This document shows positions 1 to 64,000 of a stretch of 64,000 nt of DNA, piece after piece. The stretch is from NCBI RefSeq assembly GCF_004331485.1, contig NZ_SJKD01000017.1:1-64000 (forward strand), in the 5' to 3' direction. The notes under the pieces are model-generated. The model was not told where the DNA came from. It saw only the letters and a list, made by a program, of their open reading frames with translations, and searched no databases. A program made the position numbers and the translations under genes. Position 1 is the stretch's first letter, and each line of letters opens with the position of its first letter. The DNA is from Kribbella capetownensis. Lineage in GTDB: Bacteria > Actinomycetota > Actinomycetes > Propionibacteriales > Kribbellaceae.

Positions 1-101
1 CGGCAAGCTCACACCCATCGAGTTTGAGATGATTCAACCGGTCGCACTCGCGGCCTGAACCACCACACCCCGCGAGTCAACTAATCCCGGGGCAGTCCCC
101 G
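1..101 (+). mobile_element. IS3-family right end (remnant cut by window edge)
   Basis: The first 58 bases are the C-terminus of an IS3-family orfB transposase, followed by a short spacer and a GC-rich end with CCCGGGGCAGTCCC. That end is the usual outward terminus of actinobacterial IS3 elements. The element continues to the left of the window, so whether it is intact cannot be judged. It marks the left border of the accessory region and directly precedes a 5'-truncated coding fragment. Confidence 0.6.
2..58 (+). CDS. IS3-family transposase orfB, C-terminal end (partial)
   Basis: Frame 2 reads GKLTPIEFEMI followed by seven residues and a TGA stop. The motif (G/R)KLTPIEFE is the conserved extreme C-terminus of the DDE integrase-type OrfB of IS3 elements, just after the catalytic Glu region. 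Only 18 residues lie in the window, so the catalytic residues cannot be seen. The gene is partial because of the window edge, not necessarily because of decay. Confidence 0.6.
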   Translation, partial: GKLTPIEFEMIQPVALAA

Positions 102-103
102 AC

Positions 104-310
104 GTGGATTCACTGGCGTTGGAGATCGTCCGCGGAGTCGACCAGGCGGCTGACAACATCATCGGACTCACCGAAGGCATTGCTCCCGGACCGGCTGGCA
201 CGTTGAGTGCCAAGCTCGTCGTGGGCGGCATCGCCGCAGGCGCCGCCCGGACGCTCACGTTGTGGACGTCCGATCTGGATCGGGCCGCCGGAGCGTCGGT
301 GAGAGTCCGA
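104..310 (+). pseudogene. Orphan coding fragment beside IS3 end
   Basis: A GTG-initiated frame gives about 65 residues of protein-like sequence (SLALEIVRGVDQAADNIIG, then a Gly/Ala-rich stretch and TLWTSDLDRAAG). It then degrades into Arg/Ser-rich text typical of a shadow frame. The 5' part abuts the IS3 terminus, so it may be the remainder of a gene disrupted by that insertion. I do not recognise the family. The rest of the stretch to about base 612 shows no other supportable gene and forms the upstream region of the NACHT gene. Confidence 0.3.
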
Positions 311-612
311 ACCGAGGCACGCCGCGGTTGTCGGGTTTGGAGCAACCCGCCCGATGTCGGCGCCGCAGAACCAATTTCCGTCCCCTCCAGTCTCGTCCGC
401 CGCGACCTGCGCGCAACTCTCGCACCTACGGCGCCGGCCGTACGACGAGCAACTGCACCGCGGGCGCAGGGCTCTCTCGTTCCGGTGAAGTTCTGCGCCG
501 CCCGAGCGGTCCCGGGAATGGCGTAACGTCTTGCCGACGCAACGCGATCTATTGCACATACTGCAAGGCGGTGTCTGCTCGCCCGCCAAGTCGACCAAGC
601 TGGAGATGTGGC

Positions 613-2826
613 GTGAGAGCCCGGAGATGGACGCACCGATCAGCACTGGCGAGTGGACTCGGTGGCACAATCGGCTTGCTGGCTCTCACCTGGTGGCTGC
701 TCTCGCACACCAGCCGATCGGATGGAGCAGGCGTAGCGAACGTGCTTGCTCTACCCGTGGGAGTTATGGGACTCGCGCTCACGGTCTACGGACTTAGAGC
801 CAGGCCGCGAGTAGACGATCCTGCATACCTTCGGCAGCAGGCTCGCAACTTGGTAACCGCGATCGCCACGACTGAGGCCGGCGCTCTGGCACAGTTGTTA
901 GGAGATACGGGTGAGCCTCGGCCAGCAGACCTGGCCTATACGAAGCCGCCTTCTCAAGCGATCCGATGGCGTTCCGACGGTGGACCTGATACGGGCTCCC
1001 TTTCGACGGTTGCAGAATACTACGGGCTTTTGAACCGTGGCAGACTGGTCGTACTAGGAGAGGCGGGCGCTGGAAAGACGGTCCTCGTCCTCCGCCTGCT
1101 ACTCGACCTGGCAGCAGCAACTCTTGACAGCGGTCACGACGATTCAGCAGTAAAAGTTCCGGTTCGGCTCAGCCTACCCACCTTCAGAACCAAAGAGACA
1201 GTAAATGGTGAAGTCCGCAAGGAGCTTGACAAATGGATCATCGCGCACTTCGTTAAGATCTATAACGCCGACTCTGCGACCGCGGCTGCCTTAGTTCGCA
1301 AAGGCTGGGTAATCCCAATCCTTGACGGGCTCGATGAGATGGATCCTGAAGATGATCAAACCGGCCGATCGGGCCAGGTCCTTGCTGCCCTGAACATCGC
1401 GGTCGGGCCTAGTCTGCCTCCGGTAGTGGTGACATGCCGAACGGCTCGATATTCACAACTAGTCGACACCGGTCTTTCCGACGCCAAGCCGCTCGAAGAT
1501 GCGACTGCTATAACGTTGCAGCCTCTGAGCGCCAACGAGATCGTTGACTGGATTGAGTACCGATTTCCGCACGACGCCGACCGGGCGCGATGGCGCGCAG
1601 TAACTTCCAATATACGCTCTCATCCCATTGGCCGATTGTCACGATCTCTGTCATCGCCGCTCCGGCTGTATCTGGCCGTCACGGTCTACCGGGATCCGGC
1701 GAGCCGCCCAAAAACTCTTTGCGACCTCCGGAGGCGCGATCTCGATCATCACATTCTCCGGCAACTGTTGCCTGCGGTCGTTGAGCACCGGTCCCGCCCG
1801 AATGGCGATCGGTACGCTGCGGAGGATGTGGTCCGATGGTTCCGGACCATCGCGTCGCATTTGGCTATCATGGGCCGCCAGGGGCGCTCTAGTACCGATT
1901 TCCAGATTGAGGACCTGTGGAGATCTATCGGCAATCCGCCAGGCTGGAAAATACGCATCCGTGCGGCGGTATTGGCCGTACTGATGCTCGCTCTTCCATG
2001 GGCGCTCACGGATATTCTGCTCAGTGTTCAAGCTGCCCGCCTGGATATCATTGCCGCAGTGATACTACAGAGCTTGGTAATCGCATACGGCGCGACTCTT
2101 GCCTTCTTTGCTCCTGGGCGTTTCCTTATTCGTGTTGACTTGAGTCAACTACGCACCCGGCAGACCCGGGTGCGATTGTGGCGCAATGTTAAAGAAGGGT
2201 TGCTGGCAGGCCCATTTATTTGCGCCATACTTCTCGTACCTGTCTTGTTGGCTGCAAACAAAAAGGATATGCCAAGCCTTAAGATAATGCTAGTTGAAGC
2301 ATTGGCCGCCGTGGTCGTCTCGATCGTAGGCGGGGTCATAATTGGGCCAGTTTTAGGATTGATTGCTGGTCTGGCGGCAAGCATGAAAGCCATTCATGGG
2401 TCCGCCGGAACTCCGAGCGAGCCGTATCGTCAGGCGGTAAGGACCATGATCTTATTCGCCATCCCGATTGGATTCTATGTTGTTATCGTGGACATTGCTG
2501 CAAATCATTATGCCATGGCGATTGTTGACGCTCTAATAGCCGGGCCAACCCTGGGATTCGTCGCGTCCGGCGCAGTTGGCTGGTACCCCCATTATCTGCT
2601 TGCTCTAATAAACAAGAGGCGGACGAACGATCTTCCGCGCGCGCTAATGGACTTTCTCGACTGGGGGTATGCTGCGGGCCTGCTTCGCATGTCAGGGTTC
2701 GCGACGCAGTTTCGACATCGCGAGCTTCAATCGTATCTAGCCTCCGAAACCGATGAGACAGTTACCGGGCAGGCACGGGTAGTGCCTCTGACGGCAGATA
2801 GACGAGGAGGATCCCAGGATGGTTGA
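613..2826 (+). CDS. NACHT-domain NTPase with multi-pass membrane C-terminus
   Basis: A STAND-type ATPase of about 737 residues. Two N-terminal hydrophobic segments (about residues 16-31 and 38-55) precede a NACHT domain with Walker A GEAGAGKT at about 149-156 and Walker B VIPILDGLDEMD at about 234-245. Five or so further hydrophobic helices fill residues 450-660. The end carries FRHRELQSYL, the histidine-containing motif seen at the C-terminus of many actinobacterial NACHT-TM proteins. The GTG at 613 is chosen because GGAG lies 7 nt upstream and TM1 follows directly; GTG 571 is an alternative with a poorer site. NACHT proteins of bacteria include antiphage NTPases (bNACHT/Avs-like), but this architecture ends in membrane helices rather than sensor repeats. 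The role in defence is therefore inferred from family and neighbourhood. No partner gene is in the same operon; a 0.75-kb debris region follows. Confidence 0.8.
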   Translation: MRARRWTHRSALASGLGGTIGLLALTWWLLSHTSRSDGAGVANVLALPVGVMGLALTVYGLRARPRVDDPAYLRQQARNLVTAIATTEAGALAQLLGDTGEPRPADLAYTKPPSQAIRWRSDGGPDTGSLSTVAEYYGLLNRGRLVVLGEAGAGKTVLVLRLLLDLAAATLDSGHDDSAVKVPVRLSLPTFRTKETVNGEVRKELDKWIIAHFVKIYNADSATAAALVRKGWVIPILDGLDEMDPEDDQTGRSGQVLAALNIAVGPSLPPVVVTCRTARYSQLVDTGLSDAKPLEDATAITLQPLSANEIVDWIEYRFPHDADRARWRAVTSNIRSHPIGRLSRSLSSPLRLYLAVTVYRDPASRPKTLCDLRRRDLDHHILRQLLPAVVEHRSRPNGDRYAAEDVVRWFRTIASHLAIMGRQGRSSTDFQIEDLWRSIGNPPGWKIRIRAAVLAVLMLALPWALTDILLSVQAARLDIIAAVILQSLVIAYGATLAFFAPGRFLIRVDLSQLRTRQTRVRLWRNVKEGLLAGPFICAILLVPVLLAANKKDMPSLKIMLVEALAAVVVSIVGGVIIGPVLGLIAGLAASMKAIHGSAGTPSEPYRQAVRTMILFAIPIGFYVVIVDIAANHYAMAIVDALIAGPTLGFVASGAVGWYPHYLLALINKRRTNDLPRALMDFLDWGYAAGLLRMSGFATQFRHRELQSYLASETDETVTGQARVVPLTADRRGGSQDG

Positions 2827-2951
2827 GCTGCATGGCGTGGGTGGTGGAGGCCAGCCGCCGAGTCTCTCTCAGCTGTGTGAAGGATCGAAGATCCGCGCGG
2901 CGGTCCAGGTCGTTGCGCTGGACCCGACCCCGGGCGGGAGCAGCGACTCGG

Positions 2952-3073
2952 CTGTCAGTGGCTCTGTCAATGAACCCCAGGCATTTCGGGCAGATCAGGC
3001 ACTGCAGACAGGGCAGGCGCAAGAAGATCCCGACTGAGACACGCTCGCATATGACGGCCCTCGCACTTGTAAA
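2952..3073 (+). repeat. Diverged direct repeat, copy 1 (left of rhs)
   Basis: About 122 bp related to 10230-10352. It starts with CTGTCAGTGGCTCTGTCAAT and ends with CCCTCGCACTTGTAAA. The two end blocks are 106 nt apart here and 107 nt apart in the other copy, with shorter matches (CAGATC, AGACAG) in register between. On the minus strand it reads a Cys-rich peptide (CLQCLICPKC), so it may descend from a small zinc-ribbon-like gene. The two copies bracket the rhs gene. Confidence 0.55.
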
Positions 3074-3139
3074 TCTGCGGTTTGCTATTAGCTCGATATT
3101 TGCGGAGCGCGGCGACGATGCTGCAATCGGGTTGCCGGA

Positions 3140-3435
3140 CCTGTCGCTTTCCATGATTCTGTTGCCTCTACATGGCGTTGTTCGAGCAGATTCCTCATGT
3201 TGGTCTGGACGAGTCGAACCTTGGCGAGGATCTCGCCGGCGGTGGCGACCGAGGTGAACGGCACTGGATTGGTGATTTCAGTGGGTGACGTCGAACCTGC
3301 CCCCGGTGCTCCCCGACGATGGTCGCGGATCTGGTTGATCAAGGCGTTCTCGGCGGTGAAGGTGCCGCGGCGAACGGACCGCCCGGGGGTGAAGTCGAAC
3401 TGAGCCCGCGGGTTCTTAGGCAGCCAGGCCCGCCC
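3140..3435 (-). pseudogene. IS630-family transposase C-terminal remnant
   Basis: Minus-strand text reads LPKNPRAQFDFTP, then RSVRRGTFTAENALINQI and, after a short frameshifted stretch, TAGEILAKVRLVQTNMR. These are the C-terminal landmarks of IS630 DDE transposases (the FTP...SWLN block, the RRGTF block, and the PFTWTATAEEILAKV block). The catalytic SWLN-E segment between FTP and RSVRRGTF is missing and the reading frame breaks, so this is a non-functional fragment. It occupies the space downstream of rhs where an immunity gene might have been expected. The rest of 2827-3580 shows no gene. Confidence 0.55.
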
Positions 3436-3580
3436 GCACAGGCAAGCGTGATCGGGAGGTGGGTGGGCAGCCTGCGGTTACGAGCTCGAAGCTTCTGTGG
3501 ATCGGGATCGCCGTCACGTGACGAAGCATTCCAAGACGACCGGGACATCCTGTTGTCGCCTCCGCGAATTCCGATGGTTT

Positions 3581-6500
3581 TCAATAGAGGGTCGAGTCAG
3601 CCGAACCGGGCCTCACCAGGGAATCGAGACGAGCGCCGAGTCGGTATATGCCTGGATGGAAAGAGATGATCAGGGTGACGCCTGTGCCACCGGGCGGCGG
3701 GCCGCCGGCGCCACGTCTCCGCGCTGCCTCTTCCGCCGCACGCTCGGCATCAAACTGGTAACTCTGCGGCGCAGATGGCCTCGGTAACTCTGAAGGGTCG
3801 AGTGGAGTGAACGGGTGGAAGTAGGCCGACAAGAGCCGCGCAATCACAGCGATGATGCGCCCAGCGTTACCCAGGCCCGCTTCAAGGATCTCGACAGGCC
3901 CATCGATGCTGGCACCCCGGCCAGCTTCGCCGCGGTCTCGACCCTCCCCGCGCATGGCTTCGCGCGCGGATTCGTCGGGAGAGTCACCCGCTCTCCCAGG
4001 AGATAATGGCCGTCCTTCGACGAGGATTTCGTCCCCGATCAGAACGCCGTCATCTATCCACACACCCTCTATCCACCTAAGTCCCGCCGGGTCAAGCCGG
4101 TTTATCGGATCCGACTCCGTGTACGTGTACGCATTGTTGCCCTGCGGTTGGCCCAGTTGTATTGCGGTCATACCCAGCGGATCGGGTTGAAGAAAGCGCC
4201 CCAGCCTTGGGTCGTAATGTCGATTGACGGCATAATCAAGGTCAGTGATCGGGCTGCGGTCGTAGCTGGTGAATATCGGCGTTCTGGCGGGGATACGGTC
4301 GCCGTGCAGGCGCGTGCCGTAAGGAAGTGTGACAAGTTCTGCGATTTCTCCGGTCTCGGGTGTCGTGATGAGGCGGGTGCCCAGACGGCCAGGGTGGTGG
4401 TACCGGACGAGTTCCCCCGCGCCGTTTGCCGGGCGGCCGGCGGGTGAGCCCCGGATGGCGTCGACTCGCGTGTGCGTGCAGAGCAGCCTTTGGCCGAGGT
4501 AGACGAGGGCGCGGGACCAACGCGGCTGTCGGCTGGTTTGCTCGTATTCAGTGAGGACTGTCTCCGCGCGCCAGATGTAGAGGATCTGAGTGCCAGCTTG
4601 GTCGTTACGGGTGCGGATGCGTCGCCTGTCGGCAGCGTAGGTGTAGGTCTCCAGAGCGGTGCCTGCGTCGTCGGTGACGCGCACCAGGCGGCCGGGCGCA
4701 TCATAGTGGCAACGCAGCCAGGCGCCGTTGGAGCGTTGCATGCGGGTGAGGTTGCCGGCCTCGTCGTACGCGTAGCCAGCGCTGGTGATCCGGTTGTCGG
4801 TCCGGGAGCGGCCATCTGGCAACGGTGTGCTGAAGCTGAGGGTGCCCTTGCCGTCTGGTGGCATGGGTGCGCCGTCGGGATCGGTGCCGGACGCGGCCAC
4901 GTTGGTGCGGTTGCCGTAGCGGTCGTAGGTGTAGAGCTGGTTCCACAGCGGCGAGTCGGGGGGGCCGCCGCTCACCTGCCGCAGCCGGCCAAGCGTGTCG
5001 TATTCGTAGGTTGTGGTCCTGCGTGTGTCGAGGTTGTCAGTCAAGCGGAAGAGTTGCCCGGTGGTACCCGGCTGGCCCGGATGCTGGTAACCGTTGGACA
5101 GGTCGAGCAGCGTTTCGCCGTCGCGGAGAATCCGCTGATTGGCCGGGAGTCCGTTGGCGGGGTTGCACTCGTAGATCTCTGTTATGGGCTGCCGGCCTGC
5201 GCCGACGGTCATGCTGGCAGGGAGCCCGCATGGTGCGTAGGTGATCTCTGAGGCTTGATCCCGCCCATCTAAGGTGAGGTGCCGGACCCGGCCCGCAAGG
5301 TCGTATTCGAGTTCGACCTGTTTGCGCGGGGAGCCGTTGGTGCCGTACTGAGCGGGGTAGGTGATGCCGAGCAGGCGGTCGAGACCGTCATAGCCGTAGT
5401 CGATGGCGAAGGGCCGGCGCGGCTGATCGGGAAGAGTCACCGTCTTGGAAGCCAGCCGACCGTGGTCGTCGTACCCAAATTCTTCGACCGCGTCGTCGGT
5501 GGTGACGCGGAGCAGTCGGGCCAGGTCACCGGTGGGGACATACTCATACCGGACCGCCGAGGCGGGCTCCGGCGGGTTGGCGGGATCTGGATTCGCTGGA
5601 TGACCGACGCTGGTGAGCTGATAAGTCACGCCTTGCAGCCGGCCCAGGCCATCGTCGCCGTAGTCGAAGACCACCCGAACGCCACGCGCATCCACCGACC
5701 ACGCCAGACGTGTGCCGTCTGTGTAGGCAAAGACATCAGTCCACCGTGCCCCGGGCCCGCGGTACTCGCCAGCATCTGTGAGCGTGCGGCTGCGTCCGGG
5801 CACGAACTGATGGGTCAGACGCCCGAGCCCGTCATAGACGAACGAATGAATCTGATTCAGCGATGCTGGCGAGCGCTGAACGATTCCCACCACTTGGCCG
5901 AGCGCGTTGTAGATGTAGTACGTGGCCGCGGTCCCCGGCGTGAGCACTGAGCCGTCGCTGTCCGGATGGGGCTCGACCACGGCTTGCAGTTGACCAAGGG
6001 CATCGTGCGATGTCCAGCGCTGCCTGCCCCAGGCGTCCACCAAGCGGGTCGTGTACGCGCCTGCCGAGGTGGGAGGCGCGTCGTCGGGTCGCGGACGCTC
6101 GTCGTAGAAGGCCGATGTCTCGCTGCCGTCGCCTGCGCGAGTGTGGGTGACTCGGCCCAAACTGTCGCGCAACATCTCGGTGAACACGGGAACGTGGCCG
6201 TTTCGATATGGCCTGCTCTGTCTCCAGAGCCGACCGAGCGCGTCGTATTGCCTGTCGGTAATATCGACGACGTCGACCGTGAGTTCGCCCAGCTCCGGGT
6301 TCTCAAACCTCTGGATGTCGGTAAGGGTTGCCTCTCGCTTGACGAGTCCGAGGCCGTTGCGCACGGTGGTCTGCTGACCGGCGAGGGAGCCGTCAGCGGC
6401 CCGGGTGGTCTGGGTGACAGCCACTTGCTCATCGTCGTAGCCGAAAGCGGTCATCGCGGCGGTCGGCCAGATGATCAGCTGGGGGCGGAGGCTGCTGGGC

Positions 6501-9253
6501 TCATATGAAGCTTGCGTCGTGCGCCCGTTGGAGTCGGTGGTCGATGTGGCAAGCCCTGTCCCGAAGTCGTAGGTGGTGCTGGTCAGAATCTGGGCTGACG
6601 CCGGCGAGGCCGGGCCGTGCACCTGGCGCTCCGGGTACGCATACTGCGTCGCTATTGTGTATTCGTACGCTGAGCGCTCACAGCGGCCACTCTCGGCCGA
6701 GACGAGGTTGCCGGTGATGTCGTAGGTCCGCCGCTCGATCACCGGGTCGCGAGGCTGGAAGGGATTGGCGTACCGGCGGATCTCAGTAAGATTGCCGCGA
6801 AACTCTGTCCGAGTGTCGTATTCGGTCTGCCAGTAGCCGGCATGGTGGATCGTCCGGCACCGCTCAATACCGTGCTGGTCCTCGATGCAAATGAGCTCAT
6901 CGTGGGATGGCACCCAGACCCGCGGTGCGTATGGGTTGTGGGTCTGGGCGTGACCGGCGACGCCGGGCGTATCCCGCAGCGGCTGGGAGTCGTAGACGTA
7001 TTCTGTGCGGGCCGTCGGCAGCGGGTCAGTGCCGTGGAAGACCTCGACGACTGTCGGAAGTGCGAAAATGTGGCGCGCTAGATAGCCGGGGTTCTGTGCA
7101 TATTCAGTCCGGGTGCGGCGCAGCACGGCGGTTCCGCCAAAATCGAGCTCGCGGATCTCCGTCACGCGGTTGTAGGGCCCGTAGTCATACTCTGTTGCGG
7201 TCATCAGGTTGCGGCCGCGTGTTGCTTCGACCCGGCTGAGCCGGGGTGATCGGTAGTCGCCCTGCTGCCAGATGTTCGTGGTGAGTTGCACGAGCTGGCC
7301 GCCGTCGTAGACTTCCTGCTGGTAGGGCAACCCATCATCAAATTGTCCCGGCCTGTTATACGCGAGGGTGACGGTTCGGGTTCCGTTCGGGTAGGTAGCC
7401 TCCACGCGGCGCGGACTGGCGTCAGGCTGGCCGGCGAACCGAGTCACCGCCGCCGGAGAATCCATGCCGTCCCAGGTCTCGGTCATCGTCGTATACGTCG
7501 GCACATCGGTCAGCGCCGGATCGGCGGCGAGTGGGTAGTTGTAGCTACGCTGCTGTGTCATGGTTCCCGGGATGATCGACCCCGCCTGCGTGAGCGAAGC
7601 GTTGTCAAACCCCATCCCACGATGGCGCGTCACCCGGGTCGCCATCCCGTAGGCGGAATAGGTCCATGGATCCCCGAACCAGTAGCCGGTCGCGTCACCC
7701 GGATAGTAGATGGCCCGCAGGACCAGCGGGTCGCGGCGGTCGCGGCGTACTATCTCGAGTCCGGCGAAGGCCGGCTCGAGCCGCATGCGAACCCAGTTCA
7801 GCCGAACCAGCGTGCGACGTGTGCCGTCCAGTCCAGGACCGGTGATGGCGGTCAGCTGGCCCAAGCCAGCGGCCTCGTAATGGAAATTGATCGTCCGGCC
7901 GAGCGTGTCCACGATCGTATCGATCTCCGGGCCGACGTTGTTCCGGTAGCCGATCGTGATGACATTGCCGCTCGCGTCAGTGACGCGCGTCGGGAACAGT
8001 ACACCCCAGCTCGGGGTAACCGTGCCTATCACCGGGCGCACATGGTCGTGGCCGCGGGCGGTGTACTCGATTGTCATCCCGTCCGGATACCGCGCCTGCG
8101 CCCATTGGAATCCGCCCGAAAAATCATCGATGTGCTGATAGTCGATGAAGCTGCCATCGGTCGTGCGCCCGGTGAACTCGAGCCGGCGGTCCTGATTGCC
8201 TTCCATGCGCACCACTTCGTATGGATGGCGGGTGCCGTCCGCGTCGACCAGCATGCTGCCCTGCCGCCCAAGCCGCACGATGTGTCCGAAGCCAAGCGAC
8301 CAGCCCGGCGCAGGCCAGCCCTGATCGACATCGAAGTCGATCTGATCTTCGATGCGGTTCCACAAGCGGGAGTTGTAGGTCAGATCCAGCCGCCGATCCA
8401 TCCCCCGGCCCTCAAGCCTGAGAATCGGCGCCGAGAACGTGAAATTGGCACTGCCGACGGTAACCGCCTCCATCAGCTCAGCGCGCCGCAGGCCCAACCA
8501 GGGGCGGCCTTGCAGCGCGCTCGCAGACGGGCCGGATGGGCGGCCAACCCGGTTAACCGGCGCGACCGCAGACGCCGCATTACCATCGTTCCACCTCGGG
8601 CCGACCTCACCATCCTCAGCCGCCAGCGCCGTGGCCGATGGCGTGGCGCCAGGGCCGCGGACAGTCACCTCCGCCGCCCCTTCTCTCCCGCCGCCGCTCG
8701 CAGTGATCCTGTACACGCCGGGCAACCGGCCAACGAACTCCCCACCGGTGGACACGGGGACTTCCTGTCCGTCGGCATCTTGGGCCCTCCACCCCATTCG
8801 CACACCATCCACCGGAACGCCGCCGCCGTCCTGCGCCTCGGCGAGCAGCACGAGCCGAGCGCCCAGCGCCACCGTCACCTGTTCAGGCACGACCCGAAGC
8901 CTGGCGACGTCGGTCCTGATCTCCGGAGGCTCGGCCGCCTCACGCGGAAGAGCGAACGGAACAACAACTGTGACGGTGACCGGCGAATCTGGCGAATCAA
9001 TTGTGATCTCCTGTTCCAGGGCATGGATCAGGTCGAGGCGTCCGTCGAGCACCTCAAATCGCAGCCGCAGGAAGTCCCCAGTCGGCGACGTCTCCGACCA
9101 ACCTGCTTCCAGCGAGAATGAGCCGTCCTCGTCTGCGGTCCCGTAGCCGAGCGACAGGATCTCGTCGTCGCCACCGTACGCGTAGCCACAAACGTTGAAC
9201 CCCCCAAGCGGCCCACCATCAGATTCGCTTACAAGCTGCCCAATCAGTCTCAT
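3581..9253 (-). CDS. RHS/YD-repeat protein with unassigned C-terminal tip
   Basis: About 1890 residues. Residues 1-110 resemble a transthyretin/carboxypeptidase-regulatory-like fold, and 115-200 an Ig-like domain. Then come the RHS entry (LRLEGRGMDRRLDLTYNS) and a long shell of YD repeats (YDALGRL, YDGLGRL, YDEAGN types). The conserved core end is RHYDPRLGRFLQPDPLG with DPINRLDPAG at about 1700-1725. The last 165 residues are a variable, Pro/Gly/Glu-rich tip with no toxin motif that I recognise. The ATG at 9253 is chosen because AAGGGGGG sits just upstream; ATG 9274 and upstream codons lack such a site. There is no signal peptide. RHS proteins typically encapsulate a C-terminal toxin for interbacterial competition. 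No immunity ORF follows the gene; the downstream space holds transposase debris. The gene is flanked by a direct repeat, suggesting a transferred module. Confidence 0.85.
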   Translation of the reverse strand: MRLIGQLVSESDGGPLGGFNVCGYAYGGDDEILSLGYGTADEDGSFSLEAGWSETSPTGDFLRLRFEVLDGRLDLIHALEQEITIDSPDSPVTVTVVVPFALPREAAEPPEIRTDVARLRVVPEQVTVALGARLVLLAEAQDGGGVPVDGVRMGWRAQDADGQEVPVSTGGEFVGRLPGVYRITASGGGREGAAEVTVRGPGATPSATALAAEDGEVGPRWNDGNAASAVAPVNRVGRPSGPSASALQGRPWLGLRRAELMEAVTVGSANFTFSAPILRLEGRGMDRRLDLTYNSRLWNRIEDQIDFDVDQGWPAPGWSLGFGHIVRLGRQGSMLVDADGTRHPYEVVRMEGNQDRRLEFTGRTTDGSFIDYQHIDDFSGGFQWAQARYPDGMTIEYTARGHDHVRPVIGTVTPSWGVLFPTRVTDASGNVITIGYRNNVGPEIDTIVDTLGRTINFHYEAAGLGQLTAITGPGLDGTRRTLVRLNWVRMRLEPAFAGLEIVRRDRRDPLVLRAIYYPGDATGYWFGDPWTYSAYGMATRVTRHRGMGFDNASLTQAGSIIPGTMTQQRSYNYPLAADPALTDVPTYTTMTETWDGMDSPAAVTRFAGQPDASPRRVEATYPNGTRTVTLAYNRPGQFDDGLPYQQEVYDGGQLVQLTTNIWQQGDYRSPRLSRVEATRGRNLMTATEYDYGPYNRVTEIRELDFGGTAVLRRTRTEYAQNPGYLARHIFALPTVVEVFHGTDPLPTARTEYVYDSQPLRDTPGVAGHAQTHNPYAPRVWVPSHDELICIEDQHGIERCRTIHHAGYWQTEYDTRTEFRGNLTEIRRYANPFQPRDPVIERRTYDITGNLVSAESGRCERSAYEYTIATQYAYPERQVHGPASPASAQILTSTTYDFGTGLATSTTDSNGRTTQASYEPSSLRPQLIIWPTAAMTAFGYDDEQVAVTQTTRAADGSLAGQQTTVRNGLGLVKREATLTDIQRFENPELGELTVDVVDITDRQYDALGRLWRQSRPYRNGHVPVFTEMLRDSLGRVTHTRAGDGSETSAFYDERPRPDDAPPTSAGAYTTRLVDAWGRQRWTSHDALGQLQAVVEPHPDSDGSVLTPGTAATYYIYNALGQVVGIVQRSPASLNQIHSFVYDGLGRLTHQFVPGRSRTLTDAGEYRGPGARWTDVFAYTDGTRLAWSVDARGVRVVFDYGDDGLGRLQGVTYQLTSVGHPANPDPANPPEPASAVRYEYVPTGDLARLLRVTTDDAVEEFGYDDHGRLASKTVTLPDQPRRPFAIDYGYDGLDRLLGITYPAQYGTNGSPRKQVELEYDLAGRVRHLTLDGRDQASEITYAPCGLPASMTVGAGRQPITEIYECNPANGLPANQRILRDGETLLDLSNGYQHPGQPGTTGQLFRLTDNLDTRRTTTYEYDTLGRLRQVSGGPPDSPLWNQLYTYDRYGNRTNVAASGTDPDGAPMPPDGKGTLSFSTPLPDGRSRTDNRITSAGYAYDEAGNLTRMQRSNGAWLRCHYDAPGRLVRVTDDAGTALETYTYAADRRRIRTRNDQAGTQILYIWRAETVLTEYEQTSRQPRWSRALVYLGQRLLCTHTRVDAIRGSPAGRPANGAGELVRYHHPGRLGTRLITTPETGEIAELVTLPYGTRLHGDRIPARTPIFTSYDRSPITDLDYAVNRHYDPRLGRFLQPDPLGMTAIQLGQPQGNNAYTYTESDPINRLDPAGLRWIEGVWIDDGVLIGDEILVEGRPLSPGRAGDSPDESAREAMRGEGRDRGEAGRGASIDGPVEILEAGLGNAGRIIAVIARLLSAYFHPFTPLDPSELPRPSAPQSYQFDAERAAEEAARRRGAGGPPPGGTGVTLIISFHPGIYRLGARLDSLVRPGSADSTLY

Positions 9254-10229
9254 GACCCCCCTTATCGGGCTCATCGCAATCGAGGATGTAGTTTTGATCT
9301 GAGCTGAATCCGCCGGCTTCGGAGCGATCGGGAGCTCGTCAAGGTGTTTGAGCTGGTCCGCAGCCTTGTCAACCAGCTCCCCAGGACTGGCGCGCACATA
9401 TCCGCGTCGTCCTCGTCACTACCTCCACCACCGGCGGGCCGCCGCCAACAGCGTCCAAAGCCACCAGTTCCTTACCCCCAGCGCTCCCGATGCCGACACC
9501 ACACCACGGCACGTTCACATCTCACATCCAGAATGGGGCAGGGAGCAACCTCTGGAAAGGGCTGACGCTAGCCCGCCCCATTTCTGGCTGATCAGCAGGT
9601 ATTTCAGTCAGACGCTCGTTTATGCATTGCCGCTGCGGCCAGTGACGAGCGAGGAGAGATCCGTGAGTTATAACCATTCAGACGGCACAGGTCGGTCTGG
9701 TCAGCCTGGCGCCACTGTTAAGCGTTCGTCAATCTGGCCGCGTTCTTGGCGGTGGCGGGCTTCGCGATCTGCTTAGTCTTCGCCGGCTTGAGGCGACCGC
9801 CGCGATGGGTGCCGCGGCAGCCATCGGGTTGAGCGCTGCCGAGGCAGGACGCCGCTTGAACGGCAGCTCCTGCGCGGTGAAGACATGCAGCCAGTGCGGT
9901 AGCGCCGAGAACCCGTCACAAGGGGCCGAGGCTGCGGTGCCCCGTCGCGAAGGAGCGGTCGCCTTGACGAGCGGTCTGCTGAAGGTTTCGCAGTGCGCCT
10001 CCGTTTGAGAGGCGGTCCGCCGGCTTGACCTATACGAAGCTCGCCCAACGTGTGCTCTACTCCCATGTGCACCTTGTGCGCGCTGCCCGCGTGACCGCCT
10101 TCCTACCTGGCAGGTGACCGGCCCCACAGGTTGGCGTATCGCCGGCGCGGACCGAAACGAGGCACAGCCAAGCTGACGTACGCCGACGCATGGCGAGATG
10201 GATCGAAGTTGCCGAGTAGGACCAGCGGT
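9254..10229. other. Intergenic region upstream of rhs, no supportable gene
   Basis: About 1 kb. Open frames here are short, Arg/Ser-rich and lack ribosome-binding sites or family signatures. It should contain the rhs promoter near 9255-9400 on the minus strand, but I see no convincing -35/-10 pair. Confidence 0.4.
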
Positions 10230-10352
10230 CTGTCAATGGATCTGTCAATGAAGCCCAGTCATCCCATGGCAGATCTGGCAGCGGAGACAGCCTCGATGCA
10301 ACGGTTTCCGCCTATAGACGGCCCCGCCCAGGCAGACCCTCGCACTTGTAAA
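10230..10352 (+). repeat. Diverged direct repeat, copy 2 (right of rhs)
   Basis: Partner of 2952-3073 in the same orientation, starting CTGTCAATGGATCTGTCAAT and ending CCCTCGCACTTGTAAA. Internal blocks CAGATC, GGCA and AGACAG line up with a single one-base gap, at roughly 60-70% identity. The distance between copies is about 7.3 kb and they enclose rhs. It could be the scar of an old duplication or of an integration event. Confidence 0.55.
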
Positions 10353-10433
10353 GCGGTGGCTTGACTTCGGTGTCCGTAGGGGACCGATAACAGATCTCAC
10401 GTCAGGTGCTATGAGTGCTTTGCCACTTACTCA

Positions 10434-11384
10434 CTACCAGGGCTTCCAGCCGATCCACGCCAGTACACCGGCGATCCCGCCCACAACTGTGAAGAGAGCG
10501 ACCAGCAGCCCGCGCTTCCGCAGCCTGCCCCAGAAACCCTCCGTTTCCGCCGGCACGGCGGATGGTGCGCTGTCGCGCCCAGTCACCGTTGCGTCGTTAC
10601 CGTGCACGACCTGGGCTCCGACGACTGTCGAGTCCTTGCCGTTCGCCGTCTGACTACCGACCGCCGTGCTTCCTGACGCGACCGTTGCCGACTCCGCCCC
10701 CGGCGCGGCGATGTTGGTGCCGCTGTCAGTCTGCTGATGCGTGACGTACACCGTGGGATCACCTGTGAAGACGAGTTGCATCGCCTGGTCAGCCGCAGCC
10801 TTGGTCGGCGTCTCCTGGCCTTCTGGAGTGAGTACGGCCAGCTCGGCGACCAGTTCGGCGAGGGCGGTGCGCACTTTCACCAACACACCTTGCAGGGTCG
10901 ACAGCGGCACGTCCCAGTAGACCATCGCTACCCGGCTGACCGCGTCGACGCCGTTCTCGTTGAGATACTCGGCCAGCACGTCACCGAACGGTGGACTCAT
11001 TCGCGTCGGCTCTCCACCCTTCTCCGCTTCGGCAATCAAGGCCTCGATCTCACCGATTCCCGTACCTAGGTTCAGCCGCTCGATGTCCACCGCATCATTG
11101 ATCGCCTTCGGCAACATGGACGCAGGGATGCGCTGCGTCAGCCCGTTGTAGCCGGAGCGGTTGGTGATCCGCGCGAACACGGGTACCGCCAGCTGACGGT
11201 ACCGGGGGACGTCGATGCCATCGAGGTAGCCGTTGAGCTCGTGCCGAGCCCACTCGCGCATCTTCTCCGATCCAGCTTTGCCACCGAGCACGATGACGTT
11301 CTGGAGCAGCGACGACAGCGGCACCGAACTGTCCAGCACGCCAGCTTCGATCTGTGCGAGGAGGCTGTCAGCCGTGGAAGACAT
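10434..11384 (-). CDS. AbiTii-domain protein with C-terminal membrane anchor
   Basis: 316 residues. The N-terminal 100 residues match the AbiTii domain pattern: an initial LLAQIEAGVLDSSVPLSSLL helix, then SEKMREWARHELNGY and a VPRYR segment. A helical region (100-210) follows. Residues 215-270 are a low-complexity Thr/Ala/Val/Gly stretch with a periodic V-x-G pattern (TVASGSTAVGSQ, TVVGAQVVHGND) that may form a beta-solenoid-like stalk. A single hydrophobic helix lies at about 291-312. AbiTii is a domain found in predicted abortive-infection proteins; its biochemical role is not settled. The membrane anchor at the far C-terminus suggests the AbiTii domain works at the inner face of the membrane. 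It stands alone on the minus strand, within the defence-type cluster. Confidence 0.7.
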   Translation of the reverse strand: MSSTADSLLAQIEAGVLDSSVPLSSLLQNVIVLGGKAGSEKMREWARHELNGYLDGIDVPRYRQLAVPVFARITNRSGYNGLTQRIPASMLPKAINDAVDIERLNLGTGIGEIEALIAEAEKGGEPTRMSPPFGDVLAEYLNENGVDAVSRVAMVYWDVPLSTLQGVLVKVRTALAELVAELAVLTPEGQETPTKAAADQAMQLVFTGDPTVYVTHQQTDSGTNIAAPGAESATVASGSTAVGSQTANGKDSTVVGAQVVHGNDATVTGRDSAPSAVPAETEGFWGRLRKRGLLVALFTVVGGIAGVLAWIGWKPW

Positions 11385-11739
11385 GGCGGCATCCTCGCAG
11401 ATAGCAGCGCCGGCGAGAGGCTGACGCGATGCGCAATGCGCAATTCAGGGTCTTTGGCCCGGCGAGCTTCAGTAGTCGTCGGCCTCGATCGTCCAGTGTG
11501 GATAGTTCTTCTGCAGTGCGGCTCGTACGACGGCGAGATCCGCGGCTGAACGCCGCGCGTGGTGCGGATCGTGGTGCGAAGTGGCGTTAACTCCTGCGAG
11601 ATGTGTTGCTGTGGTGCGAAGCGAACGATGGCAAAGTTGCTGGTAGAGGCCAGATGTGGCGGTGTCATTCCTCCTCGTAATGAGAAGGTCGTCGGTTCGC
11701 TTCGGAAAGGCGGTCCGGAGGCGCGTGTTCCTCGGTTCG
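11385..11739. other. Intergenic, no supportable gene
   Basis: 355 nt between two minus-strand genes. It contains the upstream region of the AbiTii gene. No motif or conserved frame was recognised. Confidence 0.4.
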
Positions 11740-12879
11740 TCAGGCCGGCAGTAACCGCACCGTGACGACGTAGCTACTTTCGGGGCCGGTCGGAGTGTCC
11801 TCGACCCACTTCAGCTGCTTGATCTGCCGGTCGTTGTGGAACAACCAGACTCCGGCCAGTGCCCCGAGGTGGTCCACGGACACTCCGCGGCACGATTTGT
11901 CCTCCAGCACATCACCGATTCCGCCCAAATAGTTCGTGGCGTCCCATCCCTCGATCCCGGCCGCCAGCCGCATGCGCACCTCCAGCGCGACCCGGCGGCC
12001 GGCCTCGATCGGGGTGAACTGGGGCTCAGCGGTCAACGCAACCTCGGCTGCGGCCAGCAGGGCACGAACCCGTGGGGCGTGCTCGTGGCTGGCGGACAGC
12101 AACGACGTCGCGGTGTTCTTAGCGGGTGGTAGCCCCGCCACCGTGAAGCGGAGTACTGGAGTCGGTGTCGCTGGCATGGGCCGCCCCGGCTGCTGGACCT
12201 GGCCGAGCGGGCGGCTGGTGCCGGAGGCGAGTTCGGCCTTGCAGTAGCCAATCACGCCGTTGTCCAGCAGCTTCGCCAGACCGGTCCGCCACGGCTGACC
12301 GGTTAGTTCGGCGTCTAGGTCGACCTGTGTTGCAACGTCACGGTAGGCGCGGAACAGGCGCAGGAAGGTGGCCCGCTGCTGGTGGCCTTGCCATTCTGGA
12401 GCGTGAAGTGAGAAGAACCTTCCGATCCACTCGCGGTCTATTGGAGGAACCAGGTCCGGCAACAGATGATGGAGCGTCTTGGTGCCGGCGACGATTTTCG
12501 CGTCATTGGCGACCACCCCGAGCCCGTCGATGAGCCGCCATAGCTGCTCGTCGAGGTCCGTCGGCAGAGTCTGTTGGTCGATTCTGAGCCCATCGAGGAC
12601 CGCGAGCAGCGGCGCCGCCGCCGTGAGCGCGGCAGCGAACTCGGATTCCTCAGCGAGCCGGGAGGCGCGAACACCGAGTCCCCAAGCGAGGAGGGTTCCC
12701 CGCAACACTCGAGCGAACTCGGGGTCGCGGGCTGCGTCGGCCGCTGACCCGGCGGCGTGCCGGGCCTGCAAGGCAGCGCGATGAGCGGACAACTGAACAC
12801 CGCTGAATGGAACCGTGCCGTCGTAGACAGCGAGGTAGCGATCGAACCCGGCGACAAGCGCCCGGATACGGTCGGTCAT
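11740..12879 (-). CDS. Uncharacterised protein with RusA-like C-terminal region
   Basis: 379 residues from ATG 12879, with AAGG five bases upstream. The N-terminal 230 residues are helical and contain KIVAGTKTLHHLLPDLVPPI, a pattern present in actinobacterial hypothetical proteins. The C-terminal part (about 245-379) begins FTVAGLPPAKNTATSLL and ends with GWDATNYLGGIGDVLEDK and WLFHNDRQI. The order G-x-P-x-x-K, D-x-x-N-x-x-G-x-x-D and N-D-R-Q-I recalls RusA-type Holliday-junction resolvases, where Asp residues bind metal. That assignment is my inference and only the motif order supports it. The gene lies 121 bp downstream of, and on the same strand as, a NucS-like nuclease gene, so the two may form a unit acting on DNA. 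Confidence 0.55.
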   Translation of the reverse strand: MTDRIRALVAGFDRYLAVYDGTVPFSGVQLSAHRAALQARHAAGSAADAARDPEFARVLRGTLLAWGLGVRASRLAEESEFAAALTAAAPLLAVLDGLRIDQQTLPTDLDEQLWRLIDGLGVVANDAKIVAGTKTLHHLLPDLVPPIDREWIGRFFSLHAPEWQGHQQRATFLRLFRAYRDVATQVDLDAELTGQPWRTGLAKLLDNGVIGYCKAELASGTSRPLGQVQQPGRPMPATPTPVLRFTVAGLPPAKNTATSLLSASHEHAPRVRALLAAAEVALTAEPQFTPIEAGRRVALEVRMRLAAGIEGWDATNYLGGIGDVLEDKSCRGVSVDHLGALAGVWLFHNDRQIKQLKWVEDTPTGPESSYVVTVRLLPA

Positions 12880-13000
12880 TACGTCCTTGCGCGTCACGCG
12901 TTTCACCTCCACGCCGCCTGGGCGGCCCAGGCTGCTGCGATGTCTCACTTGGCCCGTACGCAGAGATTCTCGACGATCGCTTGCGAGGGAGGAATGACTC

Positions 13001-14056
13001 TTACTCGGACGCTGCTTCATATCCATAGCCAGTAGTGGGTGCGAGCGATACCAACGCATCCAGCGTGGGCAGTGTGTTTGTTCCCCACATCTTGCTCAGC
13101 ACCCATGTCCGAGTGTCGTCAGGAATTGGTTCGTCGAGGAACCAGCGACGCTCATTTCCTCGTGCACGAGCGTGTGTCTTGACGAACGCGTCGACGAGGT
13201 CTGATCCTGCAAGGCTGCCGTCGACTGCCAGGAACCTGCGGCCCGGGATGACCGCCTCGATTTCCTCCGACGGCACGCCAGCCATGCGAAGCGCCTGAAC
13301 CAGGGCGAGTACGGCGCGTCGCTTGCGAAGCGGTTGAGAGTCACCCGTCGGCGTCTTGATGATGTATTGCGTCCAGTCGGCGCCACTGCTGCTGGCGGCA
13401 GCGCGAACCGCCGACTCTCGCTCGCGCAGCCGAACCATGAGCTCCTCAGCCTCTGGCAGTGGGATCACTTGCTGAACGTCCAGCAGAAGGCGGTCATCGA
13501 CCCGATATGGAGTTAGTCGGATGCATGTGATGTCGAGCCCATAGATGTCATTCAGCCACAGCACCGTCGTCGTGATCTGCGGATCGAAACCACCGGAGAC
13601 GAGCATGATTCGGACACGTCGCTCGAGGATCGCATCCTCGCCGCCTACGTCCTCCAAGAACTCGGCGAGGCGCTGCCGCGCCTCCTTGGCCTGATCGGGA
13701 GCAGTTTGGCGCAGATGGCGCTCGTATGTGTTGGCCAACTGGTCGAACGTCATCGTGGAGACCATCGCGGCGTACCGGAGAGCTTGGAGCTCCATATGGC
13801 CGCCGTCTTCCGTGCGCTTCAGCTCCACGACGACCAACTGTCCACCGTGGTCGACGCATAGCAAATCAATCCGCCGACGCACGTCCGCGAAGTCGCCGAA
13901 CTCCTCGGCAACCACGAGCAGATCTGGATCCAGGAGTTCAATCCGGTCGCGCAACGCACGTTGTAAGTCAGCTCGCTCCAGCACCATCTCAGCAGCGAAG
14001 TTGGTCGACGGAACCACCGCTAGCTCGCCGTCACTGGTCAGTTCAAACAGCGCCAT
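13001..14056 (-). CDS. NucS-like PD-(D/E)XK nuclease-domain protein
   Basis: 351 residues from the ATG at 14056 (MALFELTSDGELAVVP, the usual kind of start in this family). A nuclease core sits near the N-terminus: RIDLLCVD (Asp 64) and LVVVELKR (Glu 78, Lys 80) form the D...E-x-K triad of the PD-(D/E)XK fold as in DUF91/NucS proteins. ELQALRYAAM follows as the downstream helix. The remaining 250 residues are unfamiliar and include RRAVLALVQALRMAG and a C-terminal region rich in Thr/Leu. Canonical NucS (mismatch endonuclease) has its nuclease domain at the C-terminus, so this is not NucS itself. It is followed by the RusA-like gene with a 121-bp gap. Confidence 0.65.
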   Translation of the reverse strand: MALFELTSDGELAVVPSTNFAAEMVLERADLQRALRDRIELLDPDLLVVAEEFGDFADVRRRIDLLCVDHGGQLVVVELKRTEDGGHMELQALRYAAMVSTMTFDQLANTYERHLRQTAPDQAKEARQRLAEFLEDVGGEDAILERRVRIMLVSGGFDPQITTTVLWLNDIYGLDITCIRLTPYRVDDRLLLDVQQVIPLPEAEELMVRLRERESAVRAAASSSGADWTQYIIKTPTGDSQPLRKRRAVLALVQALRMAGVPSEEIEAVIPGRRFLAVDGSLAGSDLVDAFVKTHARARGNERRWFLDEPIPDDTRTWVLSKMWGTNTLPTLDALVSLAPTTGYGYEAASE

Positions 14057-14362
14057 AGAACGAGTGTGCCGCATGTCGTGGCTCCGTGTTCCTCGGTGCC
14101 GCGGGGGTCGGGGTCGGCAACCGCCGGACAACGGGGCTGAGCCCTGACCCGCGAGCGTCGGGCGCCATCTGCGGGATCTGCGGAACCTCGGAGGTCGCGC
14201 CCGCCGCGGATTCTCGAGGCCCGCCGTCGCCGTGAGGGCGGCGTATCACCGGCGCCGCGGAAGCCAGATCAAGCGGGTCGCCTGACGCGGGTGAATCGGC
14301 CCCACGTTTGTCAGGGCGAGCGTCTACCATCGCCGGAGGTCTAACAAGCGACGGGTGGTTAC
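14057..14362. other. Divergent promoter region
   Basis: 306 nt between the divergently transcribed nuclease (minus) and HEPN (plus) genes. It must hold both promoters. I see no operator palindrome or clear sigma-70 hexamers. Confidence 0.35.
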
Positions 14363-15073
14363 ATGGCTGTGCAGCAGTTTGCACTCGGGGCGCTTCCCGC
14401 AGCGCCCACTGGCAGGTGCCCCGAGGTCCGGAGGGCTCGCAAGTACCTGGAGGCCACGCACGAGAGCGTCAGTGGACTCCTCGACTCGTTCAACGTCGTG
14501 CATGAGAAGACAGTCACAAGTCGCGCGAACGCGCAAGGCCGCCTCGGCCGCGATGAACTCGATCTGCTGCGGGCGGCCCTCGTATTCACTTCGAGCGGGC
14601 TAGACGCGTCCTGTCACACGCTGGTCGGCGAATGCCTCCGGGTTCTCGTCGACCGCCCTGGGTCCACGGCGGCCAAGAAGTTCGACCTTTATCTGGACGA
14701 GGAGAGCGCCAGGCGCGCCGATGAGTTCCGGGCGGCGCTCAAGGATCCCAATCCGCGAGCGAAGTTCATCGACCTCTACGCCGAGGCAAAGACCAAGGCG
14801 AGCTACCAGGGGACCGACGATCTGAAGGACCGTGTCAAGGACCTCTTGGGCATTCCGAACAAGACGGTCGACACGAAGCGGATAGCCAGCCTCAGCGGGT
14901 TCTTCGTCGCGCGTAACGACATCGTGCATCGCCTGGACTACGTCGATCCGCGAAGCACGTCTGTGAAACGGCACCACCGCTCACCCGGCGACGTCGTTGC
15001 GGAGTGCGACCTAGTTCTCGGGCTGGTGGCCGACCTGATCGGTGGGGCGGCCGAAGTCGTGCGCGGCAAGTAG
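14363..15073 (+). CDS. HEPN-type protein (predicted RNase/Abi component)
   Basis: 236 mostly helical residues. The diagnostic element is FFVARNDIVHRLDY near the C-terminus, where R184-N185-x-x-x-H189 fits the R-N-x-x-x-H active-site motif of HEPN RNases. Upstream helices contain LGRDELDLLRAALVFTSSG and ASCHTLVGECL, as in the RiboL-PSP/HEPN-like proteins that surround abortive-infection loci. HEPN enzymes cut RNA as homodimers and serve as toxins or as effectors in phage defence. The ATG at 14363 lacks a strong Shine-Dalgarno (GGTGG is nearby). No adjacent nucleotidyltransferase (MNT) antitoxin is visible, so it is either solitary or works with the divergent nuclease pair. Confidence 0.6.
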   Translation: MAVQQFALGALPAAPTGRCPEVRRARKYLEATHESVSGLLDSFNVVHEKTVTSRANAQGRLGRDELDLLRAALVFTSSGLDASCHTLVGECLRVLVDRPGSTAAKKFDLYLDEESARRADEFRAALKDPNPRAKFIDLYAEAKTKASYQGTDDLKDRVKDLLGIPNKTVDTKRIASLSGFFVARNDIVHRLDYVDPRSTSVKRHHRSPGDVVAECDLVLGLVADLIGGAAEVVRGK

Positions 15074-15458
15074 CCCCGGCGTCGCCAGCACGCCCGCGCA
15101 GCAGATGATCGAGGACCCGACCGCGATCGACCGGAGTATCGGGCGTTGGGAATCGATCATGACGACCAACGGAGCGTCCGTTTTGAACGGTTGCTCCTAT
15201 CGGCCAGACCAGCGCTCGGAACGATCGACTCTGAACGCTTCGTCGCCTTCCAGCCTCTCCTTACCAGTACGCTTCCCGCTGGCTCAGCGGGACTTTGACG
15301 TTGGTCGGAGCTAACTCGCGGTCGTTTGGCTCAGGCCACCAGGTCGGACGCGACGATTGGTGTGTCGGGCCTACCGGGTAGCGAGCAGCTCAGGCGCCAT
15401 CGCATTGTTCCGTTCGTTGCCGCCGCTGCTTCGCAGGCGGCATGGGCCTCGCTGGGAT
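15074..15458. other. Intergenic, no supportable gene
   Basis: 385 nt between convergent genes (HEPN plus, membrane protein minus). No repeat, RNA or conserved frame was recognised. Confidence 0.4.
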
Positions 15459-15935
15459 TCAGACGTCCCTCGTCTCCAGCGCCGTGCCCCTCATCTCCAC
15501 ACGCGGCGCGTCAATCGCTTGGCTGTACTCAGCGTCGACTATGGCCTGGGCTCGCCGGAGCGCTTCGGTGGCTTCCTGCGATGTGCTCTCGAACCGGATG
15601 AAGGCGGTGTCGGCTTGAACGACGCGGGCCTTCTTTGCCCGGCGCAGCCACCAGACCACCGTGCCGATGAGCGCCACACCGGTGACGGCGATGACTACAG
15701 GCCAGACGAGCGTGGACGCGGCCACTGCACCGGCTCCGGCAGCGCCGGCACCTCCAGCGCCGACAACAACGCTCGCGGTGGCAGTCCCCCCAACCTCAGC
15801 CAGCGTTGCGACGCCCACGATTTGACCGCCCATAACCAAGGTGGTGGTTGCGCCGGCCGCGGTGGACATGAGAGAGATCTCTCCAGCGGCGAAGGCGGCG
15901 AGAAACCTCGCCGGAATGATGAGCTCGTAGGCCAT
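15459..15935 (-). CDS. Small Ala/Gly-rich membrane protein
   Basis: 158 residues starting at an ATG with AGGAGA eight bases upstream. The first 80 residues are rich in Ala, Gly, Val and Thr with hydrophobic stretches. A clear transmembrane helix WPVVIAVTGVALIGTVVWWL at about 78-97 is followed by RRAKKAR as a positive-inside anchor. The soluble C-terminal tail (about 100-158) is charged and helical (ATEALRRAQAIVDAEYSQAI). I recognise no family. The Gly/Ala-rich hydrophobic N-terminus is reminiscent of small pore-forming or holin-like proteins, but that is only a resemblance. It closes the island before the tRNA fragment. Confidence 0.6.
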   Translation of the reverse strand: MAYELIIPARFLAAFAAGEISLMSTAAGATTTLVMGGQIVGVATLAEVGGTATASVVVGAGGAGAAGAGAVAASTLVWPVVIAVTGVALIGTVVWWLRRAKKARVVQADTAFIRFESTSQEATEALRRAQAIVDAEYSQAIDAPRVEMRGTALETRDV

Positions 15936-16952
15936 AGGAATCTCCTCTCTTCACCCGTCCGAGCCCGCGGCTCGACTCCCCGGACGAAACCAGTCCAGCG
16001 TACGGGTCGGGACAGACAACCGCCGGACAATGGTGCTGAGGCGATCGATTGGCGGACTACGCGGGCGGCTGTGTCCGCGCGAGGAGCTACTCTGATTCAC
16101 TTGCTTTGGCTTGCGGCGGCCAAGGTGCTGATCGACCACCTGTACTCGCTCGCCCACGAGTGGGGATATGGGCGCCGCGCGGGTGCCCGCTCCAGGACGC
16201 GTCGACTTCGCTAACGACGAGGCAGCGAAACTCGCACCTTCACTGGATTGCTTGCTGCCGGCCGTGACACGGTTCGTGACGCGAAGTGGAGTCAAATAGC
16301 GCGGCCGCTGCCTTCCACCGGGGTCCGTGGAGTCAGGTCTGACGCCTAGAGATGCCAGAGTCGACGCAGACGGGCAGCCTTTTAATCCGCAGCACCGTGG
16401 TTCGATGTCTTGCTCGTCGACCCGTCGCGAGGGTGCGTGTCAGGCCGGGGCCGCATGTTCGCCACGACCGGGACCGGCCGCTGTCCGCAGGATGCTTGCC
16501 GCCTCAAGCGGTTGATTGGATTGATCGACTGACCCAATACCGTTGTGGCCTAGGGTCTTGCTCGCGGGCTACGACCAGCTGTTGGTGGCAGCCCGGTTGA
16601 GCGGATCCGCTGCACCACGCGCGCCACGTCGGCCCTCAACGACCGGGCACGTCGAGCAAGTAGCTACAACTCCCGCGGCAGGGCTCCGGTCCGGCGAGGC
16701 GTGACGTGTGCGTGGGCAGCCTCCCACGGATCAGAAGGTTGCCTGGTGCCACGGCCGAGGCGCTGGTGGGCTTGATTTCGCGCCCGGAGCGATCGCTTCG
16801 CTGGGAGTGCGAGATGTCCTCTGGCTGGACTTCGGCGGATCTTCAGTCGAGCCCCGGCAGGTTCGCTGCAAGACCCGCCGCTGGGGATGCATCTGGGGAT
16901 GAACTCGGGGCTGGTAGAGGCAACCAGAGTAGTCTCTGAGCGCAGCAGAGTT
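15936..16952. other. 1-kb intergenic debris
   Basis: No gene is supportable. The right part (about 16880-16915) has the tandem GGGGATG motif (CTGGGGATGCATCTGGGGATG). This resembles the sequence at 52151-52173 that precedes an integrase remnant there, so it may be leftover from an integrative element. Confidence 0.4.
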
Positions 16953-16999
16953 GCCCAAGGATGGCTCAGCTAAGCGGAGTTCGGGCGGTCCAACGGCTT

Positions 17000-17043
17000 C
17001 CTAAACCATGTGCCGCAGGTTCGAATCCTGCCGGGGGCACCCA
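17000..17043 (+). repeat. tRNA 3'-half (Arg-CCU-like), attachment-site-like, left copy
   Basis: The anticodon-loop text TCCTAAA, the T-arm GCAGGTTCGAATCCTGC and the acceptor strand CGGGGGC-A match the 3' half of an actinobacterial tRNA-Arg(CCU)-type gene. Upstream text from about 16953 (GCCCAAG, GCTCAGC) looks like a degraded 5' half, but the acceptor does not pair well, so I do not call an intact tRNA. The same 44-bp block, with two differences, recurs at 52061-52104 in the same orientation. tRNA 3' ends are classic attB sites for tyrosine integrases. Confidence 0.65.
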
Positions 17044-17490
17044 CCAAACGTGCAGGTCAGGGGCTGATTGGGCGCAGAGTAGCCCATGAAGGACCGGCGA
17101 CCGTGGGGCCAAACGTGGGGCCGAAGTCGTGGCGACTCGTGTTGCCTGCAGTGGACGCAGCTCGAGGTCGCTCCTTCCTTGTCCGTGGTGGCGGATAGCT
17201 TGGAGAGGTGGAGTGACCTTTGGACCCGGGCCGACTGGGAGGTCGTACGCCAGCTCGTGTCCTCGAAAACGACGTCGGCCGCGCGTCCGGCCGGCGTAGA
17301 GGCGGTGGTTGTGGATCCCCTCATCGATCGAGTCCCGGGTCTACGCCGGGAACTCGATTGATGGGTTGGACCCAGTGCGTCTGAACGACACGTTCACTGT
17401 GGCTGCAACCGGTTCCACCGTGCGAATGGTTTAGGGGTGATGCGGAAGGCGTGCCAGCGCCTGCCACAGCTGTTCGAGCCTGGAGGCGGC
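17044..17490. other. Integrative-element flank remnant
   Basis: About 450 nt without a gene. GTGGGGCCAAACGTGGGGC at about 17102 matches a similar block at about 51944, which lies next to the start of an integrase remnant. This supports a shared origin of the two tRNA-fragment regions. The last part abuts the IS630 terminus. Confidence 0.45.
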
Positions 17491-18677
17491 TAGTGCCTCT
17501 CCCAGAAACGTTGGGGTCGTAACCGTGTCGGGTTAACCGGTCTGGTGGTGGTCTGAAGGCTGGCTGTCGGAGGTGGTGATGGCTCGGCAGCCTGAGGTGT
17601 TCGTGTGGTCGTTGGAACCCGAGGAAGCGCAGCGTCTGGTCCGGATCGCGCGGACCACGAAGGATCGGGTGCGGTTACGCAGGGCGGGGATTTGTGCTGG
17701 CGTCGGCGCAGGGTCGCAGTGCCGCGGACGCGGCGGGCATGTTCGCGATGAAGCCGCAGTACGCGCGGGAGGTGATCCACGCGTTCAACGAACAGGGGTT
17801 CGCGGCGTTGGACCCAAAATGGAGCGGGGGCCGGCCGGCGAGGTTCGGTCCCCCGGTGCGTGAAACGGTCTGCCGGGTCGCCAAGACCCCACCGCAGCAG
17901 CTTGGCCGCCCGTTCACCACGTGGAGCCTGTCGAAGCTGGTCGAGTACCTCGCGGAGTACAAGCACATCGCGATCAGTACCGAGTCCGTCCGCCAGATCC
18001 TGCACCAGGCTGGCATCAGGTGGCAGGCGACCAAGACGTGGAAAGCCAGCAAGGACCCGGATTTCGCCGCGAAGATGGCTCGGGTCCTGGATCTGTACGA
18101 TCACCCGCCGGGCGACGGGAGGGTGATCTGCGTCGACGAGTTCGGCCCGCTGAACTTGCAGCCCCGCCCGGCCAGAGGCTGGTTTCCCACCGGACGCCCG
18201 GCGCGGTTGCGGGCCACGTTCAACCGCACCGGCGGCATCCGGCACATGTTCGCCGCGCTGGATCTGGCCACCGGGCAGATGTTCTACCGGTTCCGCGGCC
18301 GCAAGCGCTGGACCGAGTTCCTCGGCTTCCTCAAGCAGCTCCGAGCCCGGTTCCCAGCGGGCAAGCTCTACGTCGTGTGCGACAACTTCAGTCCGCACAA
18401 GAAGAGCGAGGTCGTCACTGGTGCGATCTCAACGGGATCGAGTTGGTGTTCACCCCGAGCAACGCGTCCTGGCTGAACTGGATCGAGTGCGAGTTCACCG
18501 CGCTGCGGTACTTCACCCTCGACGGCAGCGACTACCCCAGCCACAACGCACAGGAGGACGCGATCGCCAGCTATGTCCGCTGGCGCAACAAACGCGCCCG
18601 ACCCAAACGATACTTCGCCATCGACTCCAAGATCCGCCGACCCGATTACCTACCCAACGTTGCTTGACGAGGCACTA
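17491..18677 (+). mobile_element. IS630-family element with TA duplication
   Basis: The element is 1187 bp counting the TA dinucleotide at each end. Left end TAGTGCCTC...AACGTTGGG and right end (complement) TAGTGCCTCGTC...AACGTTGGG are imperfect inverted repeats. TA duplication is the hallmark of IS630/Tc1-mariner insertion. The right-hand TA coincides with the TAG stop of the excisionase-like gene, which remains intact. A solo copy of the right end occurs at 37252-37290. The transposase carries two frameshifts. Confidence 0.75.
17579..18667 (+). pseudogene. IS630-family transposase, two frameshifts
   Basis: Read across frames this is a complete IS630 transposase of about 360 residues. It opens with a helix-turn-helix (ARQPEVFVWSLEPEEAQRL) and has a DDE core: CVDEFGPLN, then VVCDNFSPH, then SWLNWIECEFTAL. 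One extra base near 17690 (GGGATTTGTG instead of ATTGTG) and a second slip near 18415 (after KKSEVV) break it into three frames. The GGAGG before ATG 17579 supports the start. IS630 elements sometimes use programmed frameshifting, but two separate disruptions make decay (or sequencing error) more likely. Confidence 0.75.
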
Positions 18678-19151
18678 GTACCGGCCACGTGTGTCACGGT
18701 CGCACGGGACTCGGTCGGACCTGGCTAACCGTAAAACGGTGGAGACGCTGCAATCCAGGACCCTCGCCGCGGACTTGGCGTTCAGCTGCCCGGCCCGTTC
18801 GTCGGGCGGGGGATGCGACTCGGCGTAGCTCTCAACGTCACGCCGGAACAGCGGAAACGTCGCGTTGGACGATGGGGGCAGTTCATCTGCCGCGATCAGA
18901 TCGCGGACTGCGGCCGACGGTCGACCGAGGATCCTGGCTGCCTCACCGATCGAGATCGCTTCGCCGCGATCACGCAAGGCCTCGAGCGCTGGACGGTGAT
19001 ACCTCCGATACCCAGACCCACGCTGGATCAGGCCCCGGTGCGCCATCCGGTGAACGGTGCTCTCACCCACACCGAGAATCTCGGCCGCCTCCTTCGCCGA
19101 GACCCACTCGTCCTGATGCAGGTCATAGGCCCGGCGGTCGTCTGTGGTCAA
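18675..19151 (-). CDS. Excisionase-like tandem helix-turn-helix protein
   Basis: 158 residues with three successive MerR/Xis-type winged-helix units: VSAKEAAEILGVGESTVHRM (residues 17-36), ISIGEAARILGRPSAAVRDL (about 66-85) and LNAKSAARVLDCSVSTVLRL (about 124-143). Such proteins bind DNA at attachment sites or act as regulators. The location beside a tRNA fragment and IS debris fits a leftover control gene of an integrative element. The start is a TTG overlapping the TGA of the upstream 34-codon ORF (TTGA), so translation is probably coupled. The stop TAG supplies the TA into which the IS630 has inserted, and removal of the IS would leave the same stop. Confidence 0.6.
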   Translation of the reverse strand: MTTDDRRAYDLHQDEWVSAKEAAEILGVGESTVHRMAHRGLIQRGSGYRRYHRPALEALRDRGEAISIGEAARILGRPSAAVRDLIAADELPPSSNATFPLFRRDVESYAESHPPPDERAGQLNAKSAARVLDCSVSTVLRLARSDRVPCDRDTRGRY

Positions 19152-19252
19152 GACGCCGGGAGGAGGGCGAGCAGGTGCGGGCCGTTGTTGCGGCGCACGT
19201 CATTGACGGCGGTGGACACGGCGTAGATCTCCAGACCTGTCGGTGGCGTCAT
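19148..19252 (-). CDS. 34-residue ORF overlapping excisionase gene
   Basis: ATG 19252 to TGA 19148 encodes a 34-residue peptide starting MTPPTGLEIYAVSTAVND and ending with LLALLPAS. The sequence looks protein-like (balanced hydrophobic and polar residues, no Arg/Ser shadow bias). Its stop overlaps the TTG start of the helix-turn-helix gene by the 4-nt TTGA, typical of translational coupling. It could be the tail of a longer gene that lost its 5' part. Function unknown. Confidence 0.45.
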   Translation of the reverse strand: MTPPTGLEIYAVSTAVNDVRRNNGPHLLALLPAS

Positions 19253-19290
19253 CAGCCGGATCCATCGTACTGACCCCGGCTGCGGCGGTC

Positions 19291-19335
19291 GTTGTCCTCC
19301 TCGCCGCCGGCTGTGACGGCGGCGAGGAGGACAAC
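19291..19335 (-). terminator. Perfect 18-bp hairpin
   Basis: An 18-bp perfect inverted repeat (arms 19291-19308 and 19318-19335; GTTGTCCTCCTCGCCGCC with its complement) around a 9-nt loop. It lies 54 bp downstream of the stop of the minus-strand secreted-protein gene. There is no U-tract, as is common for actinobacterial terminators. Confidence 0.65.
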
Positions 19336-19389
19336 TAGTGCAGCTCGGGGACTACCTGGTGTGGCGCAGGCCGAGGCCTGTGGTCTGGC

Positions 19390-19815
19390 TCAGAAGTGCC
19401 CGTTGTACCAGGGTTCGCAATCGACGTAGTAGCCGTATCGGCCGTTCTTGCCGAGGGAGACGCAGAACTCGGCCGAGATGTCTTCGTAGAGGTTGTGGCC
19501 TGCCGTGGCCGCGCTGGTGACGGCGCAATTTCCGTTGCCGCCGACATGCATCTGGTAGGAGAGTGCCGGACGGCTGCCGTACGCATCCTGCGTGACGATC
19601 ACTTGGACCGCCCAGCCGTCTGCCTCGATGTCACAGATCTCGACATAGTCCCCGTCAACCGCGAACTTGACGATGCCGCCGGGATCGCCGTCATCGGTCT
19701 TCATCGAATAGTCGTATGTGACAGCCGAAGCCTGCGGTGGCGCGACGACGAAGAACGCCACGCACGTAACCACGGCCGCGGCGACCGCCCCGAGTCTCCG
19801 TGTCAGCATCATCAA
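19390..19815 (-). CDS. Small secreted Cys-containing protein
   Basis: 141 residues with a Sec signal peptide: Arg at 5-6 (LTRRLG), a hydrophobic core AAAVVTCVAFFVVA and cleavage after ASA at about residue 31. The mature 110 residues have four Cys (EICDIE, NGNCAV, AEFCVSL, VDCEPW) that could form two disulphides. They are rich in Tyr/Gly, like small beta-sheet secreted proteins. AGGAGCAGTTG before the first of three consecutive ATGs fixes the start within 6 nt. I do not recognise a family. A strong hairpin follows, so it is probably a single-gene transcript. Confidence 0.65.
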   Translation of the reverse strand: MMMLTRRLGAVAAAVVTCVAFFVVAPPQASAVTYDYSMKTDDGDPGGIVKFAVDGDYVEICDIEADGWAVQVIVTQDAYGSRPALSYQMHVGGNGNCAVTSAATAGHNLYEDISAEFCVSLGKNGRYGYYVDCEPWYNGHF

Positions 19816-20382
19816 CTGCTCCTTTTCTCGTAATCTGATGGTTTGTTACCATCGATCTTAACAATTGGGCGGGGTCAAGGCGCGTGGATTTCCGGTTCCG
19901 GCTGGGCGCCGGGACTGGGGAGCAACACCCTTCGGTGGAGGCAGACATTGTCCGAGCCGACCACGAGCCGAGCAGCGGCCAGGAATGGACCGACGCTGAG
20001 GGTGTAGTAGTTGCGTGCCCCTCACCCGGGGCAACGCGGCAGTGGACGTGATGAGTCACCCTGGGCCGGGTCGAGGGCGCGATCCCGTCCAAGGCGCAGC
20101 CCGAGGGCGTCAGCCTGCCGGCACCGAATCGCTCGCCGTACGGCGACATGAGCTGAGTTATGGGCGCGTTCTGGTGCAATGGCCAGGGTCTGGCGGTGCG
20201 GGAAATGCGACGGGGCCAACGTTCCGGAGCATCACCGGTTCTGCCCGCACCGCGACCCCCGGCTCAAGATCCGACAGGTGAAAGTCATCGTGTGGCCGCC
20301 CTTCCGCCGATCACGAAACAGGAGCGGTGATGACTCCGGGCAGGCGACGCACTGAACCCACCGAGGTTCGGTTCGCATCTCG
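19816..20382. other. Intergenic, no supportable gene
   Basis: About 570 nt. It contains the promoter region of the secreted-protein gene (AT-rich patch around 19835-19865) and otherwise only shadow frames. Confidence 0.4.
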
Positions 20383-20502
20383 GCCGACCTTGTCGGACCC
20401 GTCGACATCGCTCTCGCGCGCCCGATCGATCAGATTCCCGGACCGCGTGCTCTGCCGGGTGGATCGCGCTATGAGGTGAAGTGGGACGGTTACCTTTACT
20501 GA
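20383..20502 (+). pseudogene. ATP-dependent DNA ligase N-terminal fragment
   Basis: The frame reads DLVGPVDIALARPIDQIPG, then ALPGGSRYEVKWDGYLY and a TGA stop. GGSRYEVKWDGY is the adenylation motif (K-x-D-G) region at the start of LigC/LigD-type ATP-dependent DNA ligases of actinobacteria. Nothing of the remaining ligase follows, and the ATG with an AGGAG site at 20330 is in a different frame. This is a short truncated relic. Confidence 0.55.
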
Positions 20503-20553
20503 ACTCTGTCAAACCGGATCACGACTGGCTGCTGTCGGGGTTCTCTTCGGGTG

Positions 20554-20901
20554 TCAGTCTTGTTTGCGGAGTTGTTCGTTGATGCGGAGGGCTTCGGCGA
20601 GTTGGTCTTCCAAGATGATGATCCGGCAGGCGGCCTCGAGCGCGGTGCCCTGGTCGACGAGTTCGCGGGCGCGGGCGGCCAGGCGCAGTTGGTACCGGGA
20701 GTAGCGGCGGTGGCCGCCCTCCGAGCGTTGCGGGGTGATCAGCTTGGCCTCGTCCAGGCTGCGTAAGAAGCCGGGGGTGGTGCCGAGCATCTCGGCGGCC
20801 CGTCCCATGGTGAAGGCGGGGTAGTCCTCGTCGTCGAAGTTCGCTGTGCCGGTTGGCGGGGTTGAACTCATCGGTGTCTCCGTATGCAGGTCTGGGCTCA
20901 T
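20554..20901 (-). CDS. MerR-family transcriptional regulator
   Basis: 115 residues. A MerR winged helix occupies about residues 28-75: FTMGRAAEMLGTTPGFLRSL, then RSEGGHRRYSRYQL (the characteristic GGHRRY turn). A short C-terminal coiled coil follows (LEAACRIIILEDQLAEALRINEQL). The small size and absence of Cys-rich or ligand-binding C-terminus place it with the compact actinobacterial MerR/HspR-like regulators. ATG 20901 has GGAGG four bases upstream; ATG 20871 has GGAG six bases upstream and is an equally good start. A perfect 14-bp palindrome lies directly upstream of the first start and could be its operator. Confidence 0.75.
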   Translation of the reverse strand: MSPDLHTETPMSSTPPTGTANFDDEDYPAFTMGRAAEMLGTTPGFLRSLDEAKLITPQRSEGGHRRYSRYQLRLAARARELVDQGTALEAACRIIILEDQLAEALRINEQLRKQD

Positions 20902-20916
20902 CGGGCCTCCATGCCG

Positions 20917-20948
20917 ATGGGCCCCGGTGCCGTAGCACCGGGGCCCAT
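20917..20948. promoter_or_regulatory. Perfect 14-bp palindrome before MerR gene
   Basis: Arms 20917-20930 (ATGGGCCCCGGTGC) and 20935-20948 are perfectly complementary around a CGTA loop, 15 bp upstream of the MerR start. It could be a MerR operator or a hairpin terminator. On the plus strand it is followed by AGGGGTTTTGG, which has a short T-run. Confidence 0.5.
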
Positions 20949-21160
20949 AGGGGTTTTGGGATTGTCACCATCTACCGGCTGTTGGGCCGGCCTTGCATGT
21001 CCGCAGCAGACCGCTTGGAGGCGGACGCTGCTGGGATCGCTGAATGCGTAACCGAAGACCACCTTCTCTCTGATGGAACTACGGCACCCGCCCGGCGAAG
21101 TACTGGCACTGGCGGGCGATCCGACGGTGTGAATCCTCACCCTTCTCTCTCGAACAACAC

Positions 21161-21262
21161 GTACGTGCTGCAACTGCAACTACAAGTACGGAACTGCGAA
21201 CTGCCTACTGCCACTACGAAGTTGCTGACTTCAACTTCAACTGCGAACCGCTACTGCATCCG
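21161..21262 (+). repeat. CTGCAACT-type short-period sequence
   Basis: About 100 nt made largely of reiterated AACTGC/CTGCAACT/AACTTC words (GCTGCAACTGCAACTACAAG, GGAACTGCGAACTGCC, GACTTCAACTTCAACTGCG). Its composition is lower in GC than the surroundings. It lies in an 880-nt gap (20949-21828) without a gene. The function is not evident: it could be a protein-binding array or a decayed simple repeat. Confidence 0.45.
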
Positions 21263-21828
21263 GTCTGCCTGGAGCCCTTCTCAACCACTGGCCCCTGGCG
21301 ACCCGGATCCTGGCGTGAAACCCGCGCCCGTTCACTGATCGGCCCGGCGGAGTCCGCCGTCGTACCACTTCCACAACTTGGGACAGATCGGTAGCTGTCC
21401 ACGTCAGCTTCGCTGTTCTCCTCTGTCAACACGAAGGACACTACACAACCCGACGCCGAATGTCTAATCCCGCCACCATAGATATTGGGTGTGTCTCGGG
21501 GCGGTCTCAGTTCCCCGCTGAGGAACCGCCGTACACCACGTCTACTGGACGCCACTCCGTTCAGCCGGTGAATGGCCTGCCAGCGGAGGGGGATGTGCGC
21601 GCCGAGGATGTCGAGGCTAGTGACTCGCTCGTTTGTCAGGAGCGGTTCCGGGTTGGCGCACCTGTGACAGCTCCATAACCGGTTCCCTCAACGTCACCGA
21701 CGGCGTGCCCACCAACTCGGCCGTTGTACCCATCAAATCCGGCGCCTTGCCGCCCGCGCAGAGCAGTTGCGCCCTCCGCCTTCGTAACGTGCCCGGCCGC
21801 CGGCGCGATGAGAGTACGAGGAGGGGGC

Positions 21829-22101
21829 ATGACACAGGCGAGACGCTGCGGCTACACGCGGATGGCTGCGCAGGCGATCAGCGGCGATCAAGTGGTCGTC
21901 GCTGGCCTGCTTGCGCTGCTCAAAGCGGTCACGACGGCGCCACCCGCCACCGGCCCGCAGGCGGTGCTGGATGACGATGCGCTGCTGGATCGGCTCGCAA
22001 TCTGCGCAGCCGTCTCCGCACGGCGAGGTGGACCGGTGCTCCGTACGCGCTACCGACGACGGCTGACCGCCTCCGCGGCGCGCCTCTGCTTTCCCTTGTG
22101 A
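21829..22101 (+). CDS. Small hypothetical protein
   Basis: 90 residues starting MTQARRCGYTRMAAQAI. The start is supported by GGAGGGGG immediately upstream of ATG 21829. The middle is helical and acidic (VLDDDALLDRLAICAAVSA); the C-terminus is basic. I recognise no domain. The good ribosome-binding site is the main argument for a real gene. Confidence 0.4.
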   Translation: MTQARRCGYTRMAAQAISGDQVVVAGLLALLKAVTTAPPATGPQAVLDDDALLDRLAICAAVSARRGGPVLRTRYRRRLTASAARLCFPL

Positions 22102-22129
22102 CAGTGCACGGGCGACACTGTGGCCGTGG

Positions 22130-22396
22130 GCAAGTTGTCGCCCGATCTGACCGGGGCCCGGTTCAGCTGGACCTCATCGTCTCGGGTGGTCAGGGCGACG
22201 CCGACGTGGGAACAGTGCAGGGCTTGCAGCGCGAACTCGACCACTCCCTGAGCGGTCCCTCAAGATTTTCCGACTCGTACAGGGCCAGCGCCAGGTGCGC
22301 GAACTTGGCCGCTTCCCCGGCCGCGACGTGGTCGGTCTCTTCCCGGTCCGGCTCCTGGCCTGTCACCCCAGATGGCTTCTCGATGGCGTCAATCAT
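22130..22396 (-). pseudogene. GAF(-ANTAR) regulator, truncated and frameshifted
   Basis: Minus-strand text KFAHLALALYESENLE, then in another frame VVEFALQALHCSHVGVAL. This is the N-terminal GAF region typical of actinobacterial GAF-ANTAR proteins (helix, then VVEFAxxALxCxxxGVxL). A frameshift near 22250 splits the two pieces, and no ANTAR RNA-binding domain follows. It is therefore a relic of an RNA-binding antiterminator-type regulator. Confidence 0.5.
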
Positions 22397-22537
22397 GCCT
22401 TCGCCGTGGCCGGTTCGCGCGTGGCGACGCCAAGGGTGACCAGGCGCGGCCGGCTGGCCGCAGACGCGCAACGGCGACGCCTGCGACCCACCTGCCGCGG
22501 CGAACGCGGAGCTAAGTCGGAGTGTGCGGTGGCCGTT

Positions 22538-22957
22538 CTACCTCCAGAAGTTCTGCTGCACTCCGCAGAACGGCGGCGTCAGGTCGTTCTCGCATATCTG
22601 TACGCGGATGCGGTCGATTCCTCCGACCAGGTCCGGGTCGCCGATCGTGAAACCGATCGACATGTTGTCGTCAGCGGTTCGCAAGGTCCGGGTCTGGGTG
22701 TCGACCTTCGTGGTACCGGCGAAGGCGTCGAAGATCGCCGTCACCGAATAGTCGACGCCCTCTTCTTTGAAGACGGAGCCCGACAGCGTTGCGGTTCGGT
22801 TGAGCCAGGTGATGGTGCCGGTTGTCTGTGACCCCGTGCAGGACTCCCAGACGCAGGCCCAGAATTTGTTGTCGGTCGCGTTGGCGGGCACGGCATTGAT
22901 GGTGGAGCCGAGGAGCAGGGCGACAGCGGAAGTCAGGGCAAAGGTCCTCTTGCGCAC
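22538..22957 (-). CDS. Small secreted protein
   Basis: 139 residues from GTG 22957 (GGAAGGA six to eight bases upstream), starting VRKRTFALTSAVALLLG with cleavage after PANA at about residue 27. The mature part contains WACVWESC near the N-terminus and two further Cys (QICEND, PFCGV). It has alternating beta-type sequence (TGTITWLNRTATLSGSVF). No family is recognised. Like the other small secreted protein at 19390-19815 it has four Cys and no neighbours on the same strand. Confidence 0.6.
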   Translation of the reverse strand: MRKRTFALTSAVALLLGSTINAVPANATDNKFWACVWESCTGSQTTGTITWLNRTATLSGSVFKEEGVDYSVTAIFDAFAGTTKVDTQTRTLRTADDNMSIGFTIGDPDLVGGIDRIRVQICENDLTPPFCGVQQNFWR

Positions 22958-23117
22958 AGGCAGTCCTTCCAAGGGGGCGGAGTGCTCCCTTGGACACCTT
23001 GCCGGGAGCGGTTGAACGCTAACCCAGGACCGTGGCTGGCGGTAGCTGCCATCTCACCGTTCGCGGTCCGTGGACGGCAACGTGCGCATGCCATGCGCCC
23101 ATCAGCGCCAAGGGCGA

Positions 23118-23217
23118 GGCGAGCACCGCATCGCGCGCCACGGGTGAGAGCTAGGGCCGTCGGCGATTACTCGAACTGGTGTTCTGGTCTGAAGGAATGG
23201 GGACGAATCGCCGGTAT
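23118..23217 (+). repeat. 100-bp direct repeat, copy 1
   Basis: About 85% identical to 36834-36930, sharing GCTAGGGCCGTCGGCGATTA and CTCGAACTGGTGTTCT. It ends inside the 5' part of the small gene at 23197. In the second copy the same sequence continues after an inserted element (39545 onwards), so both copies are the 5' region of one gene family. Confidence 0.65.
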
Positions 23218-23434
23218 CCGCGGGAGCCGCCGCCGGATGGCCGGCGCCGGCATTGCTGGGTGATGCGGACGGCTCGTGAGCGGGGTCCGTGGCCTGGGTT
23301 GATCCTCGAGTGGCGCCGTACCTCGTCGGGGGAGTGGCAGGCGCGGTCGTGTACGTGCCTGACCTGCGCCGACCCGAATCTGTCGAGGGTGGTTCGCCGC
23401 CGCCAATCTGCGGCCGCTGGACCCGAAGGCATAG
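23197..23434 (+). pseudogene. Conserved small actinobacterial protein, two frameshifts
   Basis: Correcting two slips (near 23342 and near 23390) gives a 79-residue protein. It starts MGTNRRYPREPPPDGRRR, continues GLILEWRRTSSGEWQA and VVYVPDLRRPESVE, and ends with WFAAANLRPLDPKA before TAG. The corrected reading is uniformly protein-like. A second, start-codon-less copy is split by the element at 36931-39544. Function unknown; it sits directly upstream of another frameshifted conserved gene, so the pair was probably an operon. Confidence 0.5.
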
Positions 23435-23493
23435 CCGGCTGGTCCACGCGACGCGCGTTGCCGATCACGGCGCGCTCAACGCATGGTGGACAA

Positions 23494-24403
23494 ATGGAGA
23501 CCGACGCCGCGATGGTCGAGCTGTACGGGTTGATACCCGAGCAGTTCATCGCCGCCCGGAACCAGCTGGCCAAGGCGGGCCCGCGATGCACCAGCAGACC
23601 GCGTCTGCCGTAGCGGCCTTGCGCAAGCCGACGGTGTCGCCTGGCTTGCCAATCAACTCGTCCGCGCCGATCCCGACGGCATCCATGCCTTGACCCAACT
23701 CGGCGAACAGTTGCGCGAGACCTATCTGTCGTCTGACAGCACCCGACGGCGCGAACTCACCCGGCAACGCCACGACCTGGTCCGCAGCCTGGTCCGGGTC
23801 GCGTGCGACCGGGCCGCCGGCGGCCGCCGCGTCACGCCCGCAACCACGGAACGACTCACCGAAACCCTCGACGCCGCTCTGGTCGACCCCGCGGCCGCGC
23901 AACTGCTCCGCTCCGGACAGCTGACGAGCGCCCTTCGGCGCGTCGGGTTCGGCGTGGTCGACGAGAACGGCGACCCGGTGGGGTTCGCCCCGATCGGGCC
24001 GCGCGTCGTACGCCGCGTCGCCCCGCCGCGCAAAAGCCCGACTTCGACGACCACGCGGCGCCTTCCTGCAAAGGCTGGCCACTCGCCGGTGGACCACACG
24101 CTGAAGCAGCGCCGAGCCGGCCAGCGGAAACGCCGCGACGAGGCGCAGGCGGACTACACACTGGCCGCGGCCGAGCACGAGCAGGCCGGTCATGTGCTCG
24201 ACGCGCACCAGCATCGAATCGCCGACCTGGAAGCCGACCTTGTCCGGCTCAACGACCAACTTGAACAGACCCGTCAGACGCTGCGCGAAGCGCGCAAGCA
24301 AACCCGGCGCCTCGAACGCGCCTTCCACCAGGCGGCTCGCAACGCCGCCGCCGTCAGAAAGCGGTTCGACACCGAGGAGCAGCGTCTGACCGCAATGGAG
24401 TGA
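23494..24403 (+). pseudogene. Conserved actinobacterial coiled-coil protein, frameshifted
   Basis: The pieces read MVELYGLIPEQFIAARNQLA, then SAVAALRKPTV, then VAWLANQLVRADPDGIHALT. A long open frame from about 23630 continues to 24403 with LTRQRHDLVRSLVRVA, a Pro/Arg linker, and a heptad-rich coiled coil (about 130 residues) at the end. Joined, it is a roughly 300-residue protein of a type seen in actinobacteria, with an N-terminal helical domain and C-terminal coiled coil. Two frameshifts near 23575 and 23635 disrupt it. If these are sequencing errors the gene is intact. The target duplication of the next element begins at 24402, overlapping its stop. Confidence 0.5.
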
Positions 24404-24421
24404 TAACCCTGTGTACTGTCA

Positions 24422-24466
24422 TGTCTCAGGACATCGGTGACGAATCTGTATCAGGACATCGGTGAC
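24422..24466 (+). repeat. Left terminal motif array of element A
   Basis: Two direct copies, TGTCTCAGGACATCGGTGAC (24422-24441) and TGTATCAGGACATCGGTGAC (24447-24466), spaced 25 bp. They are inverted relative to the right array at 25998-26068. Repeated subterminal sites of this kind are transposase-binding sites. Confidence 0.75.
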
Positions 24467-24614
24467 GCTTTCCGGGGCGCTTGGTGGTGACACTCCTTCG
24501 GCCCGGCGTGCAAGGCATGTCCTTCCGGATCTGCCGATGAGCGGTCGTGTCACTTCGGCTCGCCCAGATGGACGCAATCTTTGTATCGGGGCTGCCGCGT
24601 GGCGGGAACGGTTC

Positions 24615-25364
24615 CTAGGCAGCGCCGACCTTCCTGGGCGTCAGAACCAGCCGTACCCCGGTCACCAGCAGCCACACGAGCCAGGCGGCGTAGCCGAGCA
24701 GCCCCACGAACACGATCGGCGACCCGTCAGCGATCGCGAGGTTGGCCACCCCGGCGGCGATCAGCAGGCCTCCCCCGGCCACGCCGAGCACACGCTGCCA
24801 CGGCGCCGCCAGCCGACTCGCATGCGCCGCCAGCGCCGCGCCGATGAAGGTGGTGCCGAGCGCCGACATTGCCAGAGCGAATGCTCCTGCATGCAGCTGC
24901 CAGACCAGCTCGAACAGCGGGCTCGGCTCGGCGAGACCGCCGGCGGACAATACGACTCCGTTCCACAGAACGGCGTAGAGCGCGAGGACCGCCGCGAGAG
25001 TCGCGCCCGCGGCCACCGCGAGGCGCGACCAGTCGGCGCCCGCACCCCCGCGACGCCCGACCAGCCCGTGGAGACCGGTCACGAACACGAGCAGCAGCGG
25101 CAGGTTCAGCGCCTCTGAGCCGACCGCGATCGCGACCGCGGCCCGGTTCTCCGCGTGGAAGGCGAGCACCTTCTCGATCGGGTCGCCGTAGCCGGGCGCT
25201 CCGGCCCAGACCAGCACCGCATTCTGGATGACCAACGACGCTACCAATGCGATCGCCGCCGCGCCCACGACCCGCTCCCCGAACGCAGGGGTCGGGATCG
25301 GCAGCGGAACCTTGTTCACGGCCACAGCATGCGCTTGTGTAGCCGCAATCAACATAGGGATCAC
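24615..25364 (-). CDS. Multi-pass membrane protein (cargo of element A)
   Basis: 249 residues with six to seven hydrophobic helices (VVGAAAIALVASLVIQNAVL, ALNLPLLLVFVTGL, LAVAAGATLAAVLALYAVLW, FALAMSALGTTFIGAALAA, GVAGGGLLIAAGVANLAIA, GLLGYAAWLVWLLVTG). The layout resembles DUF4386-type integral membrane proteins, several of which lie at 34-37 kb, though the signature is weak. No Shine-Dalgarno decides the start; a GTG at 25319 (VNKVPLPIPTPAF) may be the true one. It lies wholly inside the cassette element, so it is a passenger gene moved by a transposase acting in trans, if mobile at all. Confidence 0.65.
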   Translation of the reverse strand: MIPMLIAATQAHAVAVNKVPLPIPTPAFGERVVGAAAIALVASLVIQNAVLVWAGAPGYGDPIEKVLAFHAENRAAVAIAVGSEALNLPLLLVFVTGLHGLVGRRGGAGADWSRLAVAAGATLAAVLALYAVLWNGVVLSAGGLAEPSPLFELVWQLHAGAFALAMSALGTTFIGAALAAHASRLAAPWQRVLGVAGGGLLIAAGVANLAIADGSPIVFVGLLGYAAWLVWLLVTGVRLVLTPRKVGAA

Positions 25365-25503
25365 CCCGATCTACGCCCGGGCCTACCCTGCCGCTGCTGT
25401 GGCGCTACTAAACGCTGACTCGGGAAACGCACTCATCTGCCGCGATCCGCGCAGTCGTGCCGACGAGCTCGACCGTGCGGCGATCCCTGGCAGTATCGGC
25501 GCC

Positions 25504-25929
25504 GTGAGTGATGCTGCCCGTTTGCCAGTCCTGCTCGATGACATGGAACGACGCTTTCTACGGGCCGCCTTGCTGGACTGGGGCGGCCCCGCGCAGCCCA
25601 CGGATGAACTCGCCGTCGCCATGGGCTTCACAAGCGCCGACAGCCTGTCGAGCGAGGCCTGGGCGCTTTGGAAGCGGATCGAAGCAGGCCAGACGATGAC
25701 AGCAGAGGACTGGAGACGAGTCCTGCTATCAGTCGAGATCGCGTTTGCGAGCGATGTCGTCGGTTCCGGCCTTGACTGGCGGATCACGTCCGGCATCTCA
25801 GACGAGGAGTCCGTCGGCCTTCTCCGAGGGCTTCAGCGCAAGTTGCCCAGATGGCGCGGCAGCGTGCAGTTCACAGTGCAGGAGAGCGGCAGCGTCGATA
25901 TTACGGACCCCGAACGCCCCGATCTCTAA
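25504..25929 (+). CDS. Hypothetical protein (cargo of element A)
   Basis: 141 residues from GTG 25504 (VSDAARLPVLLDDMERRFL). It is helical in the first half, with SAAL-type helices and MGFTSADSLSSEAWALW. It ends with an amphipathic beta strand (SVQFTVQESGSVDITD). No signal peptide and no family is recognised. It is divergent from the membrane-protein gene, sharing about 140 bp upstream. The size and acidic tail would fit a small cytosolic partner or immunity-type protein, but there is no direct evidence. Confidence 0.55.
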   Translation: MSDAARLPVLLDDMERRFLRAALLDWGGPAQPTDELAVAMGFTSADSLSSEAWALWKRIEAGQTMTAEDWRRVLLSVEIAFASDVVGSGLDWRITSGISDEESVGLLRGLQRKLPRWRGSVQFTVQESGSVDITDPERPDL

Positions 25930-25997
25930 CGCACTGACATGCCGCTGAGCGAGCGCGTCCGGGTCGGGCCGAGCAGATGCCTTGGTTGGCCATGAGT

Positions 25998-26068
25998 GTC
26001 ACCGATGTCTTGAGAGATCGAGTGTCACCCATGTCCTGACACAGAGCTGTCACCGATGTCCTGAGACA
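25998..26068 (-). repeat. Right terminal motif array of element A
   Basis: Three copies of GTCACC(G/C)ATGTC(C/T)TGA-type sequence at 25998-26017, 26024-26043 and 26049-26068. They are spaced 25-26 bp and inverted relative to the left array. Confidence 0.75.
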
Positions 26069-26137
26069 TCACAGATGACCCTATGTACGGTCGCCTGCTG
26101 ACTAGAACATAGGTTCGAATAATGCCATTTTGGAGGC

Positions 26138-26449
26138 ATGGTGGGACGGTTCAACGTGCGCAGCGGTGCCGGGGACCAGGACTGGACGGTCTGGGACAAC
26201 GCGGCCAACGGCAACCGCGGATCCGGGCTGACCGAGGAGGCCGCCCAGAAGCTGGCCGCGGATCTGGAGTTGCAGTACGACGTGTACGGGCCACGGCCAA
26301 CCGGCCACGCCCGCCGCGTTGATCCACCGGTCGCCGTCGAGAAGGCCTCGCAGCAAGCGGGCTGGCTCGACGCGTGGATCTTCGAGCAAGGAACCTGGGT
26401 CGGCCGCGTCCGCGGACCAGGCGGCGGTCAAGTCCCTGGAAGTGGTGTA
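26138..26449 (+). pseudogene. Conserved small protein truncated by IS256
   Basis: Starts MVGRFNVRSGAGDQDWTVWD and continues GLTEEAAQKLAADLELQYD, RRVDPPVAVEKA, AWIFEQGTWVGRVRG. This is a compact actinobacterial protein pattern in which a WTVWD strand is followed by an ELELQYD helix. The last residues of the native protein are missing: the frame runs into the IS256 terminus near 26450 and ends inside it at 26485. The remainder is not found on the other side of the IS (after 27776), so the insertion was accompanied by a deletion or the flank has since changed. Confidence 0.5.
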
Positions 26450-27776
26450 GTGCTGCGTGATCTTGGGTTGGGGTTTAGGCGGTGAGTGCTGGTAGGTCGT
26501 CGGTTTCGATCTCGGGTTGGGTGTTGTTGATTGTGGTTAGGCGGGAGCGGGCGAGGACGTCGAGTCCGAGGTAGCGGCGTCCTTCGGCCCATTCGTCGGT
26601 TTGTTCGGCCAGGACGGCGCCGACGAGGCGGACGATGGCGTCGCGGTTGGGGAAGATGCCGACCGCGTCGGTGCGGCGCCGGATCTCCTTGTTGAGGCGT
26701 TCGGCGGGGTTGTTGGACCAGATCTGGGTCCACACGTCTTTGGGGAACGCGGTGAAGGCGAGGACGTCTTCGCGGGCGGCGGCGAGGTGGTCGGCGACTG
26801 CGGGGAGCTTCTCGCCGACGTAGTCGAGGAGCCGGTCGAACTGCGCTGCCACGGCGTCGGCGTCGGGCTGGTCGTAGACCGAGTGCAGCATCGCTTTCAC
26901 GGCTGGCCACATGCTCTTGGGGCAGATCGACATCAGGTTCGCTGCGTAGTGGGTGCGGCAGCGCTGCCAGCTGGCGCCGGGAAGATTGGCGGCAATTGCC
27001 TCGCGCAGGCCGGCGTGGGCGTCGCTGGTGATCAGCCGGACTCCGGCCAGGCCGCGAGCAACCAGATCGGCGAAGAACTCGTTCCAGGCTGACCCGGTTT
27101 CGCTGGTGGCAACGCGCAGGCCGAGGACCTCGCGGTGGCCGTCGCCGTTGACTCCGGTCGCGAGCAGGACCACGGCGTTGACCACGCGGCCACCTTCGCG
27201 GACCTTCATCGTCAACGCGTCCGCGGCCACGAACGTGACCGGACCAGCCGCGTCGAGCGGCCGGTGCCGGAAGTCCTCCACGATCGCGTCCAGGTCGGCC
27301 GCCATCCGGGAGACCTGGGACTTCGACAGCGAGTCGATGCCGAGGGTCTTGACCAGCTTGTCCATCCGCCGCGTCGACACGCCAGCGAGGTAGCAGTCGG
27401 CCACGACGGTGATCAGCGCTGACTCGGCGCGCTTGCGGCGCTCCAGCAACCACTCCGGGAAGTAGGTGCCCTTCCTCAGCTTCGGGACCGCGACATCGAC
27501 CGTTCCGACGCGGGTGTCGAGATCGCGGTGCCGATAGCCGTTGCGCTGACTGGTTCGGCTCGGAGACGGGCGTCCCCACTCCGCACCCACGACGGCGTCG
27601 GCATCGGCCGACAGCAGCGCGTTGATGATCGTCTGCAGCAACGAACGCATCAGGTCCGGGGATGCCTCAGCCAGGGCTTCGCCAAGCAGGCCGGCAGGGT
27701 CGACAATGTGTGGTGCGGTCATCGTGATGGTCCTCGAGGATTCTGTGGAAGGTTGACTCGAAGGATCACGCGATGG
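26450..27776 (-). mobile_element. IS256-family insertion sequence
   Basis: About 1.33 kb with one intact transposase gene. Ends carry GCGTGATCTTGGGTT (left) and, on the complement, GCGTGATCCTTCGAGT (right) as an imperfect inverted repeat, as in other IS256 elements. I cannot identify a target duplication, so the boundaries are accurate only to within about 10 bp. It is the only IS in the window with a fully open transposase. Confidence 0.65.
26475..27722 (-). CDS. IS256-family transposase
   Basis: 415 residues, the usual length for the mutator-type (MULE-like) transposases. The DDE triad is visible as [11 protein letters not shown] (first Asp), [10 protein letters not shown] (second Asp) and [17 protein letters not shown] (Glu, with the signature downstream Arg-rich motif). 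N-terminal DNA-binding text includes [18 protein letters not shown]. The start at ATG 27722 has GAGGACC upstream. No frameshift or missing residue is seen, so it is potentially active. Confidence 0.9.
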
Positions 27777-27830
27777 CCGCGCCCTCGTCCACGACGAACT
27801 CGGCGACCGCGCTAAACCACTATCGGGGGC

Positions 27831-28115
27831 TCAACTGGCGGGCTCTGGCCGAGCGTCGCCTCGATGGGGGCGCCATGACGGGGGCTTCGTCATGGCAGAC
27901 CGGGTGGTATGCCCAGTGGCAGTCCGGAGTTGTTGTGTATCCGGACCCAGGCTCCGGGTAGCCGGATCCTTCGTCCGGCCAGTCATACGCGGTTGCGGGG
28001 GAGCCGCGGATCCGCGGACCGGATCCTTCAGCATGGCCGGCGCATCGGCTGCGGTGAGAACGACGGCGCCCATCGCAAAGAAGCACATTGCGAGAGCTGA
28101 GTACCTGCGGTTCAT
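27831..28115 (-). CDS. Small exported protein
   Basis: 94 residues from ATG 28115, which has a strong GGGAGGAATC site. The N-terminus MNRRYSALAMCFFAMGAVVL reads as a signal peptide or anchor, cleaved perhaps after ADA/APA at about 25-27. The mature part is polar and basic with Pro/Arg/Thr. The last third may be a frameshifted tail, since an alternative frame also looks protein-like (GYPEPGSGYTTT). No family is recognised. It lies just outside the IS256 right end. Confidence 0.45.
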   Translation of the reverse strand: MNRRYSALAMCFFAMGAVVLTAADAPAMLKDPVRGSAAPPQPRMTGRTKDPATRSLGPDTQQLRTATGHTTRSAMTKPPSWRPHRGDARPEPAS

Positions 28116-28380
28116 GATTCCTCCCGAACGGGGTCCGGACTGATCCCGGACGTGCCCGCTGCGGAAACGGATCAAGGGCACAAGTGCCTGTCGAGGTGCT
28201 CGACGAGAGCCAGAGTCAGACTTCTCGAAGGACCAAAACAACCTCGTGCTCTCGCAGTCCCCTGGTTATGGGCGCCCGATCTATATGCAGGCGCTGGCCG
28301 CCAGGGTTCGTCGCGGCTATCCAAGACTGCCAAGCACGGTCGCATGATAGGAAGCCCTGATAAGGACCGCTCCCCGACCA

Positions 28381-28617
28381 CTAACCGCGGCCGCGGGCCG
28401 GATCTCGCGCAAACTTCCTCACCAGTCCGGCGCTCTCATAGGTACCACGCAACAGCTGGTGGGCCTCGCTGTAGAAGCAATGACACAGCCGGGTCGCGGC
28501 TGCCCGCAGCTGCCGACAGGCCATTGTCATACAGGCCCGAGTCGCCAGGTCGTTCGCGAACAGGTCATCCCAAGCAAGGCGGGGAGCGGACTCCACAGCC
28601 GCGCCAAGCAGCTGCAT
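28381..28617 (-). CDS. Hypothetical helical protein, probably a fragment
   Basis: 78 residues with TMACRQLRAAATRLCHCFYS and LLRGTYESAGLVRKFARDP. The (A/L)LLR-x-x-YE-(A/S)-(A/G)-G-x-x-R pattern occurs in larger actinobacterial hypothetical proteins of unknown role. This is short for that group and begins right after a 31-residue ORF, so the two may be halves of one decayed gene. No domain with known function is visible. Confidence 0.35.
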   Translation of the reverse strand: MQLLGAAVESAPRLAWDDLFANDLATRACMTMACRQLRAAATRLCHCFYSEAHQLLRGTYESAGLVRKFARDPARGRG

Positions 28618-28619
28618 CG

Positions 28620-28715
28620 CTAGGCCATCGGTCGGCAGTCCTCGCTGGTCTCGACGAACCGGATCGACGGTCCGAAGGGGATCTCGTGGTCGATGTGAGC
28701 GGTCGCCTCAGCCAT
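28620..28715 (-). CDS. 31-residue ORF upstream of 28381-28617
   Basis: ATG 28715 to TAG 28620, starting MAEATAHIDHEIPFGPSIRF. The peptide looks natural and ends three bases before the ATG of the next minus-strand ORF. A GGAAG site lies nine bases upstream of the start. It may be a leader-size gene or the amputated N-terminus of the downstream ORF. Confidence 0.3.
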   Translation of the reverse strand: MAEATAHIDHEIPFGPSIRFVETSEDCRPMA

Positions 28716-28939
28716 CGATCTGCTTCCGGCCGCCATCTAGCTTCCAGCCATGTCAGGATGCCAGCGGAGGTCGGATCAGCAACCTCGCAGTAGACGGGAT
28801 GGACGTCGGTGGTCGACCGTTGCGAACGGATTTGCTGACAGGGAGTTGGGAGGCTGAACGCGTGCGCGCCGGCGCATGGGTAGCACGCGCATCCGTAGAC
28901 GAATGCCTGCACGCAGCGGTCTTTGACCGTGTCGCGTGT

Positions 28940-30274
28940 TCAGGGCATGAACTCGATCTCGGGGTAGCGGGGGGATGGCCTGGACAACAGGTGGTGGTCG
29001 TGGTGGCGCAGGTGAAGGTCGAAGAAGGCGCTCAGGTAGGCGCGTTCAACAGTGACGGCTCGGTCGGCGTCGATCGTGCCGATCCGGGAGGTCAAGCCGG
29101 CGACCACCTGGGGTGGGATCGGGAGTGCCTGTTCGAGCTGTTGTGCCAAGGGGGCCAGGTCGGTGAAGGTCTGGTGCTCGGAGCCGCTCAGAAGTAGGTG
29201 GCGGCGCCAGCCGCGCAGATGCGACCAGAACTTTGCCCAAGACGGGTCCTTGTCGCGTCCGTGGTGGGCGTTGCCCAACAACAGGAAGGGACGGTCAAGG
29301 CCGGTGATGGCGACCGCGCCGCTGATGCTGCCGTCCAGGTCGACGCCGGCCAGAATGCGGTGGTCGAGCGCCATCGTCTCTGCGGCGGTGTCGCCGCCGA
29401 GCGAATGGCCGAACATCCCGGTGTTCGACAGATCGAGAGAGCCTGGCAGGCCGTGGGGGAGCCGGCGGTGCTCGGCGTCTGGGTTTCCCCCCGCGTTCAA
29501 GATGGCGAGTTGGTTCAGTACGAACCGTGCGTCGTCTTGGCGGACTCGCAACGCGGCGGCGTAGTCGTGATCGGTTGGCTCGGTCGGCTGCCGGTTCAGC
29601 TCCAGCCGGCCGCTGGGGAACTCCACGACCTGGGCCTCGTGGGTGTGGTCGATGGACACGACCACGTAGCCTCGGCTGGCCAGATCCTCGACCAGAGCTG
29701 TGCCGAGTTCGCGGATCGCGGCGTAGCCCGGCGAGAACAGCACCACCGGATGGCCGTTCAGTCGCGGCTGGACGGGAGCGTCCTGGTAGCCATGGGTGAC
29801 CGGGAAGTCGACGGTGTCCAACGGCGTTTGAAGGTCTTGGCCGGCCTGTTGCCGGTACAGTTCCGTCGCTGCCGGCGGGAGCCAGGGAGCGCGCCGAAGA
29901 CCGCGGGTGTTCCGGGTCGGGTACCACAGGCTGATCATCAACTCGCGCTGAGCCCGGGGCGAGGTCCAGGGATCGCGACGTGACCTGTCGATCAGGTGCA
30001 GCGACGTCGTTCCGATCCGCCGCGGGCCGGTCGGGGCCGGCAATGTCAGCTGCAGCCGCCCTTGGCGATTGACGGCGCCAGTCGGCGTGGCCCTCAGCAC
30101 GGTCTTCGCCGACGGATCGGCACCGGGACTGTGGCCACCCGCCGCGACCAGCCCCGCGGTAGCCAACTGGAGTCCCGCGGTCCCCGCCGCGACCAGCACC
30201 GTACGGCGCGTCAGGCGGCCCGTCGTTGCGCTTGTCCATGCCTTCGTCGACAGAGTCGAGCGTTGGGAGATCAT
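28940..30274 (-). CDS. Tat-exported PAF-acetylhydrolase-like alpha/beta hydrolase
   Basis: 444 residues. The N-terminus has a twin-arginine signal (TRRTVLVAAGTAGLQLATAG, about residues 22-41) with cleavage near 50. The hydrolase fold shows the oxyanion-side strand VVLFSPGYAAIRELG, the DLASRGYVVVSIDHTHEA strand/helix, the nucleophile elbow GHSLGGDTA (Ser), GVDLDGSI (candidate Asp) and SGSEHQTFTD (candidate His). These match the bacterial platelet-activating-factor acetylhydrolase/lipase group, which cleaves short or oxidised acyl chains from phospholipids or other esters. Acting outside the cytoplasm is inferred from the Tat signal. No operon partner; the start is the most upstream ATG, and a later start would still retain the RR motif. 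Confidence 0.75.
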   Translation of the reverse strand: MISQRSTLSTKAWTSATTGRLTRRTVLVAAGTAGLQLATAGLVAAGGHSPGADPSAKTVLRATPTGAVNRQGRLQLTLPAPTGPRRIGTTSLHLIDRSRRDPWTSPRAQRELMISLWYPTRNTRGLRRAPWLPPAATELYRQQAGQDLQTPLDTVDFPVTHGYQDAPVQPRLNGHPVVLFSPGYAAIRELGTALVEDLASRGYVVVSIDHTHEAQVVEFPSGRLELNRQPTEPTDHDYAAALRVRQDDARFVLNQLAILNAGGNPDAEHRRLPHGLPGSLDLSNTGMFGHSLGGDTAAETMALDHRILAGVDLDGSISGAVAITGLDRPFLLLGNAHHGRDKDPSWAKFWSHLRGWRRHLLLSGSEHQTFTDLAPLAQQLEQALPIPPQVVAGLTSRIGTIDADRAVTVERAYLSAFFDLHLRHHDHHLLSRPSPRYPEIEFMP

Positions 30275-30905
30275 CGTCTGAGACTGGCATCACGACAGCC
30301 GCGTCGACAGGCCCGGGACGCGATCTCAGGGCACGACCGGGGACATCCACAACAGGGTCTCAGGGTCGAACGTTCGAGCCGTCTCCCGGGGCCGTTCGAC
30401 AGACAGTCATGTTTCCGCGTGAATGGTATTACCCAGTGCAATTCATTGGCTGTCTCCTGCGGCTTCAGCGACGCGCGCAGCGAACTCCGCCTTCAGCGCG
30501 GCGCATGAGCAGCCGATCCAGTCCTGGATCTTTTCGCGCAGACCTCGCCTTAGTCGACCACGTGCACGAGGCACTCCAGCCTGTCGGCGCCCTACGCGCA
30601 GATTGCCTCGATCCGGCGGCGGCGTTCATCAGCAGCATGCCGAACGCGAAGCCCTGCAGCTCAGCCGGGCAAGTGCCCTGCGGATTAAAGGGGCAATGAT
30701 GCCGTAGCTAACAGCCTCTCCAGCCGTCAGAAGTTCGGGTTCGAATGGCTTCTGGCCTCGCCAGTCGACCCTCTATGACGCTATTTCGCACCACGTTTGA
30801 TCCCACGGCGTCAGCCCTGCAGACGACATCGCACAAGCCGGCGAGCCACGCCGAACCCAGCCTCTCCTCGGTCCAAGCGGGCGCGGCCGGACCTGCGATG
30901 CTCCT
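30275..30905. other. Intergenic, no supportable gene
   Basis: About 630 nt. Minus-strand text (about 30480-30560) includes a helical peptide (EKIQDWIGC, ALKAEFAARVAEAAG) that might be a relic, but it has no start or context. Confidence 0.35.
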
Positions 30906-32027
30906 TTGGCTACGCAGAAAACCCCGGGCGGGCACGTCACCACGATGGACTACGACACCGCAGGCGACTTGGTGTCGAAGACGAGTCCGATGGGCTTCGT
31001 CGAGCGGTTCGAGTACGACGCCGTGGGCCGGGTGGTGTCGAGTCGCGATCCGCGTGGGGAGGGCGGCACTCCGGAGGACTACACGACCCACTTCACTTAC
31101 GATGCCGCAGGCAACGTTTTGACCACGACAGCGCCTGACGACAGCGTGACGACCAACGTCTATGACGAGGTTGGGAAGCTGTCGAGCACCACGGTCGAGA
31201 ACTCCGCCGGGTCGGTGTTGTCGAAAGCCGGTTCCAAGTATGACGCGGCCGGCCGGACCGTCGAGACGTCCGATGCGGCCGGCGTGACGGCAACGACCAA
31301 GTACGACTCGCGCGGGAACCTCGCTGAGTCCACGGATGCGACCGGCGCGAAGACGACGTACACCTATGATTCGATGAACCGTACGGCGTCGATGACGACG
31401 CCGCGCGGCTACGAGACCGGTGCGGATCCGGCCGCGTTCACTTGGTCGTACACCTATGATGCCAACGGCAACCAGTTGACCAGCACCGACGGCGCGGGGC
31501 GGCAGACCAAGCAGACCTTCGACGTGCTCAACCGGGTCAGCACCGTGACGTTGCCGTCCGGGGCCGTGACGACCACGACCTGTTTGCAACGCGGTCGGAT
31601 CACTCAGGGCGCCCGACTACATCGCTGTTGACTTTGGCGGCGTCGCTCCGATCTGGGGAGAAGTAGGCCTAGGGGTAGGAATCAACGTCACATCAGCCGC
31701 CACGGACAGATCTACGCCGGGCCGACCGTCGGAGGTGGGCTCTCCGGAGGATCACTGTCTGTGCGTGGCGGTTACCTCAACCAAGGCCAAGCGCCGACCC
31801 CGGCGGAGTGCGACAGCTTCTTGCAAGGGCCGGCGTTGAACGCGAACGGATATGTCCCGACTCCGCTAGGGGTCGGACTGGCTAGTGGGTACACCTGGGC
31901 CGAGACCGGTGGGCTTGCTCCCCATGCGTTCGCGAGCGAGATTGGGATTGCAACCGGAAAAGGTCATAATCTCTCGATCAACCAGGGATACTTGTTCAAG
32001 ACCCCATTTCACCTGACGGGCTGGTGA
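30906..32027 (+). pseudogene. RHS-repeat protein remnant: YD repeats joined to tip
   Basis: Bases 30906-31590 encode eight or so YD repeats (YDTAGDLVSKT, YDAVGRVVSS, YDSRGNLAEST, YDANGNQLTS). The frame then breaks and the text jumps to an RHS C-terminal tip: APDYIAVDFGGVAPIWGEVG, then in another frame GQIYAGPTVGGGLSGGSLSV and a Gly-rich beta tail ending FKTPFHLTGW. This tail type (sheet-rich, ending -PF-W) is common at the end of actinobacterial RHS proteins. The conserved core (RYYDP...DP.GL) between repeats and tip is missing, so there has been an internal deletion. N-terminal sequences are absent as well. Its stop overlaps the start of the 2-TM ORF. Confidence 0.65.
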
Positions 32028-32272
32028 TGATGTCAACTGTCGCTTGGGCGGTCGTCCTCATGGCGAGTGGCCTCGTTGTGACCGCGACGTCTCTGCTGCT
32101 TCGACGCGACCGCTATGTCGATCCTATGGTTGATGGAGTGCGGAAGCTGAGCTTCTACAAAGATGAAGACCCGGCGATGGTAGCCGCGCAGTACAAAGCT
32201 GTACTCACCCTGGGCGCTGTGTTTGGCGGGCTGATCGTGGCCCTCGGAGTGCTTGGCCTCGCCCAGGGCTGA
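32027..32272 (+). CDS. Two-TM protein overlapping the RHS tip (candidate immunity)
   Basis: 81 residues from ATG 32027, which overlaps the RHS stop (TGATG). It has two hydrophobic helices (VAWAVVLMASGLVVTATSLL at about 5-24 and VLTLGAVFGGLIVALGVLGL at about 59-78). Between them is a polar loop with FYKDEDPAMVAAQYKAV. Immediate downstream position and stop-start overlap are typical of immunity genes for RHS toxins, and a small membrane protein would suit a membrane-acting tip. This role is inferred from position only. Alternative starts are the GTG at 32024 or ATG at 32030. Confidence 0.6.
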   Translation: MMSTVAWAVVLMASGLVVTATSLLLRRDRYVDPMVDGVRKLSFYKDEDPAMVAAQYKAVLTLGAVFGGLIVALGVLGLAQG

Positions 32273-32344
32273 GTCGACTCCTGATCTGGACGAGTTGGCG
32301 GATAGAGCTGTCGGCAATCATCGGATGCGCCATGACGGTCCTCG

Positions 32345-33283
32345 TCAGCCTCGGTAGGTCGTGAGGGTGTCGATCAGGGCTTGGTCGATCGGTGTGGCGT
32401 GGACACCGAGCTTGTTGGCGATCTTGGTGCTGTCGACGACGAATGGTTCCTCGAACAGGTATTGCATTTCGGTGAGTTCCCGGACCGCTGGATTGAACAG
32501 ACCAAGAGCGCGGAGGACCAGCGATGGCATGGCGCGGAGCTTCGTGTGGGGCTGTCCCGCGTGCTGGTAGATGAGGTCGACCAGTTGTCGCGTGCTGCGA
32601 GTGTCCGGGTCGTTGGGGAGGTGCCAGACCTGTCCGGGGGCATCGGGGTGTTCGCCGAGTACGGCGAGTCCTTCGCCGATGTCGGGGATGTAGGTGTAGG
32701 TGTGTGGCTGGTCCGGATCTCCGAGCACGCTGGCGGTTTTGCCGGCCAGGGCGGCGGGGAAGACGCGGTCGCCGAGATTGGATTGCGCGCCGCCGCGGGG
32801 TCCGAAGTAGTCCGACGCCCGGCCGATCGCGACCTCCACGCGGCCGGCGATGTGGGCGGCAAGGAGTTCGCGTGCCATGCGTCCGCGGAGTTGGCCCTTC
32901 TTGGTGTGGGCGTCGTAGGTGTGGTTCTCGGTGAACGTGTGGCCCGCAGGACGCCCGTACATGTAGACGTTCTCCACGCTGACCAGCCGTGCACCGGACG
33001 CTTCGGCAGCGGTGAGTACACCGGCCTGCAGCGCAGGAAATTGCGCCGTCCACTCGGTGTAAGGCGGGTTGAGTGTCTGATAGACGACGCGGGCGCCCTT
33101 GGCGACGGTAGTGGTGAAGTCTGGGTCGCGGGCGTCGCCGCCGATGACCTCGACCTCGTCGGGAACGCGTGCGTGTCCGGAACGGTTGACGAGGCGGGCG
33201 GTCTCGCCGCGGCGGCGGAGCGCGTTGAACAATGCGAGGCCGATTGCGCCGGTGCCGAAGATGACGTGCCGCGGGGCGGTCAT
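32345..33283 (-). CDS. NAD-dependent epimerase/dehydratase family protein
   Basis: 312 residues. The Rossmann start is VIFGTGAIGLALFNALRRRG (GxGxxG at residues 8-13), followed by GDARDPDFTTTVAKGARVVY as in the extended SDR/NmrA-like enzymes. NVYMYGRPAG and KKGQLRGRMARELLAAH sit where the catalytic Tyr/Lys region lies. The C-terminus includes YTYIPDIGEGLAVLGEH and QVWHLPNDP. Substrate is unknown. The ATG at 33283 overlaps the TGA of the upstream membrane-protein gene by 4 nt, so the two are co-translated. Confidence 0.75.
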   Translation of the reverse strand: MTAPRHVIFGTGAIGLALFNALRRRGETARLVNRSGHARVPDEVEVIGGDARDPDFTTTVAKGARVVYQTLNPPYTEWTAQFPALQAGVLTAAEASGARLVSVENVYMYGRPAGHTFTENHTYDAHTKKGQLRGRMARELLAAHIAGRVEVAIGRASDYFGPRGGAQSNLGDRVFPAALAGKTASVLGDPDQPHTYTYIPDIGEGLAVLGEHPDAPGQVWHLPNDPDTRSTRQLVDLIYQHAGQPHTKLRAMPSLVLRALGLFNPAVRELTEMQYLFEEPFVVDSTKIANKLGVHATPIDQALIDTLTTYRG

Positions 33284-33876
33284 GCCTTGGTCTCGATTCG
33301 GGTCTGCGTTGACGTCGGGCCGGCCTCGGCGCGGTACGGCAGCAGGTAATGGAGCAGCAGACCGGACAGGGCGGAGAAAGTCACCGCTCCGTAGGCACCG
33401 AAGATCGTGAACTGGTTTTCGACGCTGATCCCGCCAAGGGTGGTGACGGTCCAGCCGAGCGCCCACAGGATGGGCATCGCGGCGGCCCATGCCCACCGCA
33501 GGTGGGTTCGAGCCGGCAGCGCCACGGCCTGCGTCGGCCCGAGAACGACACCGGTGAGAGCGCCCATCAGCGCCAGGTCGCCCAACGAGGTGCCGTACCC
33601 GACAGTGACGGCGCCAAGGAGTAGCCCCACCCCCATGCCGATGGTGGTGGCCGGAATCCACCAGCGCGGGTCCAGCCGTCGGCGGCTGACCAGCGACTGT
33701 CCGATGCCGAGAACGAGCCCCGTCGCCAAGCCGCCGAGCAACGCAGCGAGGGCGTCGTCGACGCGACCGACGATCAGGTCGCCGGCAATTCCAGCGATGG
33801 GGAAGGCGACGAAGCCTGCGGTCCAGAGCAACCAGGTACGAAGGAAGACAGGTTGCGATGGTGCTGAGTGGGTCAT
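33280..33876 (-). CDS. Multi-pass membrane protein, coupled to epimerase
   Basis: 198 residues from ATG 33876 with AGGAG eight bases upstream. Six hydrophobic segments: WLLWTAGFVAFPIAGIAGDL, LLGGLATGLVLGIGQSLV, TIGMGVGLLLGAVTVGYG, LALMGALTGVVLGPTQAVAL, AAMPILWALGWTVTTLGGI and AVTFSALSGLLLHYLLP. It has no recognised catalytic motif; similar small proteins are annotated only as integral membrane. It is first in a two-gene operon with the NAD-dependent enzyme (4-nt overlap), suggesting that the two act together, possibly on a membrane-bound substrate. Confidence 0.65.
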   Translation of the reverse strand: MTHSAPSQPVFLRTWLLWTAGFVAFPIAGIAGDLIVGRVDDALAALLGGLATGLVLGIGQSLVSRRRLDPRWWIPATTIGMGVGLLLGAVTVGYGTSLGDLALMGALTGVVLGPTQAVALPARTHLRWAWAAAMPILWALGWTVTTLGGISVENQFTIFGAYGAVTFSALSGLLLHYLLPYRAEAGPTSTQTRIETKA

Positions 33877-34016
33877 GGTGTTCAACTCCTGAGCTCGGCA
33901 ATGGCCGGCTGGGTTGTGGTGCTTGTGCGCGCTGCGAGGAGGACCAGGACGTGGCTGGTGTTCCTCGCGTAGGGATCTCTCGGCGCGGGAGGGTCGCAGT
34001 ACGGCGACTCGACTTG

Positions 34017-34538
34017 TTAGGCAGTGGCCGCTGGAGCGGTGAGCCCGACCCGGTCGGCGCGCACCTCCCACAGTCGTGCGGCGACCGACTCGTCGTAGCT
34101 GCGTTCGGAGGATCTCGTGGACTTGCCTTCGGTGAAGTAGCGAGCCGTCATTCGATCAAGGTTGGGTGCTGAGGCAGCTCCCAGATTGGTCGCCACTCGC
34201 AGCGCGGCGTCCCCACGACGAGCCAACGCCGTCGGCAGCAACAAGATCGGAACCGCCAGTACGGCGTACGTCCAGGCGACCGCGAACCAGGTCCACACCA
34301 GGCTCGCCCCACCGGCCGCGAACTCAGGCAGCACCACGTCCGCCGGCTCCCACAGAATGTCAGGCCAGTCGAGCGTCATTGACAACACCGTCGCCGCGGT
34401 CATGAACGCCGCTGTGGAAGCGATGAACAAGCTTCCGGTCACCACAGCGGTTCTACGCCAGGACGCAGCCGGCGAAGGTGCCGCGCTGGATCGCTCTGTT
34501 GCCTTACTGCTGTGATGTTGACTACCTATTGTGCCCAT
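34017..34538 (-). pseudogene. Chimera: DUF4386 N-terminus fused to SDR C-terminus
   Basis: The 173-residue frame opens like a DUF4386 membrane protein (RRTAVVTGSLFIASTAAFMT, WTYAVLAVPILLLPTALARR). After about residue 110 it becomes LGAASAPNLDRMTARYFTEG, STRSSERSYDESVAARLWEV and ADRVGL. The second part is the standard C-terminus of a light-dependent-protochlorophyllide-reductase-like short-chain dehydrogenase. The two halves belong to unrelated soluble and membrane enzymes, so a deletion has fused two genes in frame. A functional product is doubtful. Confidence 0.6.
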
Positions 34539-34832
34539 GCGGACAGCCCCCGGCACGGCAGGAAACTGTGGCAACCCCCGACGGGTCACTAAGCGCAAGA
34601 TCTGACCGCGCTGCCCCCAGCGTGCGCCTGTCCGGGCGCCCTGTCTATGACCAGTAGGCGGTAGACGGTCTGGTCGCCGGACTAGGCGACGGAGATCAAC
34701 GTTGACACGGATTGTTCTCGCGAGGATGGTGGGCAGCACGGGGCGTGTGCGGGTGGGGGGTGTCGGGCGTGTCCGTCGTTGACGGATATGGGGGCCGGGG
34801 TCTTGCGCTGCCTGCAGGGGGAGCTGAGCCGC

Positions 34833-35177
34833 GTGCCGAACGTGAGCACTTTGAGACGTACTGCGATTGTCGCGGGCCTGTTCTACTTGGCCACCGAAGT
34901 CACCTCGATCCCGGCGCTGCTGCTGCACCAACCCGTGCTGCGTAACGGTAACTACATCGCCGGTGCGAATGCCGACAACAGTGTGCTGCTCGGAGGATTT
35001 TTCGAGCTCCTGCTTGTGGTCGCTTGCATCGGCAGCGCCGTCACCCTCTATCCCGTGGTCAAGAGGCAGAGCCACAGCATCGCGCTCAGGCTCATCGCCG
35101 CAGGCTTCAACGTGTCAACGATCACAGCGATCAGTTCTCCCGAGGTGAAAGGACGCACACCGCTACCTCTGGGTTGA
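34833..35177 (+). pseudogene. DUF4386 membrane protein, C-terminally truncated
   Basis: From GTG 34833 (GGGGGAG upstream): TLRRTAIVAGLFYLATEVTS, VLRNGNYIAGANADNSVLLG, ELLLVVACIGSAVTLYPVVK and HSIALRLIAAGFNVSTI. This matches the first half of DUF4386 proteins (about 230 residues when full-length; compare 36021-36770 here). After NVSTI the frame turns to unrelated residues and ends at 35177, so the last three membrane helices are gone. Confidence 0.6.
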
Positions 35178-35229
35178 GAAAGATGGCCCAGGCTTCATTC
35201 ATTGAGCAAACCCTCTGGAGATGGTTCTG

Positions 35230-36006
35230 ATGACGACATCTGTGGCGTACCCGGTGCACGTGAACGCCGCGCGGGATGCGAAATCGTCCAGGTGGCTCTG
35301 GCTGGTCAAATGGATCCTCGTGATCCCGCACTACCTCGTACTGCTGTTCCTGTGGATCGGCTTCATGGTCAGTTCGGTCGTGGCGTTCTTCGCGATCCTC
35401 TTCACCGGGCGCTACCCGCGCGCCATCTTCAACTACAACGTCGGCGTACTACGCTGGTCCTGGCGGGTGACGTACTACGCCTACGGAGCACTCGGCACTG
35501 ACCAGTATCCGCCGTTCACACTGGCCGAGGTCGAGGACTATCCCGCGCACCTGTCGGTCGACTACCCCGAGCACCTGTCCCGAGGCCTCGTGCTGGTGAA
35601 GTGGTGGCTGCTCGCGATCCCGCACTACATCATCGTCGGCGTTTTCGTCGGCGGTGGAGCGTGGGCCGCAAACCGATCCGACAACTGGCAGTGGAACGTC
35701 GCAGGCAGTGGTGGCCTGGTCGGAATCCTGGTGATCATCGCTGCGGTGATCCTCGCGTTCACCGGCGTCTACCCCCGGCCGCTGTACGACCTGATCCTGG
35801 GCATGAATCGCTGGGCTCTGCGGGTCGCGGGCTATGCGGCCCTGATGACCGATGCGTATCCTCCGTTCCGCCTCGACCAAGGCGGCAGCGATCCCGTTCT
35901 CACCGTCCCTCCACTGTCGGGTGGCGCACCGGGGCCGGTCGACACGACGACGCAAGCCACACCCACCGGACCCGCCGTCGCAGCATCGCCAGAGCCGGAG
36001 GGGTAG
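35230..36006 (+). CDS. DUF4389-domain membrane protein
   Basis: 258 residues from ATG 35230, with GGAG 10-14 bases upstream; an earlier ATG at 35221 lies too close to that site. It holds two copies of the DUF4389 unit. Each has a WLVKWILVIPHYLVLLFLWI-like helix, a second helix (MVSSVVAFFAILFTGRYPR; GILVIIAAVILAFTGVYPR) and an R-x-x-YY/GYAAL-x-TDxYPPF block. Pro/Thr-rich tail at the end. The family is common in actinobacteria, membrane-located and of unknown role. Followed 14 bp later by a DUF4386 gene, probably the same transcript. Confidence 0.8.
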   Translation: MTTSVAYPVHVNAARDAKSSRWLWLVKWILVIPHYLVLLFLWIGFMVSSVVAFFAILFTGRYPRAIFNYNVGVLRWSWRVTYYAYGALGTDQYPPFTLAEVEDYPAHLSVDYPEHLSRGLVLVKWWLLAIPHYIIVGVFVGGGAWAANRSDNWQWNVAGSGGLVGILVIIAAVILAFTGVYPRPLYDLILGMNRWALRVAGYAALMTDAYPPFRLDQGGSDPVLTVPPLSGGAPGPVDTTTQATPTGPAVAASPEPEG

Positions 36007-36020
36007 GGGGCGGGGGTCAG

Positions 36021-36770
36021 ATGGACACTGGCACAGATCGCCGGAGCATCAGCACGGCGTACGCAAGGAAGATTGCTACCCTGACGGGTTGGCTGATGGT
36101 GGTCACCTTCGTCGCCTCGATCCCGGCGTACTTCATCCTGTACGCCCCGGTTCGGGATCACCCCGACTACATCACCGGAACCGGCGCCGACCCCACCGCG
36201 AGCGTGGCTCTGGGCGCCGTCCTCGAGCTAATCGTCATCATCGCCAATATCGGCACCGCCGTAGTGCCGTACGTGGTCTTCAAGCGCTATAGCGAAAGCC
36301 TCGCACTCGGCTACGTCGCAGCGCGCCTCGTCGAGGCAACATTCATCGCCATCGGTATCGTCAGCCTTCTGACGTTCCTGTTGATGCGGCAGGAAGGCAC
36401 GGCTGGCACCGACGCCGCTCTCGGCCAGGCTTTCGTCGCGATCTACGATCGAGCGTTCCTGATCGGGCCAGGCTTCTGTGCCGGCATCGCGAACGGAATT
36501 GTCCTCGGCTACCTGATGTATCGGTCCGGTTTGGTGCCACGACCCATGGCGCTGCTGGGGCTCGTCGGAGGCCCGCTGGTCGCCGCCTCGGGAATCGCCG
36601 TCATGTTCGACGTCATCGAGCGTGGAGGCGCGGTCCAGGGCATTGCGACGATTCCAGAGTTCTTCTGGGAGTTGTCGTTCGGTATCTACCTCATCGTCAA
36701 GGGATTCAAGCCGTCTCCGATTCTGGCTGGGGTCGATGGCGAACCCGTCCCACCCGGCGCGGGCTCGTAG
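36021..36770 (+). CDS. DUF4386 family membrane protein (full length)
   Basis: 249 residues with six membrane helices (GWLMVVTFVASIPAYFILYA, VALGAVLELIVIIANIGTAV, YVAARLVEATFIAIGIVSLL, PGFCAGIANGIVLGYLMYRS, MALLGLVGGPLVAASGIAVM, FFWELSFGIYLIVKGF). The arrangement PxYFxLYxPxRDHPDYITGTG and ARLVEATF is the DUF4386 signature. Function unknown. Two broken relatives lie at 34017-34538 and 34833-35177, so the family has been duplicated and eroded here. Start at ATG 36021, with GGGGG upstream. Confidence 0.8.
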   Translation: MDTGTDRRSISTAYARKIATLTGWLMVVTFVASIPAYFILYAPVRDHPDYITGTGADPTASVALGAVLELIVIIANIGTAVVPYVVFKRYSESLALGYVAARLVEATFIAIGIVSLLTFLLMRQEGTAGTDAALGQAFVAIYDRAFLIGPGFCAGIANGIVLGYLMYRSGLVPRPMALLGLVGGPLVAASGIAVMFDVIERGGAVQGIATIPEFFWELSFGIYLIVKGFKPSPILAGVDGEPVPPGAGS

Positions 36771-36833
36771 TTGGTCAGGCTTGATCTTGAACCTGAAGAA
36801 CTCGCTGGCTGGCCAGCGCTGCGCCTGCGCGGT

Positions 36834-36930
36834 GGGCGAGCACCGCATCGCCCGCCATGGTGACAGCTAGGGCCGTCGGCGATTACTCGAACTGGTGTTC
36901 TAGTCTGAGGGGAAGGGGGCGAATCGTCGC
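36834..36930 (+). repeat. 100-bp direct repeat, copy 2 (split by element B)
   Basis: Matches 23118-23217 up to GAATCGTCGC, where element B begins; the sequence resumes at 39545 with GAATCGTCGCTACCCGCGGG. The intact arrangement would encode the 5' end of the same small gene as at 23197, although the ATG is AAG here. Confidence 0.65.
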
Positions 36931-36935
36931 TGTGA

Positions 36936-37006
36936 TGTCTCTGGACATGGGTGACGGTTCTGCATCAGGACATCGGTAACAGTTGATGTGTCAGGACTTT
37001 GGTGAC
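36936..37006 (+). repeat. Left terminal motif array of element B
   Basis: Three copies at 36936-36955, 36961-36980 and 36987-37006 of TGT(C/A)TCAGGACATCGGTGAC-like sequence, spaced 25-26 bp. They are inverted relative to 39495-39539. Confidence 0.75.
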
Positions 37007-37251
37007 GCTTCCGGGCGTCTTGTGGCGCGGACCGCGGGGTTCAAGTTCGGACGTCCTGGTCGGCGAGAGCCCGTCATTGCAACTCTTGCCTGTTCCCGTC
37101 TCCTGGACACACGGTGAAGGTCGCGACGGCTGAGCTGGACACGGCTCGGAGTTCGGCGTCGCCTGTCGCCGTCAGGGCTCCGACGAGGGCATTGAGCCCC
37201 AGCGCATCGCCTCTGGAGACCAGGCACGACGACTGTCGCGTCCGAGCCGAT
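37007..37251. other. Element B interior, no clear gene
   Basis: Minus-strand text RRPGRPNLNPAVRATRRPEA reads up to the terminal array and could be the basic C-terminus of a lost gene, possibly the original transposase. Nothing firmer is seen. Confidence 0.3.
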
Positions 37252-37290
37252 CTAGTACCTCGTCAAGCAACGTTGGGTAGGTAATCGGGC
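37252..37290 (-). repeat. Solo IS630 terminus
   Basis: CTAGTACCTCGTCAAGCAAC followed by GTTGGGTAGGTAATCGGG matches the complement of the right end of the IS630 at 17491-18677 (18640-18678) with one mismatch over about 37 nt, then diverges. The rest of the IS is absent. It is a relic inside element B. Confidence 0.65.
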
Positions 37291-37479
37291 TACTGGATCA
37301 CCCGGTGTCAGCGTCTGTTGGCACAGGACCATCGGGGACCGAAGGATTCGTGAGGAAATCTAGCCGAAGGTGTCTGATTGGCGGCGGGCTCTTCGTCGTA
37401 GGTGTGAACCGACCGCCCACAAGGGGTGGCCAGATCGGGCAGGGATCTGCAGCAAGATCCCCAGCAGGAGAGGCGCCCA

Positions 37480-38346
37480 ATGACAGCGAAAATCGTCAAC
37501 CCGGTTACACCGCCGATTGTCGACCGGGAAACCTGGCTCCAAGAGCGCGAGGCACTGTTGGAGCGCGAGAAGGCGCACACCCGTGAGGGTGACGCGATCG
37601 CGGCCGCGCGTCGCCGGTTGCCGATCACCGAGGTCGGACCGGTCTCCCTCGAGGGGGCCGGCGGGCCTACGCCGTTCATCGATCTGTTTGACGGCCGCGA
37701 CCAGTTGGTCGTGTACAAGCACATGTTCTATCCGGGCGAGCCGATCGAGAAGCAATGCGAGGGTTGCACCCTGTTCACCTGGGGCTTCCACGACGCCTCC
37801 TACCTCAACGCCCGTGGCATCAGCTTCGCCTTCTTCGGCGAAGGGCCCTACGACGAACTCGCCCGGTTTCGTGAATTCATGGGCCACAACCAGCCCTGGT
37901 ATTCCAACTAAAGGGTCGGTGATCCCGCCATATCGGCCGGTGGCGGCGGACATATCTCCTGTTACCTCCGCCGGGGTGACCGGGCATTTCTGACCTGGGA
38001 AACCACCGACCGTGGCGTCGAGGCGATCTCCTCGTCCTTGCAACTGATCGACCGGACCGTCTATGGACGTCAAGAAGCCTGGGAGGACTCACCCGAGGGC
38101 TGGCCGCAAGGGCCCAACGGCGCCTTCTGGCGCACCGATGATCACGGCAACCTGACCGGCTGGAGCCAGGGCGGGCGACCGAATCGGCCGACCAACTGCC
38201 CAGTGGTCCCGACCCGGCGCGACACCGGTCGGACCGCCCCAGGAACCGACAGGTCACCGCCCTGGCTGCTGCGGTGGACAGACCTCGTAACCGACAACCA
38301 GCAGCCCCACAGATCGTTCCGGGTCGCCCTGCCGGCCACCCTGTAG
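37480..38346 (+). pseudogene. DUF899 (thioredoxin-like) protein, frameshifted
   Basis: ATG 37480 (AGGAGAGG upstream) opens a DUF899 protein: MTAKIVNPVTPPIVDRETWL, then FDGRDQLVVYKHMFYPGEP, QCEGCTLFTWGFHDASYLNA (the Cys-x-x-Cys site) and GISFAFFGEGPYDELARFRE. It stops at 37911. Downstream text in another frame continues the family: FLTWETTDRGVEAISSSLQL, IDRTVYGRQEAWEDSPEGWP, FWRTDDHG. Between them about 30-40 codons are missing or scrambled, so the gene is broken by a small deletion and frameshift. Cargo of element B. Confidence 0.7.
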
Positions 38347-38410
38347 CCAGTAGGGGGTCGATGATCAACAGTCGCCCCGCACCCCGACACAAACTTAAGG
38401 AGAGCTTCCT

Positions 38411-38965
38411 ATGCGCCCGCTCATTCTTCGCCACGGTCTGTCCCTCGACGGTTACGGCTCGCCGCCGGCTGGTGTGCCAGAGGACTTCTTTCTCGAGTAC
38501 GAGGACGAGGAGTTTGTCGCTCACATGGCCGAGGTTCTCGGCAGTGCTGGCGTGCACGCGATGGGATCCCAGGCGTATCGGGACATGGCCGGCCACTGGC
38601 CCTTCCAGGACGGCCCCGAAGCCGAGGCGATGAACCGGATCCCGAAGGTCGTCTTCTCCCGGAGACCGATCGACACCCCATGGGCGACGACCACGGTCTG
38701 CTCCGGCGATCTCGTCACAGAGGTCCAGGCTCTGAAGGCGCAAGACGGCGGTCCGATCCTCGCCCACGGCGGCGTGCGGTTCGCGCAGTCGCTCGTGCGG
38801 GCCGACCTGGTCGACGAATACCACCTCTTGGTCAATCCGGTCGCACACGGTGGCGGTGGGCCGTTGTTCACCGAGTTCACGAGGCTGACGTTGGTCGATG
38901 TGAAGTCATTCCCAAGAGGCAACCTCGCCCTGACCTACACCCGTCCGAACCCGCCCGTAGCCTGA
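38411..38965 (+). CDS. Dihydrofolate reductase family protein (RibD C-terminal-like)
   Basis: 184 residues. MRPLILRHGLSLDGYGSPPA (N-terminal strand with the SLDG motif), AMGSQAYRDMAGHWP, NRIPKVVFSRR, GGPILAHGGVRFAQSLVRAD and DEYHLLVNPVAHGGGGPLF are the conserved blocks of the DHFR/RibD-C superfamily, which binds NADPH. The substrate is unknown; most such proteins are uncharacterised reductases. AAGGAGAG before ATG 38411 fixes the start. It sits inside element B directly downstream of the DUF899 relic, a pairing that makes a redox-related passenger module plausible. Confidence 0.8.
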   Translation: MRPLILRHGLSLDGYGSPPAGVPEDFFLEYEDEEFVAHMAEVLGSAGVHAMGSQAYRDMAGHWPFQDGPEAEAMNRIPKVVFSRRPIDTPWATTTVCSGDLVTEVQALKAQDGGPILAHGGVRFAQSLVRADLVDEYHLLVNPVAHGGGGPLFTEFTRLTLVDVKSFPRGNLALTYTRPNPPVA

Positions 38966-39089
38966 GCGGTATCACGCAATCAGCCGACACAGCGCACAAT
39001 GCGCCGAAACCGAATCCGATTCACCGAACCGGTCAACCCGAAAGGGTTACAACCCCGACATTCCTTGGTGAGGCAATAGCAGCGCATTG

Positions 39090-39374
39090 CCCTGCTGGGC
39101 GCTGAGCGCCACCGGTGGTTGCGGCGTCGGCGGCTACGAAGTCGAGGTGTGCCGCGAAGGTGAAGTTCCGCTCGCGCCCGCTCAGGTGCATGTCGTCGAC
39201 GTCGATGACGTCGCGGAAGCGAGGCTTGAGGAGCAACCGGTAACCGTTGTCACGCGCGTACTCGTCGAGCACACGGTCCACTTTCGATTCGCCGTCGGTG
39301 AGGATCTTCCGTAGTCCCGGCACGCTCTGCACGATAGCTGGCGCGGCCGTCGCCTGCGGGCTCCAGCGCCGCAC
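39090..39374 (-). pseudogene. Fragment of a nuclease-like (DUF2726-type?) protein
   Basis: The minus-strand frame reads VPGLRKILTDGESKVDRVLD, then YRLLLKPRFRDVIDVDDMHL and NFTFAAHLDFVAADAAT. The order (E-x-x-hydrophobic helix, then KPRxRDVIDVD, then hydrophobic strand FAAHLDFVA) resembles DUF2726-like PD-(D/E)XK proteins, though I am unsure. Both ends are lost; the C-terminal part is replaced by unrelated residues after DAATTG. It lies near the right end of element B. Confidence 0.35.
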
Positions 39375-39494
39375 CCGGCCATCGGGCCGGGTCCTGGCAC
39401 GGATCGCGAGACGGACACGAGAGGACCAGCAGGTTCATTGGTGGTCGGCACCGCTCAACACAGCCAGGAGTGTCACCACCAAGCACCCTGATGT

Positions 39495-39539
39495 GTCACC
39501 GATGTCCTGACACAGAACTGTCACCGATGTCCTGCGACA
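39495..39539 (-). repeat. Right terminal motif array of element B
   Basis: Two copies, GTCACCGATGTCCTGACACA (39495-39514) and GTCACCGATGTCCTGCGACA (39520-39539), 25 bp apart. Confidence 0.75.
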
Positions 39540-39544
39540 TGACA

Positions 39545-39936
39545 GGACGAATCGTCGCTACCCGCGGGAGTCGCCGCCAAAGGTCGTTGCCGCAATGACC
39601 TCTGGCCTCTCCGTGCGGAGGACTGCGCCTCTGTGGGCCGCAGGTGGCTCCTGTCCACCCCGGTTCCACGGCCGCGCCGGTCGCGGCGACGCCGATAGGG
39701 GATCTTGCGTAAGGTACAACACGTCCTGATGGCCCTTACCGCGTCCCCATGGACAGCGGCCATTCGAAGTCGTCCTGTCTCAGTTGAGTTGGCGCAGTCT
39801 CACTCAAACTGACGCATTCGACCTTTCGTCTCCACCGATCCTGCCTTGACGATCCTGACCTCGACCGGTGGGCACGTCCAGTCCGCCGAACGCTTCACCA
39901 TCACCGGCGTGCGCTGACCGCCGATCGGAGCGCGGG
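39545..39936. other. Flank of element B, no supportable gene
   Basis: It begins with the duplicated target and the continuation of the split 100-bp repeat. An imperfect inverted repeat (CAGTTGAGT...ACTCAAACTG) lies near 39782-39811. No gene before the kinase stop at 39937. Confidence 0.4.
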
Positions 39937-41280
39937 TCAACCGGGCGGTAGTCGCGCGGTGATCACAGCGCCGCCAAGCGGCTCGCCGTTGCGTGCCTGG
40001 ACAGTGCCACCATGCGCGGCAACCACCGCGCGCACGATCGCCAGACCCAGACCCGCCCCGGACGAGCCCGGCGTCCGGGCGTTGTCGCCGCGGACGAACC
40101 GTTCGAAGGCTGAGTCGATGACGGCGGGTGGGAACCCGGGTCCGTCGTCGGAGATCTCCAGTGCCGTGGCTGTCGCATCGCTGGTCGCCCGCACTTGTAC
40201 AGTCCTGGCTCCGGCAGCGGCGCTGTTGTGTAGCAGGTTGGTCAGCACCTGGCGGAGCCGATCGGGGTCCCCGTCGACGACCACGGTCTCGCCGAGAACC
40301 TCGATCCGCGGTCCGAGCACCGGGCCAAGGCGCCGCGCCTCGCCAGCGGCCAGGTCCAGCAGGTCGACCGGCTCACGGCGGATGACGAGAGAGCCGGCTC
40401 GCTCGCGTGCGAGGAGCAGCAGGTCCTCGGCGAGCCGGGTCAGTCGTTCGGTCTCGCCGAGCGCCGCGACGAGCGAGCGCTCGACCTCTGCCGGTTCGCC
40501 GAGTGCGGACAAGGCGAGCTCGATCTCCCCCCGGAGCACCGCGATCGGAGTCCGCAACTCGTGGCTGGCGTCGTCGACGAACGCGCGCTCCCGCTCGAAG
40601 GCGACCCGGAGCCGGCCGAGCATTCCGTCGAGGGTCCGTGCGAGCCGGGCGATCTCGTCATTGCCGGGTACGGCGGGCAGCCGGCGATCGGTTTCGACCG
40701 ACGAGATCGCGGCCGCCTCGCGGGTCAGGATGTCGACCGGCCGTAGTGCGGTCCGGACGACTAGCCATCCGCCGAGGCAGAGAAGGCCGATGAGCAGTGG
40801 CGCGGCCACGAGCAGGACGGCCGCCAAGCGCTCGCGGGCGGCCTGCAAGGGTTCCGCGGAGACGCCGACCACCAGGACCTCACCCGATCCCAGCCGCCGC
40901 GGCAGGATCCGCACCTTCGACCGATCAGCCTTGCCGCCGATCGAAAGCGATCGCGTCTCGGCGACCTCGCGCTGAAGGTCCCTGACGTCCGCCGCGCTGA
41001 GCAGTCTGCCCTCGCCCAGGGATGGCGAGCCGGCCAGCAGAATGCCATCGGATGCGTACAGCTGGGCCATCGGGTCACGGGCGACCGCCCCGCTGTCTCC
41101 CGCGTGCAGGGCGGCCGACATGTCGGAGCTGCGCGACGACAGGTCCTCGTCGAGAGCGGACGTCAGTTGGTTGTCCAGGGCGACGTACAACATAGCCAGG
41201 CACAGACTGAGCACGACGGCCGCGCCGACCGTGAACACCAAGGTCACCCGACCCCGCAACGAGCGCGGCAGCAGTCGCAT
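39937..41280 (-). CDS. Two-component sensor histidine kinase
   Basis: 447 residues. TM1 VTLVFTVGAAVVLSLCLAML (about 12-31), a periplasmic sensor domain of about 115 residues, TM2 AVLLVAAPLLIGLLCLGGWL (about 153-172), HAMP linker, and H-box FVDDASHELRTPIAVLRGE with the phospho-accepting His. Then N-box QVLTNLLHNSA, G1 box SDDGPGFP, and G2 GAGLGLAIVRAVV. The kinase domain is complete. It autophosphorylates and transfers the phosphoryl group to a cognate regulator; the divergently transcribed OmpR-type regulator (41822-42499) is the obvious partner. The 44-bp gap to the DUF1003 gene holds both promoters. Confidence 0.9.
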   Translation of the reverse strand: MRLLPRSLRGRVTLVFTVGAAVVLSLCLAMLYVALDNQLTSALDEDLSSRSSDMSAALHAGDSGAVARDPMAQLYASDGILLAGSPSLGEGRLLSAADVRDLQREVAETRSLSIGGKADRSKVRILPRRLGSGEVLVVGVSAEPLQAARERLAAVLLVAAPLLIGLLCLGGWLVVRTALRPVDILTREAAAISSVETDRRLPAVPGNDEIARLARTLDGMLGRLRVAFERERAFVDDASHELRTPIAVLRGEIELALSALGEPAEVERSLVAALGETERLTRLAEDLLLLARERAGSLVIRREPVDLLDLAAGEARRLGPVLGPRIEVLGETVVVDGDPDRLRQVLTNLLHNSAAAGARTVQVRATSDATATALEISDDGPGFPPAVIDSAFERFVRGDNARTPGSSGAGLGLAIVRAVVAAHGGTVQARNGEPLGGAVITARLPPG

Positions 41281-41324
41281 CCCCTTTCACCGTCCTCTCA
41301 TCCTCTCGGCCCGATCCTGGCACC

Positions 41325-41795
41325 GTGACCCCGGACATCACCCACTCGCCTCGCCCGGCCCGACTGCGCGGCCGCAAACCGACCTGGAGTCTGCACCCCG
41401 GGGTCCGGTCGCACGACGGGCTGCCCCGGCGCGAACGGGCCGCGGACCTGGCGCGCGGGCTGCTGGGATCATGGACCGCCGCCACGGTAGGCGCGGGTCT
41501 GGTCGGGGCGGGGATAGTGCTCACCGTACGACGCGACGCCGCCACCGGCATGACCGTCGTCCTGTCCGGTCTCGTGGTGGTGGCGCTGTCCATCGTGCTG
41601 ATGACCTCGAAACGCCTCGACGACACCGCAGCCGAAGTCGCGCTGTACGCCCTGGAGTCGGACCGCCGGGCCGCTGTTGCCATCGAGGAACTCCGGGACG
41701 AGGTCGAGCGACTGCGTGGTGACCTCGCGCGGCTCACCGCCCGGGGGCAGATCTCCGTGCGGCCGCTCGACGAGGCGGGTGAGCCGCAGCCATGA
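41325..41795 (+). CDS. DUF1003-like membrane protein
   Basis: 156 residues from GTG 41325. An N-terminal basic, Pro-rich segment (RLRGRKPTWSLHPGV) precedes two membrane helices (LGSWTAATVGAGLVGAGIVL and VLSGLVVVALSIVLM). A coiled-coil tail (AIEELRDEVERLRGDLARL) follows. The helix pair followed by a long C-terminal helix with (M)TSKRLDD resembles DUF1003 proteins. Role unknown. Its stop overlaps or nearly abuts the response regulator gene, so it is the first gene of the regulator operon, divergent from the histidine kinase. Confidence 0.6.
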   Translation: MTPDITHSPRPARLRGRKPTWSLHPGVRSHDGLPRRERAADLARGLLGSWTAATVGAGLVGAGIVLTVRRDAATGMTVVLSGLVVVALSIVLMTSKRLDDTAAEVALYALESDRRAAVAIEELRDEVERLRGDLARLTARGQISVRPLDEAGEPQP

Positions 41796-41821
41796 GGCAA
41801 CCGAGTTCTACGCTGGCAGGT

Positions 41822-42499
41822 ATGCGGCTGCTCGTGGTGGAGGATGATCCCGGCATGGCCGCCTTGCTGGTCCGCAGCCTGCAGCGGGAAGGGTACGCCG
41901 TCGATGCCGCGGCCAACGGGGCGGACGCACTGTGGAACGCGCTCGAGAACGACTACGACGGCGTGGTGCTCGACGCCATGATCCCCGCGCCGGACGGCTT
42001 CGAGGTGTGCCGCCGGATGCGTGCCGAAGGCCGGTGGGCGCCCGTACTCATGCTGACCGCGCGGGACGCCGTGCCGGACCGTGTCCGTGGCCTGGACTCC
42101 GGCGCCGACGACTACCTCACGAAGCCGTTCGCGCTGGCGGAGCTGTTCGCCCGCGTCCGGTCGCTCACCCGGCGAGGACCGCTGGAACGTCCCGTCGTCC
42201 TGCAGGTCGGCGACCTGATCCTGGATCCGGTATCTCGGATCGTCCGGCGCGGCGAGGTCGAGGTCGCACTGTCCCCGAAGGAGTTCGCGCTCCTCCACGA
42301 ACTGATGCGCAGACCCGGCGAGGCGCTCAGTCGGACCTACCTGATCGACCATGTCTGGGACTTCGCGTACGACGGCGGGTCGAACCTGGTCGACGTCTAC
42401 ATCCGCTACCTTCGCGACAAGGTGGATCGCCCGTTCGGCCGGGACACCATCCACACCGTCCGTGGCGCCGGGTATCGACTCGACCCCGGCGCCGAATGA
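41822..42499 (+). CDS. OmpR-family response regulator
   Basis: 225 residues. Receiver domain: MRLLVVEDDPG, phospho-accepting Asp51 in VVLDAMIPAPDGFE, LMLTARDA and TKPFAL (Lys near 101). The winged-helix DNA-binding domain occupies about 125-222: VALSPKEFALLHELMRRPGE, DVYIRYLRDKVDRPF and IHTVRGAGYRL. Start chosen at 41822 because the receiver begins there; ATG 41792 overlaps the previous stop (ATGA) and would add ten residues. Partner of the divergent histidine kinase. Overlaps the DedA gene by 4 nt, so DedA is co-regulated. Confidence 0.9.
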   Translation: MRLLVVEDDPGMAALLVRSLQREGYAVDAAANGADALWNALENDYDGVVLDAMIPAPDGFEVCRRMRAEGRWAPVLMLTARDAVPDRVRGLDSGADDYLTKPFALAELFARVRSLTRRGPLERPVVLQVGDLILDPVSRIVRRGEVEVALSPKEFALLHELMRRPGEALSRTYLIDHVWDFAYDGGSNLVDVYIRYLRDKVDRPFGRDTIHTVRGAGYRLDPGAE

Positions 42500-43086
42500 G
42501 CAGCCTGCTCGGCGAACTGGCGAGAGTGCCGCCCTGGGTCCTGCTCCTCCTGGTCTTCGCGTTGCCCGCGCTCGAGGCCTCGACCCTGCTGGGTGTCGCG
42601 ATACCCGGCGAGATCGCCGTACTGCTCGGCGGAGTCTTCGCACATGAGGGCCGAGTACCACTGCTCGCCGTGATGGCGGTCGCGGCGCTAGGCGCGGTCG
42701 TGGGCGACAGCATCGGATATGCCGTCGGCACGAGGTTGGGACCGCGCCTGTTCTCTCGGGGGTCCGACGCGACGAGAAAGCGTCTGGACCGTGCGCAGGC
42801 GTTCGTCCAGAGGTACGGCGGTCCCGCCGTCCTGCTCGGTCGTTCAGTGGCGCTGCTGAGGGCGCTGGTCCCGTCGGTGGTCGGCGCGAGCGGGTTGCCC
42901 TACCGGCGCTTCGTCGCATACAACGTGGCCGGCGGGACGCTATGGGCCGTCACCGTAGCCGGCGTCGGATTCCTCGCCGGTGCGGCCTACGCGCGAGCCG
43001 AACGCTACCTCGGCTGGTCCGGCGTACTGATCGCGATGGTCCTCGTGATCGTTGCGCTGATCATCAGACGCCGGCACCGCCGATGA
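42496..43086 (+). CDS. DedA/SNARE-associated family membrane protein
   Basis: 196 residues. Conserved DedA blocks: LLVFALPALEASTLLGVAIPG (start of the re-entrant region), GAVVGDSIGYAVGTRLGPRL, RYGGPAVLLGRSVALLRALV and GASGLPYRRFVAYNVAGGTLW (the Arg-x-(F/Y)-x-x-x-N-x-x-(G)-x-x-x-W motif). DedA proteins are lipid-linked transporters or flippases (undecaprenyl phosphate recycling in some members), which fits an envelope-stress operon. ATG overlaps the regulator stop by 4 nt. Convergent with the USP gene 10 bp downstream. Confidence 0.8.
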   Translation: MSSLLGELARVPPWVLLLLVFALPALEASTLLGVAIPGEIAVLLGGVFAHEGRVPLLAVMAVAALGAVVGDSIGYAVGTRLGPRLFSRGSDATRKRLDRAQAFVQRYGGPAVLLGRSVALLRALVPSVVGASGLPYRRFVAYNVAGGTLWAVTVAGVGFLAGAAYARAERYLGWSGVLIAMVLVIVALIIRRRHRR

Positions 43087-43089
43087 GGT

Positions 43090-43106
43090 AGCCGCCCTAC
43101 GCGGCT
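43090..43106. terminator. Short hairpin between convergent genes
   Basis: AGCCGC and GCGGCT around the loop CCTAC. It overlaps the ends of the DedA and USP genes, whose stops are only 10 bp apart, and could serve both. The stem is only 6 bp and there is no T-run. Confidence 0.3.
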
Positions 43107-43537
43107 CGGGGTGGGATGACCACGACTGGGCACGGCACCCGGAACACCAGTTGGGGCGCGAGCAGGCTGGCCTTGGCGCGGGTGAGTTCGGTCGGGCGAG
43201 GCGGGTCGAGCACGAGCAGGTCGGCATCGTGAGCAGCGGTCAACAAGACCGGCAGCTTCGCTCCGTGCACCGCGAGGCAGCAGGCCGCGTTCCCGGGGCC
43301 GAGCGCGTCGGCGACAAGCTTGGCGAGCTTCGCATCGGCGTCGGTCTGGGCGTCCGCGGGACTGAGGCTCAGAGTCACCGGTGGCCGGGCGGCAGGAGCG
43401 GCCGGTGGCCGCGCGGCCCGCCACGCCATCACGGCGTGCAGGCGCGCTTGGCGGAGCCTGGCCTCGTCGGCGGCCCATCTCAGTGCCGCCTTCGAGCCTG
43501 TCGCCGGATCGACCGCGACGACGATGAATCCACTCAT
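43097..43537 (-). CDS. Universal stress protein-like (UspA fold)
   Basis: 146 residues starting MSGFIVVAVDPATGSKAALR, with ARLRQARLHAVMAWR as the first helix/strand pair and LVLDPPRPTELTRAKASLLA near the C-terminus. The fold matches UspA. The usual ATP-binding sequence G-2x-G-9x-G-(S/T) is not present, so ATP binding is doubtful. GGGAGG eight bases upstream supports the start. The ATG overlaps the TGA of the MFS gene, so the two are co-translated. Confidence 0.7.
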   Translation of the reverse strand: MSGFIVVAVDPATGSKAALRWAADEARLRQARLHAVMAWRAARPPAAPAARPPVTLSLSPADAQTDADAKLAKLVADALGPGNAACCLAVHGAKLPVLLTAAHDADLLVLDPPRPTELTRAKASLLAPQLVFRVPCPVVVIPPRAA

Positions 43538-45006
43538 GACGTGACCTCCCGATGGTTCGTGGTTGCCGACAAGGGGTGGGCGATGTCCTCGAGCGACCGG
43601 CGTTCGGCGTCGACGCCGAAGTACCAGGCGATGACTCCGCCGGCGATCATGATCACGGCTCCGATCACGTAACCCCAGGTCAGCGGATTCCGGTCCGGGA
43701 CCGCGCTGTCGCCGCTGCCGATGAGATGCCCGAACAGGAACGGCGCGACCACTCCGCCCGCTCCTTGCGAGATGGCGAAGAAGAACGAGATCGCCTGCGC
43801 GCGCAGCTCCAGCGGGAAGATCTCGCTCACGGTCAGGTACGCCGACGAGGCGCCGGCCGAGGCGAGGAAGAAGATCACGCACCACAAGGCGGTCTGCGTG
43901 GTGGCGTTGAGCAGTCCCGCCTGGAACAGGTACGCCGAGGCCAGCAGCAACAATCCCGAGACTCCGTAGGTGAACAGGATCATCCGGCGCCGGCCGATGG
44001 TGTCGAACAGGTGCCCGATCAGCAGCGGCCCGAGAAGGTTGCCGAGTGCAAACGGGAAGAAGTAGTAGCTGGTGTGTGCCTTTGGCACGCCGTAGAAGTG
44101 CTGCAGGACCAGGGCGTAGGTGAAGAAGATCGCGTTGTACAGGAAGGCCTGCGTCACCATCATCGAGAAGCCGAGGAAGGATCGCGAGGGATAGTCGCGG
44201 AAGAACACCTTCGCGATCTTCAGGTAGGAAACTCTGTCGACGGGCGTGATCTCCAGCGCCAGCCGCTCCGGAACGGGCGGGAGCTCGGCGCCCCGGGACG
44301 TTGTCCGGCGTTCGATCTCCGCCACCGTGTGCTCCGCCTCCTCCTGCCGTCCGTGGGTCATCAGCCAGCGCGGACTCTCCGGGAGGGTCCGGCGCAGGAA
44401 GATGATGACCAGGCCGATCACCGGCCCGATGAAGAAGCCGATCCGCCAGCCAACGTTGCTGGGCAGATGGCCGGACAGCAGGTACAGGTTGGCCACGGCA
44501 CCGAGCGCCGCGCCGCCCCAGTACGTCCCGTTCACCGCGATGTCGACCCGGCCGCGGTAACGCGACGGGATCAGCTCGTCGATCGCCGAGTTGATCGCGG
44601 TGTACTCACCGCCGATCCCCATCCCGGCGATGAAGCGGAAGACCAACAGGAACCACAGACTGAACGACAGCCCGCCGATCCCGCTCGCGACCAGATAGAC
44701 GCCCAGGGTGATCATGAACAGCTTCCGGCGGCCGAGCCGGTCGGTGATCCGCCCGAAGAACAGCGCGCCCAGCACCTGTCCGGCCAGATAGACCGAGCCG
44801 ACGGCGCCCACCGCGCCGGCGGAAAGACCGAGCGTGCTCTGGTAGCCCGCCTGCGACACGATCTGGATCTCCAACCCGTCGAGGATCCAGGAGACGCCGA
44901 GGCCGATGACCACCAGCCAGTGGAACTTCGACCATGGCAACCGATCCAGCCGGGCCGGGACCAGACTGCGAACCGGGCTGGTGGCTGTCGTTTCCGCGAT
45001 ACTCAT
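43534..45006 (-). CDS. MFS transporter, sugar/metabolite:proton symporter family
   Basis: 490 residues, twelve predicted helices. The signature loops are visible: FGRITDRLGRRKLF between TM2 and TM3, FRFIAGMGIGGEYTAINSAI (TM4), LPESPRWL after TM6 and the second-half FDTIGRRRM. This places it with the sugar porter/metabolite-H+ symporters. GISWILDG-type TM1 and a long central loop (residues 215-265) are typical. The substrate cannot be told. AGGAGCGAG lies before ATG 45006. It is followed by the USP gene in the same transcript. Confidence 0.85.
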   Translation of the reverse strand: MSIAETTATSPVRSLVPARLDRLPWSKFHWLVVIGLGVSWILDGLEIQIVSQAGYQSTLGLSAGAVGAVGSVYLAGQVLGALFFGRITDRLGRRKLFMITLGVYLVASGIGGLSFSLWFLLVFRFIAGMGIGGEYTAINSAIDELIPSRYRGRVDIAVNGTYWGGAALGAVANLYLLSGHLPSNVGWRIGFFIGPVIGLVIIFLRRTLPESPRWLMTHGRQEEAEHTVAEIERRTTSRGAELPPVPERLALEITPVDRVSYLKIAKVFFRDYPSRSFLGFSMMVTQAFLYNAIFFTYALVLQHFYGVPKAHTSYYFFPFALGNLLGPLLIGHLFDTIGRRRMILFTYGVSGLLLLASAYLFQAGLLNATTQTALWCVIFFLASAGASSAYLTVSEIFPLELRAQAISFFFAISQGAGGVVAPFLFGHLIGSGDSAVPDRNPLTWGYVIGAVIMIAGGVIAWYFGVDAERRSLEDIAHPLSATTNHREVTS

Positions 45007-45028
45007 CTCGCTCCTCTCTACGGCCGAC

Positions 45029-45538
45029 TCAGGCCGAGGTGGCAGGGTTCTGCGGCTCGGGTGCGGCGAGTGGTCCGATGGCTGTCCGAACGGTCACCGG
45101 AGTCGCGTGCGCGAACCGCAGGGTCACCGGGACGTACGTGCCGGGAATGAGCGACGTACGCAGACCCTCGAGCTCGACACCCGTCCGCCACTCGAGGTCG
45201 ACGAAGCCTGATGCCGGCAGCGCAATACCTGCTACCGGGTGACCGCCCTGCTCGAGCACGACTCGCTCGGCGATCGGGGTCGAGACACCGACCAGGGTGT
45301 CCGCGGTCGGGGACTCGTTCGTGATCGCCAACCGCAACGGCGCGCTGCCCCCGGCAGTGATTCCGTGTGGCCCATCGACCCAGATGTCGTCGATGACGAC
45401 CCGGCCTGACTCGGCATCGACCCCGCCCGCGGGAAGGTCCTGGAAGGGCGGAATCGAACCGCATCCAGCCACCGTGAGCAGTGCCAGCAGGACCGGCAGC
45501 CAGCGGATCGCCGTTCGGCCCCGCTTGATGATCGTCAT
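45029..45538 (-). CDS. PCuAC-like lipoprotein without metal ligands
   Basis: 169 residues. Lipobox LLTVAGCGS gives a lipid-anchored Cys at about 26. The mature domain follows the order of PCu(A)C copper chaperones (APLRLAITNES, DTLVGVSTPIAERVVLEQGG, PVTLRFAHATPVTVR). The Met/His copper ligands are absent: the H-x10-M and H-x-M positions read VVLEQ and EGL. So it retains the fold but probably not copper delivery. The start ATG 45538 has GGAGG upstream. It may be transcribed with the MFS gene downstream (22 bp gap). Confidence 0.7.
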   Translation of the reverse strand: MTIIKRGRTAIRWLPVLLALLTVAGCGSIPPFQDLPAGGVDAESGRVVIDDIWVDGPHGITAGGSAPLRLAITNESPTADTLVGVSTPIAERVVLEQGGHPVAGIALPASGFVDLEWRTGVELEGLRTSLIPGTYVPVTLRFAHATPVTVRTAIGPLAAPEPQNPATSA

Positions 45539-46132
45539 GGTTCCTCCGTCGGGTCGACGCCGGGTATGTCGTCGCAACAACGCTGCCGACGAGTTCATGA
45601 GAACTCGGTGAAAGCACCAGACCCATGCAACTTCCAGCGCGAGGCCTTCCTTCACCGCCAGCGCGACCGGCGTCAGACCGTGCTCGACGTTCCCGTACGG
45701 CGCTCCGTCTGGAGGCCCAAACCTCGCCCCGCTGTCCCACGTCGCGCTCGCGGTGATGGGCGAGGGCGTGGACCGTGATGCCGAAGGCAACCTTCTGGAC
45801 GCGCAGTGGCGCACCAGTCATTCACCATGCCGTCTGCCGATCAAGGCGAAGCCGCATGACGAACCGCGCCCTGGCTGTTCTCATCGCCACGCTCTTCAAT
45901 GCCCAACGGACAGTCCGAACTCCGGGCGCAGCCCGACGAGATCGCGGACGCGTTTGGCCGGGACGCTCGACGACCTGCGGGAGATCCCGCGGCATCCACC
46001 CGAGAACCCTCTCCGGAGGCGCGATCGCCCCAGCCTCCGAATGCTCGCCCGGCGGCCCGCGATCCATGTCGACCCGGCCGGCGGCAACCATGCCTCGCCT
46101 TCACCTGGCGTTTGAGATCTCGAAAGCCGGAC
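45539..46132. other. Intergenic, no supportable gene
   Basis: 594 nt between the lipoprotein start and the Kup stop, both minus strand. It contains only short, unsupported frames. The first 60 nt will hold the lipoprotein promoter. Confidence 0.4.
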
Positions 46133-48037
46133 CTATAGGCGTACTTCGGTGCTGAGGATGACGGTGCGGTCATCGGGCAGGTGGAAGAACTCCGGCTGAG
46201 TCGCGCCGTTGCGCCACAGCACGAGGAACAGTTGTTTCCGCCACCCGGCGAGTCCGGGGGCACGGGTACGGCGGAGCGCGAGGCGAGACACGAAGTACGA
46301 GGCGGCGTCCGGATCGAAGTCCGTCTCGGGACCAGTGCCGGCGACACGCCGCACGACCTCAGGAAGGTCGGTGTCATCGTGGAACCCGAACCTCGCCGCG
46401 ACGTACACGATGCCGTCGTTCGGGTCGCGCAGCTGGTCGACGCTGAGGCGGCGGTCCCATGGCACATGAGGAACTGGCGCGGTCAGGCTCGAGATGATCA
46501 CGATCCGCTCATGCCGCACGTGATTGTGCGCGACGTTCAGCCGAAGGGCCAAAGGCGTCGTTGCCTTGTCCGCGTGCGGGAACACGGCAAGTCCTGGGAC
46601 CCGCTTCAGGTGGGCAGCCCTCATTTCGCCGATGAAGTCGGGCAGCGGGCCTTCCAGCTTCGCGCGGCGCGAGCTGACGATCTGGTGTCCGCGCCGCCAG
46701 GTGACCATCACGGTGAACACCACAGCCGCGATCAGCAGGGTCAGCCACCCGCCGTGTGTCACCTTAGTGAGGTTGGCGGCAAAGTAGCTGAGCTCCAGGC
46801 CGCCGAGCACCAGCCCGACGAGCACGCACTGCCAGGTCGCCCAGTGCCATCGGGTCCGCGCAACCACCAGGAACATCGTCGTGGTGATCAAGAACGTGCC
46901 GGTGACGGCGACGCCGTAGGCGGTCGCAAGCCGCGCCGAGGAACCGAAGGTGAGCACCACGATCAGTACCGCCGCGAACAGCAGCCAGTTCACACCCGGA
47001 ATATAGATCTGGCCGTACTCGCGGCCGGAGGTCTGCCGGATGCGTAGTCGTGGGAGAAGGCCGAGTCCCAGTGCCTGCCGGGACACGGAGAATGCGCCGG
47101 AGATGACGGCCTGCGAAGCGATCACCGTCGCCGCGGTGGCGAGGAGGACCATGGGCAGCCGCGCCCACGCCGGCAGCAGCAGGAAGAACGGGTTCTCCCG
47201 CGTGCCCGGGTCGTGCAGGATCAGCGCGCCCTGGGCGAGGTAGTTCAGCGTTAGCGCCGGGAAGACGATGACGAACCATGCTCGGCGGATAGGGTTCCGG
47301 CCGAAGTGCCCCATGTCGGCGTACAGGGCCTCGGCGCCGGTTATCGCCAGTACAACGGCGCCCATCGCGACGAACGCGGTAGACGGGCGATCGACGACGA
47401 AGGCGACCGCGTACGTCGGAGACAGTGCCCACAGAACACCCGGATACGGCACGATTCCCGCCACGCCGGCCGCACCGATCGACACGAACCACACGGTCAT
47501 GACCGGGCCGAAGAGGTTGCCGATCCGCTCGGTTCCCCGGCGCTGCATCGCAAACAGCAACGTCAGCACGACGGCAGTGACTGGCAGCACCAGGTGCGAC
47601 AGACCGAGCGAGGCGACCTCGAGTCCTTCGACCGCCGACAGCACCGAGATCGCCGGGGTGATGATGCTGTCGCCGAAGAACAAGGCCGCGCCCAGGATGC
47701 CGAGCCCCAGAATCAAGGCCACGCCGCGACGCCCAATACCGCCGAGCTGGCCTCCGAGGAACGCGGCCAGCGCCATCACGCCGCCTTCACCGTCGTTGTC
47801 GGCGCGCATCACGAAGACGACGTACTTGACCGACACGATCAACGTGATCGACCAGAAGATGAGCGACACGATGCCGAAGACATCACCCGCTGTCGGGGCT
47901 ACTGCTCCGCCGCCGATCGAGAAGACGGTCTGCACCGCGTACAGCGGACTGGTCCCGATGTCACCGAAGACGACGCCGACCACACCCAGGATCACGCCGA
48001 CCCCGGCCGGCCGGAATCTGTTGCCCTTGTCAAGCAT
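46133..48037 (-). CDS. kup: Kup-type low-affinity potassium uptake protein
   Basis: 634 residues, the usual size. GVVFGDIGTSPLYAVQT (TM1 signature) and VKYVVFVMRADNDGEGGVMA are the diagnostic Kup/HAK/KT blocks. Others are LGILGAALFFGDSIITPAIS, AITGAEALYADMGHFG, LNYLAQGALIL and ASQAVISGAFSVSRQA. Twelve helices are followed by a soluble C-terminal domain (about 460-634) ending in a beta strand. It imports K+ with protons. A structured 66-nt segment lies just upstream and may regulate expression. The start ATG 48037 is preceded by AAGAGG. Confidence 0.9.
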   Translation of the reverse strand: MLDKGNRFRPAGVGVILGVVGVVFGDIGTSPLYAVQTVFSIGGGAVAPTAGDVFGIVSLIFWSITLIVSVKYVVFVMRADNDGEGGVMALAAFLGGQLGGIGRRGVALILGLGILGAALFFGDSIITPAISVLSAVEGLEVASLGLSHLVLPVTAVVLTLLFAMQRRGTERIGNLFGPVMTVWFVSIGAAGVAGIVPYPGVLWALSPTYAVAFVVDRPSTAFVAMGAVVLAITGAEALYADMGHFGRNPIRRAWFVIVFPALTLNYLAQGALILHDPGTRENPFFLLLPAWARLPMVLLATAATVIASQAVISGAFSVSRQALGLGLLPRLRIRQTSGREYGQIYIPGVNWLLFAAVLIVVLTFGSSARLATAYGVAVTGTFLITTTMFLVVARTRWHWATWQCVLVGLVLGGLELSYFAANLTKVTHGGWLTLLIAAVVFTVMVTWRRGHQIVSSRRAKLEGPLPDFIGEMRAAHLKRVPGLAVFPHADKATTPLALRLNVAHNHVRHERIVIISSLTAPVPHVPWDRRLSVDQLRDPNDGIVYVAARFGFHDDTDLPEVVRRVAGTGPETDFDPDAASYFVSRLALRRTRAPGLAGWRKQLFLVLWRNGATQPEFFHLPDDRTVILSTEVRL

Positions 48038-48102
48038 GCGGTCGCCTCTTCATCATCAGGTACGTGCGGGACTGTTGTGTCGTCACGGGCCAGCGCCGAT
48101 CT

Positions 48103-48168
48103 CCGCATCCTGCCAGCGGGAGGTCGCCGTACCTGCTGGCGGTAGTCAGCGGCGTCGCCAGGATGCGG
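48103..48168 (-). promoter_or_regulatory. Structured leader/terminator upstream of kup
   Basis: CCGCATCCTG (48103-48112) pairs with CAGGATGCGG (48159-48168). Nested inside, CCAGC pairs with GCTGG and AGGT with ACCT. It sits between the kup start and the end of the upstream secreted-protein gene, about 65-130 nt before kup. It does not show the sequence pattern of the ydaO c-di-AMP riboswitch, so it is either an intergenic terminator or an undescribed leader RNA. Confidence 0.45.
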
Positions 48169-48183
48169 CGGGAGCGGTCGTGC

Positions 48184-48723
48184 TCAGGATGGCGGGCCAG
48201 GCCCGCAGCTCTTGCTCGGCCAGCCCCACAGCTGCAACACCGCCGGCGGCAAGGTGATCGGGCAACCTGTGCCGCCGACACCGGCCAGCCCTACGTCGTA
48301 CGCCGTCCACGATCCTCCGAGCGTTCGACGAAAGACGTTGTAGGAGCCGTTGTCTTGAACCGAGACCGCAGCGGCGGAGGAATCGTCGCGGGGAAGAAGC
48401 GAAGCTGCCGCCCAGTACGTCTCTGTCGCGGGGTCATACGCATAGTGGCTTCCTTGCGGCTCGAGCCCCTTGAACTCCGACACCTGGACATTGCCATTGA
48501 TTTTGGCCGCTGCTGCGATCAGCTGGTTCCGCACACCATTCGTCATCACGAGGTTGGTTGCACTCGTGAAGGGCGGCGGATTGGCCGACTGAGCCGACGC
48601 TCCGGACGCTGACGGAGACCGGTGCGCTGCCCGGGCACCTGATGCCCGGAGCGAATGAGCAGCAGCTCCGAAACCTGCCAGGGCCAGAGCGGCCAGGAAA
48701 AGAATCACAACGCGTCTGCGCAC
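48184..48723 (-). CDS. Secreted protein of unknown function
   Basis: 179 residues from GTG 48723. The signal peptide is RRRVVILFLAALALAGFGAA, cleaved near 22-30, followed by a Ser/Ala-rich linker and a globular part with NGVRNQLIAAAAKINGNVQV, SHYAYDPATETYWAAASLLP and NGSYNVFRRTLGGSWTAYDV. The Tyr/Trp-rich repeats and PTxEPQGSHYAYD-like text suggest a small extracellular domain. Two Cys (TGCPI, SKSCGP) near the end. Same strand as kup, 146 bp upstream; a stem-loop lies just before its start. Confidence 0.6.
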   Translation of the reverse strand: MRRRVVILFLAALALAGFGAAAHSLRASGARAAHRSPSASGASAQSANPPPFTSATNLVMTNGVRNQLIAAAAKINGNVQVSEFKGLEPQGSHYAYDPATETYWAAASLLPRDDSSAAAVSVQDNGSYNVFRRTLGGSWTAYDVGLAGVGGTGCPITLPPAVLQLWGWPSKSCGPGPPS

Positions 48724-48735
48724 GTTTTTGACAGT

Positions 48736-48760
48736 ACAACCCCTTATCCAGCGGGGTTGT
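48736..48760. promoter_or_regulatory. Hairpin in leader of secreted-protein gene
   Basis: ACAACCCC and GGGGTTGT around a 9-nt loop, 13 bp upstream of GTG 48723. It includes the only G-rich stretch that could serve as a Shine-Dalgarno, so it may influence translation or mark a terminator of a transcript from the left. Confidence 0.35.
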
Positions 48761-48967
48761 TCGCGTAGCTGAACCGACGAGTCGCTCTCATCTCGCTCTC
48801 ATCGGCCGTGCCCGAGGCTGGACGAGTACACGACCGGCAAGCTCGGACAAGGAGTGCCGCTGCGCGACCTCAGAAACGAATCGTTGGCTGAACTCGACCG
48901 CTTGCAGGCGGCGCGCGGAGTGACTCCGCATGAGGGTGCCCACGTTGCACCGAAGCGTCGGGAGACG

Positions 48968-50023
48968 ATGCTCGCACTGACGGTTCGGCCTGGTCAGCAG
49001 GGCTCGTCGAGCCTGAGGCAGATGGCTGAGCCGCACCCTGACGAAGGCTCGCTGCTGGTCCAGTCACTGGTGGTCGGCCTGTGCGGCACCGACTCGGAGA
49101 TCATCAACGGCGAGTACGGCGAGACGCCGACGGGCGAGGATTTCCTGGTGCTCGGTCACGAGAATCTGGGGCGCGTCCTCGAGGCACCGTCGGGCAGCGG
49201 CATGTCGGTGGGTGATCTGGTGGTCGGCATCGTGCGCCGTCCCGATCCTGAGCCGTGCACAGCCTGCGCCGCCGGTGAATGGGACATGTGCCGCAACGGC
49301 CGCTACACCGAGCACGGGATCCGAGGACTGCACGGGTTGGCCCGGGAACGGTGGCGGGCTGAGCCGGACGCCGTCGTACGGCTGAGCCCCTCCGTCGGAC
49401 GTCTCGGCGTTCTGCTCGAACCGACGACCATCGTGGCGAAGGCCTGGGAACAGGTAGAACGGATCGGCAAGCGTGCCTTCTGGCAGCCCGGGGTCGTCGC
49501 TGTCACCGGCGCCGGACCGGTCGGCCTGCTCGCAGCGCTGCTTGGCGTCCAGCGCGGCCTGAGCGTGCACGTCTTCGACCGCGTCACCGCTGGACTCAAA
49601 CCGGATCTCGTCCGCTCGCTCGGTGCCACCTACCACTCCGACTCGTTGCCCGACTCCGGTCTGCGAGCCGACGTGCTGATGGAGTGCACGGGGGTGCCGG
49701 AGGTCGTCGTCGATGCGATGAGCAACGGCGCACCGGCCGCAATCGTCTGTCTGACCGGCGTCTCCGGACCCGGCCGTCGACTGCCGCTCGATGTCGGGGA
49801 CCTCAACCGTCAGGCAGTGCTCGGCAACGAGGTCATCTTCGGCAGCGTCAACGCCAACCGGCGACACTGCGAACAATCGACCTGCGCCCTGGCAGCTGCC
49901 GACCCCAACTGGATGAGCCGACTGATCACCCGTACAGTTCCGCTTCATCGTTATCCAGAAGCGTTCGCCCGGCAGCCCGACGACGTGAAGGTCGTCATCG
50001 ACATCGAGGCAGCCGGGCAATGA
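48968..50023 (+). CDS. Zinc-dependent glucose 1-dehydrogenase-like MDR
   Basis: 351 residues, the length typical of glucose dehydrogenases of the medium-chain family. VGLCGTDSEIINGEYG and LVLGHENLGRVLEAP hold the catalytic-zinc ligands (Cys, His-Glu). CTACAAGEWDMC gives the structural-zinc Cys set. TEHGIRGLHG and VAVTGAGPVGLLAALLG (nucleotide-binding GxGxxG) follow. The CGTDxEI-GxYGxxP-GxDxLVLGHE pattern matches archaeal and bacterial glucose dehydrogenases rather than ordinary alcohol dehydrogenases. The ATG at 48968 is chosen over an upstream ATG because GGGAG lies just before it and the fold starts there. Its stop overlaps the GH15 start by 4 nt. Confidence 0.8.
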   Translation: MLALTVRPGQQGSSSLRQMAEPHPDEGSLLVQSLVVGLCGTDSEIINGEYGETPTGEDFLVLGHENLGRVLEAPSGSGMSVGDLVVGIVRRPDPEPCTACAAGEWDMCRNGRYTEHGIRGLHGLARERWRAEPDAVVRLSPSVGRLGVLLEPTTIVAKAWEQVERIGKRAFWQPGVVAVTGAGPVGLLAALLGVQRGLSVHVFDRVTAGLKPDLVRSLGATYHSDSLPDSGLRADVLMECTGVPEVVVDAMSNGAPAAIVCLTGVSGPGRRLPLDVGDLNRQAVLGNEVIFGSVNANRRHCEQSTCALAAADPNWMSRLITRTVPLHRYPEAFARQPDDVKVVIDIEAAGQ

Positions 50024-51355
50024 CAACCATCGAGGACTACGCCCTGCTGGGAGACCTCCATACCGCGGCGCTGCTGGACACGGCTGAAGCCGGCCGGTGG
50101 CTGCTCGCTCCCGGGGCGGGCGGGCCCTGCGCACGCAGGCGCTACCGGGGCGACACCCTAGTGCTGGAGTCGGAGTGGGACACACCCGAGGGCACCGTAC
50201 GAATCATCGACTTCATGCCTCCACGCGGCCAGGCTCCCGACATCGTCCGGATTGTGCAAGGTGTCAGCGGAGCCGTACCGATGGTCGGCGAGCTGCGCCT
50301 GCGATTCGACTACGGGCAGATCATCCCGTGGGTCCGCAACGTGGGCGGCGCCATCGAGGCCGTAGCCGGGCCCGATTCGGCGTGGTTGCGCACGCCGGCA
50401 CCCCTGGAAGGCCGGGACAATCGCACCATCTCCGAGTTCACAGTCCGAGCCGGGGACACCGTGCCATTCGTCCTCACCTGGGCGCCGAGCCACCTCAGCA
50501 GACCGAAGCCCGTCGACGCCGACCGCGCATTGGCCGACACGCTCGACTTCTGGGAGCGCTGCTCGGAACGCTCAACAGTCACCGGCCGCTGGCGCGACGA
50601 CCTACAGCGTTCGCTGATCGTGCTCAAGGCGCTCACCTACAGGCCCACCGGCGGCATCGTCGCAGCGGCCACCACCAAAAAGACACCGACAACGGGTTGT
50701 GGGAGATGCGCGGACCACGGCGCCACTTCACGCACTCCAAAGTGATGGCCTGGGTCGCCGCCGATCGCATGGCCCGCGCCACCCATGACAGCGTGCTCCC
50801 CGGTCCTGTCCGCCGATGGGAATACCTGCGCGGTGCGATCCACACCGACGTACTGACCAACGGATACGACGCCAGGCGCGGCACCTTCGTCCAGTCCTAT
50901 GGCAGCACGGACCTGGACGCCAGCCTGCTGCTCATCCCCCGGGTCGGATTCCTTCCAGGCACCGACCCCCGGGTCGTCAGGACGGTCGAAGCGATCCAGC
51001 GGGAACTCCCAGGACGGGCTCGTGCTGAGGTACCGCACCGGGACGAGCCACGACGGCCTTCCCGCCGGCGAAGGCGCCTTCCTCGCTTGTTCCTTCTGGC
51101 TCGTAGACGCGCTGAACCACGACGGACGGACCACGGAAGCAACCATCCTCTTCGAGCGATTACTTGCCCTACGCAACAAGGTCGGACTGCTCAGCGAAGA
51201 GTGGGAACCCGTGACGCGACGCCAGCTGGGAAACACGCCCCAGGCCTTCAGCCACTTCGCCCTCGTGGTCAGCGCACTCCAGCTGGGCCGCGAGCACCCG
51301 CAGCGCAGCGACCAGCCGATCCACCCCGCCGCCACGCACCGCAGCCGTGCGCCCC
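50020..51355 (+). pseudogene. Glycoside hydrolase family 15 (glucoamylase/trehalase-like), broken
   Basis: Three frames are needed. From ATG 50020: MTTIEDYALLGDLHTAALLD, then STVTGRWRDDLQRSLIVLKA and RPTGGIVAAATT. It then jumps to GLWEMRGPRRHFTHSKVMAW (general-acid Glu), WEYLRGAIHTDVLTNGYDA, FLPGTDPRVVRTVEAIQREL and, in a third frame, GAFLACSFWLVDALNH and LLSEEWEPVTRRQLGN (general-base Glu). The stretch that normally lies between RPTGGIVAA and WEMRG, including the (R)NWDYR-x-x-WLRD active-site block, is missing. The C-terminus ends at the integrase remnant junction (about 51355). Both catalytic Glu are kept but the substrate pocket is lost. Confidence 0.75.
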
Positions 51356-51923
51356 GCCGAGGAGCTTGCCAGACCCACGCACACATGCGGCTGGCACATT
51401 CGACGACATGCTCGGCAGTCGGCTGGGCGTGGGGGAGAGCAGGGGGTGGACTTGTGCTCGTCGCAGAGATGGGGATGGCTGGTGCGGTGATCAACCTTGA
51501 TCCGCCGCTTCTTACAATGCGCCCGGCACTTGCGCAGTTGGGCGTAGAGGCTGTGCAGGGGTTCAGAGCTTTGCAGCTTCGTCAGTGGCAGCTGCCCCAG
51601 GTGCGGTTCGATGTGGTTCCTGTAGTTCGACTCGTAGCCACGGAGAGTCGACACCTCGACGTCGAGTAGCTCGAAGTAGGTATCGAACACACCGAGAGCT
51701 TGGCGCGGGTCTTCGGAGTTCGCTGCTCATCGACTTGGTTCAGGAGCTTGGTGCGGACCTGCTCGGCTGTGCGCTCCTGACGTGGGCCGGGCTTAACAGT
51801 CTCGGTGAGGTAGAACTTCTTCCCCGTCACGGGGTTGATCCCCGCATACACCTTCACCCGCAACGACCCGGATGGGAGGTGCTCGATCTCGCCGCGCGAC
51901 CGCTTCGATGCTGTCGTCACCAT
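51356..51923 (-). pseudogene. Tyrosine integrase N-terminal remnant (minus)
   Basis: ATG 51923: MVTTASKRSRGEIEHLPSGS, then RVKVYAGINPVTGKKFYLTE and ERTAEQVRTKLLNQVDEQR. After a frameshift come LDVEVSTLRGYESNYRNHIE, LGQLPLTKLQSSEPL and the Cys/His-rich insert KVDHRTSHPHLCDEHKS, CRRMCQPHVC. This is the arm-binding plus SAM-like core-binding half of actinobacterial integrases; the Cys-rich insert is characteristic. The catalytic R...H-x-x-R...Y domain is entirely missing, because the gene is cut where the GH15 fragment begins. It lies 140 bp from the tRNA fragment at 52061. Confidence 0.75.
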
Positions 51924-52060
51924 GCAAGCATTGTAGGCGATCTCGTGGGGCCAAACGTGGGGCGAAATACGGTCAAACAGAGTGTTCTGAGGCGTCTGCA
52001 GATGGCGATTCAGCAACAAAACAAGGCTCAAGTGGAGCAGAGCTGTGCTGTCGAATGTTT

Positions 52061-52104
52061 TCCTGAACCATGTGCCGCAGGTTCGAATCCTGCCGGGGCA
52101 CCCC
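52061..52104 (+). repeat. tRNA 3'-half, attachment-site-like, right copy
   Basis: TCCTGAACCATGTGCCGCAG followed by GTTCGAATCCTGCCGGGG and CACCCC is the same 44-bp block as at 17000-17043, with two changes (A/G and one G less). The 5' half of a tRNA is absent. It lies between two divergently oriented integrase remnants. Confidence 0.7.
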
Positions 52105-52195
52105 TTCCTGACCTGCGGAAACAGGTTTCGAGGTGGGGGTGCCGGGAGCTCGCTGGGGATGCTCTCGGGGATGAATCGGTTCTAGGATTCGATCT

Positions 52196-52385
52196 GTGGT
52201 ACGAGAGAAGAGGGCTCGGGGATACGTCGAGGCTCGCCCGGGTGGCACCTTCCGCGCTGTGGTCTACGCCGGCAAGGACACCTTTACCGGCAGAATCGGT
52301 ACCTGCGTGAGGCCGCAGCCTCCGAGGAGGCCGAGAAAGGCGGACGGTCTAGTGGAGGCAAGCCGCGGCAAGCGAGCATCCGTGG
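52196..52385 (+). pseudogene. Second tyrosine integrase N-terminal remnant (plus)
   Basis: From GTG 52196: VVREKRARGYVEARPGGTFR, AVVYAGKDTFTGR, then after one frameshift RYLREAAASEEAEKG. This is the same arm-type N-terminal domain (GYVE-x-RPGG-x-(F/Y)-RA-x-VYAG-x-D-x-x-TGR-x-x-YLRE) as in Actinobacterial integrases. Nothing beyond about 60 residues remains. Upstream, the tandem GGGGATG motif (52153-52173) matches that at 16880-16915. Confidence 0.65.
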
Positions 52386-52749
52386 TGTAGCCGGCCATCG
52401 ATGCCTCTAGCCACGTGTGCGCGGGTCAAGCCGTCGAGCTGTTCGATGGAGCACCTGCGGCTGCGCGATGCCATGAACTCTGCCACCTCTAGGCGTCAGG
52501 AGTGTCTCCGTAGGCACCTCTAAACACCAGTTGGCTTCAGTTCGCGTCATGAACCGCGTCACGTGAGGAGACGCATCGCTCGTCGTGTAGCTAGTCGGAA
52601 CCTAAGGCCTCGGCAGTGGGATCTTCTGGCGGTGGTCAGAGTCGCCAGCAACGAACTAGGAGCCTGCCGAGGGTGTCGGCTACGTCGGCGACCGTGGTTG
52701 CAGACAAGGAGGTGGTCCAACCGACTCGTCTGCCTCGACTCGCACATTG
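52386..52749. other. Integrative-element debris, no supportable gene
   Basis: 364 nt after the second integrase remnant. No conserved frame or repeat was recognised. Confidence 0.4.
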
Positions 52750-53094
52750 TCACCGGGCCGTCCAAAGCCGGGCATTGTGGCCTGCGGGCGAGTTCCGAGT
52801 TGGGCGACAGACCCCAATCATGTCGATCGGGCTGATCTCGCAAGGCGGAGCGACTCGCCCGTCCACGGCCAGCAACGATGACCCGATCTCAAGGCAAGCT
52901 CGCACGTCCTGCTTGAGCTGCCCTTCGTCAACGACGGCGCCCATCCGGTTGGCCGGCAACGAGTACCAGACCGATACCTGACCATCGCGGAAGATGCGAC
53001 AGCCGTGGAATCCACCAGCCCGAACGTCAGCCCACCTCGCACGCCCTGGCGAGACTGTAACTGCGGTGTAGTCGTGGCCGTCGACTTCACCCAC
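52750..53094 (-). CDS. Hypothetical protein
   Basis: 114 residues from GTG 53094 (AAGG upstream). Text such as GEVDGHDYTAVTVSPGRARW, GGFHGCRIFRDGQVSVWYS and CLEIGSSLLAVDGRVAPPC looks like a compact beta-rich protein, followed by a basic tail. I recognise no family. The smooth beta-strand pattern distinguishes it from nearby shadow frames, but its C-terminal 20 residues look degenerate, so it may be partial. Confidence 0.35.
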   Translation of the reverse strand: MGEVDGHDYTAVTVSPGRARWADVRAGGFHGCRIFRDGQVSVWYSLPANRMGAVVDEGQLKQDVRACLEIGSSLLAVDGRVAPPCEISPIDMIGVCRPTRNSPAGHNARLWTAR

Positions 53095-53245
53095 CCCGAC
53101 CTTTTCGGCAGCTTCGACGTTGCTCGGGCGCAGCAGCCTTCCCCCGCTGAGGCATTGCGCGCCGGGTGCGCGATACTTCCGGTGACGGGACGTGCCGTGT
53201 ACGCCAATCCGGAAGCCTCGTCGTGCGGTCGAGATCGGAGACGCG

Positions 53246-53905
53246 ATGGGGCAGGCACTGCTTCAGCTGATACCGCTGGCCCTCGCGGCGGCGCTGAGCA
53301 GCGTCCCCATCACTGCCACCATCTTCATCTTGCTGGCGGAGAGCCGCAGCCGCTCCGGCCTGGGCTTCCTGGTCGGCACGGTGCTCGGCACCTTCGCCAC
53401 CGTCGCGTTGGCGACTGTGGCCAGCCAGGCGCTTCCTGGGCGACCGCGCGAACATGAGGCCCTCGTCGGCAAGCTGGAGGTGGTGATCGGGATTGCCCTC
53501 GTGCTGCTGGGCGTCGTGGCCCTCGCGCGTCGGTCCCGCGCAGGGAGCGGACGTGGACCGGGCTGGCTGGACAACATCGGTACGTTCGGCATCCTGCCCG
53601 TGTTCGGCATCGGCCTGGCGCTGAACCTTCGTCCGAAGGCGATACTCCTGGCGGCGGCCGCGGCGCTGGCGATCGTCGGGGTGGACTTGATGTTCGGCGA
53701 CAACCTCGGCCTGGTGGTCTTCTACACCGCGATCGCCACCTGCACCGTAAGCGTTCCTATCGTCGCGACGATCCTGTTTCCGCGGCGGATGGAACCTCGC
53801 CTCCTCGCGGCGAAGGGGTGGATCGCCGCTCACTCCAGCACGGTTGGTGCCACGATGATGATCCTGATCGGCGGCTTCGTCATCGGCATCGGGGTGAGCG
53901 GCTGA
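53246..53905 (+). CDS. GAP-family membrane protein (Sap/GPL-addressing type)
   Basis: 219 residues, six hydrophobic helices: LLQLIPLALAAALSSVPITA, LGFLVGTVLGTFATVALATV, VVIGIALVLLGVVALARR, LPVFGIGLALNLRPKAILLA, LVVFYTAIATCTVSVPIVAT and TVGATMMILIGGFVIGIGVS. The LxLNxRPKAxxLAAA block and short charged loop RRSRAGSGRGPGW are typical of GAP/Sap proteins, which are linked to glycolipid export in mycobacteria. Direct function here is unknown. ATG 53246 has GGAG nine bases upstream; the frame extends further upstream without start support. Confidence 0.75.
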   Translation: MGQALLQLIPLALAAALSSVPITATIFILLAESRSRSGLGFLVGTVLGTFATVALATVASQALPGRPREHEALVGKLEVVIGIALVLLGVVALARRSRAGSGRGPGWLDNIGTFGILPVFGIGLALNLRPKAILLAAAAALAIVGVDLMFGDNLGLVVFYTAIATCTVSVPIVATILFPRRMEPRLLAAKGWIAAHSSTVGATMMILIGGFVIGIGVSG

Positions 53906-54460
53906 GCGCGCCGAGCGACTCGGTCACACACCACGCCGCTGCTCCGTGTCGTGCGGTCGCGGGCATCGCAGGCAGCATCGAGCGCATGCATGACGCTGGC
54001 GCTAGAGATTCCAGCGTGATGAGGCCTCAGCGAGGAGATGCCTCGCGGGTCGGTTCCAGCAGTTGCTGAGGCTGAGGGTCGCGGCCGCGGCACCGGGACG
54101 AGCCCGGCTCCGACAAGCCCGCCGATGGCGGGGGGACCGACCGTACCGGCGAGATCGCCCACCGCGTTCGCACCGACCGCGGCGACGCCGCCACCGCTTC
54201 GGCGGCCTCATGACCCGGGATGACGGGGCCGATTGGGCGCCTAGGTCGGAGCGGAGTAGGTGCGTCCTCCCGCCTGTCGCTCATCGCAGGTTCGGGGAGG
54301 TGCCTGGTCAACGGAAGAGATAATCGGCAAGGCGCTCGTTGACCTCGAGGGGACAAGGGTCCATCGCATAAGGCGCACGATCGTTCATCCTTGCCGGATG
54401 ATGCAGGGCCTACCCGCTGGCGGGATCGTCGGATCGAGCTATGGAGACAGGAGAGCTCTC
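53906..54460. other. Intergenic, no supportable gene
   Basis: 555 nt between the GAP gene and the sulfatase gene. Minus-strand text near 54120-54220 (GPVIPGHEAAEAVAA) is a possible gene relic but lacks support. It must include the sulfatase promoter. Confidence 0.4.
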
Positions 54461-56832
54461 ATGACCGATTCGACGTCGGTAGAGCGTCGTGTGCTGCCGA
54501 ATCCTGATCGTCCGTACGACGGACCGGTGTTCGTGGACGCGAAGGATCCTGCGGCGCAGTTCCCGCCGATCGAGCCGCTGCGCCCGCCGACGGGCGCGCC
54601 GAACTTTTGATCATTCTGCTCGATGACGCGGGGTTCGGTTCGTCGAGCGCGTTTGGGGGTCCGTGCCAGACACCGAGGATGGAAGGTCTGGCGAGTGAAG
54701 GGCTGAAGTTCAACCGCTTCCACACGACGGCGCTCTGCTCGCCGACGAGGGCGGCGCTGCTGTCGGGCCGGAACCATCACACGGTTGGGATGGGCGGGGT
54801 CACCGAGCTGGCGACCTCGGCGCCGGGGTACAGCTCGATCTTGCCGAATACGTGCGCGCCGTTGGCTGAGACACTGAAGCTGAACGGCTATGCGACGGCG
54901 CAGTTCGGGAAGTGCCACGAGGTGCCGGTATGGGAGACGAGCCCGCTGGGGCCGTTCGATTCGTGGCCTACCGGTGGCGGAGGCTTCGAGTACTTCTACG
55001 GTTTCCTCGGCGGGGAGACGAACCAGTACTACCCCGCGCTGTACGAGGGGACGACAGCGGTTGAGCCGAGCAAGACACCTGAGGAGGGTTACCACCTCAC
55101 CGAGGACATCACCGACCGGACGATTGGCTGGATCCGGCAGCAGAAGGCGCTGATGGGCGACAAGCCATTCTTCATCTACTACGCGCCCGGCGCGACCCAT
55201 GCTCCGCACCACGTGCCGGAGGAGTGGTCGGCGAAGCACAAGGGCAAGTTCGATCAGGGCTGGGACATGCTGCGCGAGGAGACACTCGCGCGACAGAAGG
55301 AACTCGGCGTGATCCCGCCAGAGGCCGACCTGACCGCGCGACCGGACGAGATCCCCGCCTGGGACGACATCGCCGACGACCTGAAGCCCGTGCTCGCGCG
55401 GCAGATGGAGGTCTATGCGGGATTCATGGAGCACACCGATCACCACATCGGCAGGGTGATCGACGCTCTCGGTGAGCTCGGGATCCTCGACAACACTCTC
55501 GTCTTCCTGATCACCGGCGACAACGGCGCCAGTGCGGAAGGGACACCGCACGGTTGCTTCAACGAGATCGCCGTCCTGAATGGGGCCGCCGCGCTCGAAA
55601 CCACCGAGTTCATGGTCTCCAGGATCGATGACTTCGGGACTACCGCCGCGTACAACCACTACGCGGTCGGATGGGCGCACGCAATGGACGCGCCCTACCA
55701 GTGGACCAAGCAGATCGCCTCGCACTGGGGCGGCACGCGGAACGGCGCGATCGTCCACTGGCCGAACGGGATCAACGCCAAGGGCGAGGTGCGCAGCCAG
55801 TTCCACCACGTGATCGACGTCGCGCCGACGGTGCTCGAGGCGGCCGGCCTCCCGGAACCGCAGGTGGTGCACGGTGTCGAGCAGAAGCCGATCGAGGGCG
55901 TCAGCATGCGTTACACCTTCGACGACCCGAACGCGGTCGAGCGTCGACAGACGCAGTACTTCGAGATGTTGTGCAATCGCGGCATCTACGACAAAGGCTG
56001 GACGGCGGTCACACGACACTCCATTCCATGGGTGTTCAAGGCGGAGGAGCTGCCATTCGCAGACGACATCTGGGAGCTCTACGACACGAACGCCGACTGG
56101 ACTCAGGCCCACGACCTGGCCGCCGAGATGCCCGAAAAACTCGAAGAACTGAAGACGCTGTTCATGGAGGAAGCACGTAAGTACAACGTGCTGCCGCTGG
56201 ACGACCGGCGCGTCGAGCGGTTCAACTCCGACCTCGCCGGGCGGCCGGTCCTGATCGGCGGCAACTCGCAGCTGCTTTTCTCGGGCATGGGACGGCTGAC
56301 CGAGAACGTCGTGATCAACACCAAGAACAAGTCGCACTCGATCACCGCGGAGCTGCAGGTCCCCGACGGCGGCGCTGAAGGCGTGATCGTCGCCCAAGGC
56401 GGCGCGTTCGCCGGCTGGAGCCTGTACCTGAACAAGGGCAGACCGAAGTATTGGTACAACATGCTCGGCCTGCAGTCCTTCGCCATCGAGGGCGACGCGG
56501 ACATCCCACCCGGGTCGCACCAGGTTCGAGCCGAATTCGCCTACGACGGCGGTGGACTCGGCAAGGGCGCCACGGTGACGCTTTATGTCGGCGGTACGAA
56601 GACCGGCGAAGGGCGCGTCGAGGTGTCCGTGCCGATGCTCTTCTCAGTTGAGGAGACCTGCGACGTCGGCAGAGACACCGCATCGCCGGTCAGCGACGAC
56701 TACACACCGCAAACCAGCCGCTTCACCGGATCGATCAAATGGGTGCAGATCGACATCGCAGAAGCCGCCGAAAACCTCGACCACTTGATCACACCGGAGG
56801 AGCGCTTCAAGATCGCCATGACGCGGCAGTAG
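54461..56832 (+). pseudogene. Arylsulfatase (type I, formylglycine) with one frameshift
   Basis: From ATG 54461 (GGAG upstream): MTDSTSVERRVLPNPDRPYD, FPPIEPLRPPTGAPN, then one base is missing near 54602-54607 (AACTTTTGATC). The remaining 740 residues run open: LIILLDDAGFGSSSAFGGPC, FHTTALCSPTRAALLSGRNH (the C-x-P-x-R core whose Cys becomes formylglycine), FGKCHEVPVWE, GATHAPHHVPEEW and ITGDNGASAEG. The total matches AtsA-type arylsulfatases (about 790 residues). The missing base before LIILLDD (expected PNVLIILLDD) is either a real frameshift or a sequencing error. Cytoplasmic, since no signal peptide is seen. Confidence 0.8.
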
Positions 56833-56992
56833 TAGCCGGCGACCCGCCTGAGATCCAGCGGCCTATGCAGAACTTGCGCAGTGCGCGTCGATCTTCCGAT
56901 CTGCAGTCGCCTGGGTCGGCTACGCGACGACCATCCTCCGTGCGCTCCGATACGTCACCGGCGGCGGTCTGCCTCGCAAGCCTTGCCCGGCC

Positions 56993-58957
56993 CTACGTGG
57001 GCGGGGACGCGCCGGGTGCGGGCAGCTCCGCCGGGAGCGTTTGGGGCGCGCGGATCCGGCCGCCCGCTCGGAGGACCCGCACTCTCGCGTCCCAATAGGT
57101 GTAGGCCATGACGAGCCCAACGAAGGGCATGAGGAACGCAAACGCGAGGCCGGCAACCACATTGGCCAGCAGGAACGGAGCGTCGGTTGCCAGAATCAGG
57201 ACCGTGCCCAGAACCGGGCCGACCGCCGACGCCACCAAGACGCATACGCCAAGCACTACCGCGACCTTGGTGACCTCATGGCGGACCAGCTGGGAACTGC
57301 GGCGGAGTGACGCCATCGCCGACGTCTCCTCGAACACTGCCGCCGGCAGATGCAACGAGAACGCCACGATCGGCACCAGCGCCACCGGGATGAGCAGGAT
57401 GGTGAGTCCGGCCGAGCCGACCAAGGCCGACAAGATCAGGAACGCAGCGACGAGCGCGCGCCATCGTGAACGCGTCAATCGGTACGCCTGGCGAATGGTT
57501 ACGTTGTGACCTCCGTCGATTTCCGCGAGCGCGCGGGTGGTGGCCGCGAGCACGGCCACGACGGCGAAGCCCAACAGCAGGTACCCCACACCCGCTGCTG
57601 CGGCGATGCGGTACCCACCGGCCTCTCCACCTGATCCCGGACCCCCCGGACCGGGAGCGAGCACGATCAAGCCTTGGACTGCGGCGGCGAGGAGCGAGAC
57701 CGGCAGCGTGAGTAGGCCGATACCGATGAAGGTCGGCCACCGGGAGCGGTAGATCCGGGCTGCGGCAGCCATGATCTGCCCGCCGGAACGGCGGCGAGCG
57801 ATGCGAAGTGGGGCTGAGGGCTGCCACCTCGTCTTGCGGATCAGGTAGGAGGTCAGCAGCACGAGGGCGGCCAAGATGACCAACCACAGTGCCGGGTTGT
57901 TTGTCATCAGGCGCACGACATTGGAGCCTGCGGCGACACTGCTGCAGAAGAAGTCGGTGGCGCCCGTGCCGAGAAGACCTCCGGCGGGTACGGCGTAGGT
58001 GCGGTCACGATCTTGCTGTTGCTGGAACGTGATCGGCGCGCCCCATGCGGCTTTCGTGTTCGGGCCGGTCGGTCCGTTGTAGAAGGCAACTTGTTTCTCG
58101 CCCCAAAGTCCTTGGTAGGTGATCCACGGGAATGCCTTCCGCGCAGCCGCCGGGTCGTTGGGGATGACGTCGACGACGGGGCGTAGCTGGTTCGTCGGGG
58201 CACGGGTGTCGTCGCAGCCGAAGCCCTCTGTTGAGGAACGCCCGAGGAAGAGCGCGGAGTCGTAGTAGCTGGCATGCGAACCGGACGCCACGAAGACCAC
58301 CGGATGGGTGCCATCGATCAGTTCGAGCTTCGGGTCGTCCCAGCGCGCGACCTCCGCGCCGGTGTGCTGGCTGTAGATCACCTGGATCGGCTTCTGGTCG
58401 AGCGCGGCTGCAGGGTCTCCGGCTGCGAAGAGGAGCTGGATCATCTCCCAGTCCCCCTCGTGCTTGTTGTTGTAGTCGTTGAACGGGTAGAAGAACCAGT
58501 ACTGCAGCGCCAACCGGTCGTCACGGCCCGCCTCTGTCGCGACGTGGGCGTAAATGGTCGGTTCAGTGCCGGCCGTCGCTTTCCGCGCCCAAAGTTCGTA
58601 CCCGCAACCCGGCCTGAGCGGGTTGCCGGGGAAGTCGAGGTAGTAGCCATCGAGTCCCTTGCCCAGGTCGGATGCTGTCGGCCCGATCTTCACCAGGTCG
58701 GCGCGATCCCAGGGTCCCCTCAGCGCAACGCTGTCATTGCCTAGGAAGGCGTCCACGCCGCTGGGCTCATAGGGCTCTCCTGGCCCGCACTGACCGTCCT
58801 GGTGCACGAGCGCAACAACCGGTGCAAACCGCTGGGCGAGTGCCCGCTCGTCGGAGATGTCGGCGGCGGCAGGTGCTGCCCCGACGAGGCCGGGGACCAA
58901 GGCCAGGGCGACCACGACCGCCGCCCATGACCTGCGATGGCGCGATCCGATGTGCAT
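56993..58957 (-). CDS. Exported Vps62-like protein with C-terminal membrane domain
   Basis: 654 residues from ATG 58957 (AGAGGA nine bases upstream). Signal sequence SWAAVVVALALVPGLVGAAP (about 10-29). Residues 35-330 form a Vps62-like domain: RFAPVVALVHQDGQCGPGEP, YYLDFPGNP, LQYWFFYPFNDYNNKHEGDW (the HEGDWE motif), VVFVASGSHASYYD. Then a TM helix ALWLVILAALVLLTSYLI and five or so more hydrophobic helices in the last 280 residues, including GLLTLPVSLLAAAVQGLIVL. The Vps62 domain has unknown activity in bacteria; the HEGDWE/GSHASY pattern is conserved and may bind metal or ligand. It stands alone. Confidence 0.75.
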   Translation of the reverse strand: MHIGSRHRRSWAAVVVALALVPGLVGAAPAAADISDERALAQRFAPVVALVHQDGQCGPGEPYEPSGVDAFLGNDSVALRGPWDRADLVKIGPTASDLGKGLDGYYLDFPGNPLRPGCGYELWARKATAGTEPTIYAHVATEAGRDDRLALQYWFFYPFNDYNNKHEGDWEMIQLLFAAGDPAAALDQKPIQVIYSQHTGAEVARWDDPKLELIDGTHPVVFVASGSHASYYDSALFLGRSSTEGFGCDDTRAPTNQLRPVVDVIPNDPAAARKAFPWITYQGLWGEKQVAFYNGPTGPNTKAAWGAPITFQQQQDRDRTYAVPAGGLLGTGATDFFCSSVAAGSNVVRLMTNNPALWLVILAALVLLTSYLIRKTRWQPSAPLRIARRRSGGQIMAAAARIYRSRWPTFIGIGLLTLPVSLLAAAVQGLIVLAPGPGGPGSGGEAGGYRIAAAAGVGYLLLGFAVVAVLAATTRALAEIDGGHNVTIRQAYRLTRSRWRALVAAFLILSALVGSAGLTILLIPVALVPIVAFSLHLPAAVFEETSAMASLRRSSQLVRHEVTKVAVVLGVCVLVASAVGPVLGTVLILATDAPFLLANVVAGLAFAFLMPFVGLVMAYTYWDARVRVLRAGGRIRAPQTLPAELPAPGASPPT

Positions 58958-59139
58958 CGGCCGTCCTCTCGTCGTCCCTCGACAGCGCAAGCAGACACGC
59001 AAAAGGGCCGCACGAGCAAGGTCCACGGATCACTAGGCCCCGCCCCCGCCATTCTGCGACCCCTTCCGGTGGCATGTCTAGCGCCGCTTCGCGGCCAAGA
59101 GGCGCGAGGGCTCCGCCGCCGAGTGGGTACGATCGGCAG

Positions 59140-60381
59140 GTGTCAACTCTCATCAAACAGGTTCGAGTCTTCGATGGTGTTGACGTCTTGGACGCGGACT
59201 GCGTACTTGTTCAGGGCGATCGAATCGTCAAGCTGGGCCGGGATCTTTCCGCTCCGGCTGGCTGCGTGGTCGTCGACGGGGCCGGCGGCATGCTGTTACC
59301 AGGTTTCATCGACGCCCACGTCCACACCCCAGACCAAGGCACCCGCGACGAAGGCATCTCAGCGTTACGGCAGGCCCTTCAATTGGGGGTCACCACGATG
59401 CTGTGCATGGGCTGCCGCTACCCCGACTTCGTTGCGCACCTGAAGGCGCTTCAGCAGCCAGACCTAGCCGACCTTCGATCTGCCGGGATCGCCGCATCCG
59501 TCGAAGGCAGCCACCCAACCCAGCTCTTCGATTACTACCCAACCCTGAATGGGGTCGAGGACGTCGCACCGTTCGTTCACACCCGAGTCAGTGAAGGCTC
59601 TGACTATCTCAAGATAGTCATCGAAGACAGTTCGGTGATCGGAAAGTCCACACCGTTCCTGCCTCCAGAGGTTTCCGCTGCAGTGACGGCCAAGGCACAC
59701 TCCCACGGCCTGTTGGTGGTCGCCCACGCGCAGTCTCGCCGCTTTGTGGCGCAAGCGATTGAGTCAGGTGTCGACGGTCTAGCCCATCAGTACGTCGATC
59801 AGCCACTAACTCCAGAATTTGCCCGATTCCTCAAGTCCGCCGGCGTCTTCGTCGTCATGACGCTCGCCGTCTATCACAGTCATGAAGGTGTCGAGCTGGC
59901 GAACGATCCGCGGGTGAGACCGCACATTGACAGCAGATGGATGGACATACTCTGCAGCAGCGTCGGGGGACAAGAGCAATTCCAGGAGTACGGCCTGGCC
60001 GCAGTACGTCCCCTGCGGGACGCAGGCGTACCGATCTTGGCAGGCTCAGACGCAAACAATCCAGGCACCACGTATGGCGCGAGCCTGCACCATGAGCTGG
60101 ACCTCCTAGTCCGCGGAGGACTCACCCGCACCGAGGCCCTCACCGCAGCCACCGCCGCACCTGCCAAACACTTCCGGCTGCCCGACCGAGGCCGGATCGC
60201 CCCAGGACTGCGAGCCGACCTGATCCTAGTTGAAGGCGACCCCACCGTAGACATCGACGCAACGAAGTCAATTGCACGCGTCTGGCGAAGCGGGGTCGCA
60301 GGACGTGGGGCAGCACCAGCTGCCGGAGGCGATGTCTTGATTCAACGGGCCCTTGACGTTGGTGTATCGATTCCTCCTTGA
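59140..60381 (+). CDS. Amidohydrolase-family enzyme (prolidase/imidazolonepropionase-like)
   Basis: 413 residues from GTG 59140 (GGCAGG upstream). Metal-binding landmarks of the amidohydrolase superfamily: LLPGFIDAHVHTPDQGTRD (HxH), SDYLKIVIEDSS (position of the bridging Lys, unmodified here), LVVAHAQSRR and DGLAHQYVDQ (two further His), ILAGSDANNPGTTYG (Asp). The ending RIAPGLRADLILVEGDPTVD is the closing beta-sandwich. Members hydrolyse amides or cyclic imides; the substrate is unknown. It follows the divergent Vps62-like gene. Confidence 0.85.
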   Translation: MSTLIKQVRVFDGVDVLDADCVLVQGDRIVKLGRDLSAPAGCVVVDGAGGMLLPGFIDAHVHTPDQGTRDEGISALRQALQLGVTTMLCMGCRYPDFVAHLKALQQPDLADLRSAGIAASVEGSHPTQLFDYYPTLNGVEDVAPFVHTRVSEGSDYLKIVIEDSSVIGKSTPFLPPEVSAAVTAKAHSHGLLVVAHAQSRRFVAQAIESGVDGLAHQYVDQPLTPEFARFLKSAGVFVVMTLAVYHSHEGVELANDPRVRPHIDSRWMDILCSSVGGQEQFQEYGLAAVRPLRDAGVPILAGSDANNPGTTYGASLHHELDLLVRGGLTRTEALTAATAAPAKHFRLPDRGRIAPGLRADLILVEGDPTVDIDATKSIARVWRSGVAGRGAAPAAGGDVLIQRALDVGVSIPP

Positions 60382-60469
60382 CACATCGCCGAGGGACTAG
60401 AAGCGGTCCGCGGTCGCATGCACGTGATGTTACGGACTGCCTGATCCGTGGTGCGCCTCACGACCTTGG

Positions 60470-60930
60470 TGTCGCCGTCGGGCAGCTCGACGGCACTGCG
60501 AGACAGACTCGGCCTCGGCCCTGCATCCGGCGAACCGGCTCACCGGGTTCTGGTCCGTGCGCGGCCACTTCTCCGAAGGCCGACGGCGCCAGGGCTCGCT
60601 CCTCGCACTGGTCCAGGATGACGACCCGGAGTGGGTCGACGCCGTCAACGGCGCTGCGTGGTTGGCGACGGACCAAGGAGACCGTAGGTCGGCACTCGGA
60701 CTGCTCGAGCAAGCCAGGGAACATGCCCGTGCCACCGGCGACCGTGCCCGCGAGGCCACCGGCCTGTGCTACCGCGGGCGCGCGAAACTGGTCATCGGCG
60801 ACCCCACCGGCGGTCGGGATGACATCGAACGCGCGCTCCAGCTGCAGACCGAATCGGGCGACGAGACCGGCCTCGCGCGGGCCCTGTGGCTGGCCGGAGC
60901 GGCAGCATCCCCATGGGTGGGCAGCGCTGG
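60470..60930 (+). pseudogene. TPR segment of a LuxR/AfsR-type regulator
   Basis: Text VRGHFSEGRRRQGSLLALVQ, VNGAAWLATDQGDRRSALGL, REHARATGDRAREATGLCYR, GDPTGGRDDIERALQLQTES and TGLARALWLAGA is the TPR-type helical repeat array of large actinobacterial regulators (each repeat about 40 residues, A-L-x-x-x-G-x-x pattern). Both the ATPase and the DNA-binding domains are missing. The array ends abruptly at about 60930, where an unrelated enzyme fragment begins in an overlapping frame. Confidence 0.55.
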
Positions 60931-61320
60931 CGCCTGATCATGCCCACCGCGGGTGACCACGGAGGTCGGCCGCCGTCGTTGGAGGAGATCCGGGAGGCCG
61001 TCGCGCAACGCGCCCCCTGGCCGATCGAAATCTCAGACCCGGTGTGGCTGGCGTCCTTCCACTGCCATCTGCGCTCGACGTCGACGTACCGTCGCCGTCG
61101 AATCTTTCTCGCCGGCGATGCCGCGCACATCCACTCACCGGCCGGCGGCCAAGGCATGAACACCGGGTTGCTGGCCGAGCGCCGGGCCGCCGGGCGGCTC
61201 TCGCAAGTTTCGATCGCCTACCCCGCGGGGCGGTTCATCCTGCCCCGCGTCGGACTGATCCAGACCGTCGTCGGCTGCATCGGCGTGTGCACCGTGGCAC
61301 AGTCCGTCCGGACGGGGTAA
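60900..61320 (+). pseudogene. FAD-dependent monooxygenase C-terminal fragment, internally deleted
   Basis: IPMGGQRWRLIMPTAGDHGG, then DPVWLASFHCHLRSTSTYRR, RRIFLAGDAAHIHSPAGGQG (the GD(A)AH-x-x-x-P-x-G-x-G FAD-binding block) and MNTG match PHBH-type flavin monooxygenases. The text then jumps to AAGRLSQVSIAYPAGRF, which belongs further downstream, so the substrate-domain stretch MNTGxxDAxNLxWKLA... is missing. The N-terminal FAD-binding GxGxxG part is absent too. It is a relic fused to the TPR remnant. The region from 61321 to about 61600 holds no further gene. Confidence 0.65.
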
Positions 61321-61619
61321 TCGCCGCACGCGGTCGCGCAGACGTCACCGACTACCTGCACGATCTGGTTCGTGACGCCGTTCCGGCGTAGCCGCCCGAT
61401 ACGCATCGGATGCACGGCCGCGGCTATGTGGCGATGCGCGAGTACCGGCGGCGGAGTGCGACGGGCCCAGGGCATCCACAGTCCTGCGCCAATCACGCCC
61501 CGACCTACAACCGAATCTCGGGGGGTGATTGCAAAACTGCCTCCCGCAGTGTTCGGCAGGTGCCGCTCACAGCCAAGTTCCATCCGAACCATTGCTGATC
61601 CGGCGGCTCGACGACCACG

Positions 61620-61841
61620 TCGGTGACCTCTCCCGGAAGAGCGCGACCAGATCATCGAGGCGATCGGCATGCTGCGCGCGACCCGCTGCGCGGTCGGTCA
61701 CCTCGGCATGCCGACGGCGCCAACGCCCTGCTGAAACGCACCTGGAAAGCACTCGAACGAGTCACCCTCAACCCCCGGCGAATCGGCACCACCACCACCG
61801 CCGCCCTCGTCCTCCTACACCTTCAACGGCCAACCCGGTGA
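61620..61841 (+). pseudogene. IS5-like transposase C-terminal remnant
   Basis: The frame ends ANALLKRTWKALERVTLNPR, RIGTTTTAALVLLHLQRPT. This matches the conserved C-terminus of IS5-group (DDE_Tnp_4) transposases ((E/A)RANALLK-x-x-(W/F)-KAL-x-x-V-x-L-x-P-x-RIG-x-x-x-x-AALVLL). Only the last 45 or so residues and broken upstream pieces remain. Its terminus at 61837-61851 has an inverted partner at 63858-63871. Confidence 0.6.
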
Positions 61842-61851
61842 GAAAACCTCA
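61837..61851 (+). repeat. IS5-like terminus (left partner)
   Basis: GGTGAGAAAACCTCA at the end of the transposase remnant. Its complement TGAGGTTTTCTCACC recurs at 63858-63871 with one base less. The two inverted ends enclose cupin, VOC and sigma genes. Confidence 0.55.
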
Positions 61852-61855
61852 CTTG

Positions 61856-62176
61856 TTATTCGAGCCATTCGGTGATCATCGTCGGGCTGGCGTGGATGCA
61901 GATCATGTGTGAACGGCCGGGACCTTGGTTGATGAACTTGTGGGGTATCCCCGGGGGTGCGATCACGATATCGCCCGCCATAATCTCCAACTGGTCGTCG
62001 GCTAGGTAGAAGGTGAGATTTCCTTCGATGACGACCCATGTTTCGTCGTAGGGGTGGCGGTGTAGTCGAGGGCCGTGTCCGGGCTCGCTGTGGTCGACGA
62101 TCAGCGAGATCGTCGCGTCATGATCGATGCCTTTGATGTTTCCGGTTTGAATATGTTTCGCGTTGATGACTGGCAT
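61856..62176 (-). CDS. Cupin-domain protein
   Basis: 106 residues starting MPVINAKHIQTGNIKGIDHD. Cupin motif 1: GHGPRLHRHPYDETWVVIEG (His-x-His...Glu) at about 33-52. Motif 2: GDIVIAPPGIPHKFINQGPG (Pro-x-x-x-x-His) at about 69-88. With two His, one Glu and a second His it should bind a divalent metal and act as a small cupin oxygenase, isomerase or sensor. GGAGG nine bases upstream of ATG 62176. Same strand as, and 251 bp downstream of, the VOC gene. Confidence 0.85.
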   Translation of the reverse strand: MPVINAKHIQTGNIKGIDHDATISLIVDHSEPGHGPRLHRHPYDETWVVIEGNLTFYLADDQLEIMAGDIVIAPPGIPHKFINQGPGRSHMICIHASPTMITEWLE

Positions 62177-62427
62177 GTAGAGCGCACCTCCGAATGGTTG
62201 GCAGGATGAACATCACGAAGTTCGCGTGCGGCCTATAAAGCTGGAACAGTTGGCGCACTTCGACTCCGGCCTCGCGCAGGAGCAAATGCCCAGCGGTCTC
62301 ATCTCGACGGACAGGGCGACCGCGCACCGCCGTGTACTTGTGTTGGCCTCCAGCACCCACGATCGGCCCCCGAAGCCCGAGGCGCCGATGTCTGGCGCCG
62401 AGCTGATCGCCATGATTGCCGCTGCGA
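62177..62427. other. Short gap, no supportable gene
   Basis: 251 nt between the cupin start and the VOC stop (both minus). A hypothetical minus frame exists but has no ribosome-binding site and an uneven composition. Confidence 0.4.
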
Positions 62428-62847
62428 TCAGCCGGCGGGAGTGGCCAGAGCCTGACCTCGTCCGCGGCGCTGGCGAAGGGAGATTCGGTTGCCGTCTGGG
62501 TCTACTGCTTCGATGCGGACTCCGAAGGGGTACTCCTCTGGTTGGGGACTGTCGAATGTCACGCCACGGCTGCGCAGCACCTCGAAGTCTGTCCACAGGT
62601 CCTCCGACTCGAGGATCACAGGACCGGGCACGGTGCCAGGCTCGGCCCCGACGGGTTGGCCCGCAGTTCGACCGTGCTTCCACAGGATGAGCTCGACTAC
62701 GCTGCCAGGAGGTCCCACGGTCAGAAATCGCCCATCCGGACCTGAATAGTCGAAGTGCTTCTCCAGGCCGAGTCCCTCCGTGTAGAACGTCAGCGCGCGA
62801 TCCTGATCGCGGACGTACAGCGTCACGTACATGATGTTCGTCAACAT
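62428..62847 (-). CDS. VOC/glyoxalase-bleomycin-resistance-like protein
   Basis: 139 residues from ATG 62847 (GGAGGAG 8-14 bases upstream). Single beta-alpha-beta-beta-beta repeats typical of the VOC fold: MYVTLYVRDQDRALTFYTEG, LEKHFDYSGPDGRFLTVG, VVELILWKHG, and LESEDLWTDFEVLRSRGVTF with EAVDPDGNRISL. The C-terminal tail is Arg-rich. Function could be isomerase, dioxygenase or ligand-binding; substrate unknown. It is divergent from an ECF41-type sigma factor, a linkage seen for small-molecule-modifying enzymes in that group. Confidence 0.8.
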   Translation of the reverse strand: MLTNIMYVTLYVRDQDRALTFYTEGLGLEKHFDYSGPDGRFLTVGPPGSVVELILWKHGRTAGQPVGAEPGTVPGPVILESEDLWTDFEVLRSRGVTFDSPQPEEYPFGVRIEAVDPDGNRISLRQRRGRGQALATPAG

Positions 62848-62875
62848 GTGCTTTCTCCTCCATGGGTGCCAGGCT

Positions 62876-62902
62876 CGTCACATCGGCTCGTCGGCCTTCG
62901 TC
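62876..62902 (+). promoter_or_regulatory. ECF41-type promoter before the sigma gene
   Basis: CGTCACA (62876-62882), a spacer of exactly 16 nt, then CGTC (62899-62902), ending 35 bp before ATG 62938. The published ECF41 consensus is TGTCACA-N16-CGTC, so this site has one mismatch in the first base. No equivalent is seen on the minus strand upstream of the VOC gene, suggesting autoregulation of the sigma gene. Confidence 0.6.
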
Positions 62903-62937
62903 ATCCCCTATGACGGATACCGACGGAGAAACCTGAC

Positions 62938-63837
62938 ATGGACGACAAGTATCTGGCCGAGCGTTTCCAAGATCACCGGAGTCACCTGCGAGCAGTGGCT
63001 TACCAGATGCTCGGCTCGCTCAGCGACGCCGACGACGCGGTACAAGAGGCCTGGATACGGCTTGACCGTTCCAATGCCGGGGCGATTCGAAACCTTGGCG
63101 GCTGGCTCACGACCGTCGTTGGGCGGGTCTGCCTGGACATGTTGCGCACACGCGTTTCGCGCCGCGAGGAAACGTTCCCGTCACACCTGCCGGACCCGAT
63201 CGTCAGTCGCGCGGACCATGTCGACCCGGAGCAGCAGGCGATGCTCGCGGACTCGGTCGGGCTGGCGTTGCTGGTGGTGATGGAAACCCTCACACCCGCC
63301 GAACGGCTCGCCTTCGTCCTCCACGACATCTTCGGATTGCAGTTCACCGAGATCGCGACGATCGCCGACCGATCGCCGGGCGCCGTGATGCAACTGGCGA
63401 GCCGGGCACGCCGCCGCGTACGGGGCGTAGCCGTAACACCAGACGTGGATCTCGCACAGCAACGGGAACTGGTCGGGGCATTCCTTGCGGCCACACGCGA
63501 CGGGGACCTCGGCGTCATGATCGCGACACTCGCCCCGGACGTCGTACTGCGAGTCGACCGCGATGGCGGGATCCGCGAGGTGCGTGGAGCCAGCGCCGTC
63601 GCCGAAGGGGCGTTGACATTCTCGTGGCTGGCGTCGTACGCCCTTCACGTGACCGTCAACGGTGTCGCGGGAATCGTCACCGTACTCAACGATGAGCTGA
63701 TCTCGATGACCGCCTGCACGGTACGGCTCGGGAAGATCGTTGCACTCGACATCTTCGCCGACCGCAAGCGCCTAAGCGACCTCGAGCTGACCTGGTCTTC
63801 CCCTCGAACCTGCGATGTCGCGGAGATTTGTAGCTGA
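62938..63837 (+). CDS. ECF sigma factor with C-terminal SnoaL-like domain (ECF41-type)
   Basis: 299 residues. Region 2 (about 5-75): FQDHRSHLRAVAYQMLGSLS, DADDAVQEAWIRLDR. Region 4 (about 115-165): TPAERLAFVLHDIFGLQFTE, DRSPGAVMQLASRARRRVRG. A roughly 120-residue C-terminal domain (AFLAATRDGDLGVMIATLAP, GGIREVRGASAVAEGALTF) is the SnoaL/NTF2-like extension of ECF41/SigJ-type sigma factors. That extension regulates activity without a separate anti-sigma factor. The start ATG 62938 is supported by GAGAAA and the domain start. A matching promoter lies upstream. Confidence 0.85.
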   Translation: MDDKYLAERFQDHRSHLRAVAYQMLGSLSDADDAVQEAWIRLDRSNAGAIRNLGGWLTTVVGRVCLDMLRTRVSRREETFPSHLPDPIVSRADHVDPEQQAMLADSVGLALLVVMETLTPAERLAFVLHDIFGLQFTEIATIADRSPGAVMQLASRARRRVRGVAVTPDVDLAQQRELVGAFLAATRDGDLGVMIATLAPDVVLRVDRDGGIREVRGASAVAEGALTFSWLASYALHVTVNGVAGIVTVLNDELISMTACTVRLGKIVALDIFADRKRLSDLELTWSSPRTCDVAEICS

Positions 63838-64000
63838 GTATGGAATCGGTTGATGATTGAGGTTTCTCACCAGGCGTTAGCAGGGTTTCGCAGCGCGGTT
63901 GCTTGAGGCAACGGTGTGGTGAACGGGGTGTGTCGTGGCATGGCGTGGGGTCCTGAACCGGTAGGCCGGTTCTCGCGCAGGCCGGCCACCGTGATCTCTG
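63838..64000 (+). other. Right window edge: probable IS5-like left end
   Basis: After the inverted terminus at 63858-63871 the sequence has no gene. An open frame from ATG 63940 runs off the window (MAWGPEPVGRFSRRPATVIS); it could be the start of a transposase, but the family cannot be judged from 20 codons. Confidence 0.35.
63858..63871 (-). repeat. IS5-like terminus (right partner)
   Basis: TGAGGTTTCTCACC, the inverse of 61837-61851 minus one base. It marks a second, oppositely oriented IS5-like end continuing off the window. Confidence 0.5.

Follow-up and report, generated by a model that had tools for sequence, protein, structure and literature searches.

An IS481-type cassette of Kribbella capetownensis, itself interrupted and placed beside a LexA-operator-like palindrome

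Within a window of 64,000 nucleotides from Kribbella capetownensis (the whole stretch of DNA that was analysed), two segments, elements A and B, share their ends and carry unrelated cargo. This raises the question of how such cassettes move, and what determined the site at which element B landed. The usual view of bacterial insertion sequences is that they land loosely or at short core motifs. We propose that B is very probably a non-autonomous IS481-type cassette, which would have been moved in trans, docked at a LexA operator and later been hit by a cassette of IS630 type.

Anatomy of element B, its empty site and its nested cassette

Element B has TGT..ACA termini with three and two copies of the 16-bp motif TCAGGACATCGGTGAC, and the preliminary description, which had counted three copies on the left and two on the right and had seen the same motif on A, is borne out on both points (Table 1). 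With up to 3 mismatches allowed, the motif occurs 11 times in the window, where 0.83 sites are expected; the copies in A start at 24426 and 24451 on the plus strand and at 25998, 26024 and 26049 on the minus strand, and a lone extra site lies at 8123. Compared in pairs over their outer 60 bp, the four ends of A and B agree at 46-49 of 60 positions in all six pairings. The 14-bp duplication reported around B is present, its two copies agreeing at 13 of 14 bp, and A is flanked by 15 bp with 2 mismatches (24402-24416 / 26074-26088). Between their IS ends, both A and B contain passenger ORFs and no transposase match at E<=1e-5, the composition of a mobile insertion cassette.

It had also been claimed that the flanks of B join into a repeat visible empty at 23118-23240. 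Indeed, the joined flanks align colinearly with 23118-23234 over 117 columns, 104 of them identical. The score of 167 compares with at most 30 for shuffled sequence, which confirms the empty site. The copy interrupted by B is a relic: the start ATG of the intact paralogue reads AAG there, and the similarity on the right side ends at 39578.

The cargo of B had been listed as a DUF899 relic, a DHFR-family reductase and a nuclease-like fragment. All three are present, but the first two are not direct cargo of B, because an empty site in two species (loci L193 and L194) assigns them to a second cassette inserted into B. The nuclease-like fragment belongs to B's original cargo, a DUF2726 gene that encodes 370 aa in L193 and that the nested insertion has split here. 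The ends of the nested cassette match those of an element with a 368-aa transposase (216.8 bits against the NCBI IS630 model, cut-off 100), its left end resembles an IS630 copy that ends at 18678 of the window, and these IS630-like ends are bordered by TA on both sides. This structure of a cassette within a cassette had been overlooked.

Table 1. Positions in the window of elements A and B, their parts and their target sites
Feature	Position	Strand	Remark
Unoccupied paralogue of the B target	23118..23234	+	SOS box 23173-23184, small ORF from 23197
Element A, sister cassette of B	24417..26073	.	
Element A ORF, 249 aa	24615-25364	-	weak DUF4386 match below cut-off
Element A second ORF	to 25929	+	
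SOS box GAACATAGGTTC at element A target	26105..26116	.	31 bp from element
LexA operator-like palindrome (SOS box) GAACTGGTGTTC at B insertion	36889..36900	.	
Spacer, SOS box to B target duplication	36901..36916	.	16 bp
B target duplication, left copy GGGCGAATCGTCGC	36917..36930	.	
Element B, IS481-type mobile cassette	36931..39544	.	2614 bp, no transposase match
B three-copy end, start TGTGATGTC	36931..37006	+	repeats at 36940, 36965, 36991
Nested IS630-type cassette inside B	37253..39078	.	TA..TA; empty site in L193, L194
DUF899 relic	37480..37911	+	profile positions 2-135 of 224
RibD_C-domain reductase, 184 aa	38411..38965	+	open reading frame
ORF with fragment of B's original DUF2726 cargo gene	39033..39374	-	split by nested cassette
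B two-copy end, ends ACA	39495..39544	-	repeats at 39495, 39520
B target duplication, right copy GGACGAATCGTCGC	39545..39558	.	

Autonomous relatives and movement of the cassettes

Related genomes hold autonomous elements with the same ends, about 1.43-1.46 kb long, whose single ORF encodes an IS481-type DDE transposase of 418-428 aa with the domains rve, rve_3 and HTH_28/HTH_29, the HTH being N-terminal. The IS481 model NF033577 is by far the best NCBIfam match of the two proteins tested, at 214 and 211 bits; both scores fall under its cut-off of 224, for which reason we write "IS481-type". The single-ORF DDE transposase (rve, HTH_28/29), the TGT..ACA ends and the duplication of about 15 bp are like those of the IS481 family, for which the excerpted text of PMC10045372 gives duplications of 2-15 bp; G018d alone reads 16 bp. 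The structure model of the transposase is poor (pLDDT 66, pTM 0.37).

For the resident transposase to which the preliminary description had looked, the genome of the strain itself offers no match at E<=1e-40, the best being a 35% fragment, and the helper is therefore absent or lost. The view that cassettes with the same ends and unrelated cargo have moved as units fares better. Stretches of 540-980 bp from cassette A, at 91-97% identity, are found in four other Kribbella species, and its three copies with both ends resolved (the window, L073 and L080) have differing duplications and flanking genes. The copy at L073 additionally contains a broken transposase, and at two sites, the window and L080, sequence of cassette A with no transposase match at all is flanked by duplications. 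As indirect evidence, this would fit mobilisation of the A- and B-type cassettes in trans. Beyond the window, the same genome has four further motif sites; C21:613939 is a real end (element C), and the other three were rejected as lone matches. A fifth place, C30:293163 (L070), came from a scan of the genus.

The LexA operator at the insertion sites

The preliminary description had not remarked on the SOS box at the target of B. We scored a box where, at 28-33 bp from the element, GAACnnnnGTTC matched at >=7 of 8 bases. By this measure, every one of the 29 two-ended Kribbella elements, among them A and B, has a LexA operator at 29-32 bp (in 6 of the 29, one end scores no or hardly better than shuffled sequence). 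By chance, at least 7 of 8 box bases are found at 4.7e-4 of positions, or about 0.6% per element over 12 placements. A further 14 of 43 Kribbella elements are single-ended, and 3 of these 14 have the box on the surviving side. The logo of 47 distinct sites reads TCGAACAnnTGTTC(G/T)A, with at most 0.29 bit at each spacer and duplication position, and the boxes of A and B are each one position off the commonest form. The gap between box and duplication is 16 bp in 29 of 41 cases, 14 bp in 6, 15 bp in 3 and 17 bp in 3. Four IS630 copies, two of them seen one-sided, served as a negative control and have no box within 100 bp. As judged from its bases, the anchor motif is a LexA box, because the same motif lies upstream of recA and lexA in this genome and matches the Streptomyces LexA ChIP-seq consensus tCGAAC-N4-GNNCGa given in the excerpted text of PMC9380542.

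The genes at these sites are mutually unrelated: dnaE2 (in Kribbella and Mycolicibacterium), DUF222/HNH, DUF6319, radical SAM and AMP-binding genes. The calls of insertion upstream of the target gene looked only beyond the box, and gene-side insertions like that of B would escape them.

The same rule is found in Mycobacteriaceae, Gordonia, Nocardioides, Pseudonocardia, Propionicimonas and one Leifsonia. Outside Kribbella, 17 of 33 loci that passed the end and duplication filter have the box; it is absent at filtered loci of Microbacterium, Brevibacterium, Dietzia, Ornithinimicrobium and others, and among the 16 box-less loci L170 resembles an end artefact and L127/L128 have identical flanks. 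Later checks found the box at 6 of 10 further loci and at 5 of 7 new elements from a class-wide scan. The related cassette L193 has none, even at 7 of 8 bases, and L229/L124 (G099) has two ends, with duplication and box both absent. On the transposase tree, the box label changes 3 times against 10.6 for shuffled labels, with 0 of 500 shuffles as low; on this protein comparison the box rule follows the tree. The exceptions are the box-less L119 among box-bearing rows, and L171 and L172, which have the box and sit on very long branches where their place is unsure. At 14 box-less loci, neither a different palindrome in common nor a tRNA next to the element turned up consistently; a strong palindrome (TTTCAATTGAAA) is present at L153 alone, where it lies on both sides. 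A resemblance of the end repeat to the box was also considered as the explanation of the target and was rejected, because the end repeats of box-less relatives are of the same kind.

Insertions of a cousin subgroup lie at tRNA T-loops, with TCGAAC 18-19 bp out. In the SOS-box branch, TCGAAC lies 26-30 bp from the element, mostly 29, and the two offsets would differ by about one turn of DNA.

Proposed mechanism, alternatives and meaning

We propose the following history for B. A DUF2726 gene would have taken the place of the transposase between IS481-type ends, and a cognate transposase that the genome no longer has would have moved the resulting element in trans. To choose its target, this transposase may have docked on the LexA operator TCGAACAnnTGTTC(G/T)A and joined the ends to DNA with the near edge usually 16 bp from the box, about 15 bp of arbitrary sequence being duplicated. 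Landing would mostly be on the side opposite the SOS gene, thus sparing it. Later, an IS630-type cassette with the DUF899 relic and the RibD_C reductase probably broke the DUF2726 gene. Docking by direct contact with the DNA is the route that we prefer, because the tRNA cousins keep a fixed distance to TCGAAC where LexA is not expected. At roughly even chances, the two branches represent one anchor-and-reach lineage of DDE transposons, whose transposase recognises TCGAAC, a short and conserved sequence of the host, and cuts at a given distance from it; LexA operators would serve one branch and tRNA T-loops the other.

Some retroelement integrases use DNA-bound host factors, and the transposase may similarly bind LexA on the box and not the box DNA. 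We regard this as possible and rather doubtful. The site logo equals the LexA consensus, a protein bridge is compatible with the near-constant spacing, and SOS boxes are occupied by LexA in unperturbed growth, as the excerpted text of PMC9380542 has it. A changed contact is also compatible with the C-terminal region 310-400 of the transposase, whose identity is 51% among box rows and 30% between box and box-less rows; however, box rows are also closer to each other in other regions, and box-less rows reach only 31% among themselves in this one. The tRNA cousins, with the same kind of fixed spacing, argue against a need for LexA. It is very improbable that the elements prefer certain promoters (those of DUF222/HNH, a 13E12-like repeated family, or relaxed promoter DNA) and that the SOS box is a passenger: DUF222 is the commonest of the 19 target genes given to Pfam, but the box is common to unrelated targets, including dnaE2 in two genera, comparable conservation is confined to positions adjoining the box, and the spacing is constant to a few bp. 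Least probable of all is that A and B did not transpose and are static repeats, multiplied by homologous recombination or by segmental duplication. Paralogy of several sites (A, C and G020b each follow the same gene end) and the 14 of 43 elements with one end only would fit this. Against it, duplications of 13-16 bp, some with mismatches, flank 26 of the 29 two-ended elements and lie at differing sequences. One genome has identical autonomous copies of 1458 bp at four loci, with a separate 15-bp duplication at each, and empty sites are seen for B and for the nested cassette.

Tn7 at attTn7 and Ty1/Ty3 near tRNA genes recognise a host sequence or a factor bound there, insert at a fixed offset from it and spare the host gene; they rely on dedicated targeting proteins or polymerase III factors, unlike the family here with its one transposase ORF and an SOS operator. 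TnRErm46, a cargo-bearing IS481 relative, targets CTAG with a 6-bp duplication (PMC6794481); unlike the IS481 family, the present elements have several subterminal repeats per end and an operator at a near-constant distance. According to the excerpts of PMC3129680, mobile insertion cassettes (MICs) derive from ISs, lack a transposase of their own and can be activated by a cognate one, and transporter ISs carry passenger genes, IS231-MIC being cited there as a reference. The cassettes here likewise have passenger genes and no transposase, whereas the family has many cargo types and SOS-box sites in several species, and B contains a second cassette of IS630 type. According to the abstract of PMC1525189, REP-targeting ISs insert into repeated palindromic REP sequences; a repeated palindromic signal is again the target here, but it is a regulatory operator, and insertion occurs outside it at a near-constant distance. 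ISCR elements also link SOS to transposons, as the available text of PMC13393415 places their transposase promoter under LexA control; there LexA regulates expression, whereas here the operator is a landing mark. In a literature search over sources available in part, no report of SOS-box or LexA-box targeting by transposons was found.

This would be a transposon family with the operator of a global DNA-damage repressor as its landmark, the regulated gene being mostly spared. Its cargo in soil actinobacteria includes APH-family phosphotransferases and glyoxalase-like, Fic/Doc and nuclease-like proteins. The family may link the SOS response to gene acquisition, and it would offer a compact, one-protein site-directed transposase. 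If the anchor-and-reach reading is true, the cassettes put genes on the upstream side of SOS promoters in several species. If the transposase reads the box DNA itself, LexA would shield the targets until DNA damage, tying insertion to SOS. The finding poses a choice between LexA recruiting the transposase and LexA shielding the site.

Elements A and B

Both cassettes carry a 16-base motif at their ends. With up to 3 mismatches allowed, it occurs at 11 sites in the window where 0.83 would be expected, and the scan bore out the arrangement of copies that the preliminary description gave for B. Its 14-bp duplication around B was also found, with one mismatch between the copies. It further claimed an empty site within the window; indeed, the flanks of B, joined with one duplication copy removed, are colinear with the intact repeat (104 of 117 aligned columns identical; score 167, shuffled maximum 30). 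The interrupted copy of the short open reading frame (ORF) at B is a relic. A relative of this ORF in locus L075 has no Pfam match.

B is a cassette holding a second cassette. At the point where B has a 1.8-kb insert, B-family sequence in L193 is continuous as GATCTAGCAGCG, and the matches in L194 abut in the same manner. The DUF899 relic and the DHFR-family reductase, described earlier as B cargo, do lie within its bounds, but they are carried by this nested insert, whose content is the DUF899 relic and a RibD_C gene. The gene broken by the insert can be read as a single 370-aa DUF2726 protein in L193. At its ends the insert matches an IS630 element of roughly 1.2 kb; the 368-aa transposase of that element passes NCBI's IS630 model.

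Features in the window and at related loci
Feature	Position	Details
Intact paralogue of B target	23118-23234	short ORF from 23197
Element A	24417-26073	15-bp duplication, two mismatches
Element B	36931-39544	TGT..ACA ends; three left, two right motif copies
TA copies bounding insert in B	37253-37254, 39077-39078	
IS630 element matching insert ends	ends at 18678	one copy
Short ORF with SOS box	23118-23240, 36835-36929	second copy a relic
Further small ORF with SOS box	26138-26485	near the short-ORF copies
Element C	L014 3931 onward (own genome C21:613939)	family left end
Degenerate family element	L070 6155-7430 (own genome C30:293163)	SOS box at 29 bp; adjoins glyoxalase/APH cassette sequence
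Back-to-back cassettes at one SOS box	L031 5166-8170	APH-family cassette and truncated cassette A copy
LexA-family matches	own genome C31:24237, C27:194181-194792	the latter a second match

The family and its target in Kribbella

The two-repeat end pattern matched in 24 of 38 Kribbella genomes scanned, and 43 elements were described, 29 with both ends. Autonomous elements encode a transposase of 418-428 aa with HTH and rve domains, whose best NCBI model is IS481, 10-13 bits below the cut-off in the two proteins tested; in other family elements, passenger genes replace it. The search for a resident transposase, proposed in the preliminary description, found no cognate (nearly full query span, at least 79% identity) in the window's own genome; cognates instead occur in five of the 38 genomes (G018, G035, G003, G019 and G020), the G020 match being flagged with one TGA that may be its own stop. 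Sections of cassette A, 540-980 bp long and 91-97% identical, turned up in four other species. Two loci with this material have perfect 15-bp duplications: L073, adjoining a DUF222 gene, also holds a broken transposase, and L080, adjoining a radical SAM gene, gave no transposase match. Another cassette, with glyoxalase-like and APH-family genes, was found in L028, L070, L078 and L091. The left end of element C immediately adjoins a paralogue of the window gene at 23690-24403, and Fic/DOC-family and APH-family ORFs come after it; no right end was found.

All 29 two-ended Kribbella elements have the palindrome GAACnnnnGTTC (at least 7 of 8 bases) 29-32 bp to one side. Boxes of this kind have a frequency of 4.7e-4 per position in these loci; with 12 allowed placements, chance would give one to about 0.6% of elements. 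The box is present in all 29 regardless of end quality: in six, one end is near or at shuffled level (scores 28-31; shuffled maximum 30), and in 23 the ends lie above it. Single-ended elements have a box on the surviving side in 3 of 14 cases. Either end may face the box. The logo of 47 distinct sites is TCGAACAnnTGTTC(G/T)A, with at most 0.29 bit at spacer and duplication positions, and the duplication-to-box gap is 16 bp in 29 of 41, 14 in 6, 15 in 3 and 17 in 3.

This target box is a LexA operator. Its motif fits the LexA consensus obtained by ChIP-seq in Streptomyces venezuelae, tCGAAC-N4-GNNCGa, in excerpts of PMC9380542. In the own genome (8.83 Mb), GAACRnnYGTTC is found 41 times and the reversed pattern 26 times, so some of these 41 sites may have arisen by chance. 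Two of the 41 precede recA and lexA, and the A and B boxes each deviate from this form by one base. The 19 target genes typed with Pfam include dnaE2 (in Kribbella and Mycolicibacterium frederiksbergense), many DUF222/HNH genes, DUF6319, a radical SAM gene and an AMP-binding gene, and some are small genes without a match. At 13 of 32 Kribbella sites the start of a long ORF lies 12-13 bp past the box, which places the element upstream of the gene; this search covered the far side of the box only. B lies on the side of the box where the gene is, at the start of that gene.

The box outside Kribbella

Among 80 loci with a related transposase, 38 passed an end-and-duplication filter: a box is present in 22, five of which are Kribbella elements included above, and missing from 16. 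Box loci come from Mycobacteriaceae (13 of 13 that passed), Nocardioides, Pseudonocardia (2) and Propionicimonas; the filtered loci that lack one include some from Microbacteriaceae, Brevibacterium, Dietzia, Ornithinimicrobiaceae and Saccharopolyspora. Ten further loci, eight from the same set and two from plasmids, gave a box at 30-31 bp in six (L107, L110, L117, L126 and plasmids L202 and L203), matching 7 of 8 bases in L110, L202 and L203. It was absent from L098, which lacks one flank, and from L121, L134 and L137, in which, as in others, one good end was found. A later scan of 394 genomes across the class gave nine matching genomes besides the window's own. Two repeat the 80-locus set: G186 (the L118 locus) and G099, with two ends, no duplication and no box. 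Five of the seven new ones have boxes at 29-31 bp (G415, G161, G071, G322 and G196), G415 and G161 with duplications as well; no box was found in the single-ended G147 and G275. In Saccharopolyspora hirsuta (L153), a related element has the palindrome TTTCAATTGAAA on both sides at similar distance, perhaps another operator serving as anchor.

On the transposase tree, the box label requires three changes (shuffled mean 10.6; 0 of 500 shuffles as low); two box rows, L171 and L172, sit on very long branches, and their placement is unsure. The Leifsonia aquatica box element, labelled by hand, groups with a Kribbella element, and no box is seen in the four other Microbacteriaceae elements with a label; it thus seems to be the transposase, not the host, that the rule follows.

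Cousins at tRNA genes and the proposed insertion mechanism

A cousin subgroup, with transposases 35-41% identical, has 24 matches in Kribbella, of which 22 were studied in 19 loci (L204-L222). The element directly adjoins a tRNA gene in 14 loci, and three more have T-arm-like sequence; L218 departs from this pattern and L213 is in neither count. Insertion is at the 3' end of the tRNA gene, beside the T-loop, and the duplication (about 15 bp) corresponds to that 3' end and thereby restores the tRNA. Tandem copies occupy single sites in L208, L209 and L217. TCGAAC starts 18-19 bp from the cousin element (16 of 19 loci measured; TTGAAC in one) and 26-30 bp, mostly 29, from elements of the SOS group.

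Excerpts of PMC10045372, PMC6794481 and PMC3129680 already describe IS481 members with about 15-bp duplications, passenger genes and mobile insertion cassettes; those of PMC1525189, insertion sequences using repeated palindromes (REP sequences); and those of PMC13393415, SOS control of a transposase (ISCR). Among the open PubMed Central papers that the searches listed, no title or displayed abstract describes elements landing at a fixed distance from LexA boxes.

We propose, as the best-supported reading, that the cognate transposase would dock on the LexA operator and insert at a set reach, and that cassettes such as B would be moved by it in trans. The transposase may contact either the DNA or LexA. 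We favour direct reading of DNA over contact with LexA, because TCGAAC is common to the SOS and tRNA groups; TCGAAC is in any case part of tRNA T-arms, however, which tempers the argument. Box and box-less transposases diverge most in the C-terminal region (51% identity within box rows, 30% between), where box-less rows differ equally among themselves (31%), and a weak predicted model places strands there. A docking surface would be sought there first.
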